Source of the DNA: Rhodobacter sp. SY28-1
GTDB lineage: Bacteria > Pseudomonadota > Alphaproteobacteria > Rhodobacterales > Rhodobacteraceae
Length of the DNA: 64,000 nt
Assembly: GCF_005222785.1 (NCBI RefSeq)
Contig: NZ_STGH01000003.1
Coordinates: forward strand, 434,001 to 498,000
Reading direction: 5' to 3'
Positions 1-64,000 of this stretch are shown here, piece by piece (within the stretch, counting starts at the first letter, position 1; every line of letters begins with the position of its first letter). The notes beneath the pieces are model-generated. The model ran no database searches. It was not told the DNA's origin and worked only from the letters and a program-made list of their open reading frames with translations. The position numbers were made by a program, and so were the translations under genes.

Positions 1-404
1 TTGCCAGAGTCGCGCTCGGCCTCGGTCTCGCCGATGCAGACGATGGCGGTAAGGCCCGCGTCGACAGCCGCTTCGGCCTTGGCGCGGACCAGGGCGTCAG
101 TTTCGCCATGGTCGGTGCGGCGTTCGGAATGGCCGACGATGACATGGGTCGCGCCCGCATCGCGCAGCATCGCCACCGAGATGTCGCCGGTATGTGCGCC
201 CATCGGTTTCGGATGGCAGTCCTGCGCCCCGACCTTCAGTGCCGTGCCGGCTGCCGTGTTGGCCATGGCGGCGATCAGGGTTGCGGGCGGGCAAAGCAGC
301 ATCTCGCAAGCCGGATCGGGATGGGCCTCAAGCAGCGCCGTCACTTCGTCCAGCGAAGCCCGGGTGCCGTTCATCTTCCAGTTTCCGGCGGCAAGTTTCT
401 TCAT
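1..404 (-). CDS. tpiA: Triosephosphate isomerase, N-terminal part (cut by window edge)
   Basis: Interconverts dihydroxyacetone phosphate and glyceraldehyde 3-phosphate in the cytoplasm. About 134 N-terminal residues are present; the gene continues beyond base 1. The start ATG (complement of 402-404) opens [13 protein letters not shown], which carries the substrate-binding Asn and Lys of the family, and the [10 protein letters not shown] block with the electrophilic His is also visible. It lies 114 bases downstream of the sufA-like gene on the same strand. Identification is secure; the C-terminal half with the catalytic Glu is outside the window. Confidence 0.95.
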
Positions 405-518
405 CTGTCGTTTCCTTGTGCAGTCCAGACACGCCTAGCGTGTATGTCCGGAAAGGAAAAGGCGGTAGATCGGCAACAATCCGTTCGTTGCCCCCGCGTC
501 AAGCCAACCTGCCTTGGG

Positions 519-878
519 TCAGGCGCCGGGCGCGTCGCGGAACTTGATCGATTCCCCGCAGCCGCAAGCCTCGACCACATTGGGATTGCGGAACTTGAAG
601 CCGCTTTCCACAAGGCCGGTTTCATAGTCGATCTCGGTGCCGATCAGGAACATCTGGGCCATGGGCGCGATCATCACCCGCGCGCCGTCCTGTTCCACCA
701 CCTCGTCCAGCGGATTGATCGCGGTGACGTATTCCATCGTGTATTCCATCCCCGCACAGCCGCCCTTCTTGACGCCGATGCGCAGGCCCTGGCTGCCTTC
801 GCGCGCCATGAGCCGGGCGATCTGGCCGGTTGCAGCGGGGGTCAGGGTGACAGCGGCTTTGCCGGGAATGCCGAACAT
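519..878 (-). CDS. sufA: HesB/IscA-type iron-sulfur cluster assembly protein (SufA-like)
   Basis: A-type Fe-S carrier of 119 residues, the usual length. The three conserved cysteines are visible: one in GGCAGMEY and two in the C-terminal CGCGES motif, which ligate an iron or cluster for transfer to apoproteins. In related bacteria this gene usually follows sufT at the end of the suf operon. Here sufT lies at 2421-2798, with the satD and DUF3307 genes between them, and this gene starts 23 bases after the DUF3307 stop. The choice between SufA, IscA and ErpA is by context only. Confidence 0.9.
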   Translation of the reverse strand: MFGIPGKAAVTLTPAATGQIARLMAREGSQGLRIGVKKGGCAGMEYTMEYVTAINPLDEVVEQDGARVMIAPMAQMFLIGTEIDYETGLVESGFKFRNPNVVEACGCGESIKFRDAPGA

Positions 879-901
879 GGATGGACTCCTTTGCCGGTAA
901 C

Positions 902-1717
902 TTAAGGTGTCTGCGCCGGAATTCCAAGCGGGGGCAGATGACCAAGTGCGGCGACGGTCGCGAAGGAGACGACAAGGGCCCAGCCGAACGAGGCAAGCGT
1001 GCCGATGATGACATATTCGGACAGGGCGCGATCCTCTTTCACCGCGCCGTAGCGCAGGATCGACTTGGCGGCCATCAGCAGGCCCACGCCCTGCGGCTGA
1101 CCGATGAGGACAAGGACGAAGATCAGCCCGCGTTCTAGTAGGCCGATCAACCGGCCCGCCCCGGGCAGACCCTCGGCGGCGATGTCGGCCGGAAGGTTTG
1201 CAGCGAAAGGCTGCATCAGAAGCCCGACCGCGAAGCCGCCGGTGCGGGTGGCGAGGATGAGGCCGGTCAGCAGGACCATCAGCGACGGGAGCTGGCTGAC
1301 GGGCAGCGGCACCGCTTCGGACCAGAGGCCGGTCCCCAGGATGCCGCCGTCATCGCCGGTCACGATGGCTCCGGGAGCCCAGAAGCCGTTGGCCCAGAGG
1401 TCGGGAAGCCAGAGGGCGAGGGTGATGAGGGTGGCAAGGTGCAGGGACTGGTCGATCAGGAACGGTGCCAGGCCGCCCGAGGTTTTCCAGACCGAGACCA
1501 GGACCAGCTTGCCGACGTCGATCGCGATATGGACAAGGGCCAGCACCAGAAGTGCCGGATGCAGCGATCCGGTGGCGGCGACGGCGGTTGCGTAGACGAT
1601 GACGAGGTGCAGGCCCAGCGCCAAGGGAGTGCGCTTGTTGGCCACCATCCAGTTGGTCTGGAACACGAAATCGGCGAGGGTGTGGGCGAAAAGGAGGGCG
1701 ATGAAGGTTTCAGTCAT
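902..1717 (-). CDS. DUF3307 family integral membrane protein
   Basis: Polytopic inner-membrane protein of 271 residues with several hydrophobic helices. It opens with MTETFIALLFAHTLADFVFQ, the N-terminal signature of DUF3307, whose biochemical role I do not know. The start overlaps the end of satD by 8 bases (1710-1717), so the two are probably translationally coupled and act together. Polar residues (His, Asp, Gln) in the first helix are typical of the family and could line a pore or a binding site. A membrane effector or transporter controlled by the SatD protein is a reasonable inference, not an observation. Confidence 0.8.
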   Translation of the reverse strand: MTETFIALLFAHTLADFVFQTNWMVANKRTPLALGLHLVIVYATAVAATGSLHPALLVLALVHIAIDVGKLVLVSVWKTSGGLAPFLIDQSLHLATLITLALWLPDLWANGFWAPGAIVTGDDGGILGTGLWSEAVPLPVSQLPSLMVLLTGLILATRTGGFAVGLLMQPFAANLPADIAAEGLPGAGRLIGLLERGLIFVLVLIGQPQGVGLLMAAKSILRYGAVKEDRALSEYVIIGTLASFGWALVVSFATVAALGHLPPLGIPAQTP

Positions 1718-2330
1718 CGGCGGCTTTCAGTTCGGCTTCGAAGGCAGAAACGACCGCCTTTATGTCCCACCAGTTTGCGCCCTGCAATCTGTAGCTGGCC
1801 GCTGCCGGGCTTATGCCGAGCGACTGCGCTATGGAAAGACCTGACGGCTCGTCCAAGGCCAGAGCCATCACCATGGCTTCTGCCTGTTGCGGGGTCCACT
1901 TCCGGGCTACCTGATCGGCCAGTCGCGCCGCAGCCGAGGTGATCGCACCAAGCTGTCGGGTGGTGCTTGCAATCGCAAACTCTGCCCGCCTGGGCATCTG
2001 GTCCAGCGTCTCGCCCGAGAGCACGAAGGCGTTGCCTGTTTCGGCCCCAAGCGACGGTGCACGGTCAGTCGCAATCTCGGCGATACCGATGCCGAAGCGT
2101 GTCAACGGGGCGTTCTGCGCGCGCAGGCGGGCCGTCACGATCAGGGCGAAACGCAGGGCCAGTTCTGGCCGCACCAGGAGAGCCTGCCAGCCGTCGCCGC
2201 GATATCGAGTGAAAGGCGCAGCAAACTGGCCTGCCGTGTCGGCAATGGCAGCAAGCGCACGGTCAGTGGCTTGCTGCCCGGACTTTCGCGAGCCAATCAG
2301 ATCGCCGGTCAGGACTGCTGCGTCGCTCAT
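1710..2330 (-). CDS. SatD family protein: cyclase-like palm domain plus helix-turn-helix
   Basis: Cytoplasmic protein of 206 residues. Residues 5-15 (AVLTGDLIGSR) and 42-50 (RYRGDGWQA) look like the two metal-aspartate elements of a class III nucleotidyl cyclase palm (D10, D46). They are followed by RFGIGIA at 78-84 and a GNAFVLSGETL block near 99-109, again in cyclase order. Residues about 145-200 read as a helix-turn-helix. The ATG at 2330 is chosen over an upstream in-frame codon at 2366 because it begins exactly at the conserved domain. It is the first gene of a pair with DUF3307. Catalytic activity is inferred from motif layout only; SatD family proteins have no function I can state firmly. 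Confidence 0.75.
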   Translation of the reverse strand: MSDAAVLTGDLIGSRKSGQQATDRALAAIADTAGQFAAPFTRYRGDGWQALLVRPELALRFALIVTARLRAQNAPLTRFGIGIAEIATDRAPSLGAETGNAFVLSGETLDQMPRRAEFAIASTTRQLGAITSAAARLADQVARKWTPQQAEAMVMALALDEPSGLSIAQSLGISPAAASYRLQGANWWDIKAVVSAFEAELKAADD

Positions 2331-2368
2331 GACGCATCGTTTAGCATGCCAAGAGCTGAACTTCAAAG

Positions 2369-2416
2369 AAATTCAGCTTTAAGGCTTAAATAGATGCAAT
2401 TTCAGCTTGAAGGCTT
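2369..2416 (-). promoter_or_regulatory. Repeat-rich upstream region of satD (possible operator)
   Basis: Two near-identical 16-base direct repeats, TTCAGCTTTAAGGCTT (2372-2387) and TTCAGCTTGAAGGCTT (2401-2416), start 29 bases apart. The second contains the dyad TTCA-GCT-TGAA. An AGCTGAA / TTCAGCT inverted pair (2354-2360 and 2372-2378) overlaps the first copy. The region is strikingly AT-rich compared with its surroundings and lies between satD and sufT, as expected for an operator of the SatD-DUF3307 pair, possibly bound by SatD through its own helix-turn-helix. Confidence 0.5.
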
Positions 2417-2420
2417 TACT

Positions 2421-2798
2421 CTACATGAACCCCAGTTCGAGCCGGGCTTCATCGGACATCATGTCCATGCCCCAGGGCGGGTCGAAGGTCATGTTGACGT
2501 CGACGTGTTTCACCCCCGGCAGGGGTTCGACCGCATTGGCAACCCAGCCTGGCATCTCTCCGGCGACGGGGCAGCCAGGTGCGGTCAGGGTCATGGTGAT
2601 CTCGACCTCGTTCTCGGGGCCGATCTCGATCGTGTAGACGAGGCCCAGATCGAAGATGTTGACCGGGATTTCCGGGTCGAACACCGTGCGGCAGGCCTCG
2701 ACGATCTCGGGGTAGAGCGGATGATCGGTCGAAGAGGGCTTGATCAGCGGCTGGCCCTCGGTCGGGCCCGCCGTCTGGACGGAGGTCTGGTCCTGCAT
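2421..2798 (-). CDS. sufT: SUF system Fe-S cluster assembly protein SufT (DUF59/MIP18 family)
   Basis: Small protein of 125 residues consisting of a divergent N-terminal tail of about 25 residues and a DUF59 domain with DPEIPVNIFDLGLVY and the TAPGCPVAG loop carrying the conserved cysteine. The family takes part in Fe-S maturation. It lies upstream of the satD-DUF3307 pair and the sufA-like gene on the same strand. The other suf genes are not in the window, because the gene upstream of it is ssb. Confidence 0.9.
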   Translation of the reverse strand: MQDQTSVQTAGPTEGQPLIKPSSTDHPLYPEIVEACRTVFDPEIPVNIFDLGLVYTIEIGPENEVEITMTLTAPGCPVAGEMPGWVANAVEPLPGVKHVDVNMTFDPPWGMDMMSDEARLELGFM

Positions 2799-2891
2799 GT
2801 GGTCGTCCCGACGCGTTAGGTATGTTGACCGATTATATAGGGAATGGTCGGGTCAAGGTCCAGTGGCGCCGGACATCGATGCCGGGTCGGA

Positions 2892-3428
2892 TCAGAACGG
2901 GATTTCGTCGTCGAGATCGGACCGGCCGCCGCCACCGCCCGCGCCGCCACCCGAGCCGCCGCCAAAGCCGCCACGGCTGCCGCCTGAGGAGCCGCCGTAG
3001 CCGCCGCCCTGGCCACCCTCATCATAGCCGCCACGATCATCATAGGCGCCACCGCCACCGCCCGAGCCGCCATCACCACGGCCGCCAAGCAGCGTGAGGT
3101 TGCCGTTGTAGGGACGCAGGACAATTTCCGTGGTGTACTTGTCCTGGCCGGACTGGTCCTGCCACTTCCGGGTTTCAAGCGAGCCCTCGATGTAGACAGT
3201 GCTGCCCTTCTTCAGGTACTGCTCGGCAATCTTGGCCAGTGCTTCGTTGAAAATCGCGACCGAATGCCATTCGGTCCGCTCTTTCCGTTCGCCCGATTGC
3301 TTGTCGCGCCAGGTTTCCGAGGTGGCGATGCGCAAGTTCACCACCTTGCCGCCGTTCTGGAAACTGCGCACCTCGGGGTCGCGGCCGAGGTTGCCGATGA
3401 GAATAACCTTGTTGACCGACCCCGCCAT
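2892..3428 (-). CDS. ssb: Single-stranded DNA-binding protein
   Basis: Binds and protects single-stranded DNA in replication, repair and recombination. The protein has 178 residues: an OB-fold (about 1-110, [20 protein letters not shown] onward), a long glycine-rich linker with Ser and Arg, and the conserved acidic tip DDEIPF that recruits partner proteins. The ATG at 3428 is preceded by an AGGGAGA ribosome site and matches the family start; the longer in-frame extension upstream is not used. The linker is encoded by GC-rich repetitive codons and may be misassembled in drafts. Confidence 0.96.
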
Positions 3429-3468
3429 GCGAATCTCCCTTGCTGGTCTCCGGGCAGCTTCGCCGCGG

Positions 3469-3508
3469 ATGGTTAACAAACCTATACCGGGGTTCCGGGC
3501 GGCTGCAA
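3469..3508 (-). promoter_or_regulatory. Putative ssb promoter with a CtrA-type half-site
   Basis: On the minus strand TTGCAG (3508-3503) and TATAGG (3486-3481) are separated by 16 bases and lie about 55 bases upstream of the ssb start. Just downstream of the -10 lies TTAACCAT (complement of 3469-3476), the alphaproteobacterial CtrA half-site, at the likely transcription start. The promoter assignment is by match only. Confidence 0.4.
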
Positions 3509-3638
3509 CCAAGCCATTGGACTGGGGCGGCAGGGTCCGGAATGCCTGCGAAATCGCGACTGGAAAATCGGGACGAACTGGCTATAGTCCAGCCGGTCGC
3601 GTCAAGACTGCGCGAGCGGTGTGGGTATGGATTTCGGG

Positions 3639-4250
3639 ATGCAGAAGATTGTCTGCCGGACAGCTCTGGCGGCCATCATGGCCTCTGGTTTGGCAAGCGC
3701 TGGCCTTGCCGAAGGGCTGAACCTGTCCGGCTCGACCAAGTCCCGCAGCGCGCTGTTCAAGTCGCAGTCCGAGCTGATCGACAAGAAACTGTCGAAGCAA
3801 TACAGCGGATCGGTCAAGCTGACGCCCAAGTACAAGAAGGGCGAAGAGATCGCCGACGCCAAGGGCATTCCTGCGTACCGCGGCAGCTACAAGGGCGAGT
3901 ATCTGGAAGTCGCCAAGTCCGCAGCGCGCAAGCATGGCGTGCCGGAAGACTTGTTCCTCCGGCTGGTGCAGCAGGAAAGCGGCTGGAACCCGGTTGCGGT
4001 GTCGACCAAAGGGGCGACGGGGCTGGCGCAGCTGATGCCCGAGACGGCCCAGCATCTGGGCGTCGACATCAACGATGCCGAAGAGAACCTTGAGGGTGGC
4101 GCGCGCTACCTGCGAATGATGTTCGACAAGTTCGGCACCTGGGAGCTGGCGCTAGCCGCCTACAACGCCGGTCCGGGGGCTGTCGAAGAGCACAACGGCA
4201 TTCCGCCCTTCGAAGAGACCAAGGGCTATGTGAAGGCGATCCTAGGTTAG
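3639..4250 (+). CDS. Lytic transglycosylase, SLT domain, exported
   Basis: Cleaves peptidoglycan glycan strands in the periplasm. It has a cleavable signal peptide (about residues 1-24, ending ASAGLA), a Lys/Ser-rich linker, and a C-terminal SLT domain. That domain shows the catalytic Glu in VQQESGWNP (about residue 113), GLAQLMPETA and the AYNAGPGAV motif. Of three possible in-frame starts (GTG 3621, ATG 3627, ATG 3639) the last gives the cleanest signal peptide. A weak -10 (TATAGT, 3583-3588) lies upstream, and the gene diverges from ssb. No neighbouring gene suggests a specialised role. Confidence 0.85.
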   Translation: MQKIVCRTALAAIMASGLASAGLAEGLNLSGSTKSRSALFKSQSELIDKKLSKQYSGSVKLTPKYKKGEEIADAKGIPAYRGSYKGEYLEVAKSAARKHGVPEDLFLRLVQQESGWNPVAVSTKGATGLAQLMPETAQHLGVDINDAEENLEGGARYLRMMFDKFGTWELALAAYNAGPGAVEEHNGIPPFEETKGYVKAILG

Positions 4251-4277
4251 GGCGGTGGGCAGTCTGCCCACCCTACG
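4251..4277 (+). repeat. REP-like palindrome, copy 1
   Basis: GGTGGGCA-GTC-TGCCCACC (4254-4272) followed by CTACG. The same element recurs at 42727-42755 and 61786-61815 in the same orientation. It begins at the stop of the transglycosylase gene and lies between two convergent genes, where its stem could also help end transcription. Confidence 0.75.
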
Positions 4278-4285
4278 CCGTCTCG

Positions 4286-6385
4286 TCACTCCGCCGCGAT
4301 CTTGATCACCGGCTCCATCGTCGCCAGCACCTCGCGCGAGAGGTGGCACTTGATCTGGTGACCGCCCTCCAGCACCTGCACTGGCGGCACCTCACGGTCG
4401 CACAGTCCCCCCGGAACCTGGGATTTCCAGCGGCAGCGGGTCTGGAACGGGCAACCGGGCGGCGGGTTCATGGCCGAAGGGATGTCGCCTTCCAGCACGA
4501 TCCGCTTGCGTTCCACCCTGGTGTCGGCAATCGGGACGGCCGACAGCAGCGCCTCGGTGTAGGGGTGGTAGGGGGGTGAGAAGACCTGATCGGTCGTGCC
4601 CATTTCCACCACATGGCCGAGATACATCACCATGACCCGGTCCGACAGGTAGCGGACGATCGACAGGTCGTGGCTGATGAAAAGCAGCGTTGTCTTGTTC
4701 TCGCGCTGGATGTCCATCAACAGGTCGGTCACGGCGGCCTGGACAGAAACGTCCAGCGCGCTGACCGGCTCGTCGGCCACCACGACCTTGGCCCCGCCGG
4801 CAAAGGCCCGCGCGATGCCCACGCGCTGCTTCTGACCGCCGGACAACTGGCGCGGCATCCGTTCGGCGAAGGCGCGGGGGAGTTTCACCAGGTCGAGCAG
4901 CTCCAGCATCCGCTGGTGCCGTTCGGCGTCGGACTTGCCGAAGTTGAAGATCTCCAGCGCCCGGATGATCTGGCGGCCCACGGTCATCGAGGGGTTCAGG
5001 GTGTCGAAGGGGTTCTGGAACACCATCTGCACCTGGGAGACGGTGTCGGTGTTCCGTTTCTGAATTGGCGTGGACTGGACGTTTTCGTCAAAGAGCATGA
5101 TCGAGCCCGATGTCGCCGTTTCCAGCCCCATCAACACCTTGGCGAAGGTCGACTTGCCGCAGCCAGACTCGCCGACGATGGCCAGGGTCTCGCCTTCGCG
5201 CGCCTCGAAGGACAGGGTTTCGTTGGCCTTGACCACCTTCTTCGCGCCGCCTCCGAAGGCGCCACCCGAGACGGAGTAATACTTGCGCAGGTCTTCCATC
5301 TTCAGAACCACGCGGCCGATTTCGGCCTTTTCCTTGACCTCGCGCTTGGTGGGGGGCGCGGACCAGTCGATTTCCTGCCAGCGGAGGCAACGGCTGTCGT
5401 GGCGGTCATCGCCCGGGATATGCGACATCGGGATGTCCATCTCGTCGCAGCGGCCCTTTTCGAAATAGTCGCAGCGCGGCCCGAAGTTGCAGCCCTTGGG
5501 ACGTTCGTGGGGCAGGGGAAAGTTGCCGGGGATCGAGATCAGGGGCCGGGCGTTCTTGTCGGCGCCAGGCAGCGGGATCGAACGGAACAGCGCCTGGGTA
5601 TAGGGGTGGCGCATCTTGTCGAAGACTTCGGTGACACTGCCGGTTTCAACCGCCTCACCGGAATACATCACGCAGATCCTGTCACAGACATCCATCACCA
5701 GGCCAAGGTTGTGGCTGATGAAGAGCATCGAGGTGCCGTATTTCTCGCCCAGTTCCTTGACCAGATCGACGATCCCGGCCTCGACCGTGACGTCCAGCGC
5801 AGTCGTGGGTTCGTCGAGGATCAACAGCGCGGGCTTGGCCATCAGCGCCATGGCGATGACGATACGTTGCTGCTGGCCGCCAGACAGCTGGTGCGGGTAC
5901 GCGTTGATGATCCGGTCAGGGTCGGGGAGCCGCACGTCGGCGACGATCTGCCGGGCCAGCTTCCAGGCCTCGGCCTTGGACATCCCGGAGTGGAGCATCG
6001 GCACTTCGGCCAACTGCGCCCCGACCTTCATAGCCGGGTTCAGGGACGCCATCGGCTCCTGGTAGATCATCGCGATTTCGGACCCGCGGATGTGGCGCAG
6101 TTCCTCATCGCTCATTTTCGCCAGGTCGCGGCCCTTGAACTTCATCGACCCGGCGACGATGCGGCCGGTCTTTCCAAGTTCCCGCATGACGGCCAACGCG
6201 ACGGTGGATTTGCCGCAGCCGGATTCGCCGACCAGGCCCATCGCCTCGCCGGCCATGACGGTGCAGGAGAAGTCCATCACCGCGGGGATTTCACGCAGGC
6301 GGGTGAAGAAGGAAATCGACAGGTGCTCGATTTCCAGGATCGGCTGCGACGGGTCCCAAGGGGTATCGGGGGCGGGGGCTGTCAT
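4286..6385 (-). CDS. Peptide-type ABC transporter, fused double ATP-binding protein
   Basis: Energises the importer encoded upstream. A single chain of 699 residues carries two complete nucleotide-binding domains, equivalent to DppD and DppF joined. The first has Walker A GESGCGKST, signature LSGGQQQR and Walker B LLILDEPTTALD; the second, from about residue 360, has GESGCGKST, LSGGQKQR and VVVADEPVSALD. Each ends with the oligopeptide-type C-terminal extension containing cysteines. It starts 4 bases after the permease stop. The substrate cannot be read from the ATPase. Confidence 0.93.
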   Translation of the reverse strand: MTAPAPDTPWDPSQPILEIEHLSISFFTRLREIPAVMDFSCTVMAGEAMGLVGESGCGKSTVALAVMRELGKTGRIVAGSMKFKGRDLAKMSDEELRHIRGSEIAMIYQEPMASLNPAMKVGAQLAEVPMLHSGMSKAEAWKLARQIVADVRLPDPDRIINAYPHQLSGGQQQRIVIAMALMAKPALLILDEPTTALDVTVEAGIVDLVKELGEKYGTSMLFISHNLGLVMDVCDRICVMYSGEAVETGSVTEVFDKMRHPYTQALFRSIPLPGADKNARPLISIPGNFPLPHERPKGCNFGPRCDYFEKGRCDEMDIPMSHIPGDDRHDSRCLRWQEIDWSAPPTKREVKEKAEIGRVVLKMEDLRKYYSVSGGAFGGGAKKVVKANETLSFEAREGETLAIVGESGCGKSTFAKVLMGLETATSGSIMLFDENVQSTPIQKRNTDTVSQVQMVFQNPFDTLNPSMTVGRQIIRALEIFNFGKSDAERHQRMLELLDLVKLPRAFAERMPRQLSGGQKQRVGIARAFAGGAKVVVADEPVSALDVSVQAAVTDLLMDIQRENKTTLLFISHDLSIVRYLSDRVMVMYLGHVVEMGTTDQVFSPPYHPYTEALLSAVPIADTRVERKRIVLEGDIPSAMNPPPGCPFQTRCRWKSQVPGGLCDREVPPVQVLEGGHQIKCHLSREVLATMEPVIKIAAE

Positions 6386-6389
6386 GGCA

Positions 6390-7799
6390 TCAATCCTTCA
6401 GGCTTTCTTCGCGCAACCCGTCGGCCAACAGGTTCAGGCCGAGGACGAGGCTCATCAGCGCAAGGGCAGGGGCCAGGGCTGGGTGCGGGAACAGGTTCAG
6501 CAGCTTGCGCCCGTCGTCGATGGTCGAGCCCCAGTCCGGGCTGTCGGGCGAGACGCCGAGGCCAAAGAAGCCAAGGGTGCCGAGAAGGATCGTGGTGTAG
6601 CCGATCCGCAGGCAGAAATCGACGATCAGGGGTCCGCGGGCGTTGGGCAGGATTTCCCACAGCATGATGTACCAGGGACCCTCGCCCCGGGTCTGGCCCG
6701 CCGCCACATAGTCCCGCGCCTTGATGTCCATCACCAGGCCCCGCACGATCCGGAACACGCCGGGCGAGTTCACGAACACGACCGAGACGAAGACGTTCAG
6801 CATGTTCGGCTCCATCGACCAGACACCGAGCGGGTCCATGTTGAAGGCGAGGCCGGAATAGGCCCATAGGCCGATGACCAGGGTGATACCGACATAGAGG
6901 TTTCGGCGCGGCGGGTTGGTGTAGTAGCGGCTGTTCCAGAGCGTGCAGAGGAAGATGATCGGGAACAGGAACAGCAGTGCGGCCAGCACGATGGGGATGC
7001 CGGTGTCGCGGATTTCCGGGGTGACCAGAAGGTAGAACAAGAGGATCACCGGGAAAGCGAGGACGAGGTTCGCCAGGAACGAGATGAAGGTGTCGAGCTT
7101 TCCGCCGAAATAGCCAGCGGGCAGGCCGAGGGTGATGCCGACCATGAAGGCGAACAGGGTGGCGGCGGGGGCGATCTTCAGAACCTCGCGTGCGCCCATC
7201 ACCATGCGGCTGAAAACGTCGCGGGCCAGGTGGTCGCCGCCCAGAAGGTACCAGCCATAGGCGCTGTCGGGCGCGGCGACTCCGGGGGGCTTGTTCTTCA
7301 GGCCGGAAAGCTGGGCAAACGGGTCCTGGGTGATGATCGTGTCGGCGAAGATTGCGGTGAACACCCAGAACATGACGATGGCAAAGCCGATCATCCCGAC
7401 TGTCGAATCAAAGAGCTTGCCATACAGGCCCAGTTTCCGCCGGAACCGTATCGACAGGACGAAGACGGCAACCAGTGCAAGCCAGACCGGCCAGAACCGA
7501 ACCGCCATGGAGCCGAGGATTCCGGCCTCGAGCGGTGATGGCATGACCGCCCCTGCCGCAAGCGTGCAGAAGATTGCGGCCAGTGCGGCAAGAAAGCTGT
7601 AGCGGATGCCGAGGCTTGCGAAGAAACCGGGGGAGCGGACGGCCGCGGCACCGTCGGGACCGGGCAGCTGCGGCCCGTCAAGGCCTGCAAGGACAAACAG
7701 AAGCTTGGCCAGAAGAGACAGCGCCAGCGCGAGCAGAGCGATCTGGAACACCGGCAGTAGAACCGCGCCCGCCGATCCTGTCCAGGTGAGGGTATCCAT
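6390..7799 (-). CDS. Peptide-type ABC transporter permease (DppC-like) with N-terminal extension
   Basis: Inner-membrane permease of 469 residues, clearly longer than the roughly 300 typical of DppC. The extra 150 or so N-terminal residues hold several hydrophobic segments before the core. The C-terminal core has the usual inner-membrane loop that contacts the ATPase (AAGQTRGEGPWYIMLWEILP). It lies between the DppB-like permease and the fused ATPase, 13 bases after the former. Confidence 0.9.
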   Translation of the reverse strand: MDTLTWTGSAGAVLLPVFQIALLALALSLLAKLLFVLAGLDGPQLPGPDGAAAVRSPGFFASLGIRYSFLAALAAIFCTLAAGAVMPSPLEAGILGSMAVRFWPVWLALVAVFVLSIRFRRKLGLYGKLFDSTVGMIGFAIVMFWVFTAIFADTIITQDPFAQLSGLKNKPPGVAAPDSAYGWYLLGGDHLARDVFSRMVMGAREVLKIAPAATLFAFMVGITLGLPAGYFGGKLDTFISFLANLVLAFPVILLFYLLVTPEIRDTGIPIVLAALLFLFPIIFLCTLWNSRYYTNPPRRNLYVGITLVIGLWAYSGLAFNMDPLGVWSMEPNMLNVFVSVVFVNSPGVFRIVRGLVMDIKARDYVAAGQTRGEGPWYIMLWEILPNARGPLIVDFCLRIGYTTILLGTLGFFGLGVSPDSPDWGSTIDDGRKLLNLFPHPALAPALALMSLVLGLNLLADGLREESLKD

Positions 7800-7812
7800 G
7801 GTCGTTCCCTCC

Positions 7813-8901
7813 TCAGGCCAGCCGGATGCGGGGGTTCAGGAAGACATAGCCGATGTCAGAGATCAGCTGCGTCAGAAGGACGACGACCACGGCCACGACC
7901 GAACAGGCCAGAAGCAGCGGGATGTCGTTGTTCGAGGCGGCCTGCACCAGCGTCCAGCCGAAGCCCTTGTAGTTGAACAGGCTTTCGACGATGACCACCC
8001 CGTTCAAAAGCCAGGGAAACTGCAGCATGATGACCGTGAAGGGCGCGATCAGCGCGTTTCGCAGCGCATGTCGCATGACCACCGTGCGGAAGGGGACGCC
8101 TTTCAGCCGGGCGGTGCGGATATACTGCTGCGTCATCACCTCGGTCATCGAGGCCCGGGTCATCCGGGCGATATAGCCGATGCCGTAAAGCGCGATGGTC
8201 ATCACCGGCAGCGCAAAGTTCCAGAAGGTGATGTCGTCCATCGCCGACGTGGCCGAGGCGAGGAACAGGGTCTTCTTCGGTTCGATCAACCCGTATTCGG
8301 CGAGGATCGGCGAGATGCCGGTGGCTGCCGTGGCGAAAAGCGCCACGAGCACGACCCCCGACACATATTCCGGCGTCGCGGTCGAGGCGATGGAGAAGGT
8401 CGACAACGTCCGGTCGGTCGCCGAGCCTTCGCGCATTCCCGACAGGACACCCAGGATCAGCGACGAGGGCACCATGACCAGCATCACGGCCAGCATCAGC
8501 CAGCCGGTCGCCGCCAGCTTGTCGCCAAGCGAATCCATGACGGGCGTCTTGAAGAAGGTCGAAAAGCCCCAATCACCCTGCAGAAGTCCGCAGTAGCGCG
8601 GGGCGGCGGCGGGGTCCTCGCCGATCTCGAAGCAGCGGCCGCGCATCTGGCCCTTCTCGTCGGTGTAAGTCCAGCCCGGCACCACGCCGAGCCACTGGCC
8701 GTAGCGCAGAAGGACCGACCCGGAGTGACCGTTCTGGGCGATCCAGTCCTGCACGGCCTCTTCGGTCATGCGCACCGAACCTTCGGTCCGCGCGAGCTTT
8801 TCCAGGTTGGGCTGCAGGTTGGTCAGGAAGAAGACCACAAAGGTCAGGGCGATGGCCGTCAGGAGCATCACTCCCAGCCGTCGCAGCACGAACAGTCCCA
8901 T
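7813..8901 (-). CDS. Peptide-type ABC transporter permease (DppB-like)
   Basis: First permease of the importer, 362 residues, with an N-terminal transmembrane helix, a periplasmic loop containing several cysteines and tryptophans, and the permease core. The EAA-type loop appears as RTARLKGVPFRTVVMRHALR. The ATG at 8901 follows the binding-protein gene after an 85-base gap that holds a strong hairpin. The protein pairs with the DppC-like subunit to form the translocation path. Confidence 0.9.
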   Translation of the reverse strand: MGLFVLRRLGVMLLTAIALTFVVFFLTNLQPNLEKLARTEGSVRMTEEAVQDWIAQNGHSGSVLLRYGQWLGVVPGWTYTDEKGQMRGRCFEIGEDPAAAPRYCGLLQGDWGFSTFFKTPVMDSLGDKLAATGWLMLAVMLVMVPSSLILGVLSGMREGSATDRTLSTFSIASTATPEYVSGVVLVALFATAATGISPILAEYGLIEPKKTLFLASATSAMDDITFWNFALPVMTIALYGIGYIARMTRASMTEVMTQQYIRTARLKGVPFRTVVMRHALRNALIAPFTVIMLQFPWLLNGVVIVESLFNYKGFGWTLVQAASNNDIPLLLACSVVAVVVVLLTQLISDIGYVFLNPRIRLA

Positions 8902-8935
8902 GCCGGTCCCCTTGATTTTAGGAAGAAGCCCCCAG

Positions 8936-8962
8936 GAAGGGGCGCGCCGGGCGCGCCCCTTC
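8936..8962 (-). terminator. Strong hairpin between binding protein and permease genes
   Basis: Perfect 12-base arms (8936-8947 and 8951-8962) around a 3-base loop. On the transcribed minus strand no T-run follows immediately, so it is more likely a partial terminator or mRNA-stabilising stem than a full stop. Such stems keep the binding-protein message more abundant than the permease message. Confidence 0.6.
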
Positions 8963-8986
8963 TTCGTTTTCGGCAGGTCTAGTCAA

Positions 8987-10621
8987 TCAGACCGTCGACC
9001 ACTTGTAGTGGTGGTGCTCAAAGGCCGGGTGGTGGGCCAGGCCGGCGTAGCCTTCCTTGTGGTGGCTGAACAGGGACCGCGAGAACGGGTTGATGATGTA
9101 GCCTTCTTCCTGAAGGATCGTCCCCATCTTCGCAGCCAGTTCCCGGCGCTTGTCAGCGTCGGCAATCGACAGAGCCTGAGCCATCAGTGCGTCGAACTCG
9201 GGGTTGGCCATCGCAGTCTCGTTCCACGAGCCGGTCGAAGTGTAGGCAAGACTCATGTTCTGCACTGCGAGCGGGCGGTGGTTCCAGGTCGTCGAGGAGA
9301 AGGGGTACTTCTGCCAGTCGTTCCAGAAGGTCGAACCCGGCATGACCGTATGCTTGATGTTCATGCCAGCGTCCTTGAGCTGGGCCTGAACCGCGGCCGT
9401 GGTCGCCGCTTCCCAGCCGTCGTCGAGCGAGATCACCTCGAATTCGGCATCCTTCAGACCGGCCGCTTCCAGCGCCGGCATCAGTCCTGGCGGATTGATG
9501 GTCTGCGCCGGCAGTTCGGGATACTCCGGATGGATCGGGAACATGTGGTGGTTCTCGCCGGTCTTGCCGAGGTTGTTGTACCCCAGTTCCAGCACCACGT
9601 TCGGATCCACCGCCAGCTGGATTGCCGAACGGACGGCCTTGTCCTTGTAAAGGTCCGAGGAGGAGTTCATCCGCACCACGATGGTCGAGGCGGTGGTCAG
9701 CTCTTCCTTGACCAGGCCCATGCCGTCGAGGATGTCGATGAATTCGCCGACCGATTCATAGTTCGCGTCCACCTCGTCCGAGGAGAAGAGCGCGACCATC
9801 GCGGCCGGGTCGGTGCCGAAGTCGACATAGGTGATCTCGTCCAACGGCGCGGTGCCGCCCCACCAGGTGTGGTTCGGAGCGCGAACGAGGATCGCGCGCT
9901 GGCCGACCGAGACTTCCTGCGGGATGTAGGGGCCGGTGCCAATCGGGTTGCTGGCCGGGTCCTGGCCATCCTGGAAGGACGCGTGGACGACGGCGGCCGG
10001 GTAGTCCGACAGGTTTGCCACGACGGCGATGTCCGACGCCGTCAGGTTCAGCTGCACCGTCGAGTCGTCAACCTTGACGACGGCGCCCTCGCGAAGCGTC
10101 TTGGTGGCTTCGTCGACAAGACCCGGGAAGCGCGAGGCCATCGCGTTGCCCTCGACGTTGCCGTCGGTCCAGCGGGCGAAGTTGCGCACCACGTCGTCGG
10201 CGGTGAAGGGTTCGCCGTTGTTCCAGGTGACACCCTGGCGGACTTTCAGCGTGTACTGGGTCGCATCCTCATTGGCTTCCCAGCTTTCCAGGAGCCGGCC
10301 TTCGAAGGTGCCGTCGTTGTTGTACTGGATCAGGTATTCCAGCCAGCCGCGGTAGATGTTGGCGATCTGCGGCCAGTCGGCCAGGCGCGGGTCCTTGGTG
10401 CCCTTCACTTCCATCGCGACACGGATCGAGCCGCCGACCTTGGCCTCCTGGGCCTGGGCCGGGGCGGACAGGCCGATCAGGCCATAGGCTGCAACCGCCG
10501 ACACGCCCAGCGCGGTGGTGCGGGTCAGGAACTCGCGGCGGCTAAGCTTGCCGTCGGCGTATTCACTGGCATACATCTGTGCCGCAGGATGCAGCTCAGA
10601 TCCGATATTCAGGTCTTTCAT
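8987..10621 (-). CDS. ABC transporter substrate-binding protein, family 5, Tat-exported
   Basis: Periplasmic receptor of 544 residues for the peptide-type importer. The N-terminus has about 25 polar residues and then LSRREFL, a twin-arginine motif, and a hydrophobic stretch ending SAPAQA, so export through Tat is predicted. The mature part has the family-5 pattern, including VTWNNGEPFTADDVV and a region of NPIGTGPY type. Peptide, opine or sugar substrates are all known for this family, and I cannot choose among them. The promoter region upstream (10622-10848) holds repeats that suit an AraC-type activator. Confidence 0.92.
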   Translation of the reverse strand: MKDLNIGSELHPAAQMYASEYADGKLSRREFLTRTTALGVSAVAAYGLIGLSAPAQAQEAKVGGSIRVAMEVKGTKDPRLADWPQIANIYRGWLEYLIQYNNDGTFEGRLLESWEANEDATQYTLKVRQGVTWNNGEPFTADDVVRNFARWTDGNVEGNAMASRFPGLVDEATKTLREGAVVKVDDSTVQLNLTASDIAVVANLSDYPAAVVHASFQDGQDPASNPIGTGPYIPQEVSVGQRAILVRAPNHTWWGGTAPLDEITYVDFGTDPAAMVALFSSDEVDANYESVGEFIDILDGMGLVKEELTTASTIVVRMNSSSDLYKDKAVRSAIQLAVDPNVVLELGYNNLGKTGENHHMFPIHPEYPELPAQTINPPGLMPALEAAGLKDAEFEVISLDDGWEAATTAAVQAQLKDAGMNIKHTVMPGSTFWNDWQKYPFSSTTWNHRPLAVQNMSLAYTSTGSWNETAMANPEFDALMAQALSIADADKRRELAAKMGTILQEEGYIINPFSRSLFSHHKEGYAGLAHHPAFEHHHYKWSTV

Positions 10622-10754
10622 CTTTGTCTCCCTGCGAGTTTTTTTCTTTGATTGCGGCAGCGCATACTGTTCTGCCGTCGCGGTCCAGCAGCCTTTTTCA
10701 AAGCGGTTGGACCGTCACGGCAATCTGCACTCCCCTAAGGTCATTGCGCATCTT

Positions 10755-10789
10755 TTTCGACAATCCGTCAACGGCTGCTTTCGACAATC
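10755..10789 (-). promoter_or_regulatory. Tandem 11-base repeat upstream of the ABC importer operon
   Basis: TTTCGACAATC occurs twice, at 10755-10765 and 10779-10789, starting 24 bases apart in the same orientation. Both lie in the 227-base gap between the AraC-type regulator gene and the binding-protein gene. Tandem direct repeats are the usual binding architecture of AraC-family activators. The rest of this gap shows no gene. Confidence 0.45.
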
Positions 10790-10848
10790 GATATCGCGTT
10801 AGCGACATCTTCTGGTCGAATCCGGGGCATGCTGACGCCGGACGGCGC

Positions 10849-11649
10849 TCAGCCCGCGCGGCGGAAGGCGGTTGGTGACTTGCCGGTGACGTGCTGGAAG
10901 GCTCGGGTGAAGTAGGCGGGTGAGTTGAAGCCCAACTGCTCGGCGATCCTGCCCACGGGAATGCGGGTTTCCGACAGAAGTTTCCGCGCCTCGAAGATGC
11001 GGCGGTCCTGCAGAAGGGCCGAGGCCGGGCGACCGCAGGCGGCGTTGCAGCAACGGGTCAGATGGGTGGGAGTCACGCCCAGCGCGGCGGCGAAATCCGC
11101 CACGTTCATCCCGGTCCGGAAGTTCCGCTCCAAGAGCGCGGTGTAGCGTGCGACCAGACGGCGCGTCGCGTCGTGGCGCGGACCTTCGAACGGATCGGCC
11201 TTGCGGACCTGCCGTTCCAGCCAGACGCCGAGGAGGCCGACATAGGCCTCGGTTGCGCGTTCGTGGGCAGGGGTGTCGCTTTCAATCTCGCGCAGGATCG
11301 AATCAAGCAGGACGTTGACCTCCTGCTGGGCATGGACCTCGCGGATGCGCAGATGCTGCGGAGTTTTCGGCAAAACGACCTTCGGATCGCGTCCGAAGAA
11401 GACCGCGGTGCCAAAAACCTGAGGGCCGGCTTCGAAGCCGTGCATGACGCCCGCGGGGATGAAAACCGCATTATGTGCCGTGTAGCCGCGCGTCACCCCC
11501 GAGATCGTGATCCGGCCCTGTCCTTTGGTGAACCACAAGAGGCAGGGTTCGGACAGGGAACGCATGGCTTCGACGCGCCAGCGGCCACCAGAGGCGAGGC
11601 GGGGAATGGCGACAAGACGCAAGGATGAAACGGCGGCAGGCTTTATCAT
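10849..11649 (-). CDS. AraC-family transcriptional regulator
   Basis: Regulator of 266 residues: an N-terminal cupin-like sensing domain (about 20-130, with IPAGVMHGFE) and a C-terminal double helix-turn-helix. The second helix-turn-helix is the typical IAEQLGFNSPAYFTRAFQ, followed by GKSPTAFR. The ATG at 11649 is preferred over an in-frame TTG at 11703, which would add an atypical tail. It lies immediately upstream of and co-oriented with the ABC importer operon, its likely target. Confidence 0.88.
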   Translation of the reverse strand: MIKPAAVSSLRLVAIPRLASGGRWRVEAMRSLSEPCLLWFTKGQGRITISGVTRGYTAHNAVFIPAGVMHGFEAGPQVFGTAVFFGRDPKVVLPKTPQHLRIREVHAQQEVNVLLDSILREIESDTPAHERATEAYVGLLGVWLERQVRKADPFEGPRHDATRRLVARYTALLERNFRTGMNVADFAAALGVTPTHLTRCCNAACGRPASALLQDRRIFEARKLLSETRIPVGRIAEQLGFNSPAYFTRAFQHVTGKSPTAFRRAG

Positions 11650-11742
11650 TTGGCGGCAAATCCCTTGGCAGAGGCGCTCACCCCAGTAGTTAAGCAGTGG
11701 CAAGTTCCCGGCCCAAGCAAAATCGGAAGGGTGGACCTGAAG

Positions 11743-11775
11743 TTATCCACCATTGTTGCATATTCCTGTGCATAA
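11743..11775. promoter_or_regulatory. Pair of DnaA-box-like sites
   Basis: TTATCCACC (11743-11751, one mismatch to TTATNCACA) and TGTGCATAA (11767-11775, a perfect box on the minus strand) lie 24 bases apart in opposite orientation, in the gap between the araC-type gene and miaA. Two boxes could be chance or a DnaA-controlled promoter. No origin features accompany them. Confidence 0.3.
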
Positions 11776-11824
11776 CTCTGTGGGAAAGCACAGAACCGCG
11801 TAAGCTTCGCCCCGCAAGTATCCG

Positions 11825-12691
11825 TCAGGGAAGGGAAAGCTTGCGCCACGCCCCCATGTTCGATCTGAACCAGGTTCGCTGCCTTTTGGCATAATGGCGG
11901 CTGGCAAGAATGGCTGCGTCGGTGGCGTCCGTCAGGGGCATTTCATCCCGCAGATGGGCGATCAGTTCCGGTGCGCCGATTGCTTTGGACGACGGCAAGG
12001 TCGGGTCCCAATCCGTGAGGTTGGCGCGGGCCTCATCCAACGCGCCGGCGCTTAACATCTGGTGAAAACGCCGGTCGATCCGGTCGTTCAGCCAGGCTAC
12101 ATCGGGGACCAGGACCAGTGCCTCCGCCCGATTCAGCGTCAACAGCGGGGCGGGCGTGTCGTCCTGCCAGCTGGCAAGCCCGCGTCCGGTGGCGCGCAGG
12201 ACCTCCCAGGCGCGCTGGACGCGGACGGGGTTCAGACGGTCGATCCGGGCCGCCGTGGCTGCGTCCAGTTCGGCCAGCAGGCCTGCGTGCCCTTCGGTCG
12301 CGCGACGGGAATTGGCTTCGGCCCGAACCTCCGGCGGGATCGCGGGCACTTCGGCCAGGCCCCGGGTCAGGGCATTGAAGTTCAGACCCGTCCCCCCGAC
12401 GATCACCACGGGCCGCGACAGAAGAGGCGCGACCTCGCGCAGCCAGTGGCCGACCGAGTAGCCGTCTTCCCGGGCAATATGGCCGTAAAGCGCGTGGGGC
12501 AGGGCGGTCTCGTCCGAGGCCGAGGGCCGGGCTGTGAGGACGCGCCAGTTGGCATAGACCTGCAGGGCATCGGCGTTGACGATCAGGCGGCCATCGCGGG
12601 ATGCAAGGGCCATCGCCAGGGCAGATTTGCCGCTGGCTGTGGGGCCCGCGATCAGGACGGGTGCCTCACGCGATATGCTGTCGATCTTCAC
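11825..12691 (-). CDS. miaA: tRNA dimethylallyltransferase
   Basis: Adds dimethylallyl to N6 of A37 in tRNAs that read UNN codons. The protein has 288 residues, slightly short for the family. P-loop [11 protein letters not shown] lies at 16-26, followed by the substrate Asp region ([12 protein letters not shown]), and there is a [10 protein letters not shown] segment near 100. It is divergent from pyrH across 92 bases. In many bacteria miaA neighbours hfq, which is absent here. Confidence 0.95.
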
Positions 12692-12783
12692 CCGAAACCC
12701 CGCCCCGATCGGCAGTTGAACCCGACGCGGTTTTGCGACATTTTGCGGCCCAGTCCAAACATAAAACGAAATGCAGGGGTCCC

Positions 12784-13506
12784 ATGCCGGAGACAGCCAC
12801 CAAGTACAACCGCGTGATGCTGAAGATCTCGGGCGAGGCGCTGATGGGCGACCAGGGTTATGGCCTGCACCCGCCGACCGTCACCCGCATCGCCGAGGAG
12901 GTAAAGTCGGTCCGTGACCTTGGGGTCGAGATCTGCATGGTGATCGGCGGCGGCAACATCTTCCGCGGCCTGCAGGGCAGTGCGCAGGGGATGGAGCGGA
13001 CGACGGCCGATTACATGGGGATGCTGGCCACGGTGATGAACGCGCTGGCCATGCAATCTGCGCTGGAGGCTCTGGGCGTATTCACTCGGGTCATCAGCGC
13101 GATACCCATGGATCAGGTCTGCGAGCCCTACATCCGCCGCCGGGCCGTGCGGCACCTGGAAAAGAAGCGGGTCTGCATCTTTGCGGCCGGGACCGGGAAC
13201 CCCTATTTCACCACCGATACGGCGGCCACGCTGCGGGCGAACGAGATGGCCTGTCAGGCGATCTTCAAGGGCACCAAGGTCGACGGGGTCTATGACAAGG
13301 ACCCGAAGAAGCATGCGGACGCCAAGCGGTATGACCATGTGACCTATGACGAGGTGCTGGAGAAGCATCTGGGCGTCATGGACGCCACCGCCATCGCCCT
13401 GGCGCGGGACAATGCGCTGCCAATCATCGTCTTCTCGCTGGATGAGCCGGGCGGGTTCCGGGGAATCCTGGCGGGGCAGGGGACCTATACCCGGGTTCAG
13501 GGCTAA
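12784..13506 (+). CDS. pyrH: UMP kinase
   Basis: Phosphorylates UMP to UDP. This hexameric bacterial enzyme belongs to the amino-acid kinase fold. The 240 residues begin [20 protein letters not shown], with the phosphate-binding [13 protein letters not shown] and a C-terminal nucleotide site around [13 protein letters not shown]. The ATG at 12784 follows an AGGGG ribosome site. It is the first gene of the long envelope cluster, followed by frr after 233 bases. Confidence 0.97.
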
Positions 13507-13523
13507 GGCCCTGCGAACGCTGG

Positions 13524-13542
13524 GTTAATCTGGCCGGTTAAC
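13524..13542. repeat. Dyad GTTAA-N9-TTAAC downstream of pyrH
   Basis: Inverted arms GTTAA (13524-13528) and TTAAC (13538-13542) lie 17 bases after the pyrH stop. They also read as two TTAA boxes spaced 9 apart, close to but not equal to the CtrA TTAA-N7-TTAA spacing. The rest of the 233-base pyrH-frr gap holds a TCTGGCAT direct repeat near 13556 and no convincing gene. Confidence 0.3.
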
Positions 13543-13739
13543 GGGATGTGAAGCGTCTGGCATCTGTCTGGCATGCGTCGGGTTTCCGTCGGGCGCTTGT
13601 CGGCCGAGCGTGGCGTTGACCTTGCACGGCGACTCACCCGTCGGACGGGTAAGGAGCTTTGGCCTATACCGGGCCGCCGACGCTCTGCTATAGAGCGCAA
13701 AATCGCGGGAAACCCGCAGCGAAGTGAAGGACCTGAGCC

Positions 13740-14306
13740 ATGGCACATGAAGACCTGGAAATCGACACCGACGCCATCCAGCGGCGGATGGATGGGGCGA
13801 TGGCGGCGTTGAAGACGGAATTCGCCAGCCTGCGGACCGGTCGCGCCTCGGCCTCGATCGTCGAGCCGATCATGGTCGATGCCTATGGCCAGATGACGCC
13901 GATCAACCAGCTGGGCACGGTCAACGTCCCCGAGCCGCGGATGGTCGTCATCAACGTCTGGGACAAGGGCATGATCTCGAAGGTGGAGAAGGCGATCCGT
14001 GAAAGTGGCATCGGGATCAACCCGGTGACCGACGGCCCGCTGATCCGCCTGCCGATCCCCGAACTGAACGAAGAGCGCCGCCGTGAATTGACCAAAGTTG
14101 CCGCGCAATATGCCGAAAGCGCCAAGGTTGCGATTCGCAACGTGCGGCGTGATGGGATGGATCAGATCAAGAAAGCGAAGGCCCAGGGCATGAGCGAGGA
14201 TGACCAGAAGTTCTGGTCCGACGAAGTGCAGGACCTGACCGACAAGGCGATTGCCGCAGTCGACAAGGCGCTGGAGGCCAAGCAGGCGGAAATCATGCAG
14301 GTCTGA
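13740..14306 (+). CDS. frr: Ribosome recycling factor
   Basis: Splits post-termination ribosomes together with EF-G. The protein has 188 residues, close to the usual 185. It has the long helical arms ([22 protein letters not shown] at the start of helix 1, and the C-terminal helix ending [12 protein letters not shown]) and the conserved hinge around [15 protein letters not shown]. Standard neighbour of pyrH, followed closely by uppS. Confidence 0.97.
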
Positions 14307-14328
14307 CCTGCAGGCGGAGGGGCGGCGA

Positions 14329-15063
14329 TTGTCGAAGGACTTGCAGGTGGAGGCCGTTGCGCGGCCGGTCAACCATCTGGCGATCATCATGGATGGCAAC
14401 GGCCGCTGGGCCACGAACCGGGGCTGGGCCCGGCTGGTGGGTCACCGCAAGGGCGCCGAACGGGTACGCGAGATCGTGCGCTCGGCCCCTGACCTTGGGA
14501 TCAAGTGGCTGACGCTGTATGCCTTTTCGACCGAGAACTGGAAGCGGTCGACCGAGGAAGTCCTGGGCCTGATGGCGATCTTCGCCCGCTATATCGAGCG
14601 TGAGGCGGACCGGCTGGCCAAGGCGGGCGTGCGGATGCGGTTCATCGGCGACCGCGGCCGTCTGGACCCCAAGTTGCAGCGGATGATGGCGGGGATCGAG
14701 GCGCGGACAGCCGGATTGGACCGGCTGAACCTGACCGTGGCGATCAATTACGGCGGCCGGGACGAGATCGTGCGGGCGGTGAAGAAGGTGGCCGAAATGG
14801 CGGCAGCGGGGCTTCTGGACCCCAAGCACATGACCGAAGCGGCGTTTTCCGAACGGCTGGACACCGGCGGTCTGCCGGACCCCGATCTGGTGATCCGCAC
14901 CAGCGGAGAGACGCGGACCTCGAACTTCCTGCCCTGGCAGGCGGCCTATTCCGAATACGAGTTCACCGAAACGCTCTGGCCGGATTTCGGGCCCGAGGAA
15001 CTGGCTGCCATCGTGCAACGCTACTCCAATCGGCAGCGCCGGTTTGGCGGGGTTCTGCGATGA
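14329..15063 (+). CDS. uppS: Isoprenyl transferase (undecaprenyl diphosphate synthase)
   Basis: Makes the C55 lipid carrier for peptidoglycan from farnesyl diphosphate and isopentenyl diphosphate. HLAIIMDGNGRWA carries the catalytic Asp (residue 22), and YAFSTENW and VIRTSGETRTSNFLPWQ are present. The start is a TTG at 14329 with a GGAGG ribosome site 8 bases before it; no ATG fits the family N-terminus. It overlaps cdsA by ATGA, so it is coupled to the next lipid gene. Confidence 0.95.
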   Translation: MSKDLQVEAVARPVNHLAIIMDGNGRWATNRGWARLVGHRKGAERVREIVRSAPDLGIKWLTLYAFSTENWKRSTEEVLGLMAIFARYIEREADRLAKAGVRMRFIGDRGRLDPKLQRMMAGIEARTAGLDRLNLTVAINYGGRDEIVRAVKKVAEMAAAGLLDPKHMTEAAFSERLDTGGLPDPDLVIRTSGETRTSNFLPWQAAYSEYEFTETLWPDFGPEELAAIVQRYSNRQRRFGGVLR

Positions 15064-15869
15064 TGGAGCCCGGCCCGGCAGCTGCGGGCAAATGGGCGGA
15101 CCTGCGGACGCGCATCCTGTCGGCCATCGTGATGGTGGCGGTGGGTGCGGTGGAAATCTGGCTGGGCGGTACGGCCTTTGCAGCACTGGTCGTGGCCTTG
15201 ACCGGCGTGATGATCTGGGAACTTGCGACGATGACGGCGCCGTCGCGGCGGCGGTCGCCGGTGACGCTGGCGGTGGGTGCCGCGGCGGCGCTTCTTGCGG
15301 CGCTTCTGCTCAGGACAGATGTCGCGGCGCTCTTCGTGGCCATTCCCTCGGCCGCCCTGATCCTGACACCGCGCCGCGACCGGCGTCTGGCGGGGGCCTA
15401 TGCGCTGGCGATCATGCTGGCGGGCTACGGCCTGGTCGATCTGCGCCAGACCGGGGGCAGCGGGGCGATCCTGTGGCTGGTGGCGGTGGTCGTCGCTTCG
15501 GATGTGCTGGGCTATTTCGTTGGCCGCACGGTCGGCGGGCCGAAATTCTGGCCGGCGATCAGCCCGAAGAAGACCTGGTCGGGCACGGTGGCCGGCTGGG
15601 TCGGCGCGGCGCTGATGGGGCTGGCCGTGGTGCTTTGGACAGGGGCGAGCTGGCTTCTGGTCCCGGTCTCGGCCCTGGTGGCCTTTGCCGGGCAGATGGG
15701 GGACATCGCGGAAAGCTGGATCAAGCGGCGGGCGGGGGTCAAGGATGCCTCGGACCTGATTCCGGGGCATGGCGGGGTACTGGACCGTTTTGACGCTTTG
15801 ATCGGGGCGATGGTGTTCCTGCTTGGGCTGGGTCTGTTCGTCCCGGTCACCGGGCTGTTCGGGGGCTGA
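15060..15869 (+). CDS. cdsA: Phosphatidate cytidylyltransferase
   Basis: Makes CDP-diacylglycerol from CTP and phosphatidate in the inner membrane. The protein has 269 residues and about seven or eight hydrophobic helices, ending with the family signature around KRRAGVKDASDLIPGHGGVLDR. The start overlaps the uppS stop (ATGA). dxr follows 4 bases later. Confidence 0.95.
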   Translation: MMEPGPAAAGKWADLRTRILSAIVMVAVGAVEIWLGGTAFAALVVALTGVMIWELATMTAPSRRRSPVTLAVGAAAALLAALLLRTDVAALFVAIPSAALILTPRRDRRLAGAYALAIMLAGYGLVDLRQTGGSGAILWLVAVVVASDVLGYFVGRTVGGPKFWPAISPKKTWSGTVAGWVGAALMGLAVVLWTGASWLLVPVSALVAFAGQMGDIAESWIKRRAGVKDASDLIPGHGGVLDRFDALIGAMVFLLGLGLFVPVTGLFGG

Positions 15870-15873
15870 CCGG

Positions 15874-17058
15874 GTGCGCAGCATCTCGATCTTCGGGGCC
15901 ACGGGCTCGATCGGCGAACAGACGGTGGATCTGCTGGAGCGGGCGGGCGGGGCGGACAGCTATCGTGTCGTTGCGCTGACGGGCGGGCGCAATGTTACAC
16001 GGCTGGCCGAGATGGCGCGGGCACTGCGGGCCGAAGTGGCGGTCTGCGCTGAAGCTTCGGAATTGCCTGAGTTGCGCGAGCGGCTTGCGGGGTCGGGGAT
16101 CGAGGCGGCCGCGGGGCCGGAGGCGATTGCCGAGGCGGCCGATCGGCCTGCGGACTGGGTGATGAGCAGCATCGTCGGCGCGGCGGGGCTTGCGCCCGGG
16201 TTCCGCGCCCTGCGGCATGGCGCGACGCTGGCCCTGGCCAACAAGGAAAGCCTGGTGACGGCAGGTCCGCTGCTGATGGCCGAGGCGGCCCGGCATGGCG
16301 CGCGTATCCTGCCGGTGGACAGCGAACACTCGGCGATCTTCCAGGCGCTGGTCGGCGAAGATATCGCTGCGGTCGAGCGGATCATCCTGACCGCCAGCGG
16401 GGGCGCGTTGCGGAATTGGCCGCTGGAGGCGCTGGCCAAGGCCACGGTCAAGGAGGCGCTGGCGCATCCGAACTGGGCGATGGGGCAGCGGATCACCATC
16501 GATTCGGCCAGCATGTTCAACAAAGCGCTGGAAGTCATTGAAACACGGGAATTCTTTGGCGTCGCGCCCGATCAGGTCGAGGTCATCATCCACCCCGAAA
16601 GCCTGATCCATTCGATGGTCGGCTATCGGGACGGGGCGGTGATGGCGCATATGGGGGCGCCCGACATGCGCCATTCCATCGGTTATGCGCTGAACTGGCC
16701 GGACCGGGCACATCTGCCGGTGGCGCGGCTGGATCTGGCGCAGATCGCGACGCTGACCTTCCGCGCGCCGGACCTGGAGCGCTATCCGGCCCTTCGACTG
16801 GCGCGCGAGGTAATGGCGCGGCGCGGGCTATCGGGGGCGGCGTTCAACGCGGCGAAGGAAGTGGCGCTGGATCATTTCCTGGCGGGCGGGATCGGTTTCA
16901 TGCAGATGGCCGAGGTGGTCGAGCGGGTGCTGGCGGCGCTTGACGGGGAATTGAGCAGGGACATCGGGCAGATGACCCTTGAGGATGTGCAGGCGATGGA
17001 CCATCTGGCTAGGGTCAGGGCGGGCGAGATCGCGGGCGTAGTGGCAGGAGCAAGGTGA
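15874..17058 (+). CDS. dxr: 1-deoxy-D-xylulose 5-phosphate reductoisomerase
   Basis: Second step of the MEP isoprenoid pathway, making 2-C-methyl-D-erythritol 4-phosphate with NADPH. The start is a GTG at 15874, giving the N-terminal dinucleotide motif SIFGATGSIGEQT. Metal ligands appear in LPVDSEHSAIFQ, and the flexible loop follows. 394 residues is the normal length. It supplies the precursor used by uppS in the same operon. Its stop overlaps the rseP start as TGATG. Confidence 0.95.
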   Translation: MRSISIFGATGSIGEQTVDLLERAGGADSYRVVALTGGRNVTRLAEMARALRAEVAVCAEASELPELRERLAGSGIEAAAGPEAIAEAADRPADWVMSSIVGAAGLAPGFRALRHGATLALANKESLVTAGPLLMAEAARHGARILPVDSEHSAIFQALVGEDIAAVERIILTASGGALRNWPLEALAKATVKEALAHPNWAMGQRITIDSASMFNKALEVIETREFFGVAPDQVEVIIHPESLIHSMVGYRDGAVMAHMGAPDMRHSIGYALNWPDRAHLPVARLDLAQIATLTFRAPDLERYPALRLAREVMARRGLSGAAFNAAKEVALDHFLAGGIGFMQMAEVVERVLAALDGELSRDIGQMTLEDVQAMDHLARVRAGEIAGVVAGAR

Positions 17059-18386
17059 TGGAATCGGTGGTTGCGGCTCTTGGCGGTACGGCCTGGACGG
17101 TGGTGTTCTTCGTCATCGCGCTGTCGGTGATCGTCTTCGTCCATGAATACGGCCACTACATCGTGGGTCGCTGGTCGGGCATCCATTCCGAGGTGTTCTC
17201 GGTGGGCTTCGGGCCGGTCCTGTTCAGCCGCACGGATAAGCGTGGCACGAAATGGCAGATCGCGGCGATCCCGTTCGGGGGGTATGTGAAATTTCTTGGG
17301 GATGCGGATGCGTCCTCGGTCCGATCGAGTGACGTGTCCGGATTTTCGGCGGAGGAGCGGCGGCATACCATGGCCGGTGCCCCGCTCTGGGCGCGCGCGG
17401 CGACGGTGGCCGCGGGTCCGGTGTTCAACTTCATCCTGACGTTCGTGCTTCTGGCCGGGCTTGCGTTTGCGGTTGGAATCCCGACGGCCGAGCCGACAGT
17501 GGGAAAGATCCGGCCGATCCCCTACGACGGGGCCGCGCTGGCGGAAGGGGACGTGATCCTTGCGGTCGAAGGCCAGTCGACGCCGGACTGGGAGGCGTTC
17601 AACGCTGCCGCGGATGCGGCGGTCGGCAAGACCGAGCTGGCCTATACAGTGCGGCGCGGGACGGATGAGATCGTGGTCTCGGGTCCGCATCCGCAGGCGC
17701 CGATCATTGGCGAGGTGCAGATCAGGTCAGCCGCCATCGACGCTGGTCTGCAGGAAGGCGATGTGATCCTGAAGGCCGGCGGCAAGGACGTCCGGGTGTT
17801 CTCGGAGCTTCCCGAGATCGTCGCGGCCAGCAAGGGGCAGCCGGTGACCCTGACGGTCTGGCGGAATGGCGAGACGTTTGACCTTACGCTGACCCCGCGC
17901 ATCCGGACGGTCGATGACGGCAATGGCGGGTTCACCGAACGTTACCTGCTTGGGCTGTACTCGGGGATGTTCTTCGAACCTGCCGTCCGCAGCGTCGGCC
18001 CGTGGGAGGCCGTCACGGGTGCCGCGCAGTCGATGTGGCTGATGACGACGACGACCTTTTCCGGGCTGTCGCACATGATTCAGGGGGCGATCAGCAGCTG
18101 CAACCTGTCGGGGGCCATCGGCATGGCCGAGACGGCGGGCGATGCCGCGCGGAACGGTGCGGTCAGTTTCGTCAGCATGCTGGCGATCCTGTCGCTGGGC
18201 GTCGGAATCCTCAACCTGTTCCCGATCCCGGTGCTGGATGGCGGGCATCTGGTGTTCTACGCCTACGAGGCCGTGACACGGCGGAAACCGTCGGAACGCG
18301 CGCTGCGGGTGTTGATGACGGTCGGTCTGACAGTGGTCCTGTCGATCATGCTGTTCGGACTGAGCCGCGACCTGCTTTGCCAGTAG
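17058..18386 (+). CDS. rseP: RIP metalloprotease RseP (site-2 protease)
   Basis: Intramembrane zinc protease that cuts anti-sigma factors and remnant signal peptides. The metal motif HEYGH is at residues 29-33 within the first helix, two PDZ-like segments follow (about 125-285), and VLDGGHLVFYAYE forms the second catalytic element. The start ATG at 17058 overlaps the dxr stop; a GTG three bases earlier is an alternative. Usual position between dxr and bamA. Confidence 0.95.
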   Translation: MESVVAALGGTAWTVVFFVIALSVIVFVHEYGHYIVGRWSGIHSEVFSVGFGPVLFSRTDKRGTKWQIAAIPFGGYVKFLGDADASSVRSSDVSGFSAEERRHTMAGAPLWARAATVAAGPVFNFILTFVLLAGLAFAVGIPTAEPTVGKIRPIPYDGAALAEGDVILAVEGQSTPDWEAFNAAADAAVGKTELAYTVRRGTDEIVVSGPHPQAPIIGEVQIRSAAIDAGLQEGDVILKAGGKDVRVFSELPEIVAASKGQPVTLTVWRNGETFDLTLTPRIRTVDDGNGGFTERYLLGLYSGMFFEPAVRSVGPWEAVTGAAQSMWLMTTTTFSGLSHMIQGAISSCNLSGAIGMAETAGDAARNGAVSFVSMLAILSLGVGILNLFPIPVLDGGHLVFYAYEAVTRRKPSERALRVLMTVGLTVVLSIMLFGLSRDLLCQ

Positions 18387-18463
18387 CACGGTCCTGACGT
18401 CCGGATTGGCTGGGCGCACCCGGTCCGCCCACCTTTGCCGTTATACCACAACATCTTGCAAAG

Positions 18464-18515
18464 TTATCCACAAGGACCGCAGGCTTTTGACAAAGCTTTG
18501 CTTTCCCGGTAACCA
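18464..18515 (+). promoter_or_regulatory. Putative bamA promoter with an adjacent DnaA box
   Basis: TTGACA (18487-18492) and TAACCA (18510-18515) are separated by 17 bases, a good sigma-70 arrangement about 33 bases upstream of the bamA ATG. Just upstream lies TTATCCACA (18464-18472), a perfect DnaA box. It suggests that bamA has its own promoter despite its place in the cluster. Confidence 0.5.
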
Positions 18516-18548
18516 GTCCGGAAAGAATAATTTCGGCGAGGATGTACT

Positions 18549-20891
18549 ATGCGGATGACCCAGAGCGTGGCCAAGGGGCGGTCTGCCCGGGCAAGGTCAA
18601 GGGCTCGTCTGCTGGCGACGGCGGTTTTCATCGGCGCCGCAACGGTTTCGCAGCCGTTCCTCCATCCGGCCTTCGCGCAGGTCTTTTCGTTTTCGAACGT
18701 GACCATCGAAGGCAATGAGCGGGTCGATGCGGCGACCATCCTCAACTATGCCGGAATCAAGCGCGGCGAAGAGGTTTCGGCGGCGCAGCTGAACGACGCC
18801 TATCAGCGAATCCTGAACTCGAATCTGTTCGAAACTGTCGAGCTGGTGCCACAGGGATCGACGCTGCTGATCCGGGTGCAGGAATACCCGATCGTCAACG
18901 TGATCAGCATTGAGGGCAACAAGCGCCTGAAGGATGAACGGCTGGCCGAACTGATCCAGTCGCAGCCGCGCCGTGTCTATTCGCCGGCGCTGGCGGAATC
19001 GGACGCTGCCGCCATTGCCGAGGCCTATCGCGTGGCGGGTCGTCTCGCGGCGCAGGTGACGCCGAAGATCATCCGGCGCAATGACAACCGGGTCGACCTG
19101 GTGTTCGAGATCACCGAAGGCCGCGTCGTCGAGATCGAGCGGCTGTCCTTTGTCGGCAACAAGGCTTTTTCGGATCGCCGTCTGCGGCAGGTCCTGGAAA
19201 CCAAGCAGGCCGGGTTCCTGCGCAACCTGATCCAGCGCGACACCTATGTCGCCGAGCGGCTGGAGCTGGACCGCAAGGTCCTGACCGACTTCTACCTGTC
19301 GCGCGGCTATATCGATTTCCAGATCCTGGATGCCAGCGCCGAAGTCAGCCGCGAGCGGGACGCGACCTTCGTGACCTTCACGGTGCGTGAAGGCCTGCCC
19401 TACACGATCGGCAACATCAGCACGGTGTCCGAGGTCGAGGGGCTGGACGCGGCCGAATTCGAGGCGGTACAGAAGATCCGGACGGGGCAGACCTACAGCC
19501 CGCTCCTGATCGACAACAACATCACCCGGATGGAGACTCTGGCCCTGAAGAAGGGGCTGAACTTCATCCGCGTCGAGCCGCGCATCACCCGCAATGACCG
19601 GGGCCAGGCGGTCGACATCGAGTTCGCGATCGTGCGCGGCGAGCGGGTGTTCGTCGAGCGGATCGACATCGAAGGCAACACGACCACGCTGGACCAGGTG
19701 ATCCGGCGCCAGTTCCGCACCAGCGAAGGCGACCCCTTCAACCCGCGCGAAATCCGCCAGGCGGCGGAACGCATCCGGGCGCTCGGCTTCTTCTCGGATG
19801 CGCAGGTCAACGCCGAACAGGGGTCCGCAGCGGACCAGGTCGTCGTCAACGTCGACGTCGAAGAGCAGCCGACCGGCTCGCTGAGCTTTGGCCTGAGCTA
19901 TTCCGTGGCGACCGGGACCGGTATCAATGTCGGGTTCTCGGAAACCAACTTCCTTGGACGCGGCCAGAGATTGTCGGCATCCATCTCGACCGCCGACAGC
20001 AACCAGAATTCCAGCTTCAGCTTCACCGAACCGGCGTTCCTGGGCCGGGATCTGAGCTTTACGATCGGCGCCTTTTACCGGACCTCGGAATCCGACTTCT
20101 CGGTCTATGACACGCGGAACATCGGCTTCACCACCGGCATCGGTTTTCCGGTCGGCGAGCAGTCGACCCTCGACCTGCGGATCGGCGTCGCCGAGGACAA
20201 GCTGTTCAACTATGAGGGCGACTCGCCGATTATCCAGGCTGAAGAGGCGCGAGGCGCTTTGACGACAGTGTCAGTGGGCTACACGTACGAATTCGACAAC
20301 CGCATCACGGGCCTGAACCCGAAAGGCGGGGTTCTGCTGCGCTTTGGTCAGGAATTCGCGGGGCTGGGCGGCGACAACGAATACATCGAGACTACGGCGC
20401 TGGCGCTGGCCGAAACCAAGGTGCTGAACGAGGAAGTGACGCTGCGCGCGATCTTCGAAGGCGGGGCGATCACATCATTGGGGGGCAATGTCACGCGTGT
20501 GACCGACCGATTCTTCGGGAGTGGCAAGATCCGCGGGTTCGAACCGAATGGGATCGGGCCGCGCGATCTGGGCGCTACCGACCAGGATGCGCTTGGCGGG
20601 AACATGTTCGCTGTCGCGCGGTTTGAGGCGGACTTCCCGTTGGGCTTGCCGGAAGAATACGGCATCACGGGTGGGGCGTTCTTCGACGTCGGCTCGGTCT
20701 GGAGCCTGGACAACACCGCTGGGGCAGGCGGAACGGTTGATGACGGATTCAACCCGCGTGCTACGGTGGGCCTGTCCGTGTTCTGGACGACCCCGATTGG
20801 TCCGCTGCGGTTCAACTTCAGCCGCGCCCTTGTCAAGGAAGACTACGACAAGGAACAGTCGTTCGACCTGACCGTCTCGACCAAGTTCTGA
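18549..20891 (+). CDS. bamA: Outer membrane protein assembly factor BamA
   Basis: Essential outer-membrane insertase of 780 residues. It has a long N-terminal signal region ending around HPAFAQ, five POTRA repeats (about 45-440, for example VFSFSNVTIEGNERVD), and a C-terminal 16-strand barrel with the (V/I)RGF-type loop as KIRGFEPNGIG. The last residue is Phe, as usual for the barrel. It follows rseP after a 162-base gap containing a promoter candidate and is 2 bases from ompH. Confidence 0.96.
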   Translation: MRMTQSVAKGRSARARSRARLLATAVFIGAATVSQPFLHPAFAQVFSFSNVTIEGNERVDAATILNYAGIKRGEEVSAAQLNDAYQRILNSNLFETVELVPQGSTLLIRVQEYPIVNVISIEGNKRLKDERLAELIQSQPRRVYSPALAESDAAAIAEAYRVAGRLAAQVTPKIIRRNDNRVDLVFEITEGRVVEIERLSFVGNKAFSDRRLRQVLETKQAGFLRNLIQRDTYVAERLELDRKVLTDFYLSRGYIDFQILDASAEVSRERDATFVTFTVREGLPYTIGNISTVSEVEGLDAAEFEAVQKIRTGQTYSPLLIDNNITRMETLALKKGLNFIRVEPRITRNDRGQAVDIEFAIVRGERVFVERIDIEGNTTTLDQVIRRQFRTSEGDPFNPREIRQAAERIRALGFFSDAQVNAEQGSAADQVVVNVDVEEQPTGSLSFGLSYSVATGTGINVGFSETNFLGRGQRLSASISTADSNQNSSFSFTEPAFLGRDLSFTIGAFYRTSESDFSVYDTRNIGFTTGIGFPVGEQSTLDLRIGVAEDKLFNYEGDSPIIQAEEARGALTTVSVGYTYEFDNRITGLNPKGGVLLRFGQEFAGLGGDNEYIETTALALAETKVLNEEVTLRAIFEGGAITSLGGNVTRVTDRFFGSGKIRGFEPNGIGPRDLGATDQDALGGNMFAVARFEADFPLGLPEEYGITGGAFFDVGSVWSLDNTAGAGGTVDDGFNPRATVGLSVFWTTPIGPLRFNFSRALVKEDYDKEQSFDLTVSTKF

Positions 20892-20893
20892 CG

Positions 20894-21454
20894 ATGGGCG
20901 GGCGGCGCGGAAACGGGCCCGGCTGGTTGCGGGCCTGCGTCTTCGCGTGTCTGGTGGCATTCGGGCCTCCGGCTGTTGCGCAGGAGGCGCCGGTGCCGCT
21001 CCTGACGCTGGATCAGGATCGTTTGTTTCTGGAATCGGATTTCGGCAAGGCAGTGGTCGAACGCGAGCGTGCGGCCTCTGCCGCGCTTGAGCAGGAGAAC
21101 CGCAAGATCGAGGCGGAACTGGTCGCCGAGGAACGTGCGCTGACCGACGCCAGGGCAACCCTGACGCCCGAGGATTTCGCCGCCAAGGCGGCGGCCTTCG
21201 ACGAGAAAGTGGAACGCATCCGCGCCGAGCAGGATGCAAAGGCCAGCCGTCTGACCGAGGGGCGCGACAAGGACCGGAAGGCGTTCCTTGACGTCGCCGT
21301 CCCGGTTCTGGGCCAGCTTCTGAGCGACAAGAAGGCGACGGCGATTCTGGACAAGAACCTTGTCATCCTGTCGCTGTCGGCGGTGGACATCACGGAGGAA
21401 GCCATCGCGCGGGTGAATGTCGCGCTGGCAGAGAAGCCCGCACCGGCACCCTGA
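20894..21454 (+). CDS. OmpH/Skp-family periplasmic chaperone
   Basis: Carries unfolded outer-membrane proteins to the BAM complex. The protein has 186 residues with a signal peptide (to about residue 27, PPAVAQ) and a central long charged coiled coil rich in Glu, Arg, Ala and Lys. It lies directly behind bamA, as in most Gram-negatives, where it is called skp or ompH. The primary sequence is weakly conserved, so the call relies on context and coiled-coil character. Confidence 0.85.
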   Translation: MGGRRGNGPGWLRACVFACLVAFGPPAVAQEAPVPLLTLDQDRLFLESDFGKAVVERERAASAALEQENRKIEAELVAEERALTDARATLTPEDFAAKAAAFDEKVERIRAEQDAKASRLTEGRDKDRKAFLDVAVPVLGQLLSDKKATAILDKNLVILSLSAVDITEEAIARVNVALAEKPAPAP

Positions 21455-21530
21455 CCAACTTGTGCCATCCTGCGCGACTTGCTAGCTAGACCGAAAGCCG
21501 TTTGGTTGAAGGCCGGGAAGGGGTGACACA

Positions 21531-21992
21531 ATGGATGCTGCTGCTGCGACACATGCCGATCTGGACCTGATCCAGCGGATCATTCCGCATCGGTATCCAT
21601 TCCTCTTGATCGACAAGGTGCGGGACATCGTGATCAACGAGTCCTGCGTCGGCATCAAGTGCATCACCCTGAACGAGCCGCAGTTCCAGGGCCATTTCCC
21701 GGGCATGCCGATCTTTCCCGGCGTGATGATCATCGAGGCGATGGCGCAGACAAGCGGTGTCCTGGTCGGGCTGTCGATGGATCTGGTCGACAAGAATGCC
21801 AAGGTCTTCTTCATGGGCGTGGACGGGGTGAAGTTTCGTCGCAAGGTCGTGCCGGGCGATGTGCTGGAGCTGCACGTCAAGGCGCTGCGTGGCGGGGGCC
21901 GGGTCTGGAAGTTCGAAGGCCGCGCGATGGTCGAGGGCGAGCTGGCCTGCGAGGCCACGTTCATGGCGATGTTCGACGTTGCGAAGGCGTGA
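21531..21992 (+). CDS. fabZ: 3-hydroxyacyl-ACP dehydratase FabZ
   Basis: Dehydrates 3-hydroxyacyl-ACP in fatty-acid elongation. The hot-dog fold of 153 residues has the catalytic His55 in [12 protein letters not shown] and Glu69 in MIIEAMAQ. It lies between ompH and lpxA, the usual place, where it competes with LpxA for hydroxyacyl-ACP and so balances phospholipid against lipid A. Confidence 0.97.
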
Positions 21993-22000
21993 GCCGGGGC

Positions 22001-22807
22001 ATGTTCATTCATCCATCGGCGCGCATCCATCCCTCTGCCGTGGTCGAGACCGGCGCGGTCGTCGGTGAGGGCTGCGTGGTCGGTCCCTTCTCGCTGATCG
22101 GGCCCGAGGTGGTTCTGGGTGCGCGGGTTGAGATCAAGTCACATGCGGTGGTGACGGGCTGGACCGAGATCGGCGACGAGACGGTGATCTTTCCCTTCGC
22201 CACGGTGGGCGAAGTGCCGCAGGATCTGAAGTATCACGGCGAGCATACGCGGTTGATCGTGGGCAAGCGCTGCCGGATCCGCGAGGCGGCGACGCTGAAC
22301 ACGGGGACAGATGGCGGCGGCGGGGTGACTCGTGTCGGCGACGATGTCCTGATCATGACCGGGGCCCATGTCGGGCACGATGCGCAGATCGGCGACCGGG
22401 TGATCCTGGTGAACAACGTGGCCATCGCGGGGCATTGCGTGCTGGGGGACGACGTAATCGTGGGCGGGTTGTCCGGCGTGCACCAATGGGTGCGCATCGG
22501 CCAGGGCGCGATCATCGGAGCGGTGACGATGGTCACGAACGATGTCATTCCCTATGGCCTGGTGCAGGCCCCTCGGGGTGAGTTGGACGGGCTGAATCTG
22601 GTGGGTCTGAAGCGGCGGGGCGTGGACCGCGCCGGGATCACCGCCTTGCGGGCCGCCTATCAGACGCTGGCGCAGGAAGACGGCAGTTTCCTGGACCGCG
22701 CCCGCAAACTGGCCGAGGAGAGCGACAATCCCCTGGTCCGCGAGATTGCCGATTTCATCCTGTCGAAGTCCGACCGCAGCTTCCTGACCCCGAAGGGCGG
22801 CCGGTGA
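22001..22807 (+). CDS. lpxA: UDP-N-acetylglucosamine acyltransferase LpxA
   Basis: First step of lipid A synthesis. The protein has 268 residues with left-handed beta-helix hexapeptide repeats in the first two thirds (HPSAVVETGAVVGEGCVVG and so on) and the catalytic His in GAHVGHDAQIGD. The C-terminal helical domain follows. The ATG at 22001 starts the repeat immediately; a GTG at 21989 would add four residues. It overlaps lpxI by 4 bases. Confidence 0.96.
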   Translation: MFIHPSARIHPSAVVETGAVVGEGCVVGPFSLIGPEVVLGARVEIKSHAVVTGWTEIGDETVIFPFATVGEVPQDLKYHGEHTRLIVGKRCRIREAATLNTGTDGGGGVTRVGDDVLIMTGAHVGHDAQIGDRVILVNNVAIAGHCVLGDDVIVGGLSGVHQWVRIGQGAIIGAVTMVTNDVIPYGLVQAPRGELDGLNLVGLKRRGVDRAGITALRAAYQTLAQEDGSFLDRARKLAEESDNPLVREIADFILSKSDRSFLTPKGGR

Positions 22808-23607
22808 AGACGGCGGTCATAGCAGGACAGGGGCGGTTGCCTGCAGCGCTGGCGGCGGCGATGACTGAGGCTCCGCTTGTCGCCGCGATGGACGGGTTCG
22901 CGCCCGAGGGGCTGACGGTCGATCTGACCTTCCGGGTCGAACGGCTGGTACCCTTCCTGCGCGCGCTGGAACGGGATGGCGTGGGCCAGGTTGTCTTTGC
23001 CGGGGCGGTGACGCGCCCGAGGCTGGACCCGGCGCTGCTGGATGAGGGCACAGCGGGCCTTTTGCCACGGCTGATGCAGGCGATGGCGGCGGGCGACGAT
23101 GCGACCTTGCGCGCGGTGATCGGCATTTTCGAGGAGTTCGGCTTCGCGGTCGTGGGCGTCGAGACGATTGCGCCCGCGCTGTTGCCGGGGGCAGGGGTTC
23201 TGGCGGGCACCGTCTCGGCGCGGGACGAGGCCGATGCAGACCGGGCTGCGGCGATTGTCACGGCGCTTGGCGCGGTGGATGTCGGGCAGGGGGCCGTGGT
23301 GGCGCAGGGGCTGTGCCTGGGGGTCGAGGCGCTTCCCGGCACCGATGTCCTGCTCGCTCAGGTGGCAGGGATCGGCGCGTTGCGGCCCGACCCGGCGCGG
23401 GGGCGGGGCGTGTTCTACAAGGCGGCGAAGCCCGGTCAGGACCGCCGGATCGATCTGCCGACCATCGGGCCGGATACCTTGCGCGCGGCTGCGGTGGCAG
23501 GCCTGGGCGGGATCGCCTTCGAGGCCGGGTCGGTCATTTGTCTGGACCTGAGCGAGATGCAGCGGCTGGCGCGGGACCTGGGCCTTTTCCTCTGGGCGCG
23601 GGGATGA
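22804..23607 (+). CDS. lpxI: UDP-2,3-diacylglucosamine diphosphatase LpxI
   Basis: Hydrolyses UDP-2,3-diacylglucosamine to lipid X in those bacteria that lack LpxH, and stands here exactly between lpxA and lpxB. 267 residues, GTG start overlapping the lpxA stop (GTGA). Family features are the N-terminal MKTAVIAGQGRLPAALA and the C-terminal VICLDLSEMQRLARDLGLFL region. No lpxH candidate is seen in the window. Confidence 0.93.
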   Translation: MKTAVIAGQGRLPAALAAAMTEAPLVAAMDGFAPEGLTVDLTFRVERLVPFLRALERDGVGQVVFAGAVTRPRLDPALLDEGTAGLLPRLMQAMAAGDDATLRAVIGIFEEFGFAVVGVETIAPALLPGAGVLAGTVSARDEADADRAAAIVTALGAVDVGQGAVVAQGLCLGVEALPGTDVLLAQVAGIGALRPDPARGRGVFYKAAKPGQDRRIDLPTIGPDTLRAAAVAGLGGIAFEAGSVICLDLSEMQRLARDLGLFLWARG

Positions 23608-23640
23608 TCCGCGGCGGGCGCATCGCTTGGCTCTCGCAGT

Positions 23641-23671
23641 GCTCTTCGCAGGGCGCGGCGCAGCGAAGAGC
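23641..23671 (+). repeat. Hairpin in the lpxI-lpxB gap
   Basis: Perfect 9-base arms GCTCTTCGC (23641-23649) and GCGAAGAGC (23663-23671) around a 13-base loop, ending 15 bases before the lpxB ATG. The 79-base gap is unusual in an operon whose other lipid A genes overlap or nearly do. No T-run follows, so a translational or mRNA-stability role is more likely than termination. Confidence 0.5.
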
Positions 23672-23686
23672 GGTCGAAGACCTGCG

Positions 23687-24817
23687 ATGAGCGGTCCGTT
23701 GAAACTGTTCCTGATCGCTGGGGAGCCTTCGGGTGATCGGCTTGGGGCGGCGCTGATGGCGGGGCTGCGGTCCATGGGGCCAGTGGAGTACGCGGGCGTC
23801 GGCGGGCCGCTGATGCAGGGCGAGGGGCTGGAGAGCCTTTTCCCGATGGAGGAACTGTCGGTGATGGGCATCGCCGAGGTGCTGCCGAAGTATCGCCACC
23901 TGAAGCGCCGGATTCGTGAGGCGGCAGAGGCGGCCCTTGCCTCGGGCGCCGAGGCGCTGGTGACGATCGACAGCCCGGATTTCTGCCTGCGGGTGGCGAA
24001 GATCGTCAAGGCAGCGCGGCCCGAAATGCGCACGATCCACTATGTCGCGCCGTCCGTCTGGGCCTGGCGACCGGGTCGGGCGGTGAAGATGGCGGGGGTG
24101 ATCGACCATGTGCTGGCGCTCTTGCCCTTCGAGCCGCCCTATATGACCGCGGCCGGCATGACCTGCGATTTCGTCGGCCATCCGGTTGTGGCCGAACCGC
24201 TTGCATCGCCAGAGGAGCGGGCGGGGTTTGCGGGTGAGGGGCCGCTGATCCTCGTCCTACCCGGTTCGCGGCGCAGCGAGGTGTCCCGGCTGGCCCCGGT
24301 CTTCGGTGAGGTGATCGGTCGCCTGAAGGCCCGTCATCCGGACCTGCGTGTGGCCTTGCCGACCGTGCGCGGCGTGGCGGGTCTGGTGCGGGACCTGACC
24401 TCCACCTGGCCCGTCGCGCCGCAGATCATCGAGGATGCCGCTGCCAAGCGGGGTGCCTTTGCAGCAGCGGATGTCGCGCTGGCGGCCTCGGGGACGGTGT
24501 CGCTGGAGTTGGCGGCGAATGGCTGCCCGATGGTGATCGCCTATGACATGCACTGGGTCAGCTGGTGGCTGATGCAACGCGCGTCGCTGATCGACACGGT
24601 GACGCTGGTCAACCTGGTCAGCGAGACGCGCATCGTCCCGGAATTCCTGGGCCCCGCCTGCCGCGCCGATGCCATTGCCCCGGCACTGGAGGCGGTGCTG
24701 GCCGACCCGACGGCGCAGAAAGAGGCGATGGCAGTGACGATGCAGCGGCTGGGGCAGGGCGGTGAGGCCCCTGGCCTCAGGGCTGCGCGTTCGGTGCTGG
24801 GGGCGCTTCGCCGTTGA
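23687..24817 (+). CDS. lpxB: Lipid-A-disaccharide synthase LpxB
   Basis: Joins lipid X and UDP-diacylglucosamine to form the lipid A disaccharide at the inner membrane. The protein has 376 residues of GT-B type. The N-terminal LFLIAGEPSGDRLGAALM and the central PSVWAWRPGRAVKMA are family hallmarks, and PGSRRSEVSRL marks the nucleotide side. The ATG at 23687 fits the family start. It ends the envelope cluster and overlaps the convergent DUF2059 gene by 41 bases. Confidence 0.95.
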   Translation: MSGPLKLFLIAGEPSGDRLGAALMAGLRSMGPVEYAGVGGPLMQGEGLESLFPMEELSVMGIAEVLPKYRHLKRRIREAAEAALASGAEALVTIDSPDFCLRVAKIVKAARPEMRTIHYVAPSVWAWRPGRAVKMAGVIDHVLALLPFEPPYMTAAGMTCDFVGHPVVAEPLASPEERAGFAGEGPLILVLPGSRRSEVSRLAPVFGEVIGRLKARHPDLRVALPTVRGVAGLVRDLTSTWPVAPQIIEDAAAKRGAFAAADVALAASGTVSLELAANGCPMVIAYDMHWVSWWLMQRASLIDTVTLVNLVSETRIVPEFLGPACRADAIAPALEAVLADPTAQKEAMAVTMQRLGQGGEAPGLRAARSVLGALRR

Positions 24818-25271
24818 CGATGGCCAGGACCTGCGGCATCAGCCCGGTCATCTTGTCATTGATCAGCGCCATCACGCCCGGCTGCTGCGCCGCCGTCAGC
24901 TGCGGCAGCTTGGCCAGGACCGACCGGCCCTCGGGCGTGGCGTAGAAGTCGCGCAGCGCGGTGATCTCGCCCAGGGTCATCATGTCGGCCATGATCTGCG
25001 CCTGATCGCGCATCAGCGTGGTCATCGGTTCGGTGAAAGTGTCCAGATAAAGCTGCCGGATCTGCGCGACCTGTTCGTCACTCAGGGTCTGCCCACCTGC
25101 CGCAACCTGTTGCAGGATCGGCTGGTACATGTTTTCGATCACCGCCGACATGTCGAAGCCCTGCAGCGCAAGGTCGACATATTCGGTGGCGACGGCCACC
25201 CGCTCTTCCCGGGTTTCGGCAAGGGCGGGCAGGGGCAGCGCCAGCAGCGCGGCGAGGGCCAGGTGTTTCAA
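24777..25271 (-). CDS. DUF2059 domain protein, exported
   Basis: Predicted periplasmic protein of 164 residues. The signal peptide (MKHLALAALLALPLPALA) is followed by a helical DUF2059 domain (about 40-150). The start is a TTG at 25271 with a GAAAGGAT ribosome site, 4 bases after the mnmA stop, so it is probably co-transcribed with mnmA. The function of DUF2059 is not known to me. The 3' end overlaps lpxB by 41 bases in convergent orientation. Confidence 0.75.
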   Translation of the reverse strand: MKHLALAALLALPLPALAETREERVAVATEYVDLALQGFDMSAVIENMYQPILQQVAAGGQTLSDEQVAQIRQLYLDTFTEPMTTLMRDQAQIMADMMTLGEITALRDFYATPEGRSVLAKLPQLTAAQQPGVMALINDKMTGLMPQVLAIVNGEAPPAPNAQP

Positions 25272-25275
25272 CGGG

Positions 25276-26412
25276 TCATCCTTTCCAGATCCAGCCACCG
25301 CCAAAGATGCGGCTGCCTTCGGGGGCGTAGAACACGCACGCCTGCCCGGCGCTGACCCCGTCTTCGGGGGACAGAAGCTCCACCTCGGCGGTGGTTGGGC
25401 CCGTGGGGCGGATGATCGCCTCGCGCGGGGGGCGGGTGGAGCGGACCTTGACGTGCAGTGGCCACTCCGGACGGCTGTCGAAGGGGGTGTCGCCCAGCCA
25501 GTTGATTTCCTTGACCGGAATAATCCGGGTCGACAGCGCGGCCTTCGGCCCGACGATGACGCGGCGCGTCTCGGGATCAAGCTTCACGACATAAAGGGGT
25601 TCGCCCAGGCCGCCGATCCCCAGGCCCTTGCGCTGGCCGATGGTGTAGTGGATCACGCCCCGGTGCTCACCCAGGACAGTGCCGTCGAGGTCGACGATTT
25701 CGCCGGGATCGGCGGCACCGGGGCGCAGCTTTTCGATGACGGCGGCGTAGTTGCCGTTCGGGACAAAGCAGATGTCCTGGCTGTCGGGCTTGTCCGCGAC
25801 AGGCAGGCCATACTTCGCCGCAAGCGCGCGAGTTTCGGCCTTGGAGGCAAGATGGCCCAGCGGGAAGCGCAGGTAGGACAGCTGTTCCGGCGTGGTCGAG
25901 AACAGGAAATAGCTTTGATCCCGCGCGGGGTCGGCGGCCTGATGCAGCTCGGGTCCCGAGGCCCCAAGCTTGCGCTGGATGTAGTGCCCGGTGGCCATGC
26001 AGTCGGCCTCAAGATCCTTGGCGGTGGCCAGAAGGTCCTTGAACTTCACCCGTTCGTTGCAGCGGATGCAGGGGACGGGCGTGGCACCCGCCAGATAGGC
26101 ATCGGCGAATTCCTCGATCACCGCCTCGCGGAAGGTGTTTTCGTAGTCGAGGACGTAATGCGGAAAGCCCATCGTTTCGGCCACGCGGCGGGCATCGTGG
26201 ATGTCGCGGCCCGCGCAGCAGGCCCCTTTCTTCGCCAGCGCCGCGCCATGGTCATACAGCTGCAGCGTGACGCCTACGACGTCATAGCCTTCCTCGGCCA
26301 GCATCGCGGCCACCACGCTGCTGTCGACACCCCCCGACATGGCGACGACAACCCGCGTCTCGGACGGGGGTTTCGGCAGGCCAAGAGAGTTGAGCGCGAG
26401 GTCGCGGGGCAT
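25276..26412 (-). CDS. mnmA: tRNA-specific 2-thiouridylase MnmA
   Basis: Makes 2-thiouridine at U34 of tRNAs for Lys, Glu and Gln. The PP-loop [16 protein letters not shown] (about 24-39) binds ATP; the catalytic cysteines lie in [11 protein letters not shown] and [11 protein letters not shown]. 378 residues. The ATG at 26412 is chosen by family length; a TTG 33 bases upstream is possible. Conserved partner residues [10 protein letters not shown] are present. Confidence 0.95.
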
Positions 26413-26536
26413 CACGATTGTCCGGGTTACGGGAATGATGGGCAATATATGAAAATGCTGTGCACTCTCAATCCCCTGTTTCAGGATTGATTAAGCCTGT
26501 TCGGTCATTCTGCCAGAAATGAGCGAGGGAACCGTG

Positions 26537-26815
26537 ATGTTTCTCAAGAAAGTCGACGGGCCAAGGCAGGTGACCCTGCCGGATGGCAGCATTCTGACCC
26601 GGGCCGACCTGCCCCCGGGCGACACCCGCCGCTGGGTGGCCAGCCGGAAGGCGGTGGTGGTCAAGGCGGTGGTCTATGGCTTGATCCCCGAAAAGGAAGC
26701 GCTGGAACGCTATGCCCTGTCCGAGGAAGAGTTCGGTCTCTGGCGGTCAGCGGCGTTGAAGCATGGCGAGGATGGCCTGAAAGTCACGGCGATCCGGAAA
26801 TACAGACAACTTTAG
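26537..26815 (+). CDS. sciP: CtrA inhibitor SciP (DUF1153)
   Basis: Small DNA-binding cofactor that represses CtrA-activated promoters in alphaproteobacteria. 92 residues from ATG 26537, which has a GAGGGA ribosome site 6 bases before it; an upstream ATG at 26519 has none. TLPDGSILTRADLPPGDTRRW and the following helix-turn-helix are family hallmarks. It lies 96 bases ahead of ctrA in the same orientation, so regulator and modulator are neighbours. Confidence 0.93.
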   Translation: MFLKKVDGPRQVTLPDGSILTRADLPPGDTRRWVASRKAVVVKAVVYGLIPEKEALERYALSEEEFGLWRSAALKHGEDGLKVTAIRKYRQL

Positions 26816-26818
26816 ATG

Positions 26819-26880
26819 GATTCAGATTCGCGCTCTGGCATAGTAACGGTCGGTTAACCATTGCCCGGCAAAATCGTTAA
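26819..26880 (+). promoter_or_regulatory. ctrA control region: two GANTC and two CtrA-type half-sites
   Basis: Two adjacent GATTC sites (26819-26823 and 26825-26829) match the CcrM methylation target GANTC. TTAACCAT (26854-26861) and TTAA within CGTTAACG (26877-26880) follow before the ctrA ATG. In Caulobacter the ctrA promoter is controlled by GANTC methylation and by CtrA itself. This layout suggests the same logic here. Confidence 0.65.
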
Positions 26881-26911
26881 CGATGACCACCGGAGCGGAG
26901 CTTTTTGAACG

Positions 26912-27619
26912 ATGCGTATTCTGCTTGTAGAGGACGACCCCACGACCTCGCGCAGCATTGAAATGATGCTGACCCATGCCAACCTGAACGTCTATTGCAC
27001 CGATATGGGCGAAGACGGGATCGATCTGGCGAAACTGTACGACTATGACCTGATCCTTCTGGACCTGAACCTGCCGGACATGAGCGGGCATGAGGTCCTG
27101 CGTCAGGTGCGGCAGGCGCGGGTGGAAACCCCGATCCTGATCCTGTCGGGCGCGGATGATACCGAGAACAAGCTGAAAGGCTTCGGTTTTGGGGCCGACG
27201 ACTACCTGACCAAGCCCTTCCACCGTGAGGAACTGGTCGCCCGCATCCACGCGATCATCCGCCGGTCCAAGGGCCACAGCCAATCGGTCATCAAGACCGG
27301 GCGGGTGTCGGTCAACCTCGATGCCAAGACCGTGGATGTCGAAGGCAAGGCGGTGCATCTGACCGGCAAGGAATACCAGATGCTGGAGCTTCTCTCCCTG
27401 CGGAAGGGCACCACGCTGACCAAGGAGATGTTCCTGAACCATCTCTACGGCGGGATGGACGAGCCCGAACTGAAGATCATCGACGTCTTCATCTGCAAGC
27501 TGCGCAAGAAGCTGGCCGAGGCGACGGGGGGTGACAACTACATCGAAACCGTCTGGGGCCGTGGCTATGTGCTGCGCGATCCGTCGGGTGGGCAGGCCAA
27601 GCTTGCGGCCAGCGCCTGA
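26912..27619 (+). CDS. ctrA: Cell-cycle response regulator CtrA
   Basis: OmpR-type master regulator of cell cycle, flagella and gene-transfer-agent genes in alphaproteobacteria. 235 residues: the receiver domain (1-120) opens [20 protein letters not shown], Asp51 in [10 protein letters not shown] is the phosphorylation site, Lys103 in TKPF is conserved, and a winged-helix output domain (about 130-225) contains [10 protein letters not shown] and [12 protein letters not shown]. The C-terminal SAS-type tail (KLAASA) matches proteolysis signals of CtrA. Identity is secure. Confidence 0.97.
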
Positions 27620-27647
27620 TCTTTACCTTCGCAGCCCCGCCGCCTAA

Positions 27648-31876
<4,229 letters not shown>

Positions 31877-31916
31877 CAGGGCTCGATTCGCTGGCTGTCG
31901 CGCTTTGTTCGCTAAT

Positions 31917-31931
31917 GTTCTTAAAAAGTTC
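31917..31931 (+). promoter_or_regulatory. LexA (SOS) box GTTC-N7-GTTC
   Basis: GTTC (31917-31920) and GTTC (31928-31931) are separated by exactly seven bases, the alphaproteobacterial LexA target; a third GTTC at 31907-31910 is 6 bases upstream. The box ends 54 bases before the start of the 40-residue membrane protein gene. A weak -10 (TATGAG, 31950-31955) would place the box across the -35. Confidence 0.65.
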
Positions 31932-31985
31932 TTTACAGGTTGCCGACGATATGAGAACAATCGGGCAACAAGCATGGAGATCACG

Positions 31986-32108
31986 ATGAAAGACGCCATG
32001 AAAAGCCTGATTGCCCGGACGCCCAGCGGGGCTCTTGAGGATCTTGTCGGACTTGCTGCCCTGTTCGTGATCCTGTTCGCAGTCTTGTCGCTGCCCGGTC
32101 TTGCCTGA
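31986..32108 (+). CDS. Small single-pass membrane protein, predicted SOS-controlled
   Basis: 40 residues from ATG 31986, preceded by a GGAGA ribosome site at 5 bases. An earlier ATG at 31974 has no site. The first 20 residues are basic and amphipathic (KDAMKSLIARTPSGALEDL) and the last 20 form one hydrophobic helix (VGLAALFVILFAVLSLPGLA). The upstream LexA box and the downstream terminator make a complete stand-alone transcription unit behind recG. I recognise no family. In size and layout it resembles SOS-induced inhibitors such as Caulobacter SidA, but there is no sequence evidence for homology. Confidence 0.65.
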   Translation: MKDAMKSLIARTPSGALEDLVGLAALFVILFAVLSLPGLA

Positions 32109-32194
32109 GGTTTCTGCCCCGCGCTCTGTCCCCCAAGGGTGACGGTCTTCCCCGCCATTGCCTGGCCACCGTCCGCCATTCCAGACGCGCCACT

Positions 32195-32232
32195 GCCGCC
32201 GCCATCCCTTTGGATGTGCGGCGGTTTTTTTT
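32195..32232 (+). terminator. Rho-independent terminator of the small membrane protein gene
   Basis: GC-rich stem made of CCGCCGCCATCC and GGATGTGCGGCGG around CTTT, followed by eight consecutive T residues (32224 onward). The T-run is on the plus strand only, so it ends the small membrane protein transcript, not the convergent iscU-like gene. Confidence 0.85.
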
Positions 32233-32242
32233 GCGGCAGTCG

Positions 32243-32686
32243 CTAGGCAGCGGCCTGGGCGGCCTCCATCGCCTCGCAGACGGCTTCCAGAGCCAGAAGG
32301 ATCGAGGCGTGGCGGTTCTTGTAGTCGCGGGCAGGGAGGAGGACCTCGTAGCCCTGGAAAGGCGCTGCGGGAACCGGCCCGCCCTCTTTCAGCATCGCAC
32401 GAAGGGCGTCGCGGGCGGCGTACAGTTCGGGCAGGGTACGGCCGATGACAACCTGTCCCAGCACGGCGGCCGAGGCCTGGCCCAGGGCGCAGGCCTTCAC
32501 GTCCTGGGCGAAGTCGGCGATGCGGCCGTCTTGAACGACCACGTCGGCCGTCACCGTCGAACCGCAGAGGGGCGAGCGGCGGCGGGCGGTGCCTTGCGGC
32601 GTGGGGAGACGGCCGAGATGCGGGATGTCGGCGGCAAGCCCCAGGATGCGGGCGGAGTAGAGCTTGATGAGGTCGCTGTCGCTCAT
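32243..32686 (-). CDS. IscU/NifU-like iron-sulfur scaffold family protein with altered ligands
   Basis: 147 residues with the IscU fold. The first two cysteines are present (C41 in SPLCGSTVT and C66 in VKACALGQAS). The Asp that follows the first Cys in canonical scaffolds (CGD) is Ser. The position of the third Cys (KC[AS]xL in the family) reads RHASIL, with Ala127. It is convergent with the small membrane protein and diverges from hisI. The protein may carry another function or use C137, so the label scaffold is by family only. Confidence 0.75.
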   Translation of the reverse strand: MSDSDLIKLYSARILGLAADIPHLGRLPTPQGTARRRSPLCGSTVTADVVVQDGRIADFAQDVKACALGQASAAVLGQVVIGRTLPELYAARDALRAMLKEGGPVPAAPFQGYEVLLPARDYKNRHASILLALEAVCEAMEAAQAAA

Positions 32687-32747
32687 GGTAATCCCTCGGC
32701 TGACCCCTTATGTAGACCCGCGCCGACTGACTGCCAAGGAGAAGCCC

Positions 32748-33119
32748 ATGTCCTTCGACCCGGCCACACTAAAGTATGATGCCTCGGGGCTGGTGCCTTG
32801 CGTGACGCAGGATGCGGCGTCGGGCGAGGTGCTAATGGTGGCCTGGATGAACGCGGCCTCGGTCGCGGCGACGCTGGAGACCGGGAAGGTCACCTATTGG
32901 TCGCGGTCGCGGGGGGCGTTCTGGGTGAAGGGAGAGACTTCGGGGCACCACCAGCGGCTGGTGGAACTGCGGGTCGATTGCGACCGGGACTGCCTGCTGG
33001 TGCTGGTCGAACAGGAGGGGCCGGCCTGTCACACGAACCGGCGGTCGTGTTTCTATACGGCGGTTCGGGACGGGGAAGAGGTGCAGATCATGCAGCCTGT
33101 CCACGGTGGACAAAGCTGA
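32748..33119 (+). CDS. hisI: Phosphoribosyl-AMP cyclohydrolase
   Basis: Third step of histidine synthesis. The protein has 123 residues; the family hallmarks VAWMNAASVAATLETG, YWSRSRG..WVKGETSGH and VDCDRDCLLVLV with the zinc cysteines, and CHTNRRSCFY are all seen. The ATG at 32748 has an AAGGAGAAG ribosome site. The gene stands alone, away from other his genes. Confidence 0.96.
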   Translation: MSFDPATLKYDASGLVPCVTQDAASGEVLMVAWMNAASVAATLETGKVTYWSRSRGAFWVKGETSGHHQRLVELRVDCDRDCLLVLVEQEGPACHTNRRSCFYTAVRDGEEVQIMQPVHGGQS

Positions 33120-33154
33120 GACCTTGCGCGAAATCAAAGCCTTGGGCGCGGACG

Positions 33155-34003
33155 TTAAGGATTTGGTAATCCGACTATTTGCCGGATGTCGGCGGGGGTG
33201 AAGCCGTCGTCCCGGTACTTCTGGATCGCCCGCGCATCGTCACGCTTGGCCAGCCGCTTGCCCTGATCGTCGCGGATCAGGCGGTGGTGATGGTAGACGG
33301 GCGTCGGCAGGCCGAACAGGTGCTGCAGGATCACCTGGACGGCGGTGAACTCGAACAGGTCCTCGCCCCGGATGACATGGGTCACGCCCTGGTCAGCGTC
33401 GTCGAAGGCCGAGGCGAGGAAGTAGGCCACGATATCCTCGCCCTTGCGCGACAGGACCACGTCACCGATCTGCCGCTGTGCCTGATCAGGGTCGACGCGG
33501 TGCTGGCCGGCATGGGCCGGGCCAGTCTCGGTGAAGCTCAGGTCGGCCGAAGCCAGCAAGTCCAGTGCGGCGGTCAGGTTCAGGCGCAGGGCGTCGCCGG
33601 GCTTGCGGGTCTCCATCCCACGAGGGCGGCAGGTGCCGGGGTAGACGTTGAAGGCGACCCCTTCCTGTGGGGCAGAGAGGGCGGCGCGGATGTCGGAGCG
33701 GGTGCAGGAGCAGGGATAGAGCAGGCCTTTGCCGTCAAGGGCTTCGAGACGTGTATTGTAGCTGGCAATGTGTTCGGACTGGCGGTGGATCGGGCCGTCC
33801 CAGGTAAGACCAAGCCAGCGCAGGTCTTCCTGGATCAGATCGTCCCAGTCCGGTTTGCAACGTTCAAGGTCGGTGTCCTCCATCCGCAGAAGGAGCTGTC
33901 CCGCGGCCGCGCGGGCCATGTCATGGGCCAGGATCGCGGAATAGGCGTGGCCGAGATGCAGGGGGCCAGTCGGGCTGGGGGCGAAGCGGGTTACGAAAGC
34001 CAT
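33155..34003 (-). CDS. gluQ: Glutamyl-Q tRNA(Asp) synthetase
   Basis: Paralogue of glutamyl-tRNA synthetase lacking the anticodon-binding domain; glutamylates queuosine in tRNA(Asp). 282 residues with [13 protein letters not shown] (the HIGH motif as HLGH, 16-19), zinc cysteines in [10 protein letters not shown], and the KMSKS equivalent as KRLAKRDDA. The start overlaps the trmFO stop by 13 bases, so the two tRNA-modification genes are coupled. Confidence 0.93.
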
Positions 34004-35322
34004 TCCGTGAACGCCTGCTTCGCCCGGTCCGTGTAAGCCTTGTAGCGGTCGTGGCGTCCTTTGCGGCCACCCTTCGCCTCGATGGGGGGGAAGAGGCCGA
34101 AGTTCACGTTCATCGGCTGGAAGGTCTTGGCCTCGGCCCCGCCGGTGATGTGGGTGACAAGCGCCCCCATCGCGGTTTCGGCAGGCGGCGGGGAAAGCTC
34201 GCGCCCGAGAAGATCGTGCGCGGCCATTCTGCCCGCGAGCAATCCCATCGCGGCAGATTCGACATAGCCTTCGACCCCGGTGATCTGGCCGGCAAAGCGT
34301 ATATACGGGCGCGACTTCAGCCGCATCTGGGCATCGAGCAGCGTGGGCGAGTTGATGAAGGTGTTGCGGTGAATGCCGCCCAGGCGGGCGAAACTGGCGT
34401 TCTCCAGCCCCGGAATCATCTTGAAAACAGCGGTTTGCGCGCCGTATTTCATCTTGGTCTGGAAGCCGACGATGTTGTGAAGCGTCCCCAGCTTGTTGTC
34501 GCGGCGCAGCTGAACCACGGCATAGGCCTTTTCATCGGGCTTGTGCGCGTTGGTCAGGCCCACCGGCTTCATCGGGCCGTGGCGGAGTGTTTCGCGACCG
34601 CGTTCGGCCATCACCTCAATGGGCAGGCAGCCGTCAAAGTAGCCTGCGGTCTCACCTTCGTGGAACTCGGTCTTCTCTGCCGCCAGGAGCGCGTCAATGA
34701 AGGCCTCGTACTGATCCCGCGTCATCGGGCAGTTGATGTAGGCCTTTTGCTCATCCTCGGTCTCGCCCTTGTCGTAGCGGCTTTGCAGCCAGGCGACGGA
34801 CATGTCGATGGACTCTGTATATACGATAGGGGCGATGGCATCGAAGAAGGCCAGCGCCTCGGCCCCGGTGGCGGCGCGGATTGAGGCTGCAAGGGACGGG
34901 CTGGTCAGCGGGCCGGTGGCGATGATCCAGTTTCCGGATGAGGGGAGTTCGGTAACTTCCTCATAAGACGTGGAAATCAGCGGATGCGACTTCAGCTTTT
35001 CGGTGACGGCACGGGCGAAGGGGTCGCGGTCGACGGCCAAGGCACCGCCAGCGGGAAGCCGGTGTTGCTGCGCCATCTCCATCACCAGGCTGCCGGCCTG
35101 ACGCATCTCCCAATGGATCAGGCCCACGGCGTTGCGTTCGTGGTCGTCGGAGCGGAAGGAGTTCGAGCAGACCATCTCGGCGAAGTCGCCGGTCCGGTGC
35201 GCGAAGGTGGCGACCTTGGGCCGCATCTCGTGGATCACCACGGGAACGCCAAGGTTTGCTGCGGCCCAGGCGGCCTCCGAGCCTGCCATGCCGCCGCCGA
35301 TGATTTGCAAGGGTTCGGTCAT
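33991..35322 (-). CDS. trmFO: Folate-dependent tRNA (m5U54) methyltransferase TrmFO
   Basis: Methylates U54 of tRNA using methylene-tetrahydrofolate and FAD. 443 residues; the FAD-binding N-terminus is [18 protein letters not shown], and the [11 protein letters not shown] cysteine motif and [17 protein letters not shown] are visible. The ATG at 35322 follows the doxX terminator. Its codons for PYIR (34299-34306) and VYT (34817-34824) contain the unusual GTATATAC octamer. Confidence 0.95.
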
Positions 35323-35356
35323 GGCCCGGATTTAGGCCGGATCGCCGGAAAAGGGA

Positions 35357-35380
35357 AGCCGGGGGTATGTGCCCCCGGCT
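35357..35380 (-). terminator. Terminator of doxX
   Basis: Stem AGCCGGGGG / CCCCCGGCT around a 6-base loop; on the minus strand the stem is followed by TCCCTTTTCC. It lies between the doxX stop and the trmFO start. Confidence 0.7.
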
Positions 35381-35386
35381 GAAGGT

Positions 35387-35764
35387 TCAGGCCTTGTCGA
35401 GGGCCAGCTTGCCCGCGCCGTGCGCGAAGAACATCAGGAAGGCGCCAGCGATCGAGAAGTTCTTGAGGAACATGACCATCTGCATCTGGTCAGCGAAGTT
35501 GTTGTGGAAGAAGACGGCGGTGAAGATGCAGAAGGCGGCGCCTGCCAGGGCAGCGAGGCGGGTCTGGTAGCCGACGATCAGGGCCAGGCCGAGGGCGATC
35601 TCGAAGATGATTGCGGGCCAGGCGAGGAAGCCGGGCAGGCCGACCGACTGGATGTAGCCAGCGGTTCCGGCAACGTCACCGATCTTGCCGACACCGGCGA
35701 GGAGGAAGAAGCCGCCGATCAGCAGGCGGGCGATGAGGGGCGAGTAGGCCTTGAGCTGTTCCAT
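35387..35764 (-). CDS. DoxX family membrane protein
   Basis: Four-helix inner-membrane protein of 125 residues, starting MEQLKAYSPLIARLLIGGFF and with the family pattern FLAWPAIIFEIALGLALIVGY. The DoxX family is linked to redox stress responses, but the reaction is unclear. The ATG at 35764 is preferred; an in-frame extension to 35836 is not hydrophobic and lacks a ribosome site. It has its own terminator. Confidence 0.85.
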   Translation of the reverse strand: MEQLKAYSPLIARLLIGGFFLLAGVGKIGDVAGTAGYIQSVGLPGFLAWPAIIFEIALGLALIVGYQTRLAALAGAAFCIFTAVFFHNNFADQMQMVMFLKNFSIAGAFLMFFAHGAGKLALDKA

Positions 35765-35877
35765 GGTATCCCTTGAGCGCGTGTTCCCGGTCTTTTGCCG
35801 GATGGACGCATGTTGCACGGGTTCGGATTTGTGCAAATTCTGTGCTGGGGCAGGGGAATTGTGCGCCGGTGCGCAGG

Positions 35878-36168
35878 TCAGCGCAGGCAGCGGCGCTGGT
35901 CCCGGACAAAGGCGAGCGGATCGTCGATCATCGCACCGAGCTCGGCAGCCTTCTGGAAGAAGCCGGGAGCGGGCAGGTGGTCGGGCGAGATCCGCTGGCG
36001 GAGGAGGGCGGCGCGGAAGGGGCGGCCCTGGGCGGCGTCCTCCTCCATCAGGGCTTCAAGCTGGGCGGTGAGGTCGGCCATGCGGAGGCCGAGCTCACGG
36101 GCGAGCTCGCCGTAGGTCACGGTCTCCCCCGCAGCCGCGAGGGCTGCGAGGCGCTGGTCAAGCCTCAT
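35878..36168 (-). CDS. Hypothetical protein, 96 aa, coupled to gyrA
   Basis: Starts with an ATG that overlaps the end of gyrA by 11 bases, so it is probably co-translated. The sequence (for example [20 protein letters not shown]) suggests a small winged-helix-like fold in the first 50 residues and a second helical part with [19 protein letters not shown] recognise no family. The strong overlap and clean reading frame argue that it is real. Confidence 0.65.
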
Positions 36169-38872
36169 CGCCCTGATCGGCCACACGCGCGACCGAGACG
36201 ACTTCCTCATCCGCGGCGACGGCGAAGACCTTGACGCCGCCTGCGCTGCGGGAGCGGAAGCTGACCTGCTCGACCGGGGTTCGGATCGACTGGCCGGTGG
36301 AGGTGGCGAGCATGATCTGGTCGGAGAGGTCGACGGGGAAGGAGGCGATGATCCGCCCGCCGCGCGGGCCTGGGGAGATCGCCTTGACGCCCATGCCTCC
36401 ACGGCCCCGGACGGGGTAGTCGTGGCTGGAGGAAAGCTTGCCCGAGCCGCCCTTGGTGACGGTCAGGATCAGGTCCTCGGCTGCGGACATCTCGGCATAG
36501 CGTTCGGGGCTAAGCTGTCCTACCGCAACGGTTTCTTCCTCGTCGTCGGTGTCGTCCTCGGTGATCCCGGCCATCAGGCGGCGCTGCTTGAGGTAGGCTT
36601 CGCGTTCCTCGGGCGTGGCTTCGAAGTGGCGGATGATCGACATGGAGACGACGTGGTCGCCGTCAGCCAGACGGATGCCGCGGACGCCGGTGGAGCCGCG
36701 GGATTTGAAGACGCGGATCTCGGTGGTGGAGAAGCGGATGGCGCGCCCGGCTTCGGTCACCAGCATCACGTCGTCCTGGTCGTCGGCGATGGCGGCGTTC
36801 ACGAGGGAGACACCCTCGGGCAGGTTCATCGCGATCTTGCCGTTGCGCTTGACGTTGGTGAAGTCCGAAAGGTCGTTCTGCCGGACGTCGCCGTCAGAGG
36901 TCGCGAAGACGATCTGGAGGTTGCCCCAGTCTTCTTCCGGCACGTCGACGGGCATCAGGGCGGCGATGGAGATGCCGTTCTGGATGGGAAGGATGTTGAC
37001 AAGAGCCTTGCCCTTGGCGGTGCGGCCCGCAAGGGGCAGGCGCCAGGTCTTCAGTTTGTAGACCATGCCATCGGTTGTGAAGAACAAGAGCCAAGTGTGT
37101 GTATTTGCGACGAAAAGCGTGGTGACCACGTCGTCGTCCTTGGTCTGCATCGACGACAGGCCCTTGCCGCCCCGGTTCTGGGCGCGGAACTCGGCCAGGG
37201 AGGTGCGCTTGATGTAGCCGCCGGAGGTGATGGTGACGACCATATCCTCGCGTTCGATCAGATCCTCGTCTTCCATGTCGCCGGACCAGTCGGTGATCTC
37301 GGTGCGGCGGGGGACAGCGAAGAGGGCTTTGACCTCGCGGAGTTCGTCCGAGATGATCGCCATGATCCGGTCGCGGCTGCCGAGGATGTCGAGGTAGTCC
37401 TTGATCTTGGCGGCCAGTTCCTCAAGCTCGTTGGTGATCGTCTTTACACCAAGCTGCGTCAGGCGCTGGAGCTGCAGGTCCAGGATCGCGCGGGCCTGGA
37501 CTTCGGACAGGTTGTAGGTCCCATCCTCGTTGATCGGATGCGACGGGTCGTCGATCAGGCGTATATACGGCGCGATCTCATGGGCGGGCCAGCGCCGCGT
37601 CATGAGCTGTTCGCGCGCATCCGCCGGGGTTGCCGAGGCGCGGATCGTCGCCACCACTTCGTCAACGTTCGAAACCGCCACGGCGAGGCCGCAAAGAACA
37701 TGGCTGCGCTCACGCGCCTTGCGGAGTTCATAGGCGGTGCGCCGGGCAACAACCTCTTCGCGGAAGGTAATGAAATAGCTGAGGAAATCGCGAAGGGTCA
37801 GCTGTTCTGGCCTCCCGCCGTTCAGGGCCAGCATGTTGCAGCCGAAGCTGACCTGCATGGTCGAGAAGCGGAAGAGCTGATTCAGCACCACGTCGGGCGT
37901 CGCGTCGCGCTTGAGTTCGATCACCACGCGCACGCCGATCCGGTCGGATTCGTCGGCGATCCCGGCGATGCCCTCGACGCGCTTTTCGCGGACAAGCTCG
38001 GCGATCTTTTCGATCATTGTGGCCTTGTTGACCTGGTAGGGAATCTCGTCGATGACGATCGCCCAGCGGTCCTTGCGGAGCTCCTCAATGTGGGTCTTGG
38101 AGCGGATGATGACCGAGCCGCGACCTTCCAGGTATGCCTTCCGCGCGCCTGAGCGGCCGAGGATCTGGCCGCCCGTCGGGAAGTCGGGGGCCGGAATGAT
38201 CTCCATCAGCTGCTCCATGGAGATGTCGGGGTTTTCGATCAGCGCCAGTGTGCCGTCGATCACTTCGCCCAGGTTGTGCGGCGGGATGTTCGTGGCCATG
38301 CCGACCGCGATGCCCCCCGCGCCGTTGACCAGCATGTTCGGGAAGCGGGCGGGAAGGACGGTGGGTTCCTTGTCCTTGCCGTCGTAGTTGTCCTGGAAGT
38401 CGACAGTTTCCTTGTCGATGTCGGCCAGCAGGAAGGCGGAAGGCTTGTCCATCCGGACTTCGGTGTAGCGCATGGCGGCGGCGTTATCGCCATCCATGCT
38501 GCCAAAGTTGCCCTGGCCGTCGAGGAGGGGGAGCGACATGCTGAAAGGCTGCGCCATCCGCACCAGCGCGTCGTAGATCGCAGAGTCGCCATGGGGGTGG
38601 TATTTCCCCATCGTGTCGCCCACGGGACGGGCCGATTTGCGGTAGGCCTTGTCGTACGTGTTGCCCGATTCCTGCATGGCGAACAGGATGCGGCGGTGGA
38701 CGGGTTTCAGACCGTCGCGCAGGTCGGGAATTGCCCGCGAAACGATCACGCTCATCGCGTAGTCGAGATAGGCGGTCTTCATCTCGGCCGCGATGTCGAC
38801 CTGAGGGCCGTGCCAGCTGGGACGCTCCGGGCTTTCTTCTTTTTTATCAGTATCTTCCGGGGTATCGGCCAT
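36158..38872 (-). CDS. gyrA: DNA gyrase subunit A
   Basis: Introduces negative supercoils with GyrB. 904 residues: breakage-reunion domain with the catalytic Tyr136 in [11 protein letters not shown], and the C-terminal pinwheel with the GyrA box as QNRGGKG. At the quinolone-resistance positions the residues are Ser97 and Asp101 (within [11 protein letters not shown]), the susceptible state. An acidic insert (about 780-790, EDDTDDEEE) is present. The codons for PYIR at 37561-37568 use the rare ATA. Confidence 0.98.
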
Positions 38873-39064
38873 GAGGGCGCGCGCCTTCCTTGCGGGATCA
38901 AGATTTAGCAGGCGGGAAGATACACCATCCTAGCTATGGGGTGCAATGGCGGGTTGCAGGGGGTTTGGCAGCCATCAAGGATGAGTGACAACATACTGTT
39001 TTCATTGATTTTTAATTCGGCTTTGTCATGATTCTGTCATGGACCGCCAGAAAGGAGGATCCGC

Positions 39065-39334
39065 ATGGTCGGACGAGAGACGGAACTGATGCTGAAGGGC
39101 TATGGGCTGACCACAGCCGAACTGTACTACCGGATGCCGGATTATCGCAGTGTTCTCAACAGCTTCATCTGGCAGGAGTATGATCTGGCGCCGGATTACC
39201 CGAAGCTGTTCCAGTTCATCGAGTTCTGGCAGGAAAAGATCGAAGGCCCGCTGCATTCGGTCCGCTTCACGCACCGGAAACTGATCGCGCCGGGGGAATG
39301 GCGGAACGTGGTGGGCGAGTTCAAGCTGCACTGA
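39065..39334 (+). CDS. usg: Usg family protein
   Basis: Small protein of 89 residues beginning MVGRETELMLKGYGLTTAEL, with YRMPDYRSVLNSFIWQEYDLAP and FRLTH-like (FTHRKLIAPGEWR) motifs of the usg family, first noted near trp genes in alphaproteobacteria. Function is unknown. A ribosome site (AAAGGAGGA) precedes the ATG. It diverges from gyrA across 192 bases. Confidence 0.88.
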   Translation: MVGRETELMLKGYGLTTAELYYRMPDYRSVLNSFIWQEYDLAPDYPKLFQFIEFWQEKIEGPLHSVRFTHRKLIAPGEWRNVVGEFKLH

Positions 39335-39642
39335 ACGCCACCCGGATCAGGCAAGGATCGACCGATCTGTGAGGCTGGTTGATGGCGCGGGCGTCAGAAG
39401 CAGGCAGGCTGTCGCCGCTCCGTTCGTTTATCTGGTTTCGTGGCGAAACAATGCGTCCGTCAAACGGTGACTGTTGCGGAGTGCTTCTGGCTCTTGGGCC
39501 GATTGCTGCGGTTGTGGAGACAATCATGGGTGTCGGGGTATCACTATATATACTGTAGATACATCTGTAGATGCATCTGTATATACAGACGCCAGATCAC
39601 GATTTCGAGCCCTTGCCGACCGCAAGATGTGGGGTGGCCGTG
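39335..39642. other. 308-base gap with a dyad and an AT-rich tandem repeat
   Basis: No gene is convincing here. It holds an inverted repeat GTTTCG-TGG-CGAAAC (39435-39449), a three-copy 12-base tandem repeat (39551-39586) and the palindrome CTGTATATACAG (39577-39588), in a sequence context much richer in A and T than the flanks. Confidence 0.6.
39551..39586. repeat. 12-base tandem repeat, three copies
   Basis: TACTGTAGATAC, ATCTGTAGATGC and ATCTGTATATAC (39551-39562, 39563-39574, 39575-39586). The last copy forms part of the perfect palindrome CTGTATATACAG (39577-39588). It lies 57 bases beyond the stop codon of the arginase gene on the side facing usg. Confidence 0.75.
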
Positions 39643-40566
39643 CTACTTCGATCGGGTTGGGCGGTCGAACACCTTCTTGCCCATAAGACTGCCCACAAGA
39701 TCGACCATCAGCCGCGCCGTCATGCCGCGGTCGTCGAGGAAGGGGTTGAGTTCGACGAGGTCGAGCGAGGTGACAAGGCCGCTTTCGTGGAGGAGTTCCA
39801 TCACCAGATGCGCCTCGCGGAAGGTGGCGCCGCCGGGGACTGTCGTGCCGACGGCCGGGGCGATCGAGGGGTCGAGGAAGTCGACGTCGAGCGAGACGTG
39901 AAGCATGCCGTTGTCGCGCCGGACCGCGTCGAGGAATTCGCGCAGGGGAGCGACGAGGCCGCGTTCGTCGATCACGCGCATGTCGTTGACGAAGATGTCA
40001 CGCTCCAGCATCGCGGCCTGTTCGGCCGGGTCGACCGAGCGGATGCCGAACATGCAGATGCGGTGCGCGGGGACGGGGGCGGGGAAGGGCGGGAAGGCGT
40101 CGAACCCGTCGCGGCCGGCGATGTAGGCAAGGGGGGTGCCGTGGAGATTGCCGGAGGTGGTTGTGAGCGGCGTGTGGAAATCGGAATGGGCGTCGAGCCA
40201 GAGGAGGAAGAGCGGACGGTCCTGGCGGGCGGCAAAGGCGGCGGCCCCGGCTGCGGACCCAAGGGCAAGAGAGTGGTCGCCGCCCATGATGATCGGGAAG
40301 CCGCCCTGGCTGAGCGCGTCGTCGACGCGGTCCATCAGGATCTCGGCCCAGGCCACGGTTTCAGGTAGATCGTGCACGACAGGATTGGGGCAGGTGACGG
40401 GTTTGAGGTCAGGAAGGCTGAGGTCGCCCCAATCCTCGACCCCGTGGCCTTCGGCGCTGACTTCGTGGGCGATCCCGGCGACGCGGTAGGCAGCGGGGCC
40501 CATCAGGCAACCAGGGCGCCTTTGCCCGGTGTCGATGGGCGCGCCGATCAGGATACATCTGGGCAT
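39643..40566 (-). CDS. rocF: Arginase
   Basis: Hydrolyses arginine to ornithine and urea. 307 residues; the manganese ligands are in GGDHSLALG (His98), LDAHSDFHT (Asp125, His127, Asp129) and [10 protein letters not shown]. The ATG at 40566 fits the family N-terminus [16 protein letters not shown]. The codon-level ORF could extend upstream to 40626, but the extra residues are not typical. It diverges from ccmF; no urease or ornithine gene is adjacent. Confidence 0.94.
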
Positions 40567-40742
40567 GGGAACCTCCGGTCTTTGGTCAGGGTGTAGCGGG
40601 GCGGCTGGCCGGGTGGCAACCGGCATTTCGGCGGGATCGGCGGGTTCGGGCTGGCAAACTGGAGCGTGGGCGCGGCGGAAGGGCGCAGGGCTTTCGCCCG
40701 GGGGGCCGCCGCCCTATCATGTAAGCCGAAGGAGATCTGGTC

Positions 40743-42713
40743 ATGATCGTCGAGCTTGGGCATTTCGCGCTGATCCTGGCGCTGATGGTGGCGCTGGTGC
40801 AGGCCACGTTGCCGTTGTGGGGGGCGCAGCGCGGAGATGCGCGGCTGATGGCGCTGGCCGGGCCCGCGGCGGGGCTGCAACTGGTGCTGGTCGCGGCAAG
40901 CTTTGCGGCGCTGACCTGGGCCTTCGTTGTCTCGGATTTCTCGCTGGCGGTGGTGGTGTCGAATTCGCACACGCTGAAGCCGATGCTGTACAAGGTGTCG
41001 GGGGTCTGGGGGAACCACGAGGGGTCCTTGCTGCTGTGGGTCCTGATCCTGGCGATCTATGGCGCGGCGGTGGCGGCTTTCGGGGGCGGGCTGCCTGCTC
41101 GTCTGAAGGCGCGGGTGCTGGCAGTGCAGGGGCTGATCGGTGTGGCGTTCCTGTTGTTCCTGCTGTTGACGTCGAACCCGTTCTGGCGGCTGGCGCTGCC
41201 TCCGCTGGACGGGCAGGACCTGAACCCGCTGCTGCAGGACCCCGGTTTGGCGTTTCATCCGCCCTTCCTGTATCTGGGCTATGTCGGGCTTTCGATGGCG
41301 TTTTCCTTCGCGGTGGCGGCTCTGATCGAAGGCCGGGTCGATGCGGCCTGGGGGCGCTGGGTCCGGCCCTGGACGCTGGCCGCCTGGGTGTTCCTGACCA
41401 TCGGCATCGCGCTTGGGTCCTGGTGGGCCTACTATGAGCTGGGCTGGGGCGGGTTCTGGTTCTGGGACCCGGTGGAGAACGCCAGCTTCATGCCCTGGCT
41501 TCTGGCGGCGGCGCTGTTGCACAGTTCCATCGTGGTGGAAAAGCGCGAGAGTCTGAAGGCCTGGACGATCCTGCTGGCGATCATGGCCTTCGGGTTCAGC
41601 CTGATCGGAACCTTCATCGTGCGGTCGGGGGTCATCACATCCGTCCATGCGTTCGCCAACGACCCCGAGCGGGGCGTGTTCATCCTGATGATCCTGGGAC
41701 TGTTCACCGGGGGCGCGCTGATCCTGTTCGCGCTGCGCGCCGGGGCGCTGGAGGCGCGGGGGGTATTCAGTCTGGTCAGCCGCGAAAGCGCGCTGGTGGC
41801 GAACAACATCCTGCTGTCGGTGGCGGCGTTTGTCGTTTTTATCGGGACAATCTGGCCGCTGGTGGGAACAATGTTGCTGGGGCGTGACCTGTCGGTGGGT
41901 GAGCCCTTCTTCAACGCGGCCTTCACGCCGTTCATGGTGGGGCTGGCGCTGATCCTGCCGGTGGGGGCGATGCTGGCGTGGAAGCGCGGCTCGGTCGAGC
42001 GGTCGATGCGGAGCCTGATCCCGGCGCTGGTGCTGGCGCTGGCTTTGGGGGCGCTGGGTTTTGCGATGCAGACGGGACGGTCGGCGCTGGGGCCGGTCGG
42101 GCTGGCGCTGGGGGCCTGGGTGGTGTTCGGCGCGCTGACCGACCTGTGGGCACGGACCGGGCGCGAGGGAGTGGGCGTGCGGCTGGCACGGATGACACGC
42201 CTGCCGCGGGCGGACTGGGGCAAGGCCACGGCGCATCTGGGGTTGGGGGTGACGATCTTTGCCGTGGCCGCGATGATGGCCTGGAAGCTTGAGGATATCC
42301 GGGTGGTGCAGGAGGGTGAGACCTTCCCGCTTGGGGCCTATGACGTGCGTCTCGACAAGGTCGAAGAGGTCGCGGGGCCGAACTACACCTCGACCATGGC
42401 GACGATGACCGTCACGCGGGGCGGGGCGCTTGTCGCTGTGCTCAACCCGGAAAAGCGCATCTACCCGGTGGCGCAGATGCCGACGACCGAGGCCGCCATC
42501 GACTACGGTTTCCTGCGCGACATCTATCTGGTGCTGGGCGACCGGCAGCAAAGCGGGGGCTGGGCGGTGCGCAGCTATATCGAGCCCTTTGCCAACTGGC
42601 TGTGGGCAGGCTGCATCCTGATGGCGCTTGGCGGGGTTCTGAGCCTGACGGACCGGCGCTATCGGGTAGCGGCGGGCGCGCGGCGGATGCCTGCGGGGGT
42701 GCCTGCGGAATGA
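40743..42713 (+). CDS. ccmF: Heme lyase CcmF/NrfE family protein
   Basis: Membrane part of the system I cytochrome c maturation heme lyase. 656 residues with many transmembrane helices; the periplasmic tryptophan-rich loop reads GWGGFWFWDPVENASFMPWL, with the conserved heme-handling histidines nearby (KVSGVWGNHEGSLLLW). The ATG has a GAAGGAG ribosome site. It overlaps ccmH by ATGA. Confidence 0.96.
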   Translation: MIVELGHFALILALMVALVQATLPLWGAQRGDARLMALAGPAAGLQLVLVAASFAALTWAFVVSDFSLAVVVSNSHTLKPMLYKVSGVWGNHEGSLLLWVLILAIYGAAVAAFGGGLPARLKARVLAVQGLIGVAFLLFLLLTSNPFWRLALPPLDGQDLNPLLQDPGLAFHPPFLYLGYVGLSMAFSFAVAALIEGRVDAAWGRWVRPWTLAAWVFLTIGIALGSWWAYYELGWGGFWFWDPVENASFMPWLLAAALLHSSIVVEKRESLKAWTILLAIMAFGFSLIGTFIVRSGVITSVHAFANDPERGVFILMILGLFTGGALILFALRAGALEARGVFSLVSRESALVANNILLSVAAFVVFIGTIWPLVGTMLLGRDLSVGEPFFNAAFTPFMVGLALILPVGAMLAWKRGSVERSMRSLIPALVLALALGALGFAMQTGRSALGPVGLALGAWVVFGALTDLWARTGREGVGVRLARMTRLPRADWGKATAHLGLGVTIFAVAAMMAWKLEDIRVVQEGETFPLGAYDVRLDKVEEVAGPNYTSTMATMTVTRGGALVAVLNPEKRIYPVAQMPTTEAAIDYGFLRDIYLVLGDRQQSGGWAVRSYIEPFANWLWAGCILMALGGVLSLTDRRYRVAAGARRMPAGVPAE

Positions 42714-43186
42714 CGCTGTTCCTCAAGCGGTGGTGGGCAGAGTGCCCATCCTACGTCCTTGCGTTGCTGCTGCTGGCATCGCCCGTGGCCGCCGTGCAGC
42801 CGGACGAAATGCTGGCGGACCCAGTGCTGGAGGCCCGCGCGCGTGACATCAGCCGCGACATCCGCTGTCCGGTCTGCCAGGGCGAGACGATCGACGATTC
42901 GAACGCTCCCATCGCGCGGGACCTGCGGATCATCATCCGGGAACGGCTGTTGGCGGGGGACAGTGACCAGGATGTCATCGACTACATCGTCGCGCGCTAT
43001 GGCGAGGGGGTGCTGTTCAACCCTCCGGCCGAAGGGGCGAACCTGATCCTTTGGCTGGCCGGGCCCGCGCTGCTGCTGGCCGGGATCGGTGTGGCGATGA
43101 CGGCGGCGCGTCGGTGGCGCACCATGCCCGAGGCTGCGCTGTCGACCGAGGAAGAGGCGCGGGTGCGGGAAATCCTGAAGGAGTGA
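42710..43186 (+). CDS. ccmH: Cytochrome c-type biogenesis protein CcmH
   Basis: Thiol-disulfide partner that presents apocytochrome to CcmF. 158 residues: a signal region (to about residue 28), the redox motif CPVC (C53, C56) in IRCPVCQGETIDDS, and a C-terminal transmembrane helix. The signal region contains an inserted dispersed palindrome (42727-42755), giving the odd stretch RWWAECPSYV before the hydrophobic core. The ATG at 42710 overlaps the ccmF stop. The gene remains open. Confidence 0.94.
   Translation: MTLFLKRWWAECPSYVLALLLLASPVAAVQPDEMLADPVLEARARDISRDIRCPVCQGETIDDSNAPIARDLRIIIRERLLAGDSDQDVIDYIVARYGEGVLFNPPAEGANLILWLAGPALLLAGIGVAMTAARRWRTMPEAALSTEEEARVREILKE
42727..42755 (+). repeat. 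REP-like palindrome, copy 2, inside ccmH
   Basis: GCGGTGGTGGGCA-GAG-TGCCCATCCTACG, matching copies at 4251-4277 and 61786-61815, with one change in the second arm (CCCATC for CCCACC). It encodes residues about 6-15 of CcmH and keeps the frame open. Confidence 0.75.
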
Positions 43187-43249
43187 CGCCGCGTTCGCCT
43201 TTGGCCCCGGGTCGCGCCTCGCTAGGGTGGCGCAAAGGCGGGAGGGCGG

Positions 43250-44023
43250 ATGATGGCTGATCTGGTGACGGTGGAAACGGCTGGCGGTGTGCATCGCGTC
43301 ACGCTGAACCGGCCCGAGGTGATGAATGCCCTGAACCGCGAGTTGCGCCGTGAGCTGACGGCGGCCCTTTTGGCGGGCCATGCGGCGCGGGTGATCGTGC
43401 TGACGGGGGCGGGGCGGGGCTTCTGTTCCGGCCAGGACCTGAGCGATGCCTCAGGTCTGGACGCGGCTGGGTTCGAGGCCACGCTCAACGACGAATATGT
43501 GCCGATGATCCGTGCGATCACCGAGGCACCGGTCCCGGTGATCGCGGCGGTGAATGGTGTGGCAGCGGGGGCGGGGGCGAACCTGGCGCTGGCCTGCGAT
43601 CTGGTGATTGCGGCCGAAAGCGCGGTCTTCATCCAGGCCTTCACCCGGATCGGGCTGATCCCGGATGCGGGGGGCACGTCGTTCCTGCCCCGGCGGGTCG
43701 GATTGCAGCGGGCGATGGGGGCGGCGCTGCTGGCGGAACCGGTCAGCGCGCGGCAGGCCGAGGCCTGGGGGATGATCTGGGAAGCTGTGCCCGATGAGCG
43801 GTTCGCTGAGGTAGTGGCGGGGCGGGCGGCCAAGCTGGCGTCGGGGCCGACCGGAGCCTATGCCGCGCTGAAGCAGGCGCTGCGCGGGGCGTTCGACCAG
43901 AGCCTGGAGGCGCAACTGGCCGTCGAGGCGCGATTGCAGGGGGTCTGCGGGGGCTCGGACGATTTCCGCGAAGGGGTGGCGGCGTTTCAGGAGAAGCGCG
44001 CGCCGCGGTTTGTCGGGCGGTAG
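43250..44023 (+). CDS. Enoyl-CoA hydratase/isomerase family protein (PaaG-like)
   Basis: Crotonase-fold enzyme of 257 residues. The oxyanion-hole region GRGFCSGQDLSD and the second loop DAGGTSFLPRRVG (Asp in place of one catalytic Glu) suit the 2-(1,2-epoxyphenyl)acetyl-CoA isomerase branch used in phenylacetate degradation. No other paa genes are present. The first ATG has a GGAGGG site. Specific substrate uncertain. Confidence 0.82.
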   Translation: MMADLVTVETAGGVHRVTLNRPEVMNALNRELRRELTAALLAGHAARVIVLTGAGRGFCSGQDLSDASGLDAAGFEATLNDEYVPMIRAITEAPVPVIAAVNGVAAGAGANLALACDLVIAAESAVFIQAFTRIGLIPDAGGTSFLPRRVGLQRAMGAALLAEPVSARQAEAWGMIWEAVPDERFAEVVAGRAAKLASGPTGAYAALKQALRGAFDQSLEAQLAVEARLQGVCGGSDDFREGVAAFQEKRAPRFVGR

Positions 44024-44025
44024 GC

Positions 44026-44052
44026 CCAGGAATTTTCGGCGAAAATTCTTGG
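44026..44052. terminator. Palindromic terminator between two convergent genes
   Basis: GAATTTTC-GGC-GAAAATTC with CCAG and TTGG flanks, immediately after the PaaG-like stop and before the end of the convergent exported-protein gene. A symmetrical A-and-T-containing stem of this kind would act on both strands. Confidence 0.55.
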
Positions 44053-44087
44053 GGTGTCGGGGCTCAGGCCATGGAGCGCAGCCTGGG

Positions 44088-44450
44088 TCAGGGGCAGCGT
44101 TGCAGTATGCGGATGCCGGTGTCGGTCATGATGACGACCACCTCATCCGCCAGAGTGCCCGTCGCCGATTGGAGCGGGCCGCGGAGGGTCAGCACGCGGC
44201 CGGCTGGATCCGAGAACCCCTCTTCGGTGATCGTGCCTTCGAACAGCATGGCATTCAGGCCACGGACGGGTTGCGGGTCGGTCAGGCTGACCTGACCGCC
44301 TTCGCCGCCGGGAAACCAAGTCTCGCGATCATAGGCGGCCTCTTCGTAGGCGCCACATTGTTCGGGAGAGCCGTAGTCGTGATAGGCTTCTGCGAAGGCT
44401 GCAGCGGGTGACAGTGCCAGGATAGCCGCAAGCACCCGCATCCGGGTCAC
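44088..44450 (-). CDS. Hypothetical exported protein, 120 aa
   Basis: Signal peptide (MTRMRVLAAILALSPAAAFA) and a mature part with two cysteines (C32 and C119), suggesting one disulfide in the periplasm. No family recognised. The GTG start overlaps the ilvN stop (GTGA); an ATG three codons later (44441) is an equal alternative. It is therefore the last gene of the ilvB-ilvN transcript. Confidence 0.7.
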   Translation of the reverse strand: MTRMRVLAAILALSPAAAFAEAYHDYGSPEQCGAYEEAAYDRETWFPGGEGGQVSLTDPQPVRGLNAMLFEGTITEEGFSDPAGRVLTLRGPLQSATGTLADEVVVIMTDTGIRILQRCP

Positions 44451-45007
44451 ACCCCGCGCTTCAGACCGGCGACGCCGGTGCGGGCGATTTCCAGAAGGCC
44501 GAGCGGGCGCATCAGGTCGGCGAAGGCGTCGATCTTGTCGGGCGTGCCGGTCATTTCGAAGACGAAGCTTTCCAGCGTCGAGTCCACCACCTTGGCGCGG
44601 AAGATCTCGGCCAGTTGCAGCGCCTCGACCCGGGCAGTTCCCGTGCCCGCCACCTTGAGAAGCGCCAGTTCGCGCTGGACGGATGGCCCCTCCATCGTCA
44701 GGTCGTGGACTTCGTGCACCGGGACCATGCGGGAAAGCTGTGCCTCAATCTGGTCGATGACCGCCGGCGTACCGCGGGTGACGATGGTGATGCGCGAGCG
44801 GTGGCCGGTGTGGTCGACCTCGGCCACGGTCAGACTGTCGATGTTGTAGCCGCGGCCCGAGAAGAGGCCGATGACCCGGGCCAGGACGCCGGGTTCGTTT
44901 TCCACGATGACGGCGAGGGTGTGGCTCTCCTCGATCTCGCTGTTCGTCGCGCGGAGATCGTAGGCGGAATGGCTGGAGGAGCCCTTCTTGATGTTCAGTG
45001 CGGACAT
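44447..45007 (-). CDS. ilvN: Acetolactate synthase regulatory small subunit
   Basis: Regulatory subunit conferring valine feedback on acetolactate synthase. 186 residues with an N-terminal ACT domain (HTLAVIVENEPGVLARVIGLFSGRGYNI, about 28-105) and a C-terminal domain (ALLKVAG... EIFRAKVVD). It follows an acyltransferase gene that separates it from ilvB by about 1.1 kb, an unusual spacing. Confidence 0.96.
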   Translation of the reverse strand: MSALNIKKGSSSHSAYDLRATNSEIEESHTLAVIVENEPGVLARVIGLFSGRGYNIDSLTVAEVDHTGHRSRITIVTRGTPAVIDQIEAQLSRMVPVHEVHDLTMEGPSVQRELALLKVAGTGTARVEALQLAEIFRAKVVDSTLESFVFEMTGTPDKIDAFADLMRPLGLLEIARTGVAGLKRGV

Positions 45008-45040
45008 GGTGGTTCCTGTCTTCTGTTGGGTCTGTGCAGG

Positions 45041-46042
45041 CTAGAAGCCGATCCAGGCGGGACGGCCGAAGCGGCGGATGAGAGCGTAGATGAGGAGGGG
45101 GCCGATGATCCCGGCCAGGGTGCCCGCGATCATGTGCAGGGAGAGGTCCTGGGTCAGGCGGGAGAGCACGACGCGGGTGCCGGCAGAAAAGATGGTATGG
45201 GCGAGGTAGATGCCCATCGACGAGACGCCAAGGAAGGCAAGAAGGCGGAGGGCCGGGCCGGTGCCCTGGGCGCAGGCGGCGCGGACCATGGCCAGGAAGG
45301 CAAGCGAGAGGAGGATGCCGAGGATCTGGGTGGTCAGGAGTGAGGCGGGCAGTTGGAAGCTTGCTGCTTGCAGGGCGACAAAGGCGACGGCGGCAAGGAC
45401 AAAGGCAGCAGGCCCGCGCACGGGAAGGCCGGAAGGCCCCAGCGCGAGGCCGGTGAGGAAGGCCCCGGCGTAGGTCAGGGCGCCGAAGGTCCAGGGGTTG
45501 AGGCCCACGGGCGTGAAGCTGGAGCCGAGGATGAGGAGGATGGCCAGTGCTGCCCAGACCGGGGCGCCCAGGGGGCGACCTACAGCGCGGATCAGGGCGA
45601 GGGCGGCGAGGTGTTGCAGGAAGAGCGCCCAGAGGAACCAGAAATGGTCACGCGGGGGGAGCGGGAAGAAGGCGAGGTTCTGCCAGCCGCTGACCTCGGT
45701 ATTCGCGGCATCCCCGGCGGCGATGCGCGCGCCGACGAAGATGTAGGACCAGAGGACCAGCGGCCACAGGAGGCGCGTGACACGGCTGAGCGCGGCCTCG
45801 GGGTAGGGTCGTTTCAGGGCCCAGGCTTGATAGGTCATGCCGGACAGAAGGAAGAACAGCGGCATGTGGAAGTTGTAGATGAGGGTGTCGATCAGGCGGA
45901 ACAGGTCCGGGCTGCCGATCATCCCGGCGCTGTCAAGCCCCCGCCAGGCATGGCCGATCACCACGATGATGATGCCAAGGCCTTTGGCGACGTCAAGCGA
46001 GAGGTCGCGGGTCTTTGGACTGGCCTCGGCGGTGGGGGTCAT
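45041..46042 (-). CDS. Acyltransferase 3 family membrane protein
   Basis: Integral membrane acyltransferase of about 10 helices, 333 residues. The N-terminal pattern SLDVAKGLGIIIVVIGHAWR contains the family His in the first helix, followed by FHMPLFFLLSGM. Such enzymes O-acylate glycans or lipids. The ATG at 46042 fits the family start. It lies between ilvB and ilvN on the same strand, so it shares the attenuator-controlled transcript. No link to branched-chain amino acids is known for the family. Confidence 0.85.
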   Translation of the reverse strand: MTPTAEASPKTRDLSLDVAKGLGIIIVVIGHAWRGLDSAGMIGSPDLFRLIDTLIYNFHMPLFFLLSGMTYQAWALKRPYPEAALSRVTRLLWPLVLWSYIFVGARIAAGDAANTEVSGWQNLAFFPLPPRDHFWFLWALFLQHLAALALIRAVGRPLGAPVWAALAILLILGSSFTPVGLNPWTFGALTYAGAFLTGLALGPSGLPVRGPAAFVLAAVAFVALQAASFQLPASLLTTQILGILLSLAFLAMVRAACAQGTGPALRLLAFLGVSSMGIYLAHTIFSAGTRVVLSRLTQDLSLHMIAGTLAGIIGPLLIYALIRRFGRPAWIGF

Positions 46043-46112
46043 CGGGTGTCTGACTTTGCTTCCTTCTGGTGTCGGGTGGCGGTCCCCAGACCGAGTCCGG
46101 GGACCGGGCACG

Positions 46113-47867
46113 TCACACCAGCACCGCCCCTTTGGCCCCGATCACGCCCTGGGTGTCGGCTTCGCCCAGGAGCATCTCGTTGTGCGGCTTGCCCGACGGG
46201 ATCATCGGGAAGCAGTTTTCGTGCTTTTCGACCAGGCAGTCGAAAATCACCGGGCCGTCGTAGCTGATCATCTCCATGATCGCGTCGTCGAGGTCCTTGG
46301 GGTCCTTGCACTGGATGCCCTTGCAGCCGAAGGCCTCGGCCAGTTTCACGAAATCGGGCAGGCTTTCGCTCCACGAGGACGAGTAACGTTCACCGTGGAG
46401 GAGTTCCTGCCACTGGCGCACCATGCCGAGGCGTTCGTTGTTCAGGATGAATTGCTTGACGGGCGCCCGGAATTGCATCGCGGTGCCCATTTCCTGCATG
46501 TTCATGAGCCAGGACGCCTCACCCGCGACGTTGATGACCAGCGCCTCTGGGTGGGCGATCTGCACGCCGATACTGGCGGGCAGGCCGTAGCCCATGGTGC
46601 CAAGGCCACCGGAGGTCATCCAGCGGTTCGGGTCCTCGAAGCCCAGGAACTGCGCGGCCCACATCTGGTGCTGGCCCACTTCCGTGCAGATGTAGCGGTC
46701 CATGCCCTTGGTCAGGGCCTCAAGCCGTTCCAGCGCGTATTGCGGTTTGATCGTGGTGGTGGAGTTCTTGTAGGACAGGCACTTCACCGCCCGCCATTCG
46801 TCGATCTGCTTCCACCAGGAGGCAAGGCCACGCTGGTCGGTCTTGGAGCCGCGCGCGCGCCATTGGCGGAGGAGTTCCTCCAGGACCTTGGTCACGTCGC
46901 CGACGATCGGGACATCCACATGGATGACCTTGTTGATCGAGGAGGGGTCGATGTCGATGTGGGCCTTTTTCGAACGGGGGCTGAAGTCCTTGACCCGGCC
47001 GGTGATGCGGTCGTCGAAGCGGGCGCCGATGTTGATCATCAGGTCGCAACCATGCATGGCGAGGTTCGCCTCATAGAGACCATGCATCCCGAGCATGCCG
47101 ACCCAGTTCTTGCCGCTTGCCGGATAGGCGCCGAGGCCCATCAGGGTGGAGGTCACGGGGAAGCCGGTCTCGGCCGCCAGTTCACGCAGGAGCGCGCTGG
47201 CGCGGGTGCCGGAGTTGATGACGCCGCCGCCGGTGTAGAGGATCGGGCGTTCGGCCTGTTCCATCAGCTCGACCAGCTGGGCGATGCGGGCGGGGTCGCC
47301 TTCGGTCCGGGGCTGGTAATGCGCGACCTTGGCCTTTTCGGCGGGAACATAGTCGGAGGTGGCGAACTGCACGTCCTTCGGGATGTCGATCAGCACCGGG
47401 CCCGGGCGGCCGTGGGTGGCGACGTGGAAGGCCTGGTGGATGGTTTCGGACAGTTTCGCTGTGTCCTTCACCAGCCAGTTCATCTTGGTGCAGGGCCGGG
47501 TGATGCCGACGGTGTCAGCTTCCTGGAACCCGTCGGTGCCGATCATGAAGGTCGGGACCTGGCCGGTCAGCACGACGATCGGGATCGAGTCCATCAGCGC
47601 GTCGGTCAGGCCGGTGACGGCGTTCGTGGCCCCCGGACCCGAGGTCACCAGCGCCACGCCCGGCTTGCCGGTGGATCGGGCATAGCCTTCGGCCATGTGG
47701 ACCGCGCCCTGTTCGTGGCGCACGAGGATGTGGCGGATGTCGTTCTGTAGGAAAAGCTCGTCATAAATGGGAAGCACGGCACCGCCGGGATAGCCGAAGA
47801 CGACCTCGACACCCTGATCCTTCAGGGCCTGGATCACCATCTTCGCACCGGTCATCTGCTTCGACAT
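46113..47867 (-). CDS. ilvB: Acetolactate synthase large subunit
   Basis: Catalytic ThDP-dependent subunit that condenses pyruvate to acetolactate, 584 residues. The N-terminal FGYPGGAVLPIYDEL and the invariant glutamate region VRHEQGAVHMAEGYAR are present, and the ThDP motif is GEASWLMNMQE. It is preceded by a leader peptide and attenuator and followed by an acyltransferase and ilvN. Confidence 0.97.
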   Translation of the reverse strand: MSKQMTGAKMVIQALKDQGVEVVFGYPGGAVLPIYDELFLQNDIRHILVRHEQGAVHMAEGYARSTGKPGVALVTSGPGATNAVTGLTDALMDSIPIVVLTGQVPTFMIGTDGFQEADTVGITRPCTKMNWLVKDTAKLSETIHQAFHVATHGRPGPVLIDIPKDVQFATSDYVPAEKAKVAHYQPRTEGDPARIAQLVELMEQAERPILYTGGGVINSGTRASALLRELAAETGFPVTSTLMGLGAYPASGKNWVGMLGMHGLYEANLAMHGCDLMINIGARFDDRITGRVKDFSPRSKKAHIDIDPSSINKVIHVDVPIVGDVTKVLEELLRQWRARGSKTDQRGLASWWKQIDEWRAVKCLSYKNSTTTIKPQYALERLEALTKGMDRYICTEVGQHQMWAAQFLGFEDPNRWMTSGGLGTMGYGLPASIGVQIAHPEALVINVAGEASWLMNMQEMGTAMQFRAPVKQFILNNERLGMVRQWQELLHGERYSSSWSESLPDFVKLAEAFGCKGIQCKDPKDLDDAIMEMISYDGPVIFDCLVEKHENCFPMIPSGKPHNEMLLGEADTQGVIGAKGAVLV

Positions 47868-47889
47868 TTTCGCGTCTCCTTAGCGCAAC

Positions 47890-47918
47890 AAAAAGCCCCC
47901 GGAGTTTCCTTCGGGGGC
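47890..47918 (-). terminator. ilvB attenuator (terminator hairpin)
   Basis: On the minus strand GCCCCCG and CGGGGGC arms surround a short loop, followed by TTTTTG. It is about 20 bases ahead of the ilvB ATG. A 9-base inverted repeat (47917-47925 and 47951-47959) can form an alternative stem that abuts and slightly overlaps the terminator arm. Confidence 0.85.
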
Positions 47919-47943
47919 GCATGGGAACCACTATGGTCAACCG

Positions 47944-47991
47944 TTACCGGCCCATGCGCGTCCTTCCTACGATGACAAGAAGTCTGGCCAT
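47944..47991 (-). CDS. ilvB operon leader peptide
   Basis: A 15-residue peptide MARLLVIVGRTRMGR from ATG 47991, with an AAGGGGA ribosome site. Five consecutive branched-chain residues (Leu-Leu-Val-Ile-Val, codons CTT CTT GTC ATC GTA) precede the arm of the antiterminator stem (47951-47959). Stalling on these codons would leave the antiterminator stem free and allow ilvB transcription, the classic attenuation mechanism for branched-chain amino acids. Confidence 0.85.
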   Translation of the reverse strand: MARLLVIVGRTRMGR

Positions 47992-48019
47992 TGGCCCATC
48001 CCCTTCACGTTCGGTCGGA

Positions 48020-48048
48020 ACAGTAGGCGGGGATATGCCGGGCGTCAA
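48020..48048 (-). promoter_or_regulatory. Putative ilv operon promoter
   Basis: On the minus strand TTGACG (48048-48043) and TACTGT (48025-48020) are spaced by 17 bases, 29 bases upstream of the leader ATG. This is a good sigma-70-type match and the position fits an attenuated transcript. The rest of the gap up to 48185 shows no gene. Confidence 0.6.
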
Positions 48049-48185
48049 CCGGATTTGCAATACGAAAATGTCGCATTGCGGCGCGGATTTTGAACTTTTC
48101 TTGCGGCAGTCTGTCGCGTTGCGCAATTTTCCGAACAGAGTGCGGATCGGCCCGGGTTTGTGCGGCAAAGCCGGGCCGAAGGGGA

Positions 48186-49100
48186 TCAGCCGATGAAGAA
48201 CAGATAGGCCCCATAAGCGACAAGGAGCCCCGCCCCGGCAATCCGCGGCAGGCCACCCAGCGCGAAGGCCACGACGGCAAGGCCGACGGACGAGGCTGTC
48301 ACCCACCACATGTCGATGGCGGCAAAGCGGGCTTCGGCCGGGATCGGGGCGACCAGAGCCGTGATCCCGAGGATGCCGAAGAGGTTGAAGATGTTAGACC
48401 CCACGATGTTGCCGACCGAAATCTCGGTGTGCTTGCGGAAGGCAGCGATGACGCTGGTCGCCATCTCCGGCAGCGAAGTGCCGACAGCGACGATGGTCAG
48501 GCCGATGACCGCTTCGGAAATCCCGAAGTCGCGGGCGATGGAGGTGGCGCTGTCGACGAGGAGGCGCGCACCGATCACAAGACCCACAAGTCCGGCGCCG
48601 GTCATGATCCACGGCTTCCAGTTCGGGCCGAAGGTTTCGGTTCCCGACTCGGGTGGGTGGCCGCTGCCGGAGATGAAGGCCGTGGTCAGGAAGGCGACAA
48701 GACCGGCGATAAGGATCAGCCCGTCGGTTCGGGTGATCTGCCCGTTCAGGAGCATGGTCCAGACGATCGCCGTTGCGCCCAGCATGAAGCCCAGGTCGCG
48801 CCAGAGCTTGCGGCCGGGGATGATGAGGGGGGCGATCAGGGCCGAAACGCCGAGGATCAGCAGGATGTTGGAGATATTCGACCCGATCACGTTACCGATG
48901 GCGATGCCGGGTTGCCCGGCCAGCGCGGCCTGGACCGAGACGATCAGTTCGGGCGCCGAGGTGCCGAAGCCGACGATGGTGAGGCCGATCAAGAGGGGCG
49001 ACAGGTGGAAGGCGCGGGCGATTGCGGAGGCTCCGCGCACCAGGAACTCTCCCCCCGCCACGAGGATGACGAGGCCAACGACAAACATGAAATAGGTCAA
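48186..49100 (-). CDS. Calcium/sodium antiporter (CaCA family)
   Basis: Polytopic membrane protein of 304 residues with the two-fold internal repeat of the family, each with the ion-binding motif: GFGTSAPELIVSV and AVGTSLPEMATSV. The hydrophobic start MTYFMFVVGLVILVAGG begins at TTG 49100, which has an AAAGGG site upstream; no ATG fits better. Exchanges Ca2+ for Na+ or H+. Neighbours give no further hint. Confidence 0.85.
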   Translation of the reverse strand: MTYFMFVVGLVILVAGGEFLVRGASAIARAFHLSPLLIGLTIVGFGTSAPELIVSVQAALAGQPGIAIGNVIGSNISNILLILGVSALIAPLIIPGRKLWRDLGFMLGATAIVWTMLLNGQITRTDGLILIAGLVAFLTTAFISGSGHPPESGTETFGPNWKPWIMTGAGLVGLVIGARLLVDSATSIARDFGISEAVIGLTIVAVGTSLPEMATSVIAAFRKHTEISVGNIVGSNIFNLFGILGITALVAPIPAEARFAAIDMWWVTASSVGLAVVAFALGGLPRIAGAGLLVAYGAYLFFIG

Positions 49101-49196
49101 GAGGCACACCCTTTTGCTTTTTGCGGAAGGTTGGGTGAAATCAGGGGAATGCAAGGGGCGAGCTGGCTGATTTCGGCAAGTGGGGCGCGGAATTGC

Positions 49197-49607
49197 CTAG
49201 GGGGCGGCGGCTGCCGTGTCGGCCAGGTAACAGACCGCGTTCAGCTTGTTGCCGTCCGGGTCGCGGACATAGGCCGCATAGAAGTTTGAGCCATACTGCG
49301 GGCGCAGGCCCGGCGCGCCCTCATCCGTGCCGCCATGGGCAAGGGCCGCGGCGTGGAAGGCGTCGACCGCCGCCCGGCTGGGGGCCAGAAAGCTGACCAT
49401 GGTCCCGTTGCCCGGCGTGGCCGGAGCGCCGTCGAAGGGCTGGGTGACCCACAGATGCGGCCCGGGATCGTCAAGGCCCCAGGCGGCAGAGCGGTCCTCG
49501 GGGTCGTAGTCCTCGATTCGTGTGTGGCCCAAGGGGGCGAGGACCGCGTCGTAGAAGGGCAGGGCGCGCGCAAGGTCGCGGGTGCCAAGCGAGACATAGC
49601 TGAACAT
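49197..49607 (-). CDS. VOC family protein (glyoxalase-like)
   Basis: 136 residues with the vicinal oxygen chelate fold: MFSYVSLGTRDLARALPFYDAVLAPLG at the first beta-alpha-beta unit and RDPDGNKLNAVC at the end, with the conserved Asp-Pro-Asp-Gly. The ATG at 49607 follows a GGAGG site. Substrate unknown; often antibiotic- or methylglyoxal-related in this family, but no evidence for either here. Confidence 0.8.
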   Translation of the reverse strand: MFSYVSLGTRDLARALPFYDAVLAPLGHTRIEDYDPEDRSAAWGLDDPGPHLWVTQPFDGAPATPGNGTMVSFLAPSRAAVDAFHAAALAHGGTDEGAPGLRPQYGSNFYAAYVRDPDGNKLNAVCYLADTAAAAP

Positions 49608-49679
49608 GGGGCCTCCGTTTCGGCATCGACATTGTGCAGTGCGGCGGCGGAATGCCAAGCGGTCATCCGCAGAAGGTGA

Positions 49680-50921
<1,242 letters not shown>

Positions 50922-50939
50922 TCCTGGAGGATCGAACAG

Positions 50940-50970
50940 AAAGGCCCCGGAGGAAACTCCGGGGCCTTTT
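50940..50970. terminator. Bidirectional terminator between takP and dctM
   Basis: AAAGGCCCCGG and CCGGGGCCTTTT arms around a short loop; A-run before and T-run after make it effective on both strands. It sits between the convergent takP and dctM-like genes. Confidence 0.85.
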
Positions 50971-50974
50971 GCTG

Positions 50975-52759
50975 TCAGGGGTTTATCACCGGGGCGCCAA
51001 GCTTGGGCAGGCCGCCCGGGGCAGGCGCAGCGCCACTGGCAGGTGGGGTTCCGCCCAAGCTCGGCGCGCCAAGCTGCGGGGCGCCCGGCAGTCCGGGGAG
51101 GCCACCTGGAGCCGGTGTTGCCCCGCCAGAGGCGCCCGGTGCGAGGGGGGTCAGGGTCGGCACCTTGATCTCGATGGTCGAGGGATCGACCACCACACCT
51201 TTGTAGTGCATCACCATCTGCGGGAAGAACACGACCGCAAAGATCATCACCACCTGGATGATGATGAAGGGGATGGCCCCCTTGTAGATCTCGCCGGTCT
51301 TGATCCCGTCCATCTTCTTGCCGGTCACCTTGTCGAGATAGGGCACCTTGGCCGCGACCGAGCGCAGGTAGAAGAGCGCAAAGCCGAAGGGCGGCGTGAG
51401 GAAGCTGGTCTGCAGGTTCACCCCGATGATGACGCCCAGCCAGATCAGGTCGATCCCCAGTGTCTGGGCGGGTGCGATCAAGAGCGGGATCAGGACGAAG
51501 GCGATCTCGAAGAAGTCGAGGAAGAAGCCCAGGATGAAGATGATGACGTTCACGACCAGAAGGAAGCCGTATTGTCCCCCTGGCACGGCGGTCAGCAGTT
51601 CCTCGACCCAGATGTGCCCGTTCACGCCGTAGAAGGTCAGGCTGAACATCCGCGCGCCGATCAGGACGAACATGACGAAGGCCGACAGGCGGGTGGTGGC
51701 GATCAGGGCGGACTGCAGGACCGGGAACTTGAAGCGGCCCTTGGCGAAGGCAAGGATCATCGCGCCGACCGCGCCCATCGCTCCGCCCTCGGTGGGTGTG
51801 GCGAGGCCGATGAATATGGTGCCGAGCACAAGGAAGATCAGCGCCAGCGGCGGGATCAGCACCATGATTACCTGCTGCGCCAGGCGCGAGAGGAGGTTCA
51901 GGCCCATGTAACGGTCGATCAGGGCGTAGACATAGATGACGATCGTGCCGACTGTCGCTCCGGCGATGTCGGCATTTGCGCCCCAGCTGTCATACAGCCA
52001 GAGATGCGCGGCATAGCTGATGCCGACCCCCACGGAGAGCGCGACCAGCAGCGAGGTTACACCTCCGCCGAGTGTCCGTGCCTCGGGCGGCAGGGCAGGG
52101 ACCTTGTGCGGCTGGAAGATCGCGAGCATGCAGATGTAGCCCAGATACATGCCGGTCAGGATCAGCCCGGGGATCAGCGCGCCCTTGTACATGTCGCCGA
52201 CCGACCGGCCGAGCTGGTCGGCCAGCACGATCAGGACGAGGCTCGGCGGAATGATCTGGGCGAGCGTTCCCGAGGCGGCGATGACCCCGGTCGCCGTGCG
52301 GCGGTCATAGCCGTAGCGCAGCATGATCGGCAGCGAGATCAGGCCCATCGCGATGACGGATGCCGCGACGACGCCGGTGGTGGCGGCCAGCAGTGCGCCG
52401 ACGAGGACCACGGCAAAGGCAAGCCCGCCGCGGATCGGGCCGAACAGCTGGCCGATGGTGTCCAAAAGGTCCTCGGCCATTCCGGATCGTTCAAGGATGA
52501 TGCCCATGAAAGTGAAGAAGGGGATGGCCAGCAATGTCTCGTTCGACAGGACCCCCCACAATCGTTGTGGCATGGTGCCGAGAAGCGGCCAGTCCAATGT
52601 GATCTCGCCATTGGAATAGGGAGCGAGCCACACGCCGATGACGAAGAAGATCAGCCCGTTGGCGGCCAGCGCGAAGCTGACCGGATAGCCATAGAGGAGG
52701 AAGAAGACGAGGCTCACGAAGATGATCGGAGCCATGTTGTGGGCGATGAGCTCGATCAT
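50975..52759 (-). CDS. TRAP transporter large permease subunit (DctM-like)
   Basis: Main translocation subunit with about 12 helices, 594 residues. The start MIELIAHNMAPIIFVSLVFF overlaps the small-subunit stop. The core includes GATTGVVAASVIAMGLISLP and EGGAMGAVGAM. A C-terminal tail of about 70 residues is rich in Pro, Gly and Ala, far longer than usual for the family. It probably pairs with takP, although the two are in opposite orientation. Confidence 0.9.
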   Translation of the reverse strand: MIELIAHNMAPIIFVSLVFFLLYGYPVSFALAANGLIFFVIGVWLAPYSNGEITLDWPLLGTMPQRLWGVLSNETLLAIPFFTFMGIILERSGMAEDLLDTIGQLFGPIRGGLAFAVVLVGALLAATTGVVAASVIAMGLISLPIMLRYGYDRRTATGVIAASGTLAQIIPPSLVLIVLADQLGRSVGDMYKGALIPGLILTGMYLGYICMLAIFQPHKVPALPPEARTLGGGVTSLLVALSVGVGISYAAHLWLYDSWGANADIAGATVGTIVIYVYALIDRYMGLNLLSRLAQQVIMVLIPPLALIFLVLGTIFIGLATPTEGGAMGAVGAMILAFAKGRFKFPVLQSALIATTRLSAFVMFVLIGARMFSLTFYGVNGHIWVEELLTAVPGGQYGFLLVVNVIIFILGFFLDFFEIAFVLIPLLIAPAQTLGIDLIWLGVIIGVNLQTSFLTPPFGFALFYLRSVAAKVPYLDKVTGKKMDGIKTGEIYKGAIPFIIIQVVMIFAVVFFPQMVMHYKGVVVDPSTIEIKVPTLTPLAPGASGGATPAPGGLPGLPGAPQLGAPSLGGTPPASGAAPAPGGLPKLGAPVINP

Positions 52760-53358
52760 TTCTTGGCCTCCGCGACGGCTTGGACTTCGGCGGCCAGTTC
52801 CTCGACTTCGTGCAGGGCCTGTTCCTGGGCCGAGACGAAGGGGTGGGGATCTTCCATCAAGCCGCGCATCACGGCGATCTTCTTGATGATCTCGGCCAGG
52901 GCCTGGAAGACCAGCATGACAAAGCCTGCAAGCAGGATGGCGCGTGCCGGCCAGATGATGAGGCCGCCCGCGTTGGTGGAAATCTGCCCCGAAAAGAAGG
53001 CCTGCACGGTGTACGGCCACAAGAGCCAGGCCATAAGCGCCACGAAGGGTAGAAGGAAGAAGATGTGACCGAGAAGGTCGATCCAGTGCTGGGTCTTCCG
53101 GCTGCGGCTGGCGTAGAAGACGTCGATCCGGATGTGTTCGTTCTGTTGCAGCGTATAGGCGGCGGCCCCCATGAAGGCGGCGCCGAAGAGATACCATTGC
53201 AGTTCCAGCCAGGCGTTCGAGGACAGGTTGAACAGCTTGCGGCTGACCGCATTTCCAGCGCTGACCAGTACCGCCAGCAGGATCAACCAGATCACGGCTT
53301 TTCCGATAAAGGCATTCGCGCGGTCAATGCCGCGCGAGATGGCAAGCAATGCCTGCAT
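52756..53358 (-). CDS. TRAP transporter small permease subunit (DctQ-like)
   Basis: Four-helix membrane protein of 200 residues with the DctQ pattern WLELQWYLFGAAFMGAAAYTL and VFYASRSRKTQHWIDLLGH. It precedes dctM and overlaps it by ATGA. The C-terminal cytoplasmic tail is Glu-rich and slightly long. Confidence 0.88.
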   Translation of the reverse strand: MQALLAISRGIDRANAFIGKAVIWLILLAVLVSAGNAVSRKLFNLSSNAWLELQWYLFGAAFMGAAAYTLQQNEHIRIDVFYASRSRKTQHWIDLLGHIFFLLPFVALMAWLLWPYTVQAFFSGQISTNAGGLIIWPARAILLAGFVMLVFQALAEIIKKIAVMRGLMEDPHPFVSAQEQALHEVEELAAEVQAVAEAKK

Positions 53359-53469
53359 CCAGAACCCCCCCTGTACAGCCGCCGGTTTGCCCGGCGTGCC
53401 GATGAATAGGGGTTCAATCTAGACTGTCGTGCCAGGAACTCAACCGCCGGTCAGCCGAATTCCGTAGGG

Positions 53470-53817
53470 TCAGGCGGCGGCGGCCTTGTCTTTCAGCCGC
53501 TGGCCGACCTCGGCGATGGCCTGGATCACGGGCATGAACTCCAATCCCAGGGCTGTCAGCGTGTATTCGACGGATGGGGGCGACGTGTCCATCACGCTGC
53601 GCGACAGGATGCCCCGCTCTTCCAGCTCGCGCAGGCGCTGGGTCAGGACCTTGGCCGAGACGAGCGGGATGTCTGCGCGGAGTTCGGAAAACCGCCGGGG
53701 ACCCGAGGAGAGATACCAGATGATGTTTGGCGTCCAGGCCCCGCCGATGAAGGCCATGCAGTCGGACAGCGGGCACATCGGGTGCGGGGTGCGGTTCTTG
53801 CGGCGTTTCAGCGTCAT
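53470..53817 (-). CDS. HxlR-family transcriptional regulator
   Basis: Winged-helix regulator of 115 residues: CPLSDCMAFIGGAWTPNIIW with a Cys that often senses redox or aldehydes, RFSELRADIPLVSAKVLTQRLRELEERGI as DNA-recognition helix, and a C-terminal dimerisation helix. The ATG at 53817 is preferred to one at 53856 because the GTTACC operator series would otherwise run into the gene. It diverges from the GST cassette it probably controls. Confidence 0.88.
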   Translation of the reverse strand: MTLKRRKNRTPHPMCPLSDCMAFIGGAWTPNIIWYLSSGPRRFSELRADIPLVSAKVLTQRLRELEERGILSRSVMDTSPPSVEYTLTALGLEFMPVIQAIAEVGQRLKDKAAAA

Positions 53818-53835
53818 CGTCGGACCTTTGGGCAG

Positions 53836-53887
53836 GTTACCAAGGAGATACTCCATTCTGGCCGTTACCGCAAGTTACCCCGTTACC
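53836..53887. promoter_or_regulatory. Four GTTACC repeats between hxlR-like gene and gst
   Basis: GTTACC at 53836-53841, 53864-53869, 53874-53879 and 53882-53887, all in the same orientation, in the gap that separates two divergent genes. The arrangement is typical of a shared operator of an autoregulated repressor. Confidence 0.55.
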
Positions 53888-53941
53888 AAAGGTGATCTGA
53901 TCGGCTAGCCAATGCCCGTCCGACAACCAAAGGAGACGACG

Positions 53942-54550
53942 ATGAAACTTTATATCAAGCCGGGTGCCTGCTCGATGGCCTCGCATATCATCCTGGCCGA
54001 GATCGGCGGGGACTACGCGGTGGAGATGGTCGATACCGCAAACGGCGAGACGGCGAGCGGCGCGAACTACCGCGACATCAACCCGAAGGGCAAGGTCCCG
54101 GCGCTGGAGGTCGAGGGTGAAGTGCTGACCGAGGGTCCGGCGATCCTGCAGTTCCTGGGGGATCGGGCGGCGAATCTGGGGTTGGCGCCCACAGCCGGCT
54201 CGATGGCCCGGGCGCGGGTGAACGAGGTGTTGAACTTCACCGGGACCGAACTGCACATCGCCTTCGGACCGCTGTTCAACGCCGCCTCGACCGATGCGCA
54301 GAAAGAGGCTGCCCGGCAGGCCGTGGCAGGCAAGCTGGACTGGCTTGAGGCAAAGCTTTCGGACGGCCGGCCACATCTGACGGGCGAGGATTTCACCATC
54401 GCGGATGCCTATGCCTTCGTGGTCGCGAACTGGGCCAATTTCAACGGGATCGCGCTGTCGCGTTGGCCGCTGCTGTCGGGGTTCATGGCCCGCGTGGGCG
54501 CACGACCGGCGGTGCAGCGCGTGCTGACGGCGGAAGGGCTGGCGGCGTGA
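53942..54550 (+). CDS. Glutathione S-transferase
   Basis: Cytosolic GST of 202 residues, similar to the beta class: N-terminal thioredoxin fold MKLYIKPGACSMASHIILAEIG with Cys10, NPKGKVPALEVEG with the cis-Pro, and a C-terminal helical domain. The ATG has an AAAGGAGAC site. First gene of a four-gene run (GST, NTF2-like, tautomerase, DMT) whose stops and starts overlap. Substrate unknown. Confidence 0.9.
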   Translation: MKLYIKPGACSMASHIILAEIGGDYAVEMVDTANGETASGANYRDINPKGKVPALEVEGEVLTEGPAILQFLGDRAANLGLAPTAGSMARARVNEVLNFTGTELHIAFGPLFNAASTDAQKEAARQAVAGKLDWLEAKLSDGRPHLTGEDFTIADAYAFVVANWANFNGIALSRWPLLSGFMARVGARPAVQRVLTAEGLAA

Positions 54551-54930
54551 TGGCGATCTCTGGCGATTTCCAGGATGTCGCCGCGGTGTTGGCCGTCTAC
54601 TTCGACGGCCTGCACTTCGCGGACAGCAAGCGGCTGGCGCAAGTCTTCCATCCTCAGGCGCAATACGTCTGCGTGACGGACGGCACCCTCCTCTTCCGCG
54701 ACATGGCCACCTACTTCCTGGTGGTGGATGCACGCATATCGCCCGCCTCGAAGGGCGAGGTGCGGCGCGACGAGATCGTCTCGATCGAGTTCGCCGGGCC
54801 GGTGACCGCCCGGGCCATGCTGCACTGCACGATCGGCGACCGGTTCTTCACCGACTTCCTGACGCTCATCAAGCTCGACGGGCGCTGGCTGATCATCTCG
54901 AAAGTATTCCACTATGTAGAGGAGGGTTGA
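54550..54930 (+). CDS. NTF2-like (putative lumazine-binding) domain protein
   Basis: 126 residues with the NTF2/SnoaL-like fold: VAAVLAVYFDGLHFADSKRLAQVFHP and FFTDFLTLIKLDGRWLIISKVFH. Starts with an ATG overlapping the GST stop (TGATG). Members bind small molecules or act as isomerases; function here unknown. It is coupled to the tautomerase downstream. Confidence 0.78.
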   Translation: MAISGDFQDVAAVLAVYFDGLHFADSKRLAQVFHPQAQYVCVTDGTLLFRDMATYFLVVDARISPASKGEVRRDEIVSIEFAGPVTARAMLHCTIGDRFFTDFLTLIKLDGRWLIISKVFHYVEEG

Positions 54931-54931
54931 G

Positions 54932-55144
54932 ATGCCCTACGTGAACATCAAGATCACCCGCGAGGGGGCGACCCCGGCGCAGAAGGCCGAGTTGATCGCC
55001 GGGGTCACCGACCTGTTGGTCAGGGTGCTGGACAAGTCACCTGCGACGACCTTTGTCGTGATCGACGAGGTCGCGCTGGAGGACTGGGGGATCGGCGGCC
55101 TGCCGGTCGAGGAGTACCGGGCGAAGGTCAAGGCGCATGGGTGA
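54932..55144 (+). CDS. 4-oxalocrotonate tautomerase family protein
   Basis: Small tautomerase of 70 residues. After removal of Met the N-terminal Pro (PYVNIKITREGATPAQKAEL) is the general base. The stop lies inside the start region of the next gene. It probably tautomerises a dienol or keto acid in the cassette's pathway. Confidence 0.9.
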   Translation: MPYVNIKITREGATPAQKAELIAGVTDLLVRVLDKSPATTFVVIDEVALEDWGIGGLPVEEYRAKVKAHG

Positions 55145-55583
55145 GGGCGCGCGTGATGCGGCCCTGATGGTCGCGGCGGGGGTGGGGATCCCGCTTCTCG
55201 CCGCGCTCAACGCCAATCTGGGGCAGCGGATCGGGTCGCCCGTCGCGGCCGGAGTGGTGCTGTTCGCGGTGGCCTTCGGCACAGCACTTGGCGTGCTGAT
55301 GGTCACGGGCGGGGCAGGAACCCTGGCCCGGCTACCGGGGCAGCCACCCGTGCTGTTCCTGGCCGGGTGTCTGGTCGCCTTCTACATCCTGTCGATCACC
55401 TTCGTTGCCCCGCGCTTCGGATTGGCGAATGCAATCCTGTTCGTGCTGCTGGGCCAGCTGGTCAGCGCCGCGGTAATCGACGCGACGGGCCTGATGGGGC
55501 TTGCCGCCCGACCTGTCAGTCTGACCCGGTTGGCGGGATTGGGGCTGATGGCGGTCGGGGTCTATCTCAGCCAGCGCGGCTAG
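55137..55583 (+). CDS. DMT-family membrane protein (DUF606/YdcZ type)
   Basis: 148-residue membrane protein with four or five hydrophobic segments, of the half-size drug/metabolite transporter type (for example NLGQRIGSPVAAGVVLFAVAFGTAL and FGLANAILFVLLGQLVSAAVID). It overlaps the tautomerase gene by 8 bases and ends the cassette; its 3' end overlaps a convergent VOC gene by 17 bases. Probably works as a dimer exporting a small molecule. Confidence 0.82.
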   Translation: MGEGARDAALMVAAGVGIPLLAALNANLGQRIGSPVAAGVVLFAVAFGTALGVLMVTGGAGTLARLPGQPPVLFLAGCLVAFYILSITFVAPRFGLANAILFVLLGQLVSAAVIDATGLMGLAARPVSLTRLAGLGLMAVGVYLSQRG

Positions 55584-55959
55584 GGCCGATCAGGTCCCAG
55601 CGGTTGCCGAACGGGTCGCGCCACACGACGACACTACCATAGGCTTCGTGGCGCGGCTCTTCCTCGAAGGTCACCCCGGCAGCCAGCATGGCAGCGTGGT
55701 CGCGGGTGAAATCGTCAGTCGACAGGAACAGGAACACGCGGCCGCCGGCCTGGTTGCCGATGGCAGCTGTCTGGGAGTCGCCTTCCGCGCGGGCCAGGAC
55801 AAGGCGGGTGCCGCCGCCCGGAGGTTCGACCGTGACCCAGCGCTTGCGGCCCTGGTCGATGTCTTCGGTCAGGCGAAAGCCAAGCTTGCCAACATAGAAG
55901 GCAATGGCCGCGTCATAGTCCGGCACCACAAGGGCAAGGGCGGAAATGCGGGCGGGCAC
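55567..55959 (-). CDS. VOC family protein (glyoxalase-like)
   Basis: 130 residues with the fold and the conserved stretches ALVVPDYDAAIAFYVGKLGF and WRDPFGNRWDLIGP. Located directly after bpt on the same strand with no gap. Substrate unknown. Confidence 0.85.
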   Translation of the reverse strand: MPARISALALVVPDYDAAIAFYVGKLGFRLTEDIDQGRKRWVTVEPPGGGTRLVLARAEGDSQTAAIGNQAGGRVFLFLSTDDFTRDHAAMLAAGVTFEEEPRHEAYGSVVVWRDPFGNRWDLIGPSRAG

Positions 55960-56787
55960 TTACAACCGGGTGTCCGGCAGGCTGATCCGGGCGACCTGTT
56001 CGGCAATCGGGTCAACCGACAGGGGATGCAGGTCGGCGCCATGGTCGGCCGCGTCGCCCACGGGGACCCATTCTCCGCCCTTGTAGATTTCCAGCGCCGA
56101 GAACCCCGCCTTGTAGCCCATCTTGCGGCTGCCGGGGACCCAGTAGCCGAGATAGACATACGGCAGCCCCGCCTCGCGCGCGATGGCGATATGGTCAAGG
56201 ATGACATGGGTGCCGAGGCTGAGGTGAGTGTAGTCGGGGTCGTAGAAGCTGTAGACCATCGACAGCCCGTCATCGAAGACGTCGGTCAGGCAGACGGCCA
56301 CGAGCGGGCGTCCACCTTCACCTTCTTGCGGCGGGCGGGTGTATTCTATCACGCGGCTTTTGATCGGGGTTTCCTCGATCATCGCGGCAAACTCGAAGAT
56401 GTCCATGTCGGCCATGCCGCCGTCGGCGTGGCGATGGTCGAGATAGCGGCGGAAGAGGGCGAACTGGTCTTCGGTGGCCCAGGGGCTGGTCGCGTTGCGG
56501 CGCAGGTGGTTGACCCGCTTCAGGATGCGCTTCTGCGTGCGGGACGGCTGGAAGTCGGCCACACGGATGCGGGCGGAGAGGCAGGCTGAACATTCGGCGC
56601 AGGAGGGGCGATAGAGGACGTTCTGGCTGCGGCGGAAGCCCTGCTTGGACAGGGTGTCGTTCAGCTTTTGCGCGTGTTCGCCTTGCAGCGCGGTGAACAA
56701 CTTCCGCTCCATCCGGCCCGGAAGGTAGGGGCAGGGCTGCGGCGCCGTCACATAGAACTGGGGCGTCAGGGGTAGCGAGTGGCGCAT
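55960..56787 (-). CDS. bpt: Aspartate/glutamate leucyltransferase (arginyltransferase family)
   Basis: Attaches Leu to N-terminal Asp or Glu for the N-degron pathway. 275 residues: [22 protein letters not shown] with the Cys-rich N-terminus, [12 protein letters not shown] zinc-like cysteines, [23 protein letters not shown] with the core GNAT-like fold. Downstream is the VOC gene on the same strand, upstream a DUF2852 gene separated by a terminator. Confidence 0.93.
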
Positions 56788-56866
56788 CAGACATTCATCA
56801 GGATCGGATTGGGGGCGATGCTAGCAAGCAAGCCGCGTTCCGCCAAGGGGCGTGTGAGGGGATGGC

Positions 56867-56899
56867 AAAAGCCCCACCCCGCAGTCTGCGGGATGGGGC
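56867..56899 (-). terminator. Terminator of the DUF2852 gene
   Basis: On the minus strand GCCCCATCCCGCA and TGCGGGGTGGGGC arms around GAC, followed by TTTTGCC. It lies 24 bases past the DUF2852 stop and before bpt. Confidence 0.8.
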
Positions 56900-56922
56900 G
56901 GAATTGCATCAGGAAAGTCGGA

Positions 56923-57408
56923 TCAGTATTCGCCGGGGCGGGCGTCGCCTTCAGGCTTCGCAGGCGCTTCGGTCGCGTCCTGGGCCAAATTTGCGCGGGC
57001 GCGGTCTTCCATGAAGGCGTCGAATTCGGTCTTGTCCTTCGAGGTGCGCAGGCGCTGCAGGAAGGCCTCGAACGCCTCCTGCTCTTCTTCCAGGCGCCGC
57101 AGCGTTTCCGCCTTGTAGCTGTCGAAGGCGCGGTTGCCCGTGGGTTGGGCGGCGCGCATGGCGTGGCGGCCCCAGTGGTGGTCATGGTCGTGGCCATGGG
57201 CGCGGCGGTGGCCGCAGGAACGTGCGAACATTTTCTTTCCCCAGATCATGTAGGCCAGAAGGGCAAGGCCCAAGGGCCAGAAGATGACGAAGCCCAGGAC
57301 CATTGCGGCGATCCAGGCCCATTTGCCCTTGGCGTCAAGCCAGTCTTCGCCGCGGTGAAGGGCGCTGCGAAACCCGCCAGGCCGGGCGGTGTAGTTGGTG
57401 GTGGTCAT
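56923..57408 (-). CDS. DUF2852 domain protein
   Basis: 161 residues: an N-terminal helix region with KGKWAWIAAMVLGFVIFWPLGLALLAYMIWGKKM, one or two transmembrane segments, a His/Asp-rich stretch (GHRRAHGHDHDHH) that could bind metal, and a long charged coiled coil (FDSYKAETLRRLEEEQEAF). DUF2852 has no function I know. The upstream region holds two 19-base palindromes. It is monocistronic with its own terminator. Confidence 0.82.
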   Translation of the reverse strand: MTTTNYTARPGGFRSALHRGEDWLDAKGKWAWIAAMVLGFVIFWPLGLALLAYMIWGKKMFARSCGHRRAHGHDHDHHWGRHAMRAAQPTGNRAFDSYKAETLRRLEEEQEAFEAFLQRLRTSKDKTEFDAFMEDRARANLAQDATEAPAKPEGDARPGEY

Positions 57409-57425
57409 CGGCGGGTCTCCAATCT

Positions 57426-57503
57426 ATGTGAATGTCTTTCACATGGGGGAAGATGGCCTCAGTCTGGCACGTCTGCAAGAGGGTATGTAAAGAATTTTCA
57501 CAT
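57426..57503. promoter_or_regulatory. Two 19-base palindromic operators upstream of DUF2852
   Basis: ATGTGAATGTCTTTCACAT (57426-57444) and ATGTAAAGAATTTTCACAT (57485-57503), 59 bases apart between starts, share the pattern ATGTRAA-N5-TTCACAT. They lie in the 120-base gap between the DUF2852 and YbaK genes, upstream of DUF2852. Pairs of this kind are typical of a dimeric repressor such as a MarR or CRP-like protein. Confidence 0.6.
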
Positions 57504-57528
57504 TGGCAAGGCGTAGGCTTCTTTCCGC

Positions 57529-57996
57529 CTATCCGGTGAAATCGGCGATGGTCGCCCCGGTGGCGCGGACGAGGTCTTGAGGCGTGGTCCGGAACATGTG
57601 GCGCGGCGTGCCGGCGGCGGCCCAGACCTGCTGAAAGTCCAGGAGCCGGGGGTCGAGGAAGGTGGGCGAGGGGGTGAGGTGGCCAAGCGGCGCGACCCCG
57701 CCGATGGCGAAGCCGGTGATGCGGCGGACTACCTCTACCTCGGCGCGGGACAGAGGTTCACCGGCCAGGGCGGTGGCTTTGGCGGTGTCCACCCGGTTGC
57801 CGCCGGCGGTCAGGAACAGGAACAGCCCGCCGCTGGTCCCCTGGAACAGGATCGACTTTACGATCTGGTCGACCGCGACTCCGGCATCGGATGCGGCAGC
57901 TTCGGCAGTGCGGATCTCGCCCTTTGCCTCGACCGGGAGCGAGGTGATCCCGGCGGACTGCAGGGCCGCCACCACGCGGGCCAGGGATTTCGACAT
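57529..57996 (-). CDS. YbaK/EbsC-family aminoacyl-tRNA deacylase
   Basis: 155 residues with the editing-domain fold: VDQIVKSILFQGTSGG with a conserved Lys, and FAIGGVAPLGHL with the conserved Gly-Gly-Val. The family hydrolyses mischarged aminoacyl-tRNA (often Cys-tRNA(Pro)). It diverges from glnE across 98 bases. Confidence 0.88.
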   Translation of the reverse strand: MSKSLARVVAALQSAGITSLPVEAKGEIRTAEAAASDAGVAVDQIVKSILFQGTSGGLFLFLTAGGNRVDTAKATALAGEPLSRAEVEVVRRITGFAIGGVAPLGHLTPSPTFLDPRLLDFQQVWAAAGTPRHMFRTTPQDLVRATGATIADFTG

Positions 57997-58094
57997 CAGC
58001 GCCTCCTGTTTGTCGCGAGCTAACCGGGCGCATTGCCTCTGGTCAATCAGGTGCGGGTGTTGACCGTCCCGCGCTGCCGCCGCAAGGTCGCGCC

Positions 58095-60878
58095 ATGACC
58101 CTTGCCGCCCGCATCACCCGCCTGCCGATCGCCTTCGACCCCGCCGCCGCTGCCGGACTGCGCGCCGACCTTGAGGGCTTCGCGCCCGAAGTGATGGAGC
58201 TTCTGTCGGCCACCGCAGGCTGCAGCCCCTACTTGCGCGGCCTGATGCTGCGCGAGGGGGACTGGTTGCGCGCAGCGGTCGAGGCACCGGATGCGGCGCT
58301 GGAGACGGCCCTGTCCGCGCCTGACGGCCTGTCCGCCGAAGACCTGCCGCTTGCGTTGCGCGAGGCCAAGCGCCGGGTGGCCCTGCTGGCGGCGCTTTGC
58401 GATCTGGGCGGGGTCTGGTCGCTGGACGAGGTGACCGGGGCGCTGACCCGGCTGGCGGACAAGGCGGTGCATCTGTCGCTGACCACGCTGGTCGCCGAGG
58501 AAATCCGGCGGGGCAAGCTGCCCGGAGCCACGCCCGACGACGCGGCCACCGCGGGCGGGATGGTGGCGCTGGCGATGGGGAAAATGGGGGCAGGGGAGCT
58601 CAACTATTCCTCGGACATCGACCTGATCTGCCTGTTTGACGAGACCCGCTATCCGGGCGAGGAGCAGGAGGCGCGGGCATCGTTCATCAAGGTCACCCGG
58701 CGGATGACGGCGATCCTGTCGGATGCGACGGATGGCTATGTCTTCCGGTCCGACCTGCGGCTGCGCCCCGATGCCAGCGTGACGCCGGTCTGCCTGTCGA
58801 TGGCCGCGGCCGAGGCCTATTACGAAGCGGAGGGGCGGACCTGGGAGCGGGCGGCCTATATCAAGGCGCGGCCTTGTGGCGGCGATCTGGTGGCGGGGGA
58901 GAGGTTCCTGAAGACGCTCACCCCCTTCGTCTGGCGCAAGCATCTGGATTTCGTGGCGATCCAGGACGCCCACGACATGCGGCTGCGCATCCGAGACCAC
59001 CGGGGCCTGCATGGGCCGATCACGGTCGAGGGGCACAACATGAAGCTGGGCGCGGGGGGCATCCGCGAGATCGAGTTCTTCACCCAGACCCGCCAGCTGA
59101 TCGCCGGAGGGCGCGATCCGTCGCTGCGCGACCGGACGACCGTGGGGGGGCTTGCCGCGCTGGCGGCCAAGGGCTGGGTGCCGCCGGAAGTGGCCGGGGA
59201 ACTGACCGACCTCTACCGGGCGCACCGCGAGGTCGAGCACCGGTTGCAGATGGTGAACGATGCGCAGACCCATTCCATGCCGACGTCGCCCGAGGGCGTG
59301 GCGCGGATCGCGGCCTTCTGCGGTCAAGGCGAAGCCGATTTCCGCCGGGACCTTCTGGACCGCCTGCAGCGGACCGATCGGCTGACCGAAGGGTTCTTCT
59401 CGCCCGGCGAGACGGAAGCCGGTCCGGACCTGTCCGATGCGGCGCGTGAGATCACCCGGCGTTGGGAGAGCTATCCGGCGCTGCGATCCGACCGGGCACA
59501 GGCGATCTTCCGCAGGCTGCGGCCGCGCATGTTGCGCGAACTGGCCCGGGCGGCGAACCCCGACGAGGCGCTGGTGGCGCTGGACGGGTTTCTTGCCGGG
59601 CTTCCTGCCGGGGTGAAGATCTTCGCGCTGTTCGAGGCGAACCCGACGCTGATCGAGCTGATCGTCGACATTGCCGGATCGGCCCCGGGTTTGGCGCGCT
59701 ATTTGTCCCGCAACGCCAGCGTCCTGGACGGGGTGATCGGCGGCAGCTTCTGGGGCGACTGGCCGGGGATGGCGGGTCTGCGCGCCGACCTGTCGGCCCG
59801 TCTGGGATTGGCATCGGACTACGAGGCGCGGCTGGATATGGCGCGGCGCTGGATGAAGGAATGGCATTTCCGCGTGGGGGTGCACCATCTGCGCGGGCTG
59901 ATCGACGGGTTCGAGGCGGGCAAGCAGTACGCCGATCTGGCTGAGGCGGTGGTGGGTGTCATCTGGACTGAGGTCACCACGGATTTCGCGCGCAAGCATG
60001 GGGCAATGCCCGGGCGGGGGGCTGTGGTCCTGGGCATGGGCTCGATGGGGGCCGCGCGGCTGAATGCGGGCTCGGACCTGGACCTGATCGTGATCTACGA
60101 CGCGGAGGGAGTGGAGACCTCGGACGGGGCGCGGCCGCTGGCAACGCGGCCCTACTATTCGCGGCTGACGCAGGCGCTGGTCACGGCGCTGACGGCGCAG
60201 ATGCCGGAGGGGCGGCTTTATGAGGTCGACATGCGACTGCGGCCTTCGGGGCGGGCGGGCCCGGTGGCGACCAGCCTGCAAAGCTTCACCACCTATCAGG
60301 AAACCGAGGCCTGGACCTGGGAGCATCTGGCATTGACCCGGGCGCGGGTGCTGGCGGGCGAACCGACGCTGGCCGCGGATGTGGAGACCTTCCGGCGCAG
60401 TCTGCTGGCGGCAAAGGGCAAGGGTGCAGGCGTCCGCAGCGATGTCGCCGAGATGCGGGCCCGGTTGCAGGCCGCAAAGCCCGCGCAGGGCGCGTGGGAG
60501 GCGAAGAACGGGCCGGGGCGGATGATGGACGTCGAGCTGGTCGCCCAGACCTGCGCGCTTCTGACCGGCAATCCGGCGCGCAGTGTCGAGCGGCAACTGG
60601 CGGCAGCGGGCGACGTCATGCCGGATTCGGACGTGCAGGCGCTGAGCGCAGCCTACAGGCTGTTCTGGCGGCTGCATGCGGCGGCGCGGTTGTTGAGCGA
60701 ACGAGCGCTGGACTTCGACAGCATCGGAGAGGGCGGCCGCAGTTTCATCCTGCGCGAGGTGGGCGCGGAGGATGCGGGTGCGCTGGCGGGGATGCTGGCG
60801 CAGGCGGTGGAGGCGGCTCAGGCGGCGGTGGACCGGCTGGTCGGACAGGACGGAGGGACAGGGGATGGAGCTGGCTGA
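58095..60878 (+). CDS. glnE: Bifunctional glutamine synthetase adenylyltransferase/deadenylase
   Basis: Controls glutamine synthetase by adding or removing AMP. 927 residues with two nucleotidyltransferase domains: SSDIDLICLFDE in the N-terminal deadenylase domain and GSDLDLIVIYD in the C-terminal adenylylation domain, each followed by the regulatory helical domain. Length and order are standard. It overlaps the next small gene by 14 bases. Confidence 0.96.
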   Translation: MTLAARITRLPIAFDPAAAAGLRADLEGFAPEVMELLSATAGCSPYLRGLMLREGDWLRAAVEAPDAALETALSAPDGLSAEDLPLALREAKRRVALLAALCDLGGVWSLDEVTGALTRLADKAVHLSLTTLVAEEIRRGKLPGATPDDAATAGGMVALAMGKMGAGELNYSSDIDLICLFDETRYPGEEQEARASFIKVTRRMTAILSDATDGYVFRSDLRLRPDASVTPVCLSMAAAEAYYEAEGRTWERAAYIKARPCGGDLVAGERFLKTLTPFVWRKHLDFVAIQDAHDMRLRIRDHRGLHGPITVEGHNMKLGAGGIREIEFFTQTRQLIAGGRDPSLRDRTTVGGLAALAAKGWVPPEVAGELTDLYRAHREVEHRLQMVNDAQTHSMPTSPEGVARIAAFCGQGEADFRRDLLDRLQRTDRLTEGFFSPGETEAGPDLSDAAREITRRWESYPALRSDRAQAIFRRLRPRMLRELARAANPDEALVALDGFLAGLPAGVKIFALFEANPTLIELIVDIAGSAPGLARYLSRNASVLDGVIGGSFWGDWPGMAGLRADLSARLGLASDYEARLDMARRWMKEWHFRVGVHHLRGLIDGFEAGKQYADLAEAVVGVIWTEVTTDFARKHGAMPGRGAVVLGMGSMGAARLNAGSDLDLIVIYDAEGVETSDGARPLATRPYYSRLTQALVTALTAQMPEGRLYEVDMRLRPSGRAGPVATSLQSFTTYQETEAWTWEHLALTRARVLAGEPTLAADVETFRRSLLAAKGKGAGVRSDVAEMRARLQAAKPAQGAWEAKNGPGRMMDVELVAQTCALLTGNPARSVERQLAAAGDVMPDSDVQALSAAYRLFWRLHAAARLLSERALDFDSIGEGGRSFILREVGAEDAGALAGMLAQAVEAAQAAVDRLVGQDGGTGDGAG

Positions 60879-61140
60879 GGCGGACCCGAAGGGGCTGGTG
60901 CGGGAAAGCTACCGGATCGACGGCATCACGGCGGGCGAATGCCGGTCGATCTTCATGGACTGGGCGCTATCCATCCCGGTCGGGCGGTCGGTGCCCGATG
61001 CCGCGCGGGTCCTGATCGACACCTATGCGCGAACCGCGCCCGACCATCCGATGTCAACGGTGTTGCACGAGGCTTTGGCCGAACCGGCAGCCCCGCGGCG
61101 GAGGGGCGGCCGGATCGGGCGGCAGGGCCTTATCGGCTGA
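60865..61140 (+). CDS. Hypothetical protein, 91 aa, coupled to glnE
   Basis: Starts inside the glnE end with an overlap of 14 bases and a GGGACAGGGG ribosome-site-like stretch upstream. It contains FMDWALSIPVGRSVPDAARVLIDTYARTAPDHPMSTVLHEALA, a helical region, and an Arg-rich C-terminus. No family recognised. The 3' end overlaps the convergent eda by 11 bases. Confidence 0.65.
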   Translation: MELAEADPKGLVRESYRIDGITAGECRSIFMDWALSIPVGRSVPDAARVLIDTYARTAPDHPMSTVLHEALAEPAAPRRRGGRIGRQGLIG

Positions 61141-61771
61141 GGGCTGCGGCCTCGCGGGCGAGCCGGGTCACTTCGGCCCAGTCGCCTTTCGCCATCGCCT
61201 CTTTCGGGGCGACCCAGCTGCCGCCGACGCAGAGGATGTTCTTCAGGCTCAGGTAATCCGGCGCGATCTTCAGGCTGATGCCGCCCGTGGGGCAGAACTT
61301 CACCTGCGGGATCGGTGATCCGATCGACTTCAGATAGGCCGCGCCTCCGGCCTGTTCGGCGGGGAAGAATTTCTGGACGGTAAAGCCCTTCTCCAGAAGC
61401 AGCATGATCTCGGTCGCGGTCGCTGCACCGGGCAGAAGCGGCAGGCCCTCATCCTCGCACGCCGCGATGATCCGGTTGGTCGCGCCCGGCGAGACGCCGA
61501 AGGTGGCACCCGCGGCCTTGGCGGCTTTCACGTCGGCGGGGGTCATCAGCGTCCCGGCGCCCACGACGCCGCCCGGCACTTCGGCCATGGCGCGGATCGC
61601 GTCCAGCGCAACCGGCGTGCGCAGGGTTACTTCCAGCGCGGGCAGTCCCCCGGCCACCAGCGCCTCGGCCAGGGGGCGGGCATGGGCGATATCGTCGATC
61701 ACCAGGACCGGCACCACGGGGGCAAGGCGGCAGATCTCGGCGGCTTTCTGGGATTGCTGGGCAGGGGTCAT
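61130..61771 (-). CDS. eda: KDPG/KHG aldolase
   Basis: Cleaves 2-keto-3-deoxy-6-phosphogluconate to pyruvate and glyceraldehyde 3-phosphate in the Entner-Doudoroff route. 213 residues; Schiff-base Lys134 in VQKFFPAEQ and the base Glu47 in ALEVTLRTP are visible. It is downstream of edd and separated from it by a REP-like palindrome. Confidence 0.96.
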   Translation of the reverse strand: MTPAQQSQKAAEICRLAPVVPVLVIDDIAHARPLAEALVAGGLPALEVTLRTPVALDAIRAMAEVPGGVVGAGTLMTPADVKAAKAAGATFGVSPGATNRIIAACEDEGLPLLPGAATATEIMLLLEKGFTVQKFFPAEQAGGAAYLKSIGSPIPQVKFCPTGGISLKIAPDYLSLKNILCVGGSWVAPKEAMAKGDWAEVTRLAREAAALSR

Positions 61772-61785
61772 GTCGATTTCCTTCA

Positions 61786-61815
61786 GGCGGTGGTGGGCAT
61801 GCTGCCCACCCTACG
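61786..61815 (+). repeat. REP-like palindrome, copy 3
   Basis: GGCGGTGGTGGGCATGCTGCCCACCCTACG, sharing the core GGTGGGCA-N3-TGCCCACC (61792-61810) with copies at 4251-4277 and 42727-42755. It lies in the edd-eda intergenic gap and could act as a stabiliser of the edd message. Confidence 0.75.
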
Positions 61816-61819
61816 AATG

Positions 61820-63625
61820 TCACAGAACGAGTGCGGCGCCGGTATCGGCGGACCCGACATGGCGACGGAAGGCGGCGAAAAGTTCGCGGCCGATGCCGTG
61901 TTCGTTGTCCGACAGGTCGGCCGTGACGGCGAGGCGCTGGTCGAAATCCGGGGCCAGCACCGAAAGCGTGCCTTCGACCGCATCCAGCCGGACGATGTCG
62001 CCATCGCGGAGACGGGCCAGCGGGCCACCCGCCGCTGCTTCGGGCGCGACGTGGATTGCGGCCGGGACCTTGCCGGAAGCGCCCGACATCCGCCCGTCGG
62101 TTACCAGCGCGACCTTCAGCCCGCGATCCTGCAGGACCGACAGGGTGGGAGTCAGCGAGTGCAGTTCCGGCATCCCGTTGGCCTGCGGCCCCTGGAAGCG
62201 GACGACGACAACGGTATCCGAGGTGAACTCGCCAGCCTTGAAGGCGGCCTTCACGTCGTTCTGGTTGTGGAAGATGCGGGCCGGGGCTTCGATGATGTGG
62301 CGCTCGGGTGCCACGGCCGAGATCTTGATCACCCCGCGTCCCAGATTTCCGGTCAGCTGTTTCAGCCCGCCCTGTGGCGCAAAGGGGTCAGAGGCCGGGC
62401 GGACGATCCTGTCGTTGAGGCTGGACTGCGGACCGTCACGCCAGGCCAGGCGGCCGGCGTCGAGGATCGGTTCCTGCCGGTAGGAGGCCAGGCCATCGCC
62501 TGCGATGGTCTTGGCGTCAGGATGCAGAAGCCCTGCGTCAAGGAGTTGCCCGATCAGGAATTGCAGCCCGCCCGCTGCGTGGAAGTGGTTCACGTCGGCC
62601 AGCCCGTTCGGATAGACCTTTGCGAGCAGCGGCACGGCTTCGGACAGGTCGGCGAAGTCCTGCAGGTCGAGGAGCACGCCCGAGGCACGCGCCATGGCGG
62701 GCAGGTGCAGCACCAGGTTGGTCGAACCTCCGGTTGCCATCAGGCCCACGATGCCGTTCACATAGGCACGTTCGTCCAGGATCTCGCCCGCCGGGCGGAA
62801 GTCGTTTCCAAGCGCGGTGATCGCGGCGGCGCGTTCGACGGCGGCGGTGGTCAGCGCGTCGCGCAGGGGGGTGCCGGGGTTGACGAAGCTTGCGCCGGGC
62901 AGGTGGAGGCCCATGAACTCCATCAGCATCTGGTTGGTGTTCGCGGTGCCGTAGAAGGTGCAGGTGCCGGGGCCATGATAGCTGGCCATTTCGGCGGCCA
63001 TCAGTTCTTCGCGCGTGGCGCGACCTTCGGCAAAGGCGTTGCGGACCTTGGATTTCTGGTCGTTCGGAATGCCGCTGGTCATCGGACCGGCCGGAACGAA
63101 GACCGCAGGCACATGGCCGAAGGTGGCCGCGGCCATGATCAGGCCGGGCACGATCTTGTCGCAGACGCCCAGATACAGTGCCGCATCAAAGCAGTTGTGC
63201 GACATCGCGACACCGGCGGCGAGCGCGATCACGTCACGGGAGAAAAGCGACAGCTCCATTCCCGGCTGGCCCTGGGTGACCCCGTCGCACATGGCCGGAA
63301 CGCCGCCCGCGACCTGGACGGTCACCCCGGCCTTGGCGGCGGCAGTGCGGATCAGGTCGGGATACCGCTCGAACGGCTGATGGGCGGAAAGCATGTCGTT
63401 GTAGGCGGTGATGATCCCCAGGTTCGGGACCTTCGCCGCCACCAGAGCGTCCTTGTCCGTCCCCATCGCGGCGTAGGCGTGCGCCTGGTTGCCGCAGCTG
63501 AGATGGGCGCGGACCGGTCCAGCCGAGACCGCCCTTGCCATCCGGTCAAGATAGGCTCCGCGCGCGTCGGTCGAACGGGCGCGGATGCGGTCGGTGACAC
63601 GGGCGACGACGGGGTGGAGCGGCAT
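61820..63625 (-). CDS. edd: Phosphogluconate dehydratase
   Basis: Dehydrates 6-phosphogluconate, first committed Entner-Doudoroff step. 601 residues; Fe-S cysteines occur in SCGNQAHAY and [19 protein letters not shown], and the C-terminal [17 protein letters not shown] is characteristic of the dehydratase family. The ATG at 63625 is at the family start. Upstream is a palindromic operator overlapping the promoter, implying repression. Confidence 0.97.
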
Positions 63626-63653
63626 GGCTTCCTCTTGGCTTTGCGATGGAGTG

Positions 63654-63682
63654 GCTATAGCACCACCTGTTAGCGCTAACAA
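63654..63682 (-). promoter_or_regulatory. edd-eda promoter overlapped by a 14-base palindrome
   Basis: On the minus strand TTGTTA (63682-63677) and TATAGC (63659-63654) are spaced by 17 bases. The perfect palindrome TGTTAGCGCTAACA (63668-63681) covers the -35 and part of the spacer. Palindromes with a central CG are typical LacI-family operators; the repressor gene is not in the window. Confidence 0.65.
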
Positions 63683-63861
63683 TGGGGAATTGGCCTAGAA
63701 TCGACACCAATTCCACAACTCAAGCGGCAATTGGCGCTTGGGCGCACGTCCCAGCATGAGAATGACAGAATGTCGTCCGAATCTTTGCCGCAGCAAGCCC
63801 TAAAGCCAACAAACAAAGGTGGCACGAACGCATACCACCCCTGCTTGCTGGAGAAATCAGG

Positions 63862-64000
63862 ATGAAACAAACGACGATCCTCGTCCCCGCCTCGATTGCG
63901 ACCGTGCTGTTTTCCGCAATGGTCTTCGCCTCGACCCCGACTGCCAACCCGGAGGCTGTCCCTGCCAAAGCCCCGAACCGTGCCGAGCTTTTCGCCATTG
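63862..64000 (+). CDS. Exported protein of unknown type, N-terminal part (cut by window edge)
   Basis: ATG at 63862 preceded by TCAGG. It encodes a signal peptide (MKQTTILVPASIATVLFSAM, cleavage near residue 24) and then a Pro/Ala-rich segment to the window edge. No motif identifies the family. Upstream, 63683-63861 holds no gene that I can support. Confidence 0.55.
   Translation, partial: MKQTTILVPASIATVLFSAMVFASTPTANPEAVPAKAPNRAELFAI

Follow-up and report, generated by a model that had tools for sequence, protein, structure and literature searches.

A SatD palm protein and a DUF3307 membrane protein as a two-gene module behind an operator-like repeat array

The satD-like gene of Rhodobacter sp. 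SY28-1 and the gene for a DUF3307 membrane protein directly downstream of it are, as judged from sequence comparison, a two-gene module common to several bacterial phyla and haloarchaea and often found behind a repeat array. We read this pair as a self-regulated nucleotide-signalling module, with an enzymatic activity predicted from the fold of SatD, and give this reading a probability of roughly one half.

Results

Organization of the satD locus

The window analyzed here is the whole 64,000-nt stretch (contig NZ_STGH01000003.1, positions 434,001 to 498,000), and the features of the module within it are collected in Table 1. The satD gene starts with ATG at 2330 and ends with TGA at 1712-1710, and the partner gene opens with ATG at 1717-1715, giving an 8-base overlap with satD; an overlap of stop and start had been read in the earlier note on this DNA. 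An alternative TTG start upstream of the ATG would lengthen SatD by 12 residues; we infer that the ATG is the likelier start, since the TTG start would overlap the repeats. The satD coordinates and the motifs LTGDLIGS (with D10), RGDGWQA (with D46) and RFGIGIA, which that note had listed, were all present.

Table 1. Module features and flanking genes in the window (window positions; strand given where applicable).
Feature	Position	Strand	Basis
satD-like gene, 206 aa	1710..2330	(-)	Palm domain and C-terminal helix-turn-helix; Pfam SatD
DUF3307 membrane protein, 271 aa, SatD partner	902..1717	(-)	Pfam DUF3307, all-helical model, hydropathy
SatD palm domain, about residues 1-125	1956..2330	(-)	D10 codon 2301-2303, D46 codon 2193-2195; model
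SatD C-terminal helical region with predicted helix-turn-helix, about residues 145-206	1713..1898	(-)	Profile matches and model
Partner N-terminal DUF3307 domain, about residues 1-107	1397..1717	(-)	Pfam, conserved residues, model, hydropathy
Partner C-terminal domain, SatD-linked, about residues 184-257	947..1168	(-)	Invariant residues, lying beyond the Pfam DUF3307 hit
Operator-like repeat array upstream of satD	2354..2416	none	Repeat search
SufT/SUF-associated gene, flank outside the module	2421..2798	(-)	TIGR02945, 147 bits
SufA/IscA-like gene, flank outside the module	519..878	(-)	Pfam Fe-S_biosyn, TIGR00049

SatD is a palm protein with a helix-turn-helix

The window protein scored 29.8 bits against Pfam SatD (PF16264), the same sequence family as in S. 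mutans satCDE, which is barely above the gathering cut-off of 29. The match spanned residues 12-183 and thus included the helix-turn-helix (HTH). Among 86 aligned SatD sequences, 63 matched this profile at E ≤ 1 and 23 did not. The AlphaFold2 model of the window SatD (pLDDT 94.3, pTM 0.92) showed the palm fold of class III nucleotidyl cyclases with the element order E-H-E-E-H-E-H-E, and class III cyclases were the closest structural relatives of the palm in Foldseek and VIA matches, in agreement with the cyclase-like nature proposed earlier from the motifs. In the alignment, D10 and D46 line up with the metal-binding Asp residues of the cyclases (strand 1; strand 2-3 hairpin). The weight given to these two residues in the earlier proposal was borne out, as both were kept in 167 of 167 distinct aligned SatD sequences, with no loss seen in any homologue of that set (the 86-sequence set and 82 host-family sequences, the window protein being common to both); they were also readable in haloarchaeal and Fusobacterium SatDs. 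Invariant in all 86 sequences were D10, G45, D46, Q49, S105 and G106, with R44 in 85, and in the 82 host-family SatDs G9, D10, G45, D46, W48 and G106 (Q49 in 81, S105 in 75, R44 in 65). The HTH expected behind the palm gave a weak match in the window protein itself (residues 166-185, E 0.17), but 47 of the 86 sequences matched sigma-70 region 4 at E ≤ 1, the best at 6.7e-6. Taken together, the alignments and the model place SatD among the palm proteins of the class III cyclase/GGDEF/Cas10 superfamily and show that it has retained the two metal-site aspartates and has an HTH attached.

SatD shares the palm fold, the element order and the two metal-site Asp residues with class III cyclases such as Ma1120, Rv1900c and PycC, but differs from them in its own Q49, S105 and G106, its HTH and its paired membrane gene. 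The transition-state Asn and Arg of class III cyclases, which sit in the VNxAxR helix, are not conserved in SatD: with positions equated only approximately, the alignment having been extended by a few residues, N was found at 110 in 2/86 and R at 114 in 8/86 sequences (24/82 in the host family). For this reason, we use the term cyclase-like palm protein for SatD in place of class III cyclase. Nor is the Ma1120 Lys with a role in adenine recognition conserved at the facing SatD position, 42 (I in 54/86). The GG[DE][DE]F motif of GGDEF diguanylate cyclases was absent from the 86 and the 82 sequences, in which the hairpin reads RGDxFQ or RGDGWQ, and the GGDEF profile match of SatD was weak (2.4e-3).

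A repeat array of constant pitch precedes satD

In the repeat-rich promoter described in the earlier note, a 19-nt stretch at 2369-2387 returns as a direct repeat at 2398-2416, with 89% identity and a pitch of 29. An 11-nt inverted repeat is also present, with an inverted half-site at 2354-2364. We scored the 150 bp upstream of each gene for a direct repeat with at least 14/18 matches at an offset of 28 or 29. Such an array was present upstream of satD in 103 of 185 loci (host family 30/82, genome and viral contigs 63/85, hand-picked others 10/18), and 82 of the 185 regions were without one at this threshold. Control offsets in the same 185 regions gave one hit at 18/19, none at 23/24, one at 33/34, none at 38/39 and seven at 27/30, and upstream regions of neighboring genes passed in 8 of 1094 cases. 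None of six suf slots lacking satD passed, the best reaching 11/18. Palindromes numbered 2.04 per satD upstream region, as compared with 0.39 in shuffles, and chains of at least two palindromes at 27-30 bp occurred in 52/185 regions as compared with 0/185 shuffled ones. The most frequent spacing of palindrome centers was 14 (118 against 0.2 expected), as given by inverted half-sites alternating along the array. Read directly, the units were GTTACCATATTTGGTAAC in Proteus, TTAAGCCTATAGACTTAA in Balneolaceae and TATTAGC..GCTAATA in Aureispira; the sequence thus varies between lineages, and the pitch of 28-29 bp is constant. Of two covariation analyses, the first was null and the second showed the sites and the recognition helix of the HTH varying together in similarity. 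The array, whose geometry recurs across loci, is operator-like and a predicted binding site of SatD.

The C-terminal half of the partner is linked to SatD

The partner scored 59.9 bits against Pfam DUF3307 (PF11750; gathering cut-off 23), and this profile was matched at E ≤ 1 by all 86 aligned partners. The model of the partner consisted of helices only (pLDDT 87.6), and a fold search of the PDB and of viral models brought up no match at E ≤ 0.001. The match to PF11750 covers the N-terminal domain, which has four hydrophobic helices and the conserved residues H12, D16, Q20, H37, H63, D67, Q90 and H93; invariant in the 86 partners were H12, Q20, H63, D67, F86 and Q90. Outside the match, the C-terminal half held a further set of invariant residues (G188, I191, G192, E195, R196, A216, K218, R222, E234, Y235, G239 and S243) and a weakly hydrophobic helix, by hydropathy, at 208-225.

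We compared 94 partners from the host family, of which 82 had satD, 6 lay in the suf slot without satD and 6 were DUF3307 proteins elsewhere. They came from 30 loci of the SatD search, L039-L044, L163 and 57 places in 151 DUF3307-bearing genomes; since these 57 places were chosen mostly with frames of at least 220 aa, the ratio of the classes is not a frequency. Where satD was present, K218, R222 and Y235 were each found in 80/80 partners and E234 in 79/80, two of the 82 rows ending at a contig edge with the C-terminus missing. Where satD was missing from the suf slot, the eight DUF3307 residues were all intact (48/48), while R222 was found in 0/5, Y235 in 0/5 and E234 in 1/5 partners, the sixth (L231) being unalignable in its C-terminal half. 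E195 and R196 were still kept (5/5), and K218 was kept in 5/5 in one alignment and in 3/4 in a MAFFT alignment; the latter, covering 4 of the 6 partners, agreed on R222 (0/4) and Y235 (0/4). At L241, where the contig begins 386 bases before the partner match, loss of satD means that no SatD C-terminus was found. The converse case was seen at L019 and L239, where satD is present, the DUF3307 residues are damaged and the C-terminal ones are intact. The five holders of satD-less partners require 4 changes on the suf tree, at least 3 of them forced by starred branches (7 of 92 branches in this quick tree), and the decay of R222, E234 and Y235 has therefore been repeated.

The C-terminal part makes up the whole partner in Sphingomonas parapaucimobilis, Agrobacterium, Natronosalvus and L056; the haloarchaeal Natronosalvus partner departs from the pattern, R196 and the EY pair being absent from it. 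In the host family, L045 and L046 encode proteins with DUF3307 alone (frames of 182-187 aa) and no SatD found nearby; the gene adjoins a long frame that reads like an ABC transporter, another use of the DUF3307 domain. Because the C-terminal residues decay without satD, the DUF3307 residues stay and C-terminal-only partners exist, the comparison assigns the link with SatD to the C-terminal half (ER...K...R...EY) and not to DUF3307, which appears as a separable passenger or output domain often fused to it. The pairing of SatD with a membrane protein, as proposed in the earlier note, holds, with the linked part moved from the DUF3307 domain to the C-terminal half.

One alternative to a signalling enzyme is that SatD acts as a nucleotide-sensing transcription factor, the palm binding or slowly hydrolyzing a nucleotide and the C-terminal domain of the partner holding or releasing SatD, like a membrane-sequestered regulator. 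Sensing-only palms often lose their metal aspartates, and the invariance of these residues in the 167 SatDs, with their presence in the haloarchaeal and Fusobacterium proteins, argues against this alternative, which we regard as possible but somewhat unlikely.

satD and its partner travel together across replicons

A scan of genome contigs with a profile of the partner alone, made from an alignment without SatD, gave at least 597 matching stretches, at least 586 of them encoding relatives; in the best 80 of these, satD lay directly upstream on the same strand in 80/80. On viral contigs, satD was upstream of the partner in 7 of 8 cases (L067 had no satD). The gap between the two genes was mostly within 10 bases of zero and at most 249. 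A SatD search of 198 host-family genomes found a match in 39, strong in 38, and in all 38 the partner adjoined satD (30 loci and the other 8), running off the contig at L011 and L240; the remaining match (G137) was weak, with E 7e-4. The pair was also found in 5/5 plasmid records of a first search, in 4/4 opened records among 7 of a further search (the other three, from Agrobacterium, show the partner beside the SatD gene) and in 4/4 phylum-level SatD matches, as well as on Haloplanus, Halorientalis and Natronosalvus plasmids and in a Fusobacterium record. The partner relation suggested earlier thus reappears as a conserved pairing.

The 3,770-bp E. coli plasmid pEC34A has five annotated genes, for a SatD-like protein (96 bits with the SatD profile), a DUF3307 protein (132 bits with the partner profile), Rop, MobA and a 51-aa hypothetical protein. 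Its satD upstream region contains palindromes and a repeat score just short of the threshold (13/18), and the partner in its pair (the pair being at L271 1792-3481) has about 60 extra residues between the two domains. Seven plasmid records carry this DNA, including near-identical Klebsiella plasmids, and a search for near matches in 5,426 complete E. coli genomes found none. The HTH matches, the 103 arrays and this plasmid copy are in keeping with the earlier view of a self-contained unit with a DNA-binding domain and a repeat promoter of its own.

The pair in the window (902-2330) and that at L023, from one genus, were 79% identical in the partner and 40% in SatD; the evolution or exchange of SatD is therefore much faster than that of the partner. 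Joint vertical descent of the two proteins was not seen in the distance comparison. Two host-family satD matches with one in-frame stop inside the match (G086 C5:2534-3139 and G134 C1:930460-931062) are possibly decaying copies.

Genomic context and the question of defense

The earlier note had placed the pair near the Pycsar antiphage systems. SatD and its partner had no PADLOC match at E ≤ 1, in a library that may not cover all Pycsar models. In 36 of 88 contig loci, genes beside the pair were not enriched in defense-model matches (the 71 near genes drew 15 model lines and the 71 far genes 49). In one case, on a Sphingomonas insulae plasmid (L059 4944-12434), a Pycsar effector family gene and a cyclase gene directly adjoin the pair, with TIR and ImmA/IrrE genes near. 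On the viral contigs L065 and L071, a terminase gene, or else tail-fibre, ParB-like and transposase genes, lie no more than about 5 kb from the pair, which is possibly phage cargo. A GGDEF diguanylate cyclase gene is next upstream of the pair in Chromohalobacter (L104 8438-9085), and a GGDEF gene is near it on a Salinivibrio plasmid (L061 4757-5929).

An antiphage system of the Pycsar or Panoptes type, in which infection would alter a nucleotide signal and the membrane protein would kill or arrest the cell, is an alternative that we regard as possible but somewhat unlikely. The plan of a palm protein with a membrane protein, the fast change of SatD, the few other genes annotated on pEC34A, the pairs close to terminase or tail genes and the plasmid copy adjoining Pycsar effector, cyclase and TIR genes are all in its favor, and they are set against the PADLOC and near/far results, the chromosomal slot that many relatives share and the all-helical partner, which differs from the Panoptes effector.

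A suf slot shared by most host-family loci

The order sufT-satD-DUF3307-sufA was found in 70 of the 82 satD-bearing host-family loci, one suf flank in 11 and none within the fetched stretch in 1. In 28 relatives chosen for lacking satD, sufT and sufA lay at most 154 bp apart in 16 and 299-1195 bp apart in 5 (including L163, where DUF3307 separates them); a search of 1.5 kb found no sufA in the remaining 7. On the suf tree, the presence of the pair required 22 changes, and shuffled labels required no more, which means that the pair has been lost repeatedly or exchanged repeatedly within one slot. The flanks named in the earlier note were right, and the insertion that it had deduced from them is unlikely as a recent event on this comparison, because 70 of the 82 family loci have the same suf slot. 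Outside this slot, two clusters of neighboring genes recurred in 16 loci each, mostly in Flavobacterium, and at L096 the pair was flanked by an HMGL-like gene and a dihydroorotate dehydrogenase gene, one per side.

These chromosomal contexts would suit a stress or envelope regulator, as the name SatD (secretion and acid tolerance) implies, with the mobile copies as side branches. The shared suf flanks and the two recurrent clusters point this way, and one paper links the S. mutans satCDE-ffh cluster to translocation and acid tolerance, although a title cited there credits Ffh. The patchy presence (39 of 198 host-family genomes), the suf-tree changes and the carriage on a small plasmid speak against such a regulator, and we consider it unlikely. 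A recent chance insertion between the suf genes, meaningless for the pairing, which the close sufT-sufA spacing in 16 of the 28 picked genomes might suggest, is ruled out as an explanation of the pairing by the shared suf slot and by pairs away from suf loci, and is highly improbable.

Discussion

In the preferred reading, that of a self-regulated nucleotide-signalling module, SatD dimers would bind the upstream array and control their own operon, and the palm would convert nucleoside triphosphates into a nucleotide signal. This signal, or SatD itself, may act on the C-terminal membrane domain of the partner, which would then act as a switch on its fused DUF3307 domain or on the membrane. Weighing against this reading are the unconserved transition-state and Ma1120 Lys positions, the 82 upstream regions below the array threshold, the null covariation test, the divergent Natronosalvus partner, the missing fold match of the partner and its weakly hydrophobic helix 208-225, and distances that give no sign of joint vertical descent. 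A bolder version is a DNA-anchored nucleotide-signalling class of bacteria and archaea, in which SatD dimers sit on a phased array (alternating half-sites about 14 bp apart), the array sets the assembly state and activity of the palm, and the C-terminal half of these DUF3307 proteins is a new membrane receptor domain that reads the signal. If an invading element, for instance, removed or occupied the array, transcription and signal would both be switched, and the module would in this way be a self-contained guard small enough to travel on a 3.8-kb plasmid. We regard this version as improbable.

The module resembles two known systems in its plan. Pycsar, whose antiphage activity runs through cCMP/cUMP in the portion of the literature available (PMC11224242), likewise pairs a cyclase-fold protein (PycC) with a membrane protein (PycTM); the SatD module differs in its HTH and repeat array as well as in having no PADLOC match at E ≤ 1. 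Panoptes (OptS/mCpol and OptE) is a two-gene operon of a small palm protein and a membrane partner, and its effector combines two TM helices with a beta-rich domain, S-2TM-beta. In contrast, the modelled SatD partner is all-helical without such a domain, and SatD has an HTH and is nearest to class III cyclases. The main text of the Panoptes papers names neither SatD nor DUF3307. The accessible S. mutans satCDE literature gives the acid-tolerance label only, with no description found of the palm fold, the partner domain or the array. DUF3307 was mentioned, in the accessible texts, only in a phage gene table, and no link of SatD to "nucleotide cyclase", or to an HTH with a cyclase, was found in a literature that mostly excluded subscription papers and preprints; our claim of novelty accordingly means that nothing was found in the literature searched.

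These data suggest that SatD and DUF3307, two families without a biochemical function in the literature found, are parts of one module, for which a putative coupling domain, the residues D10 and D46 of SatD and K218, R222, E234 and Y235 of the partner, and a recurrent operator geometry can now be named. With the natural copy on pEC34A, the enzyme, the operator and any effect on phages can be approached in laboratory E. coli. Should the palm prove active, the pair would be another nucleotide-signalling system; should it not, the pair would be a membrane-linked regulator based on a cyclase fold.
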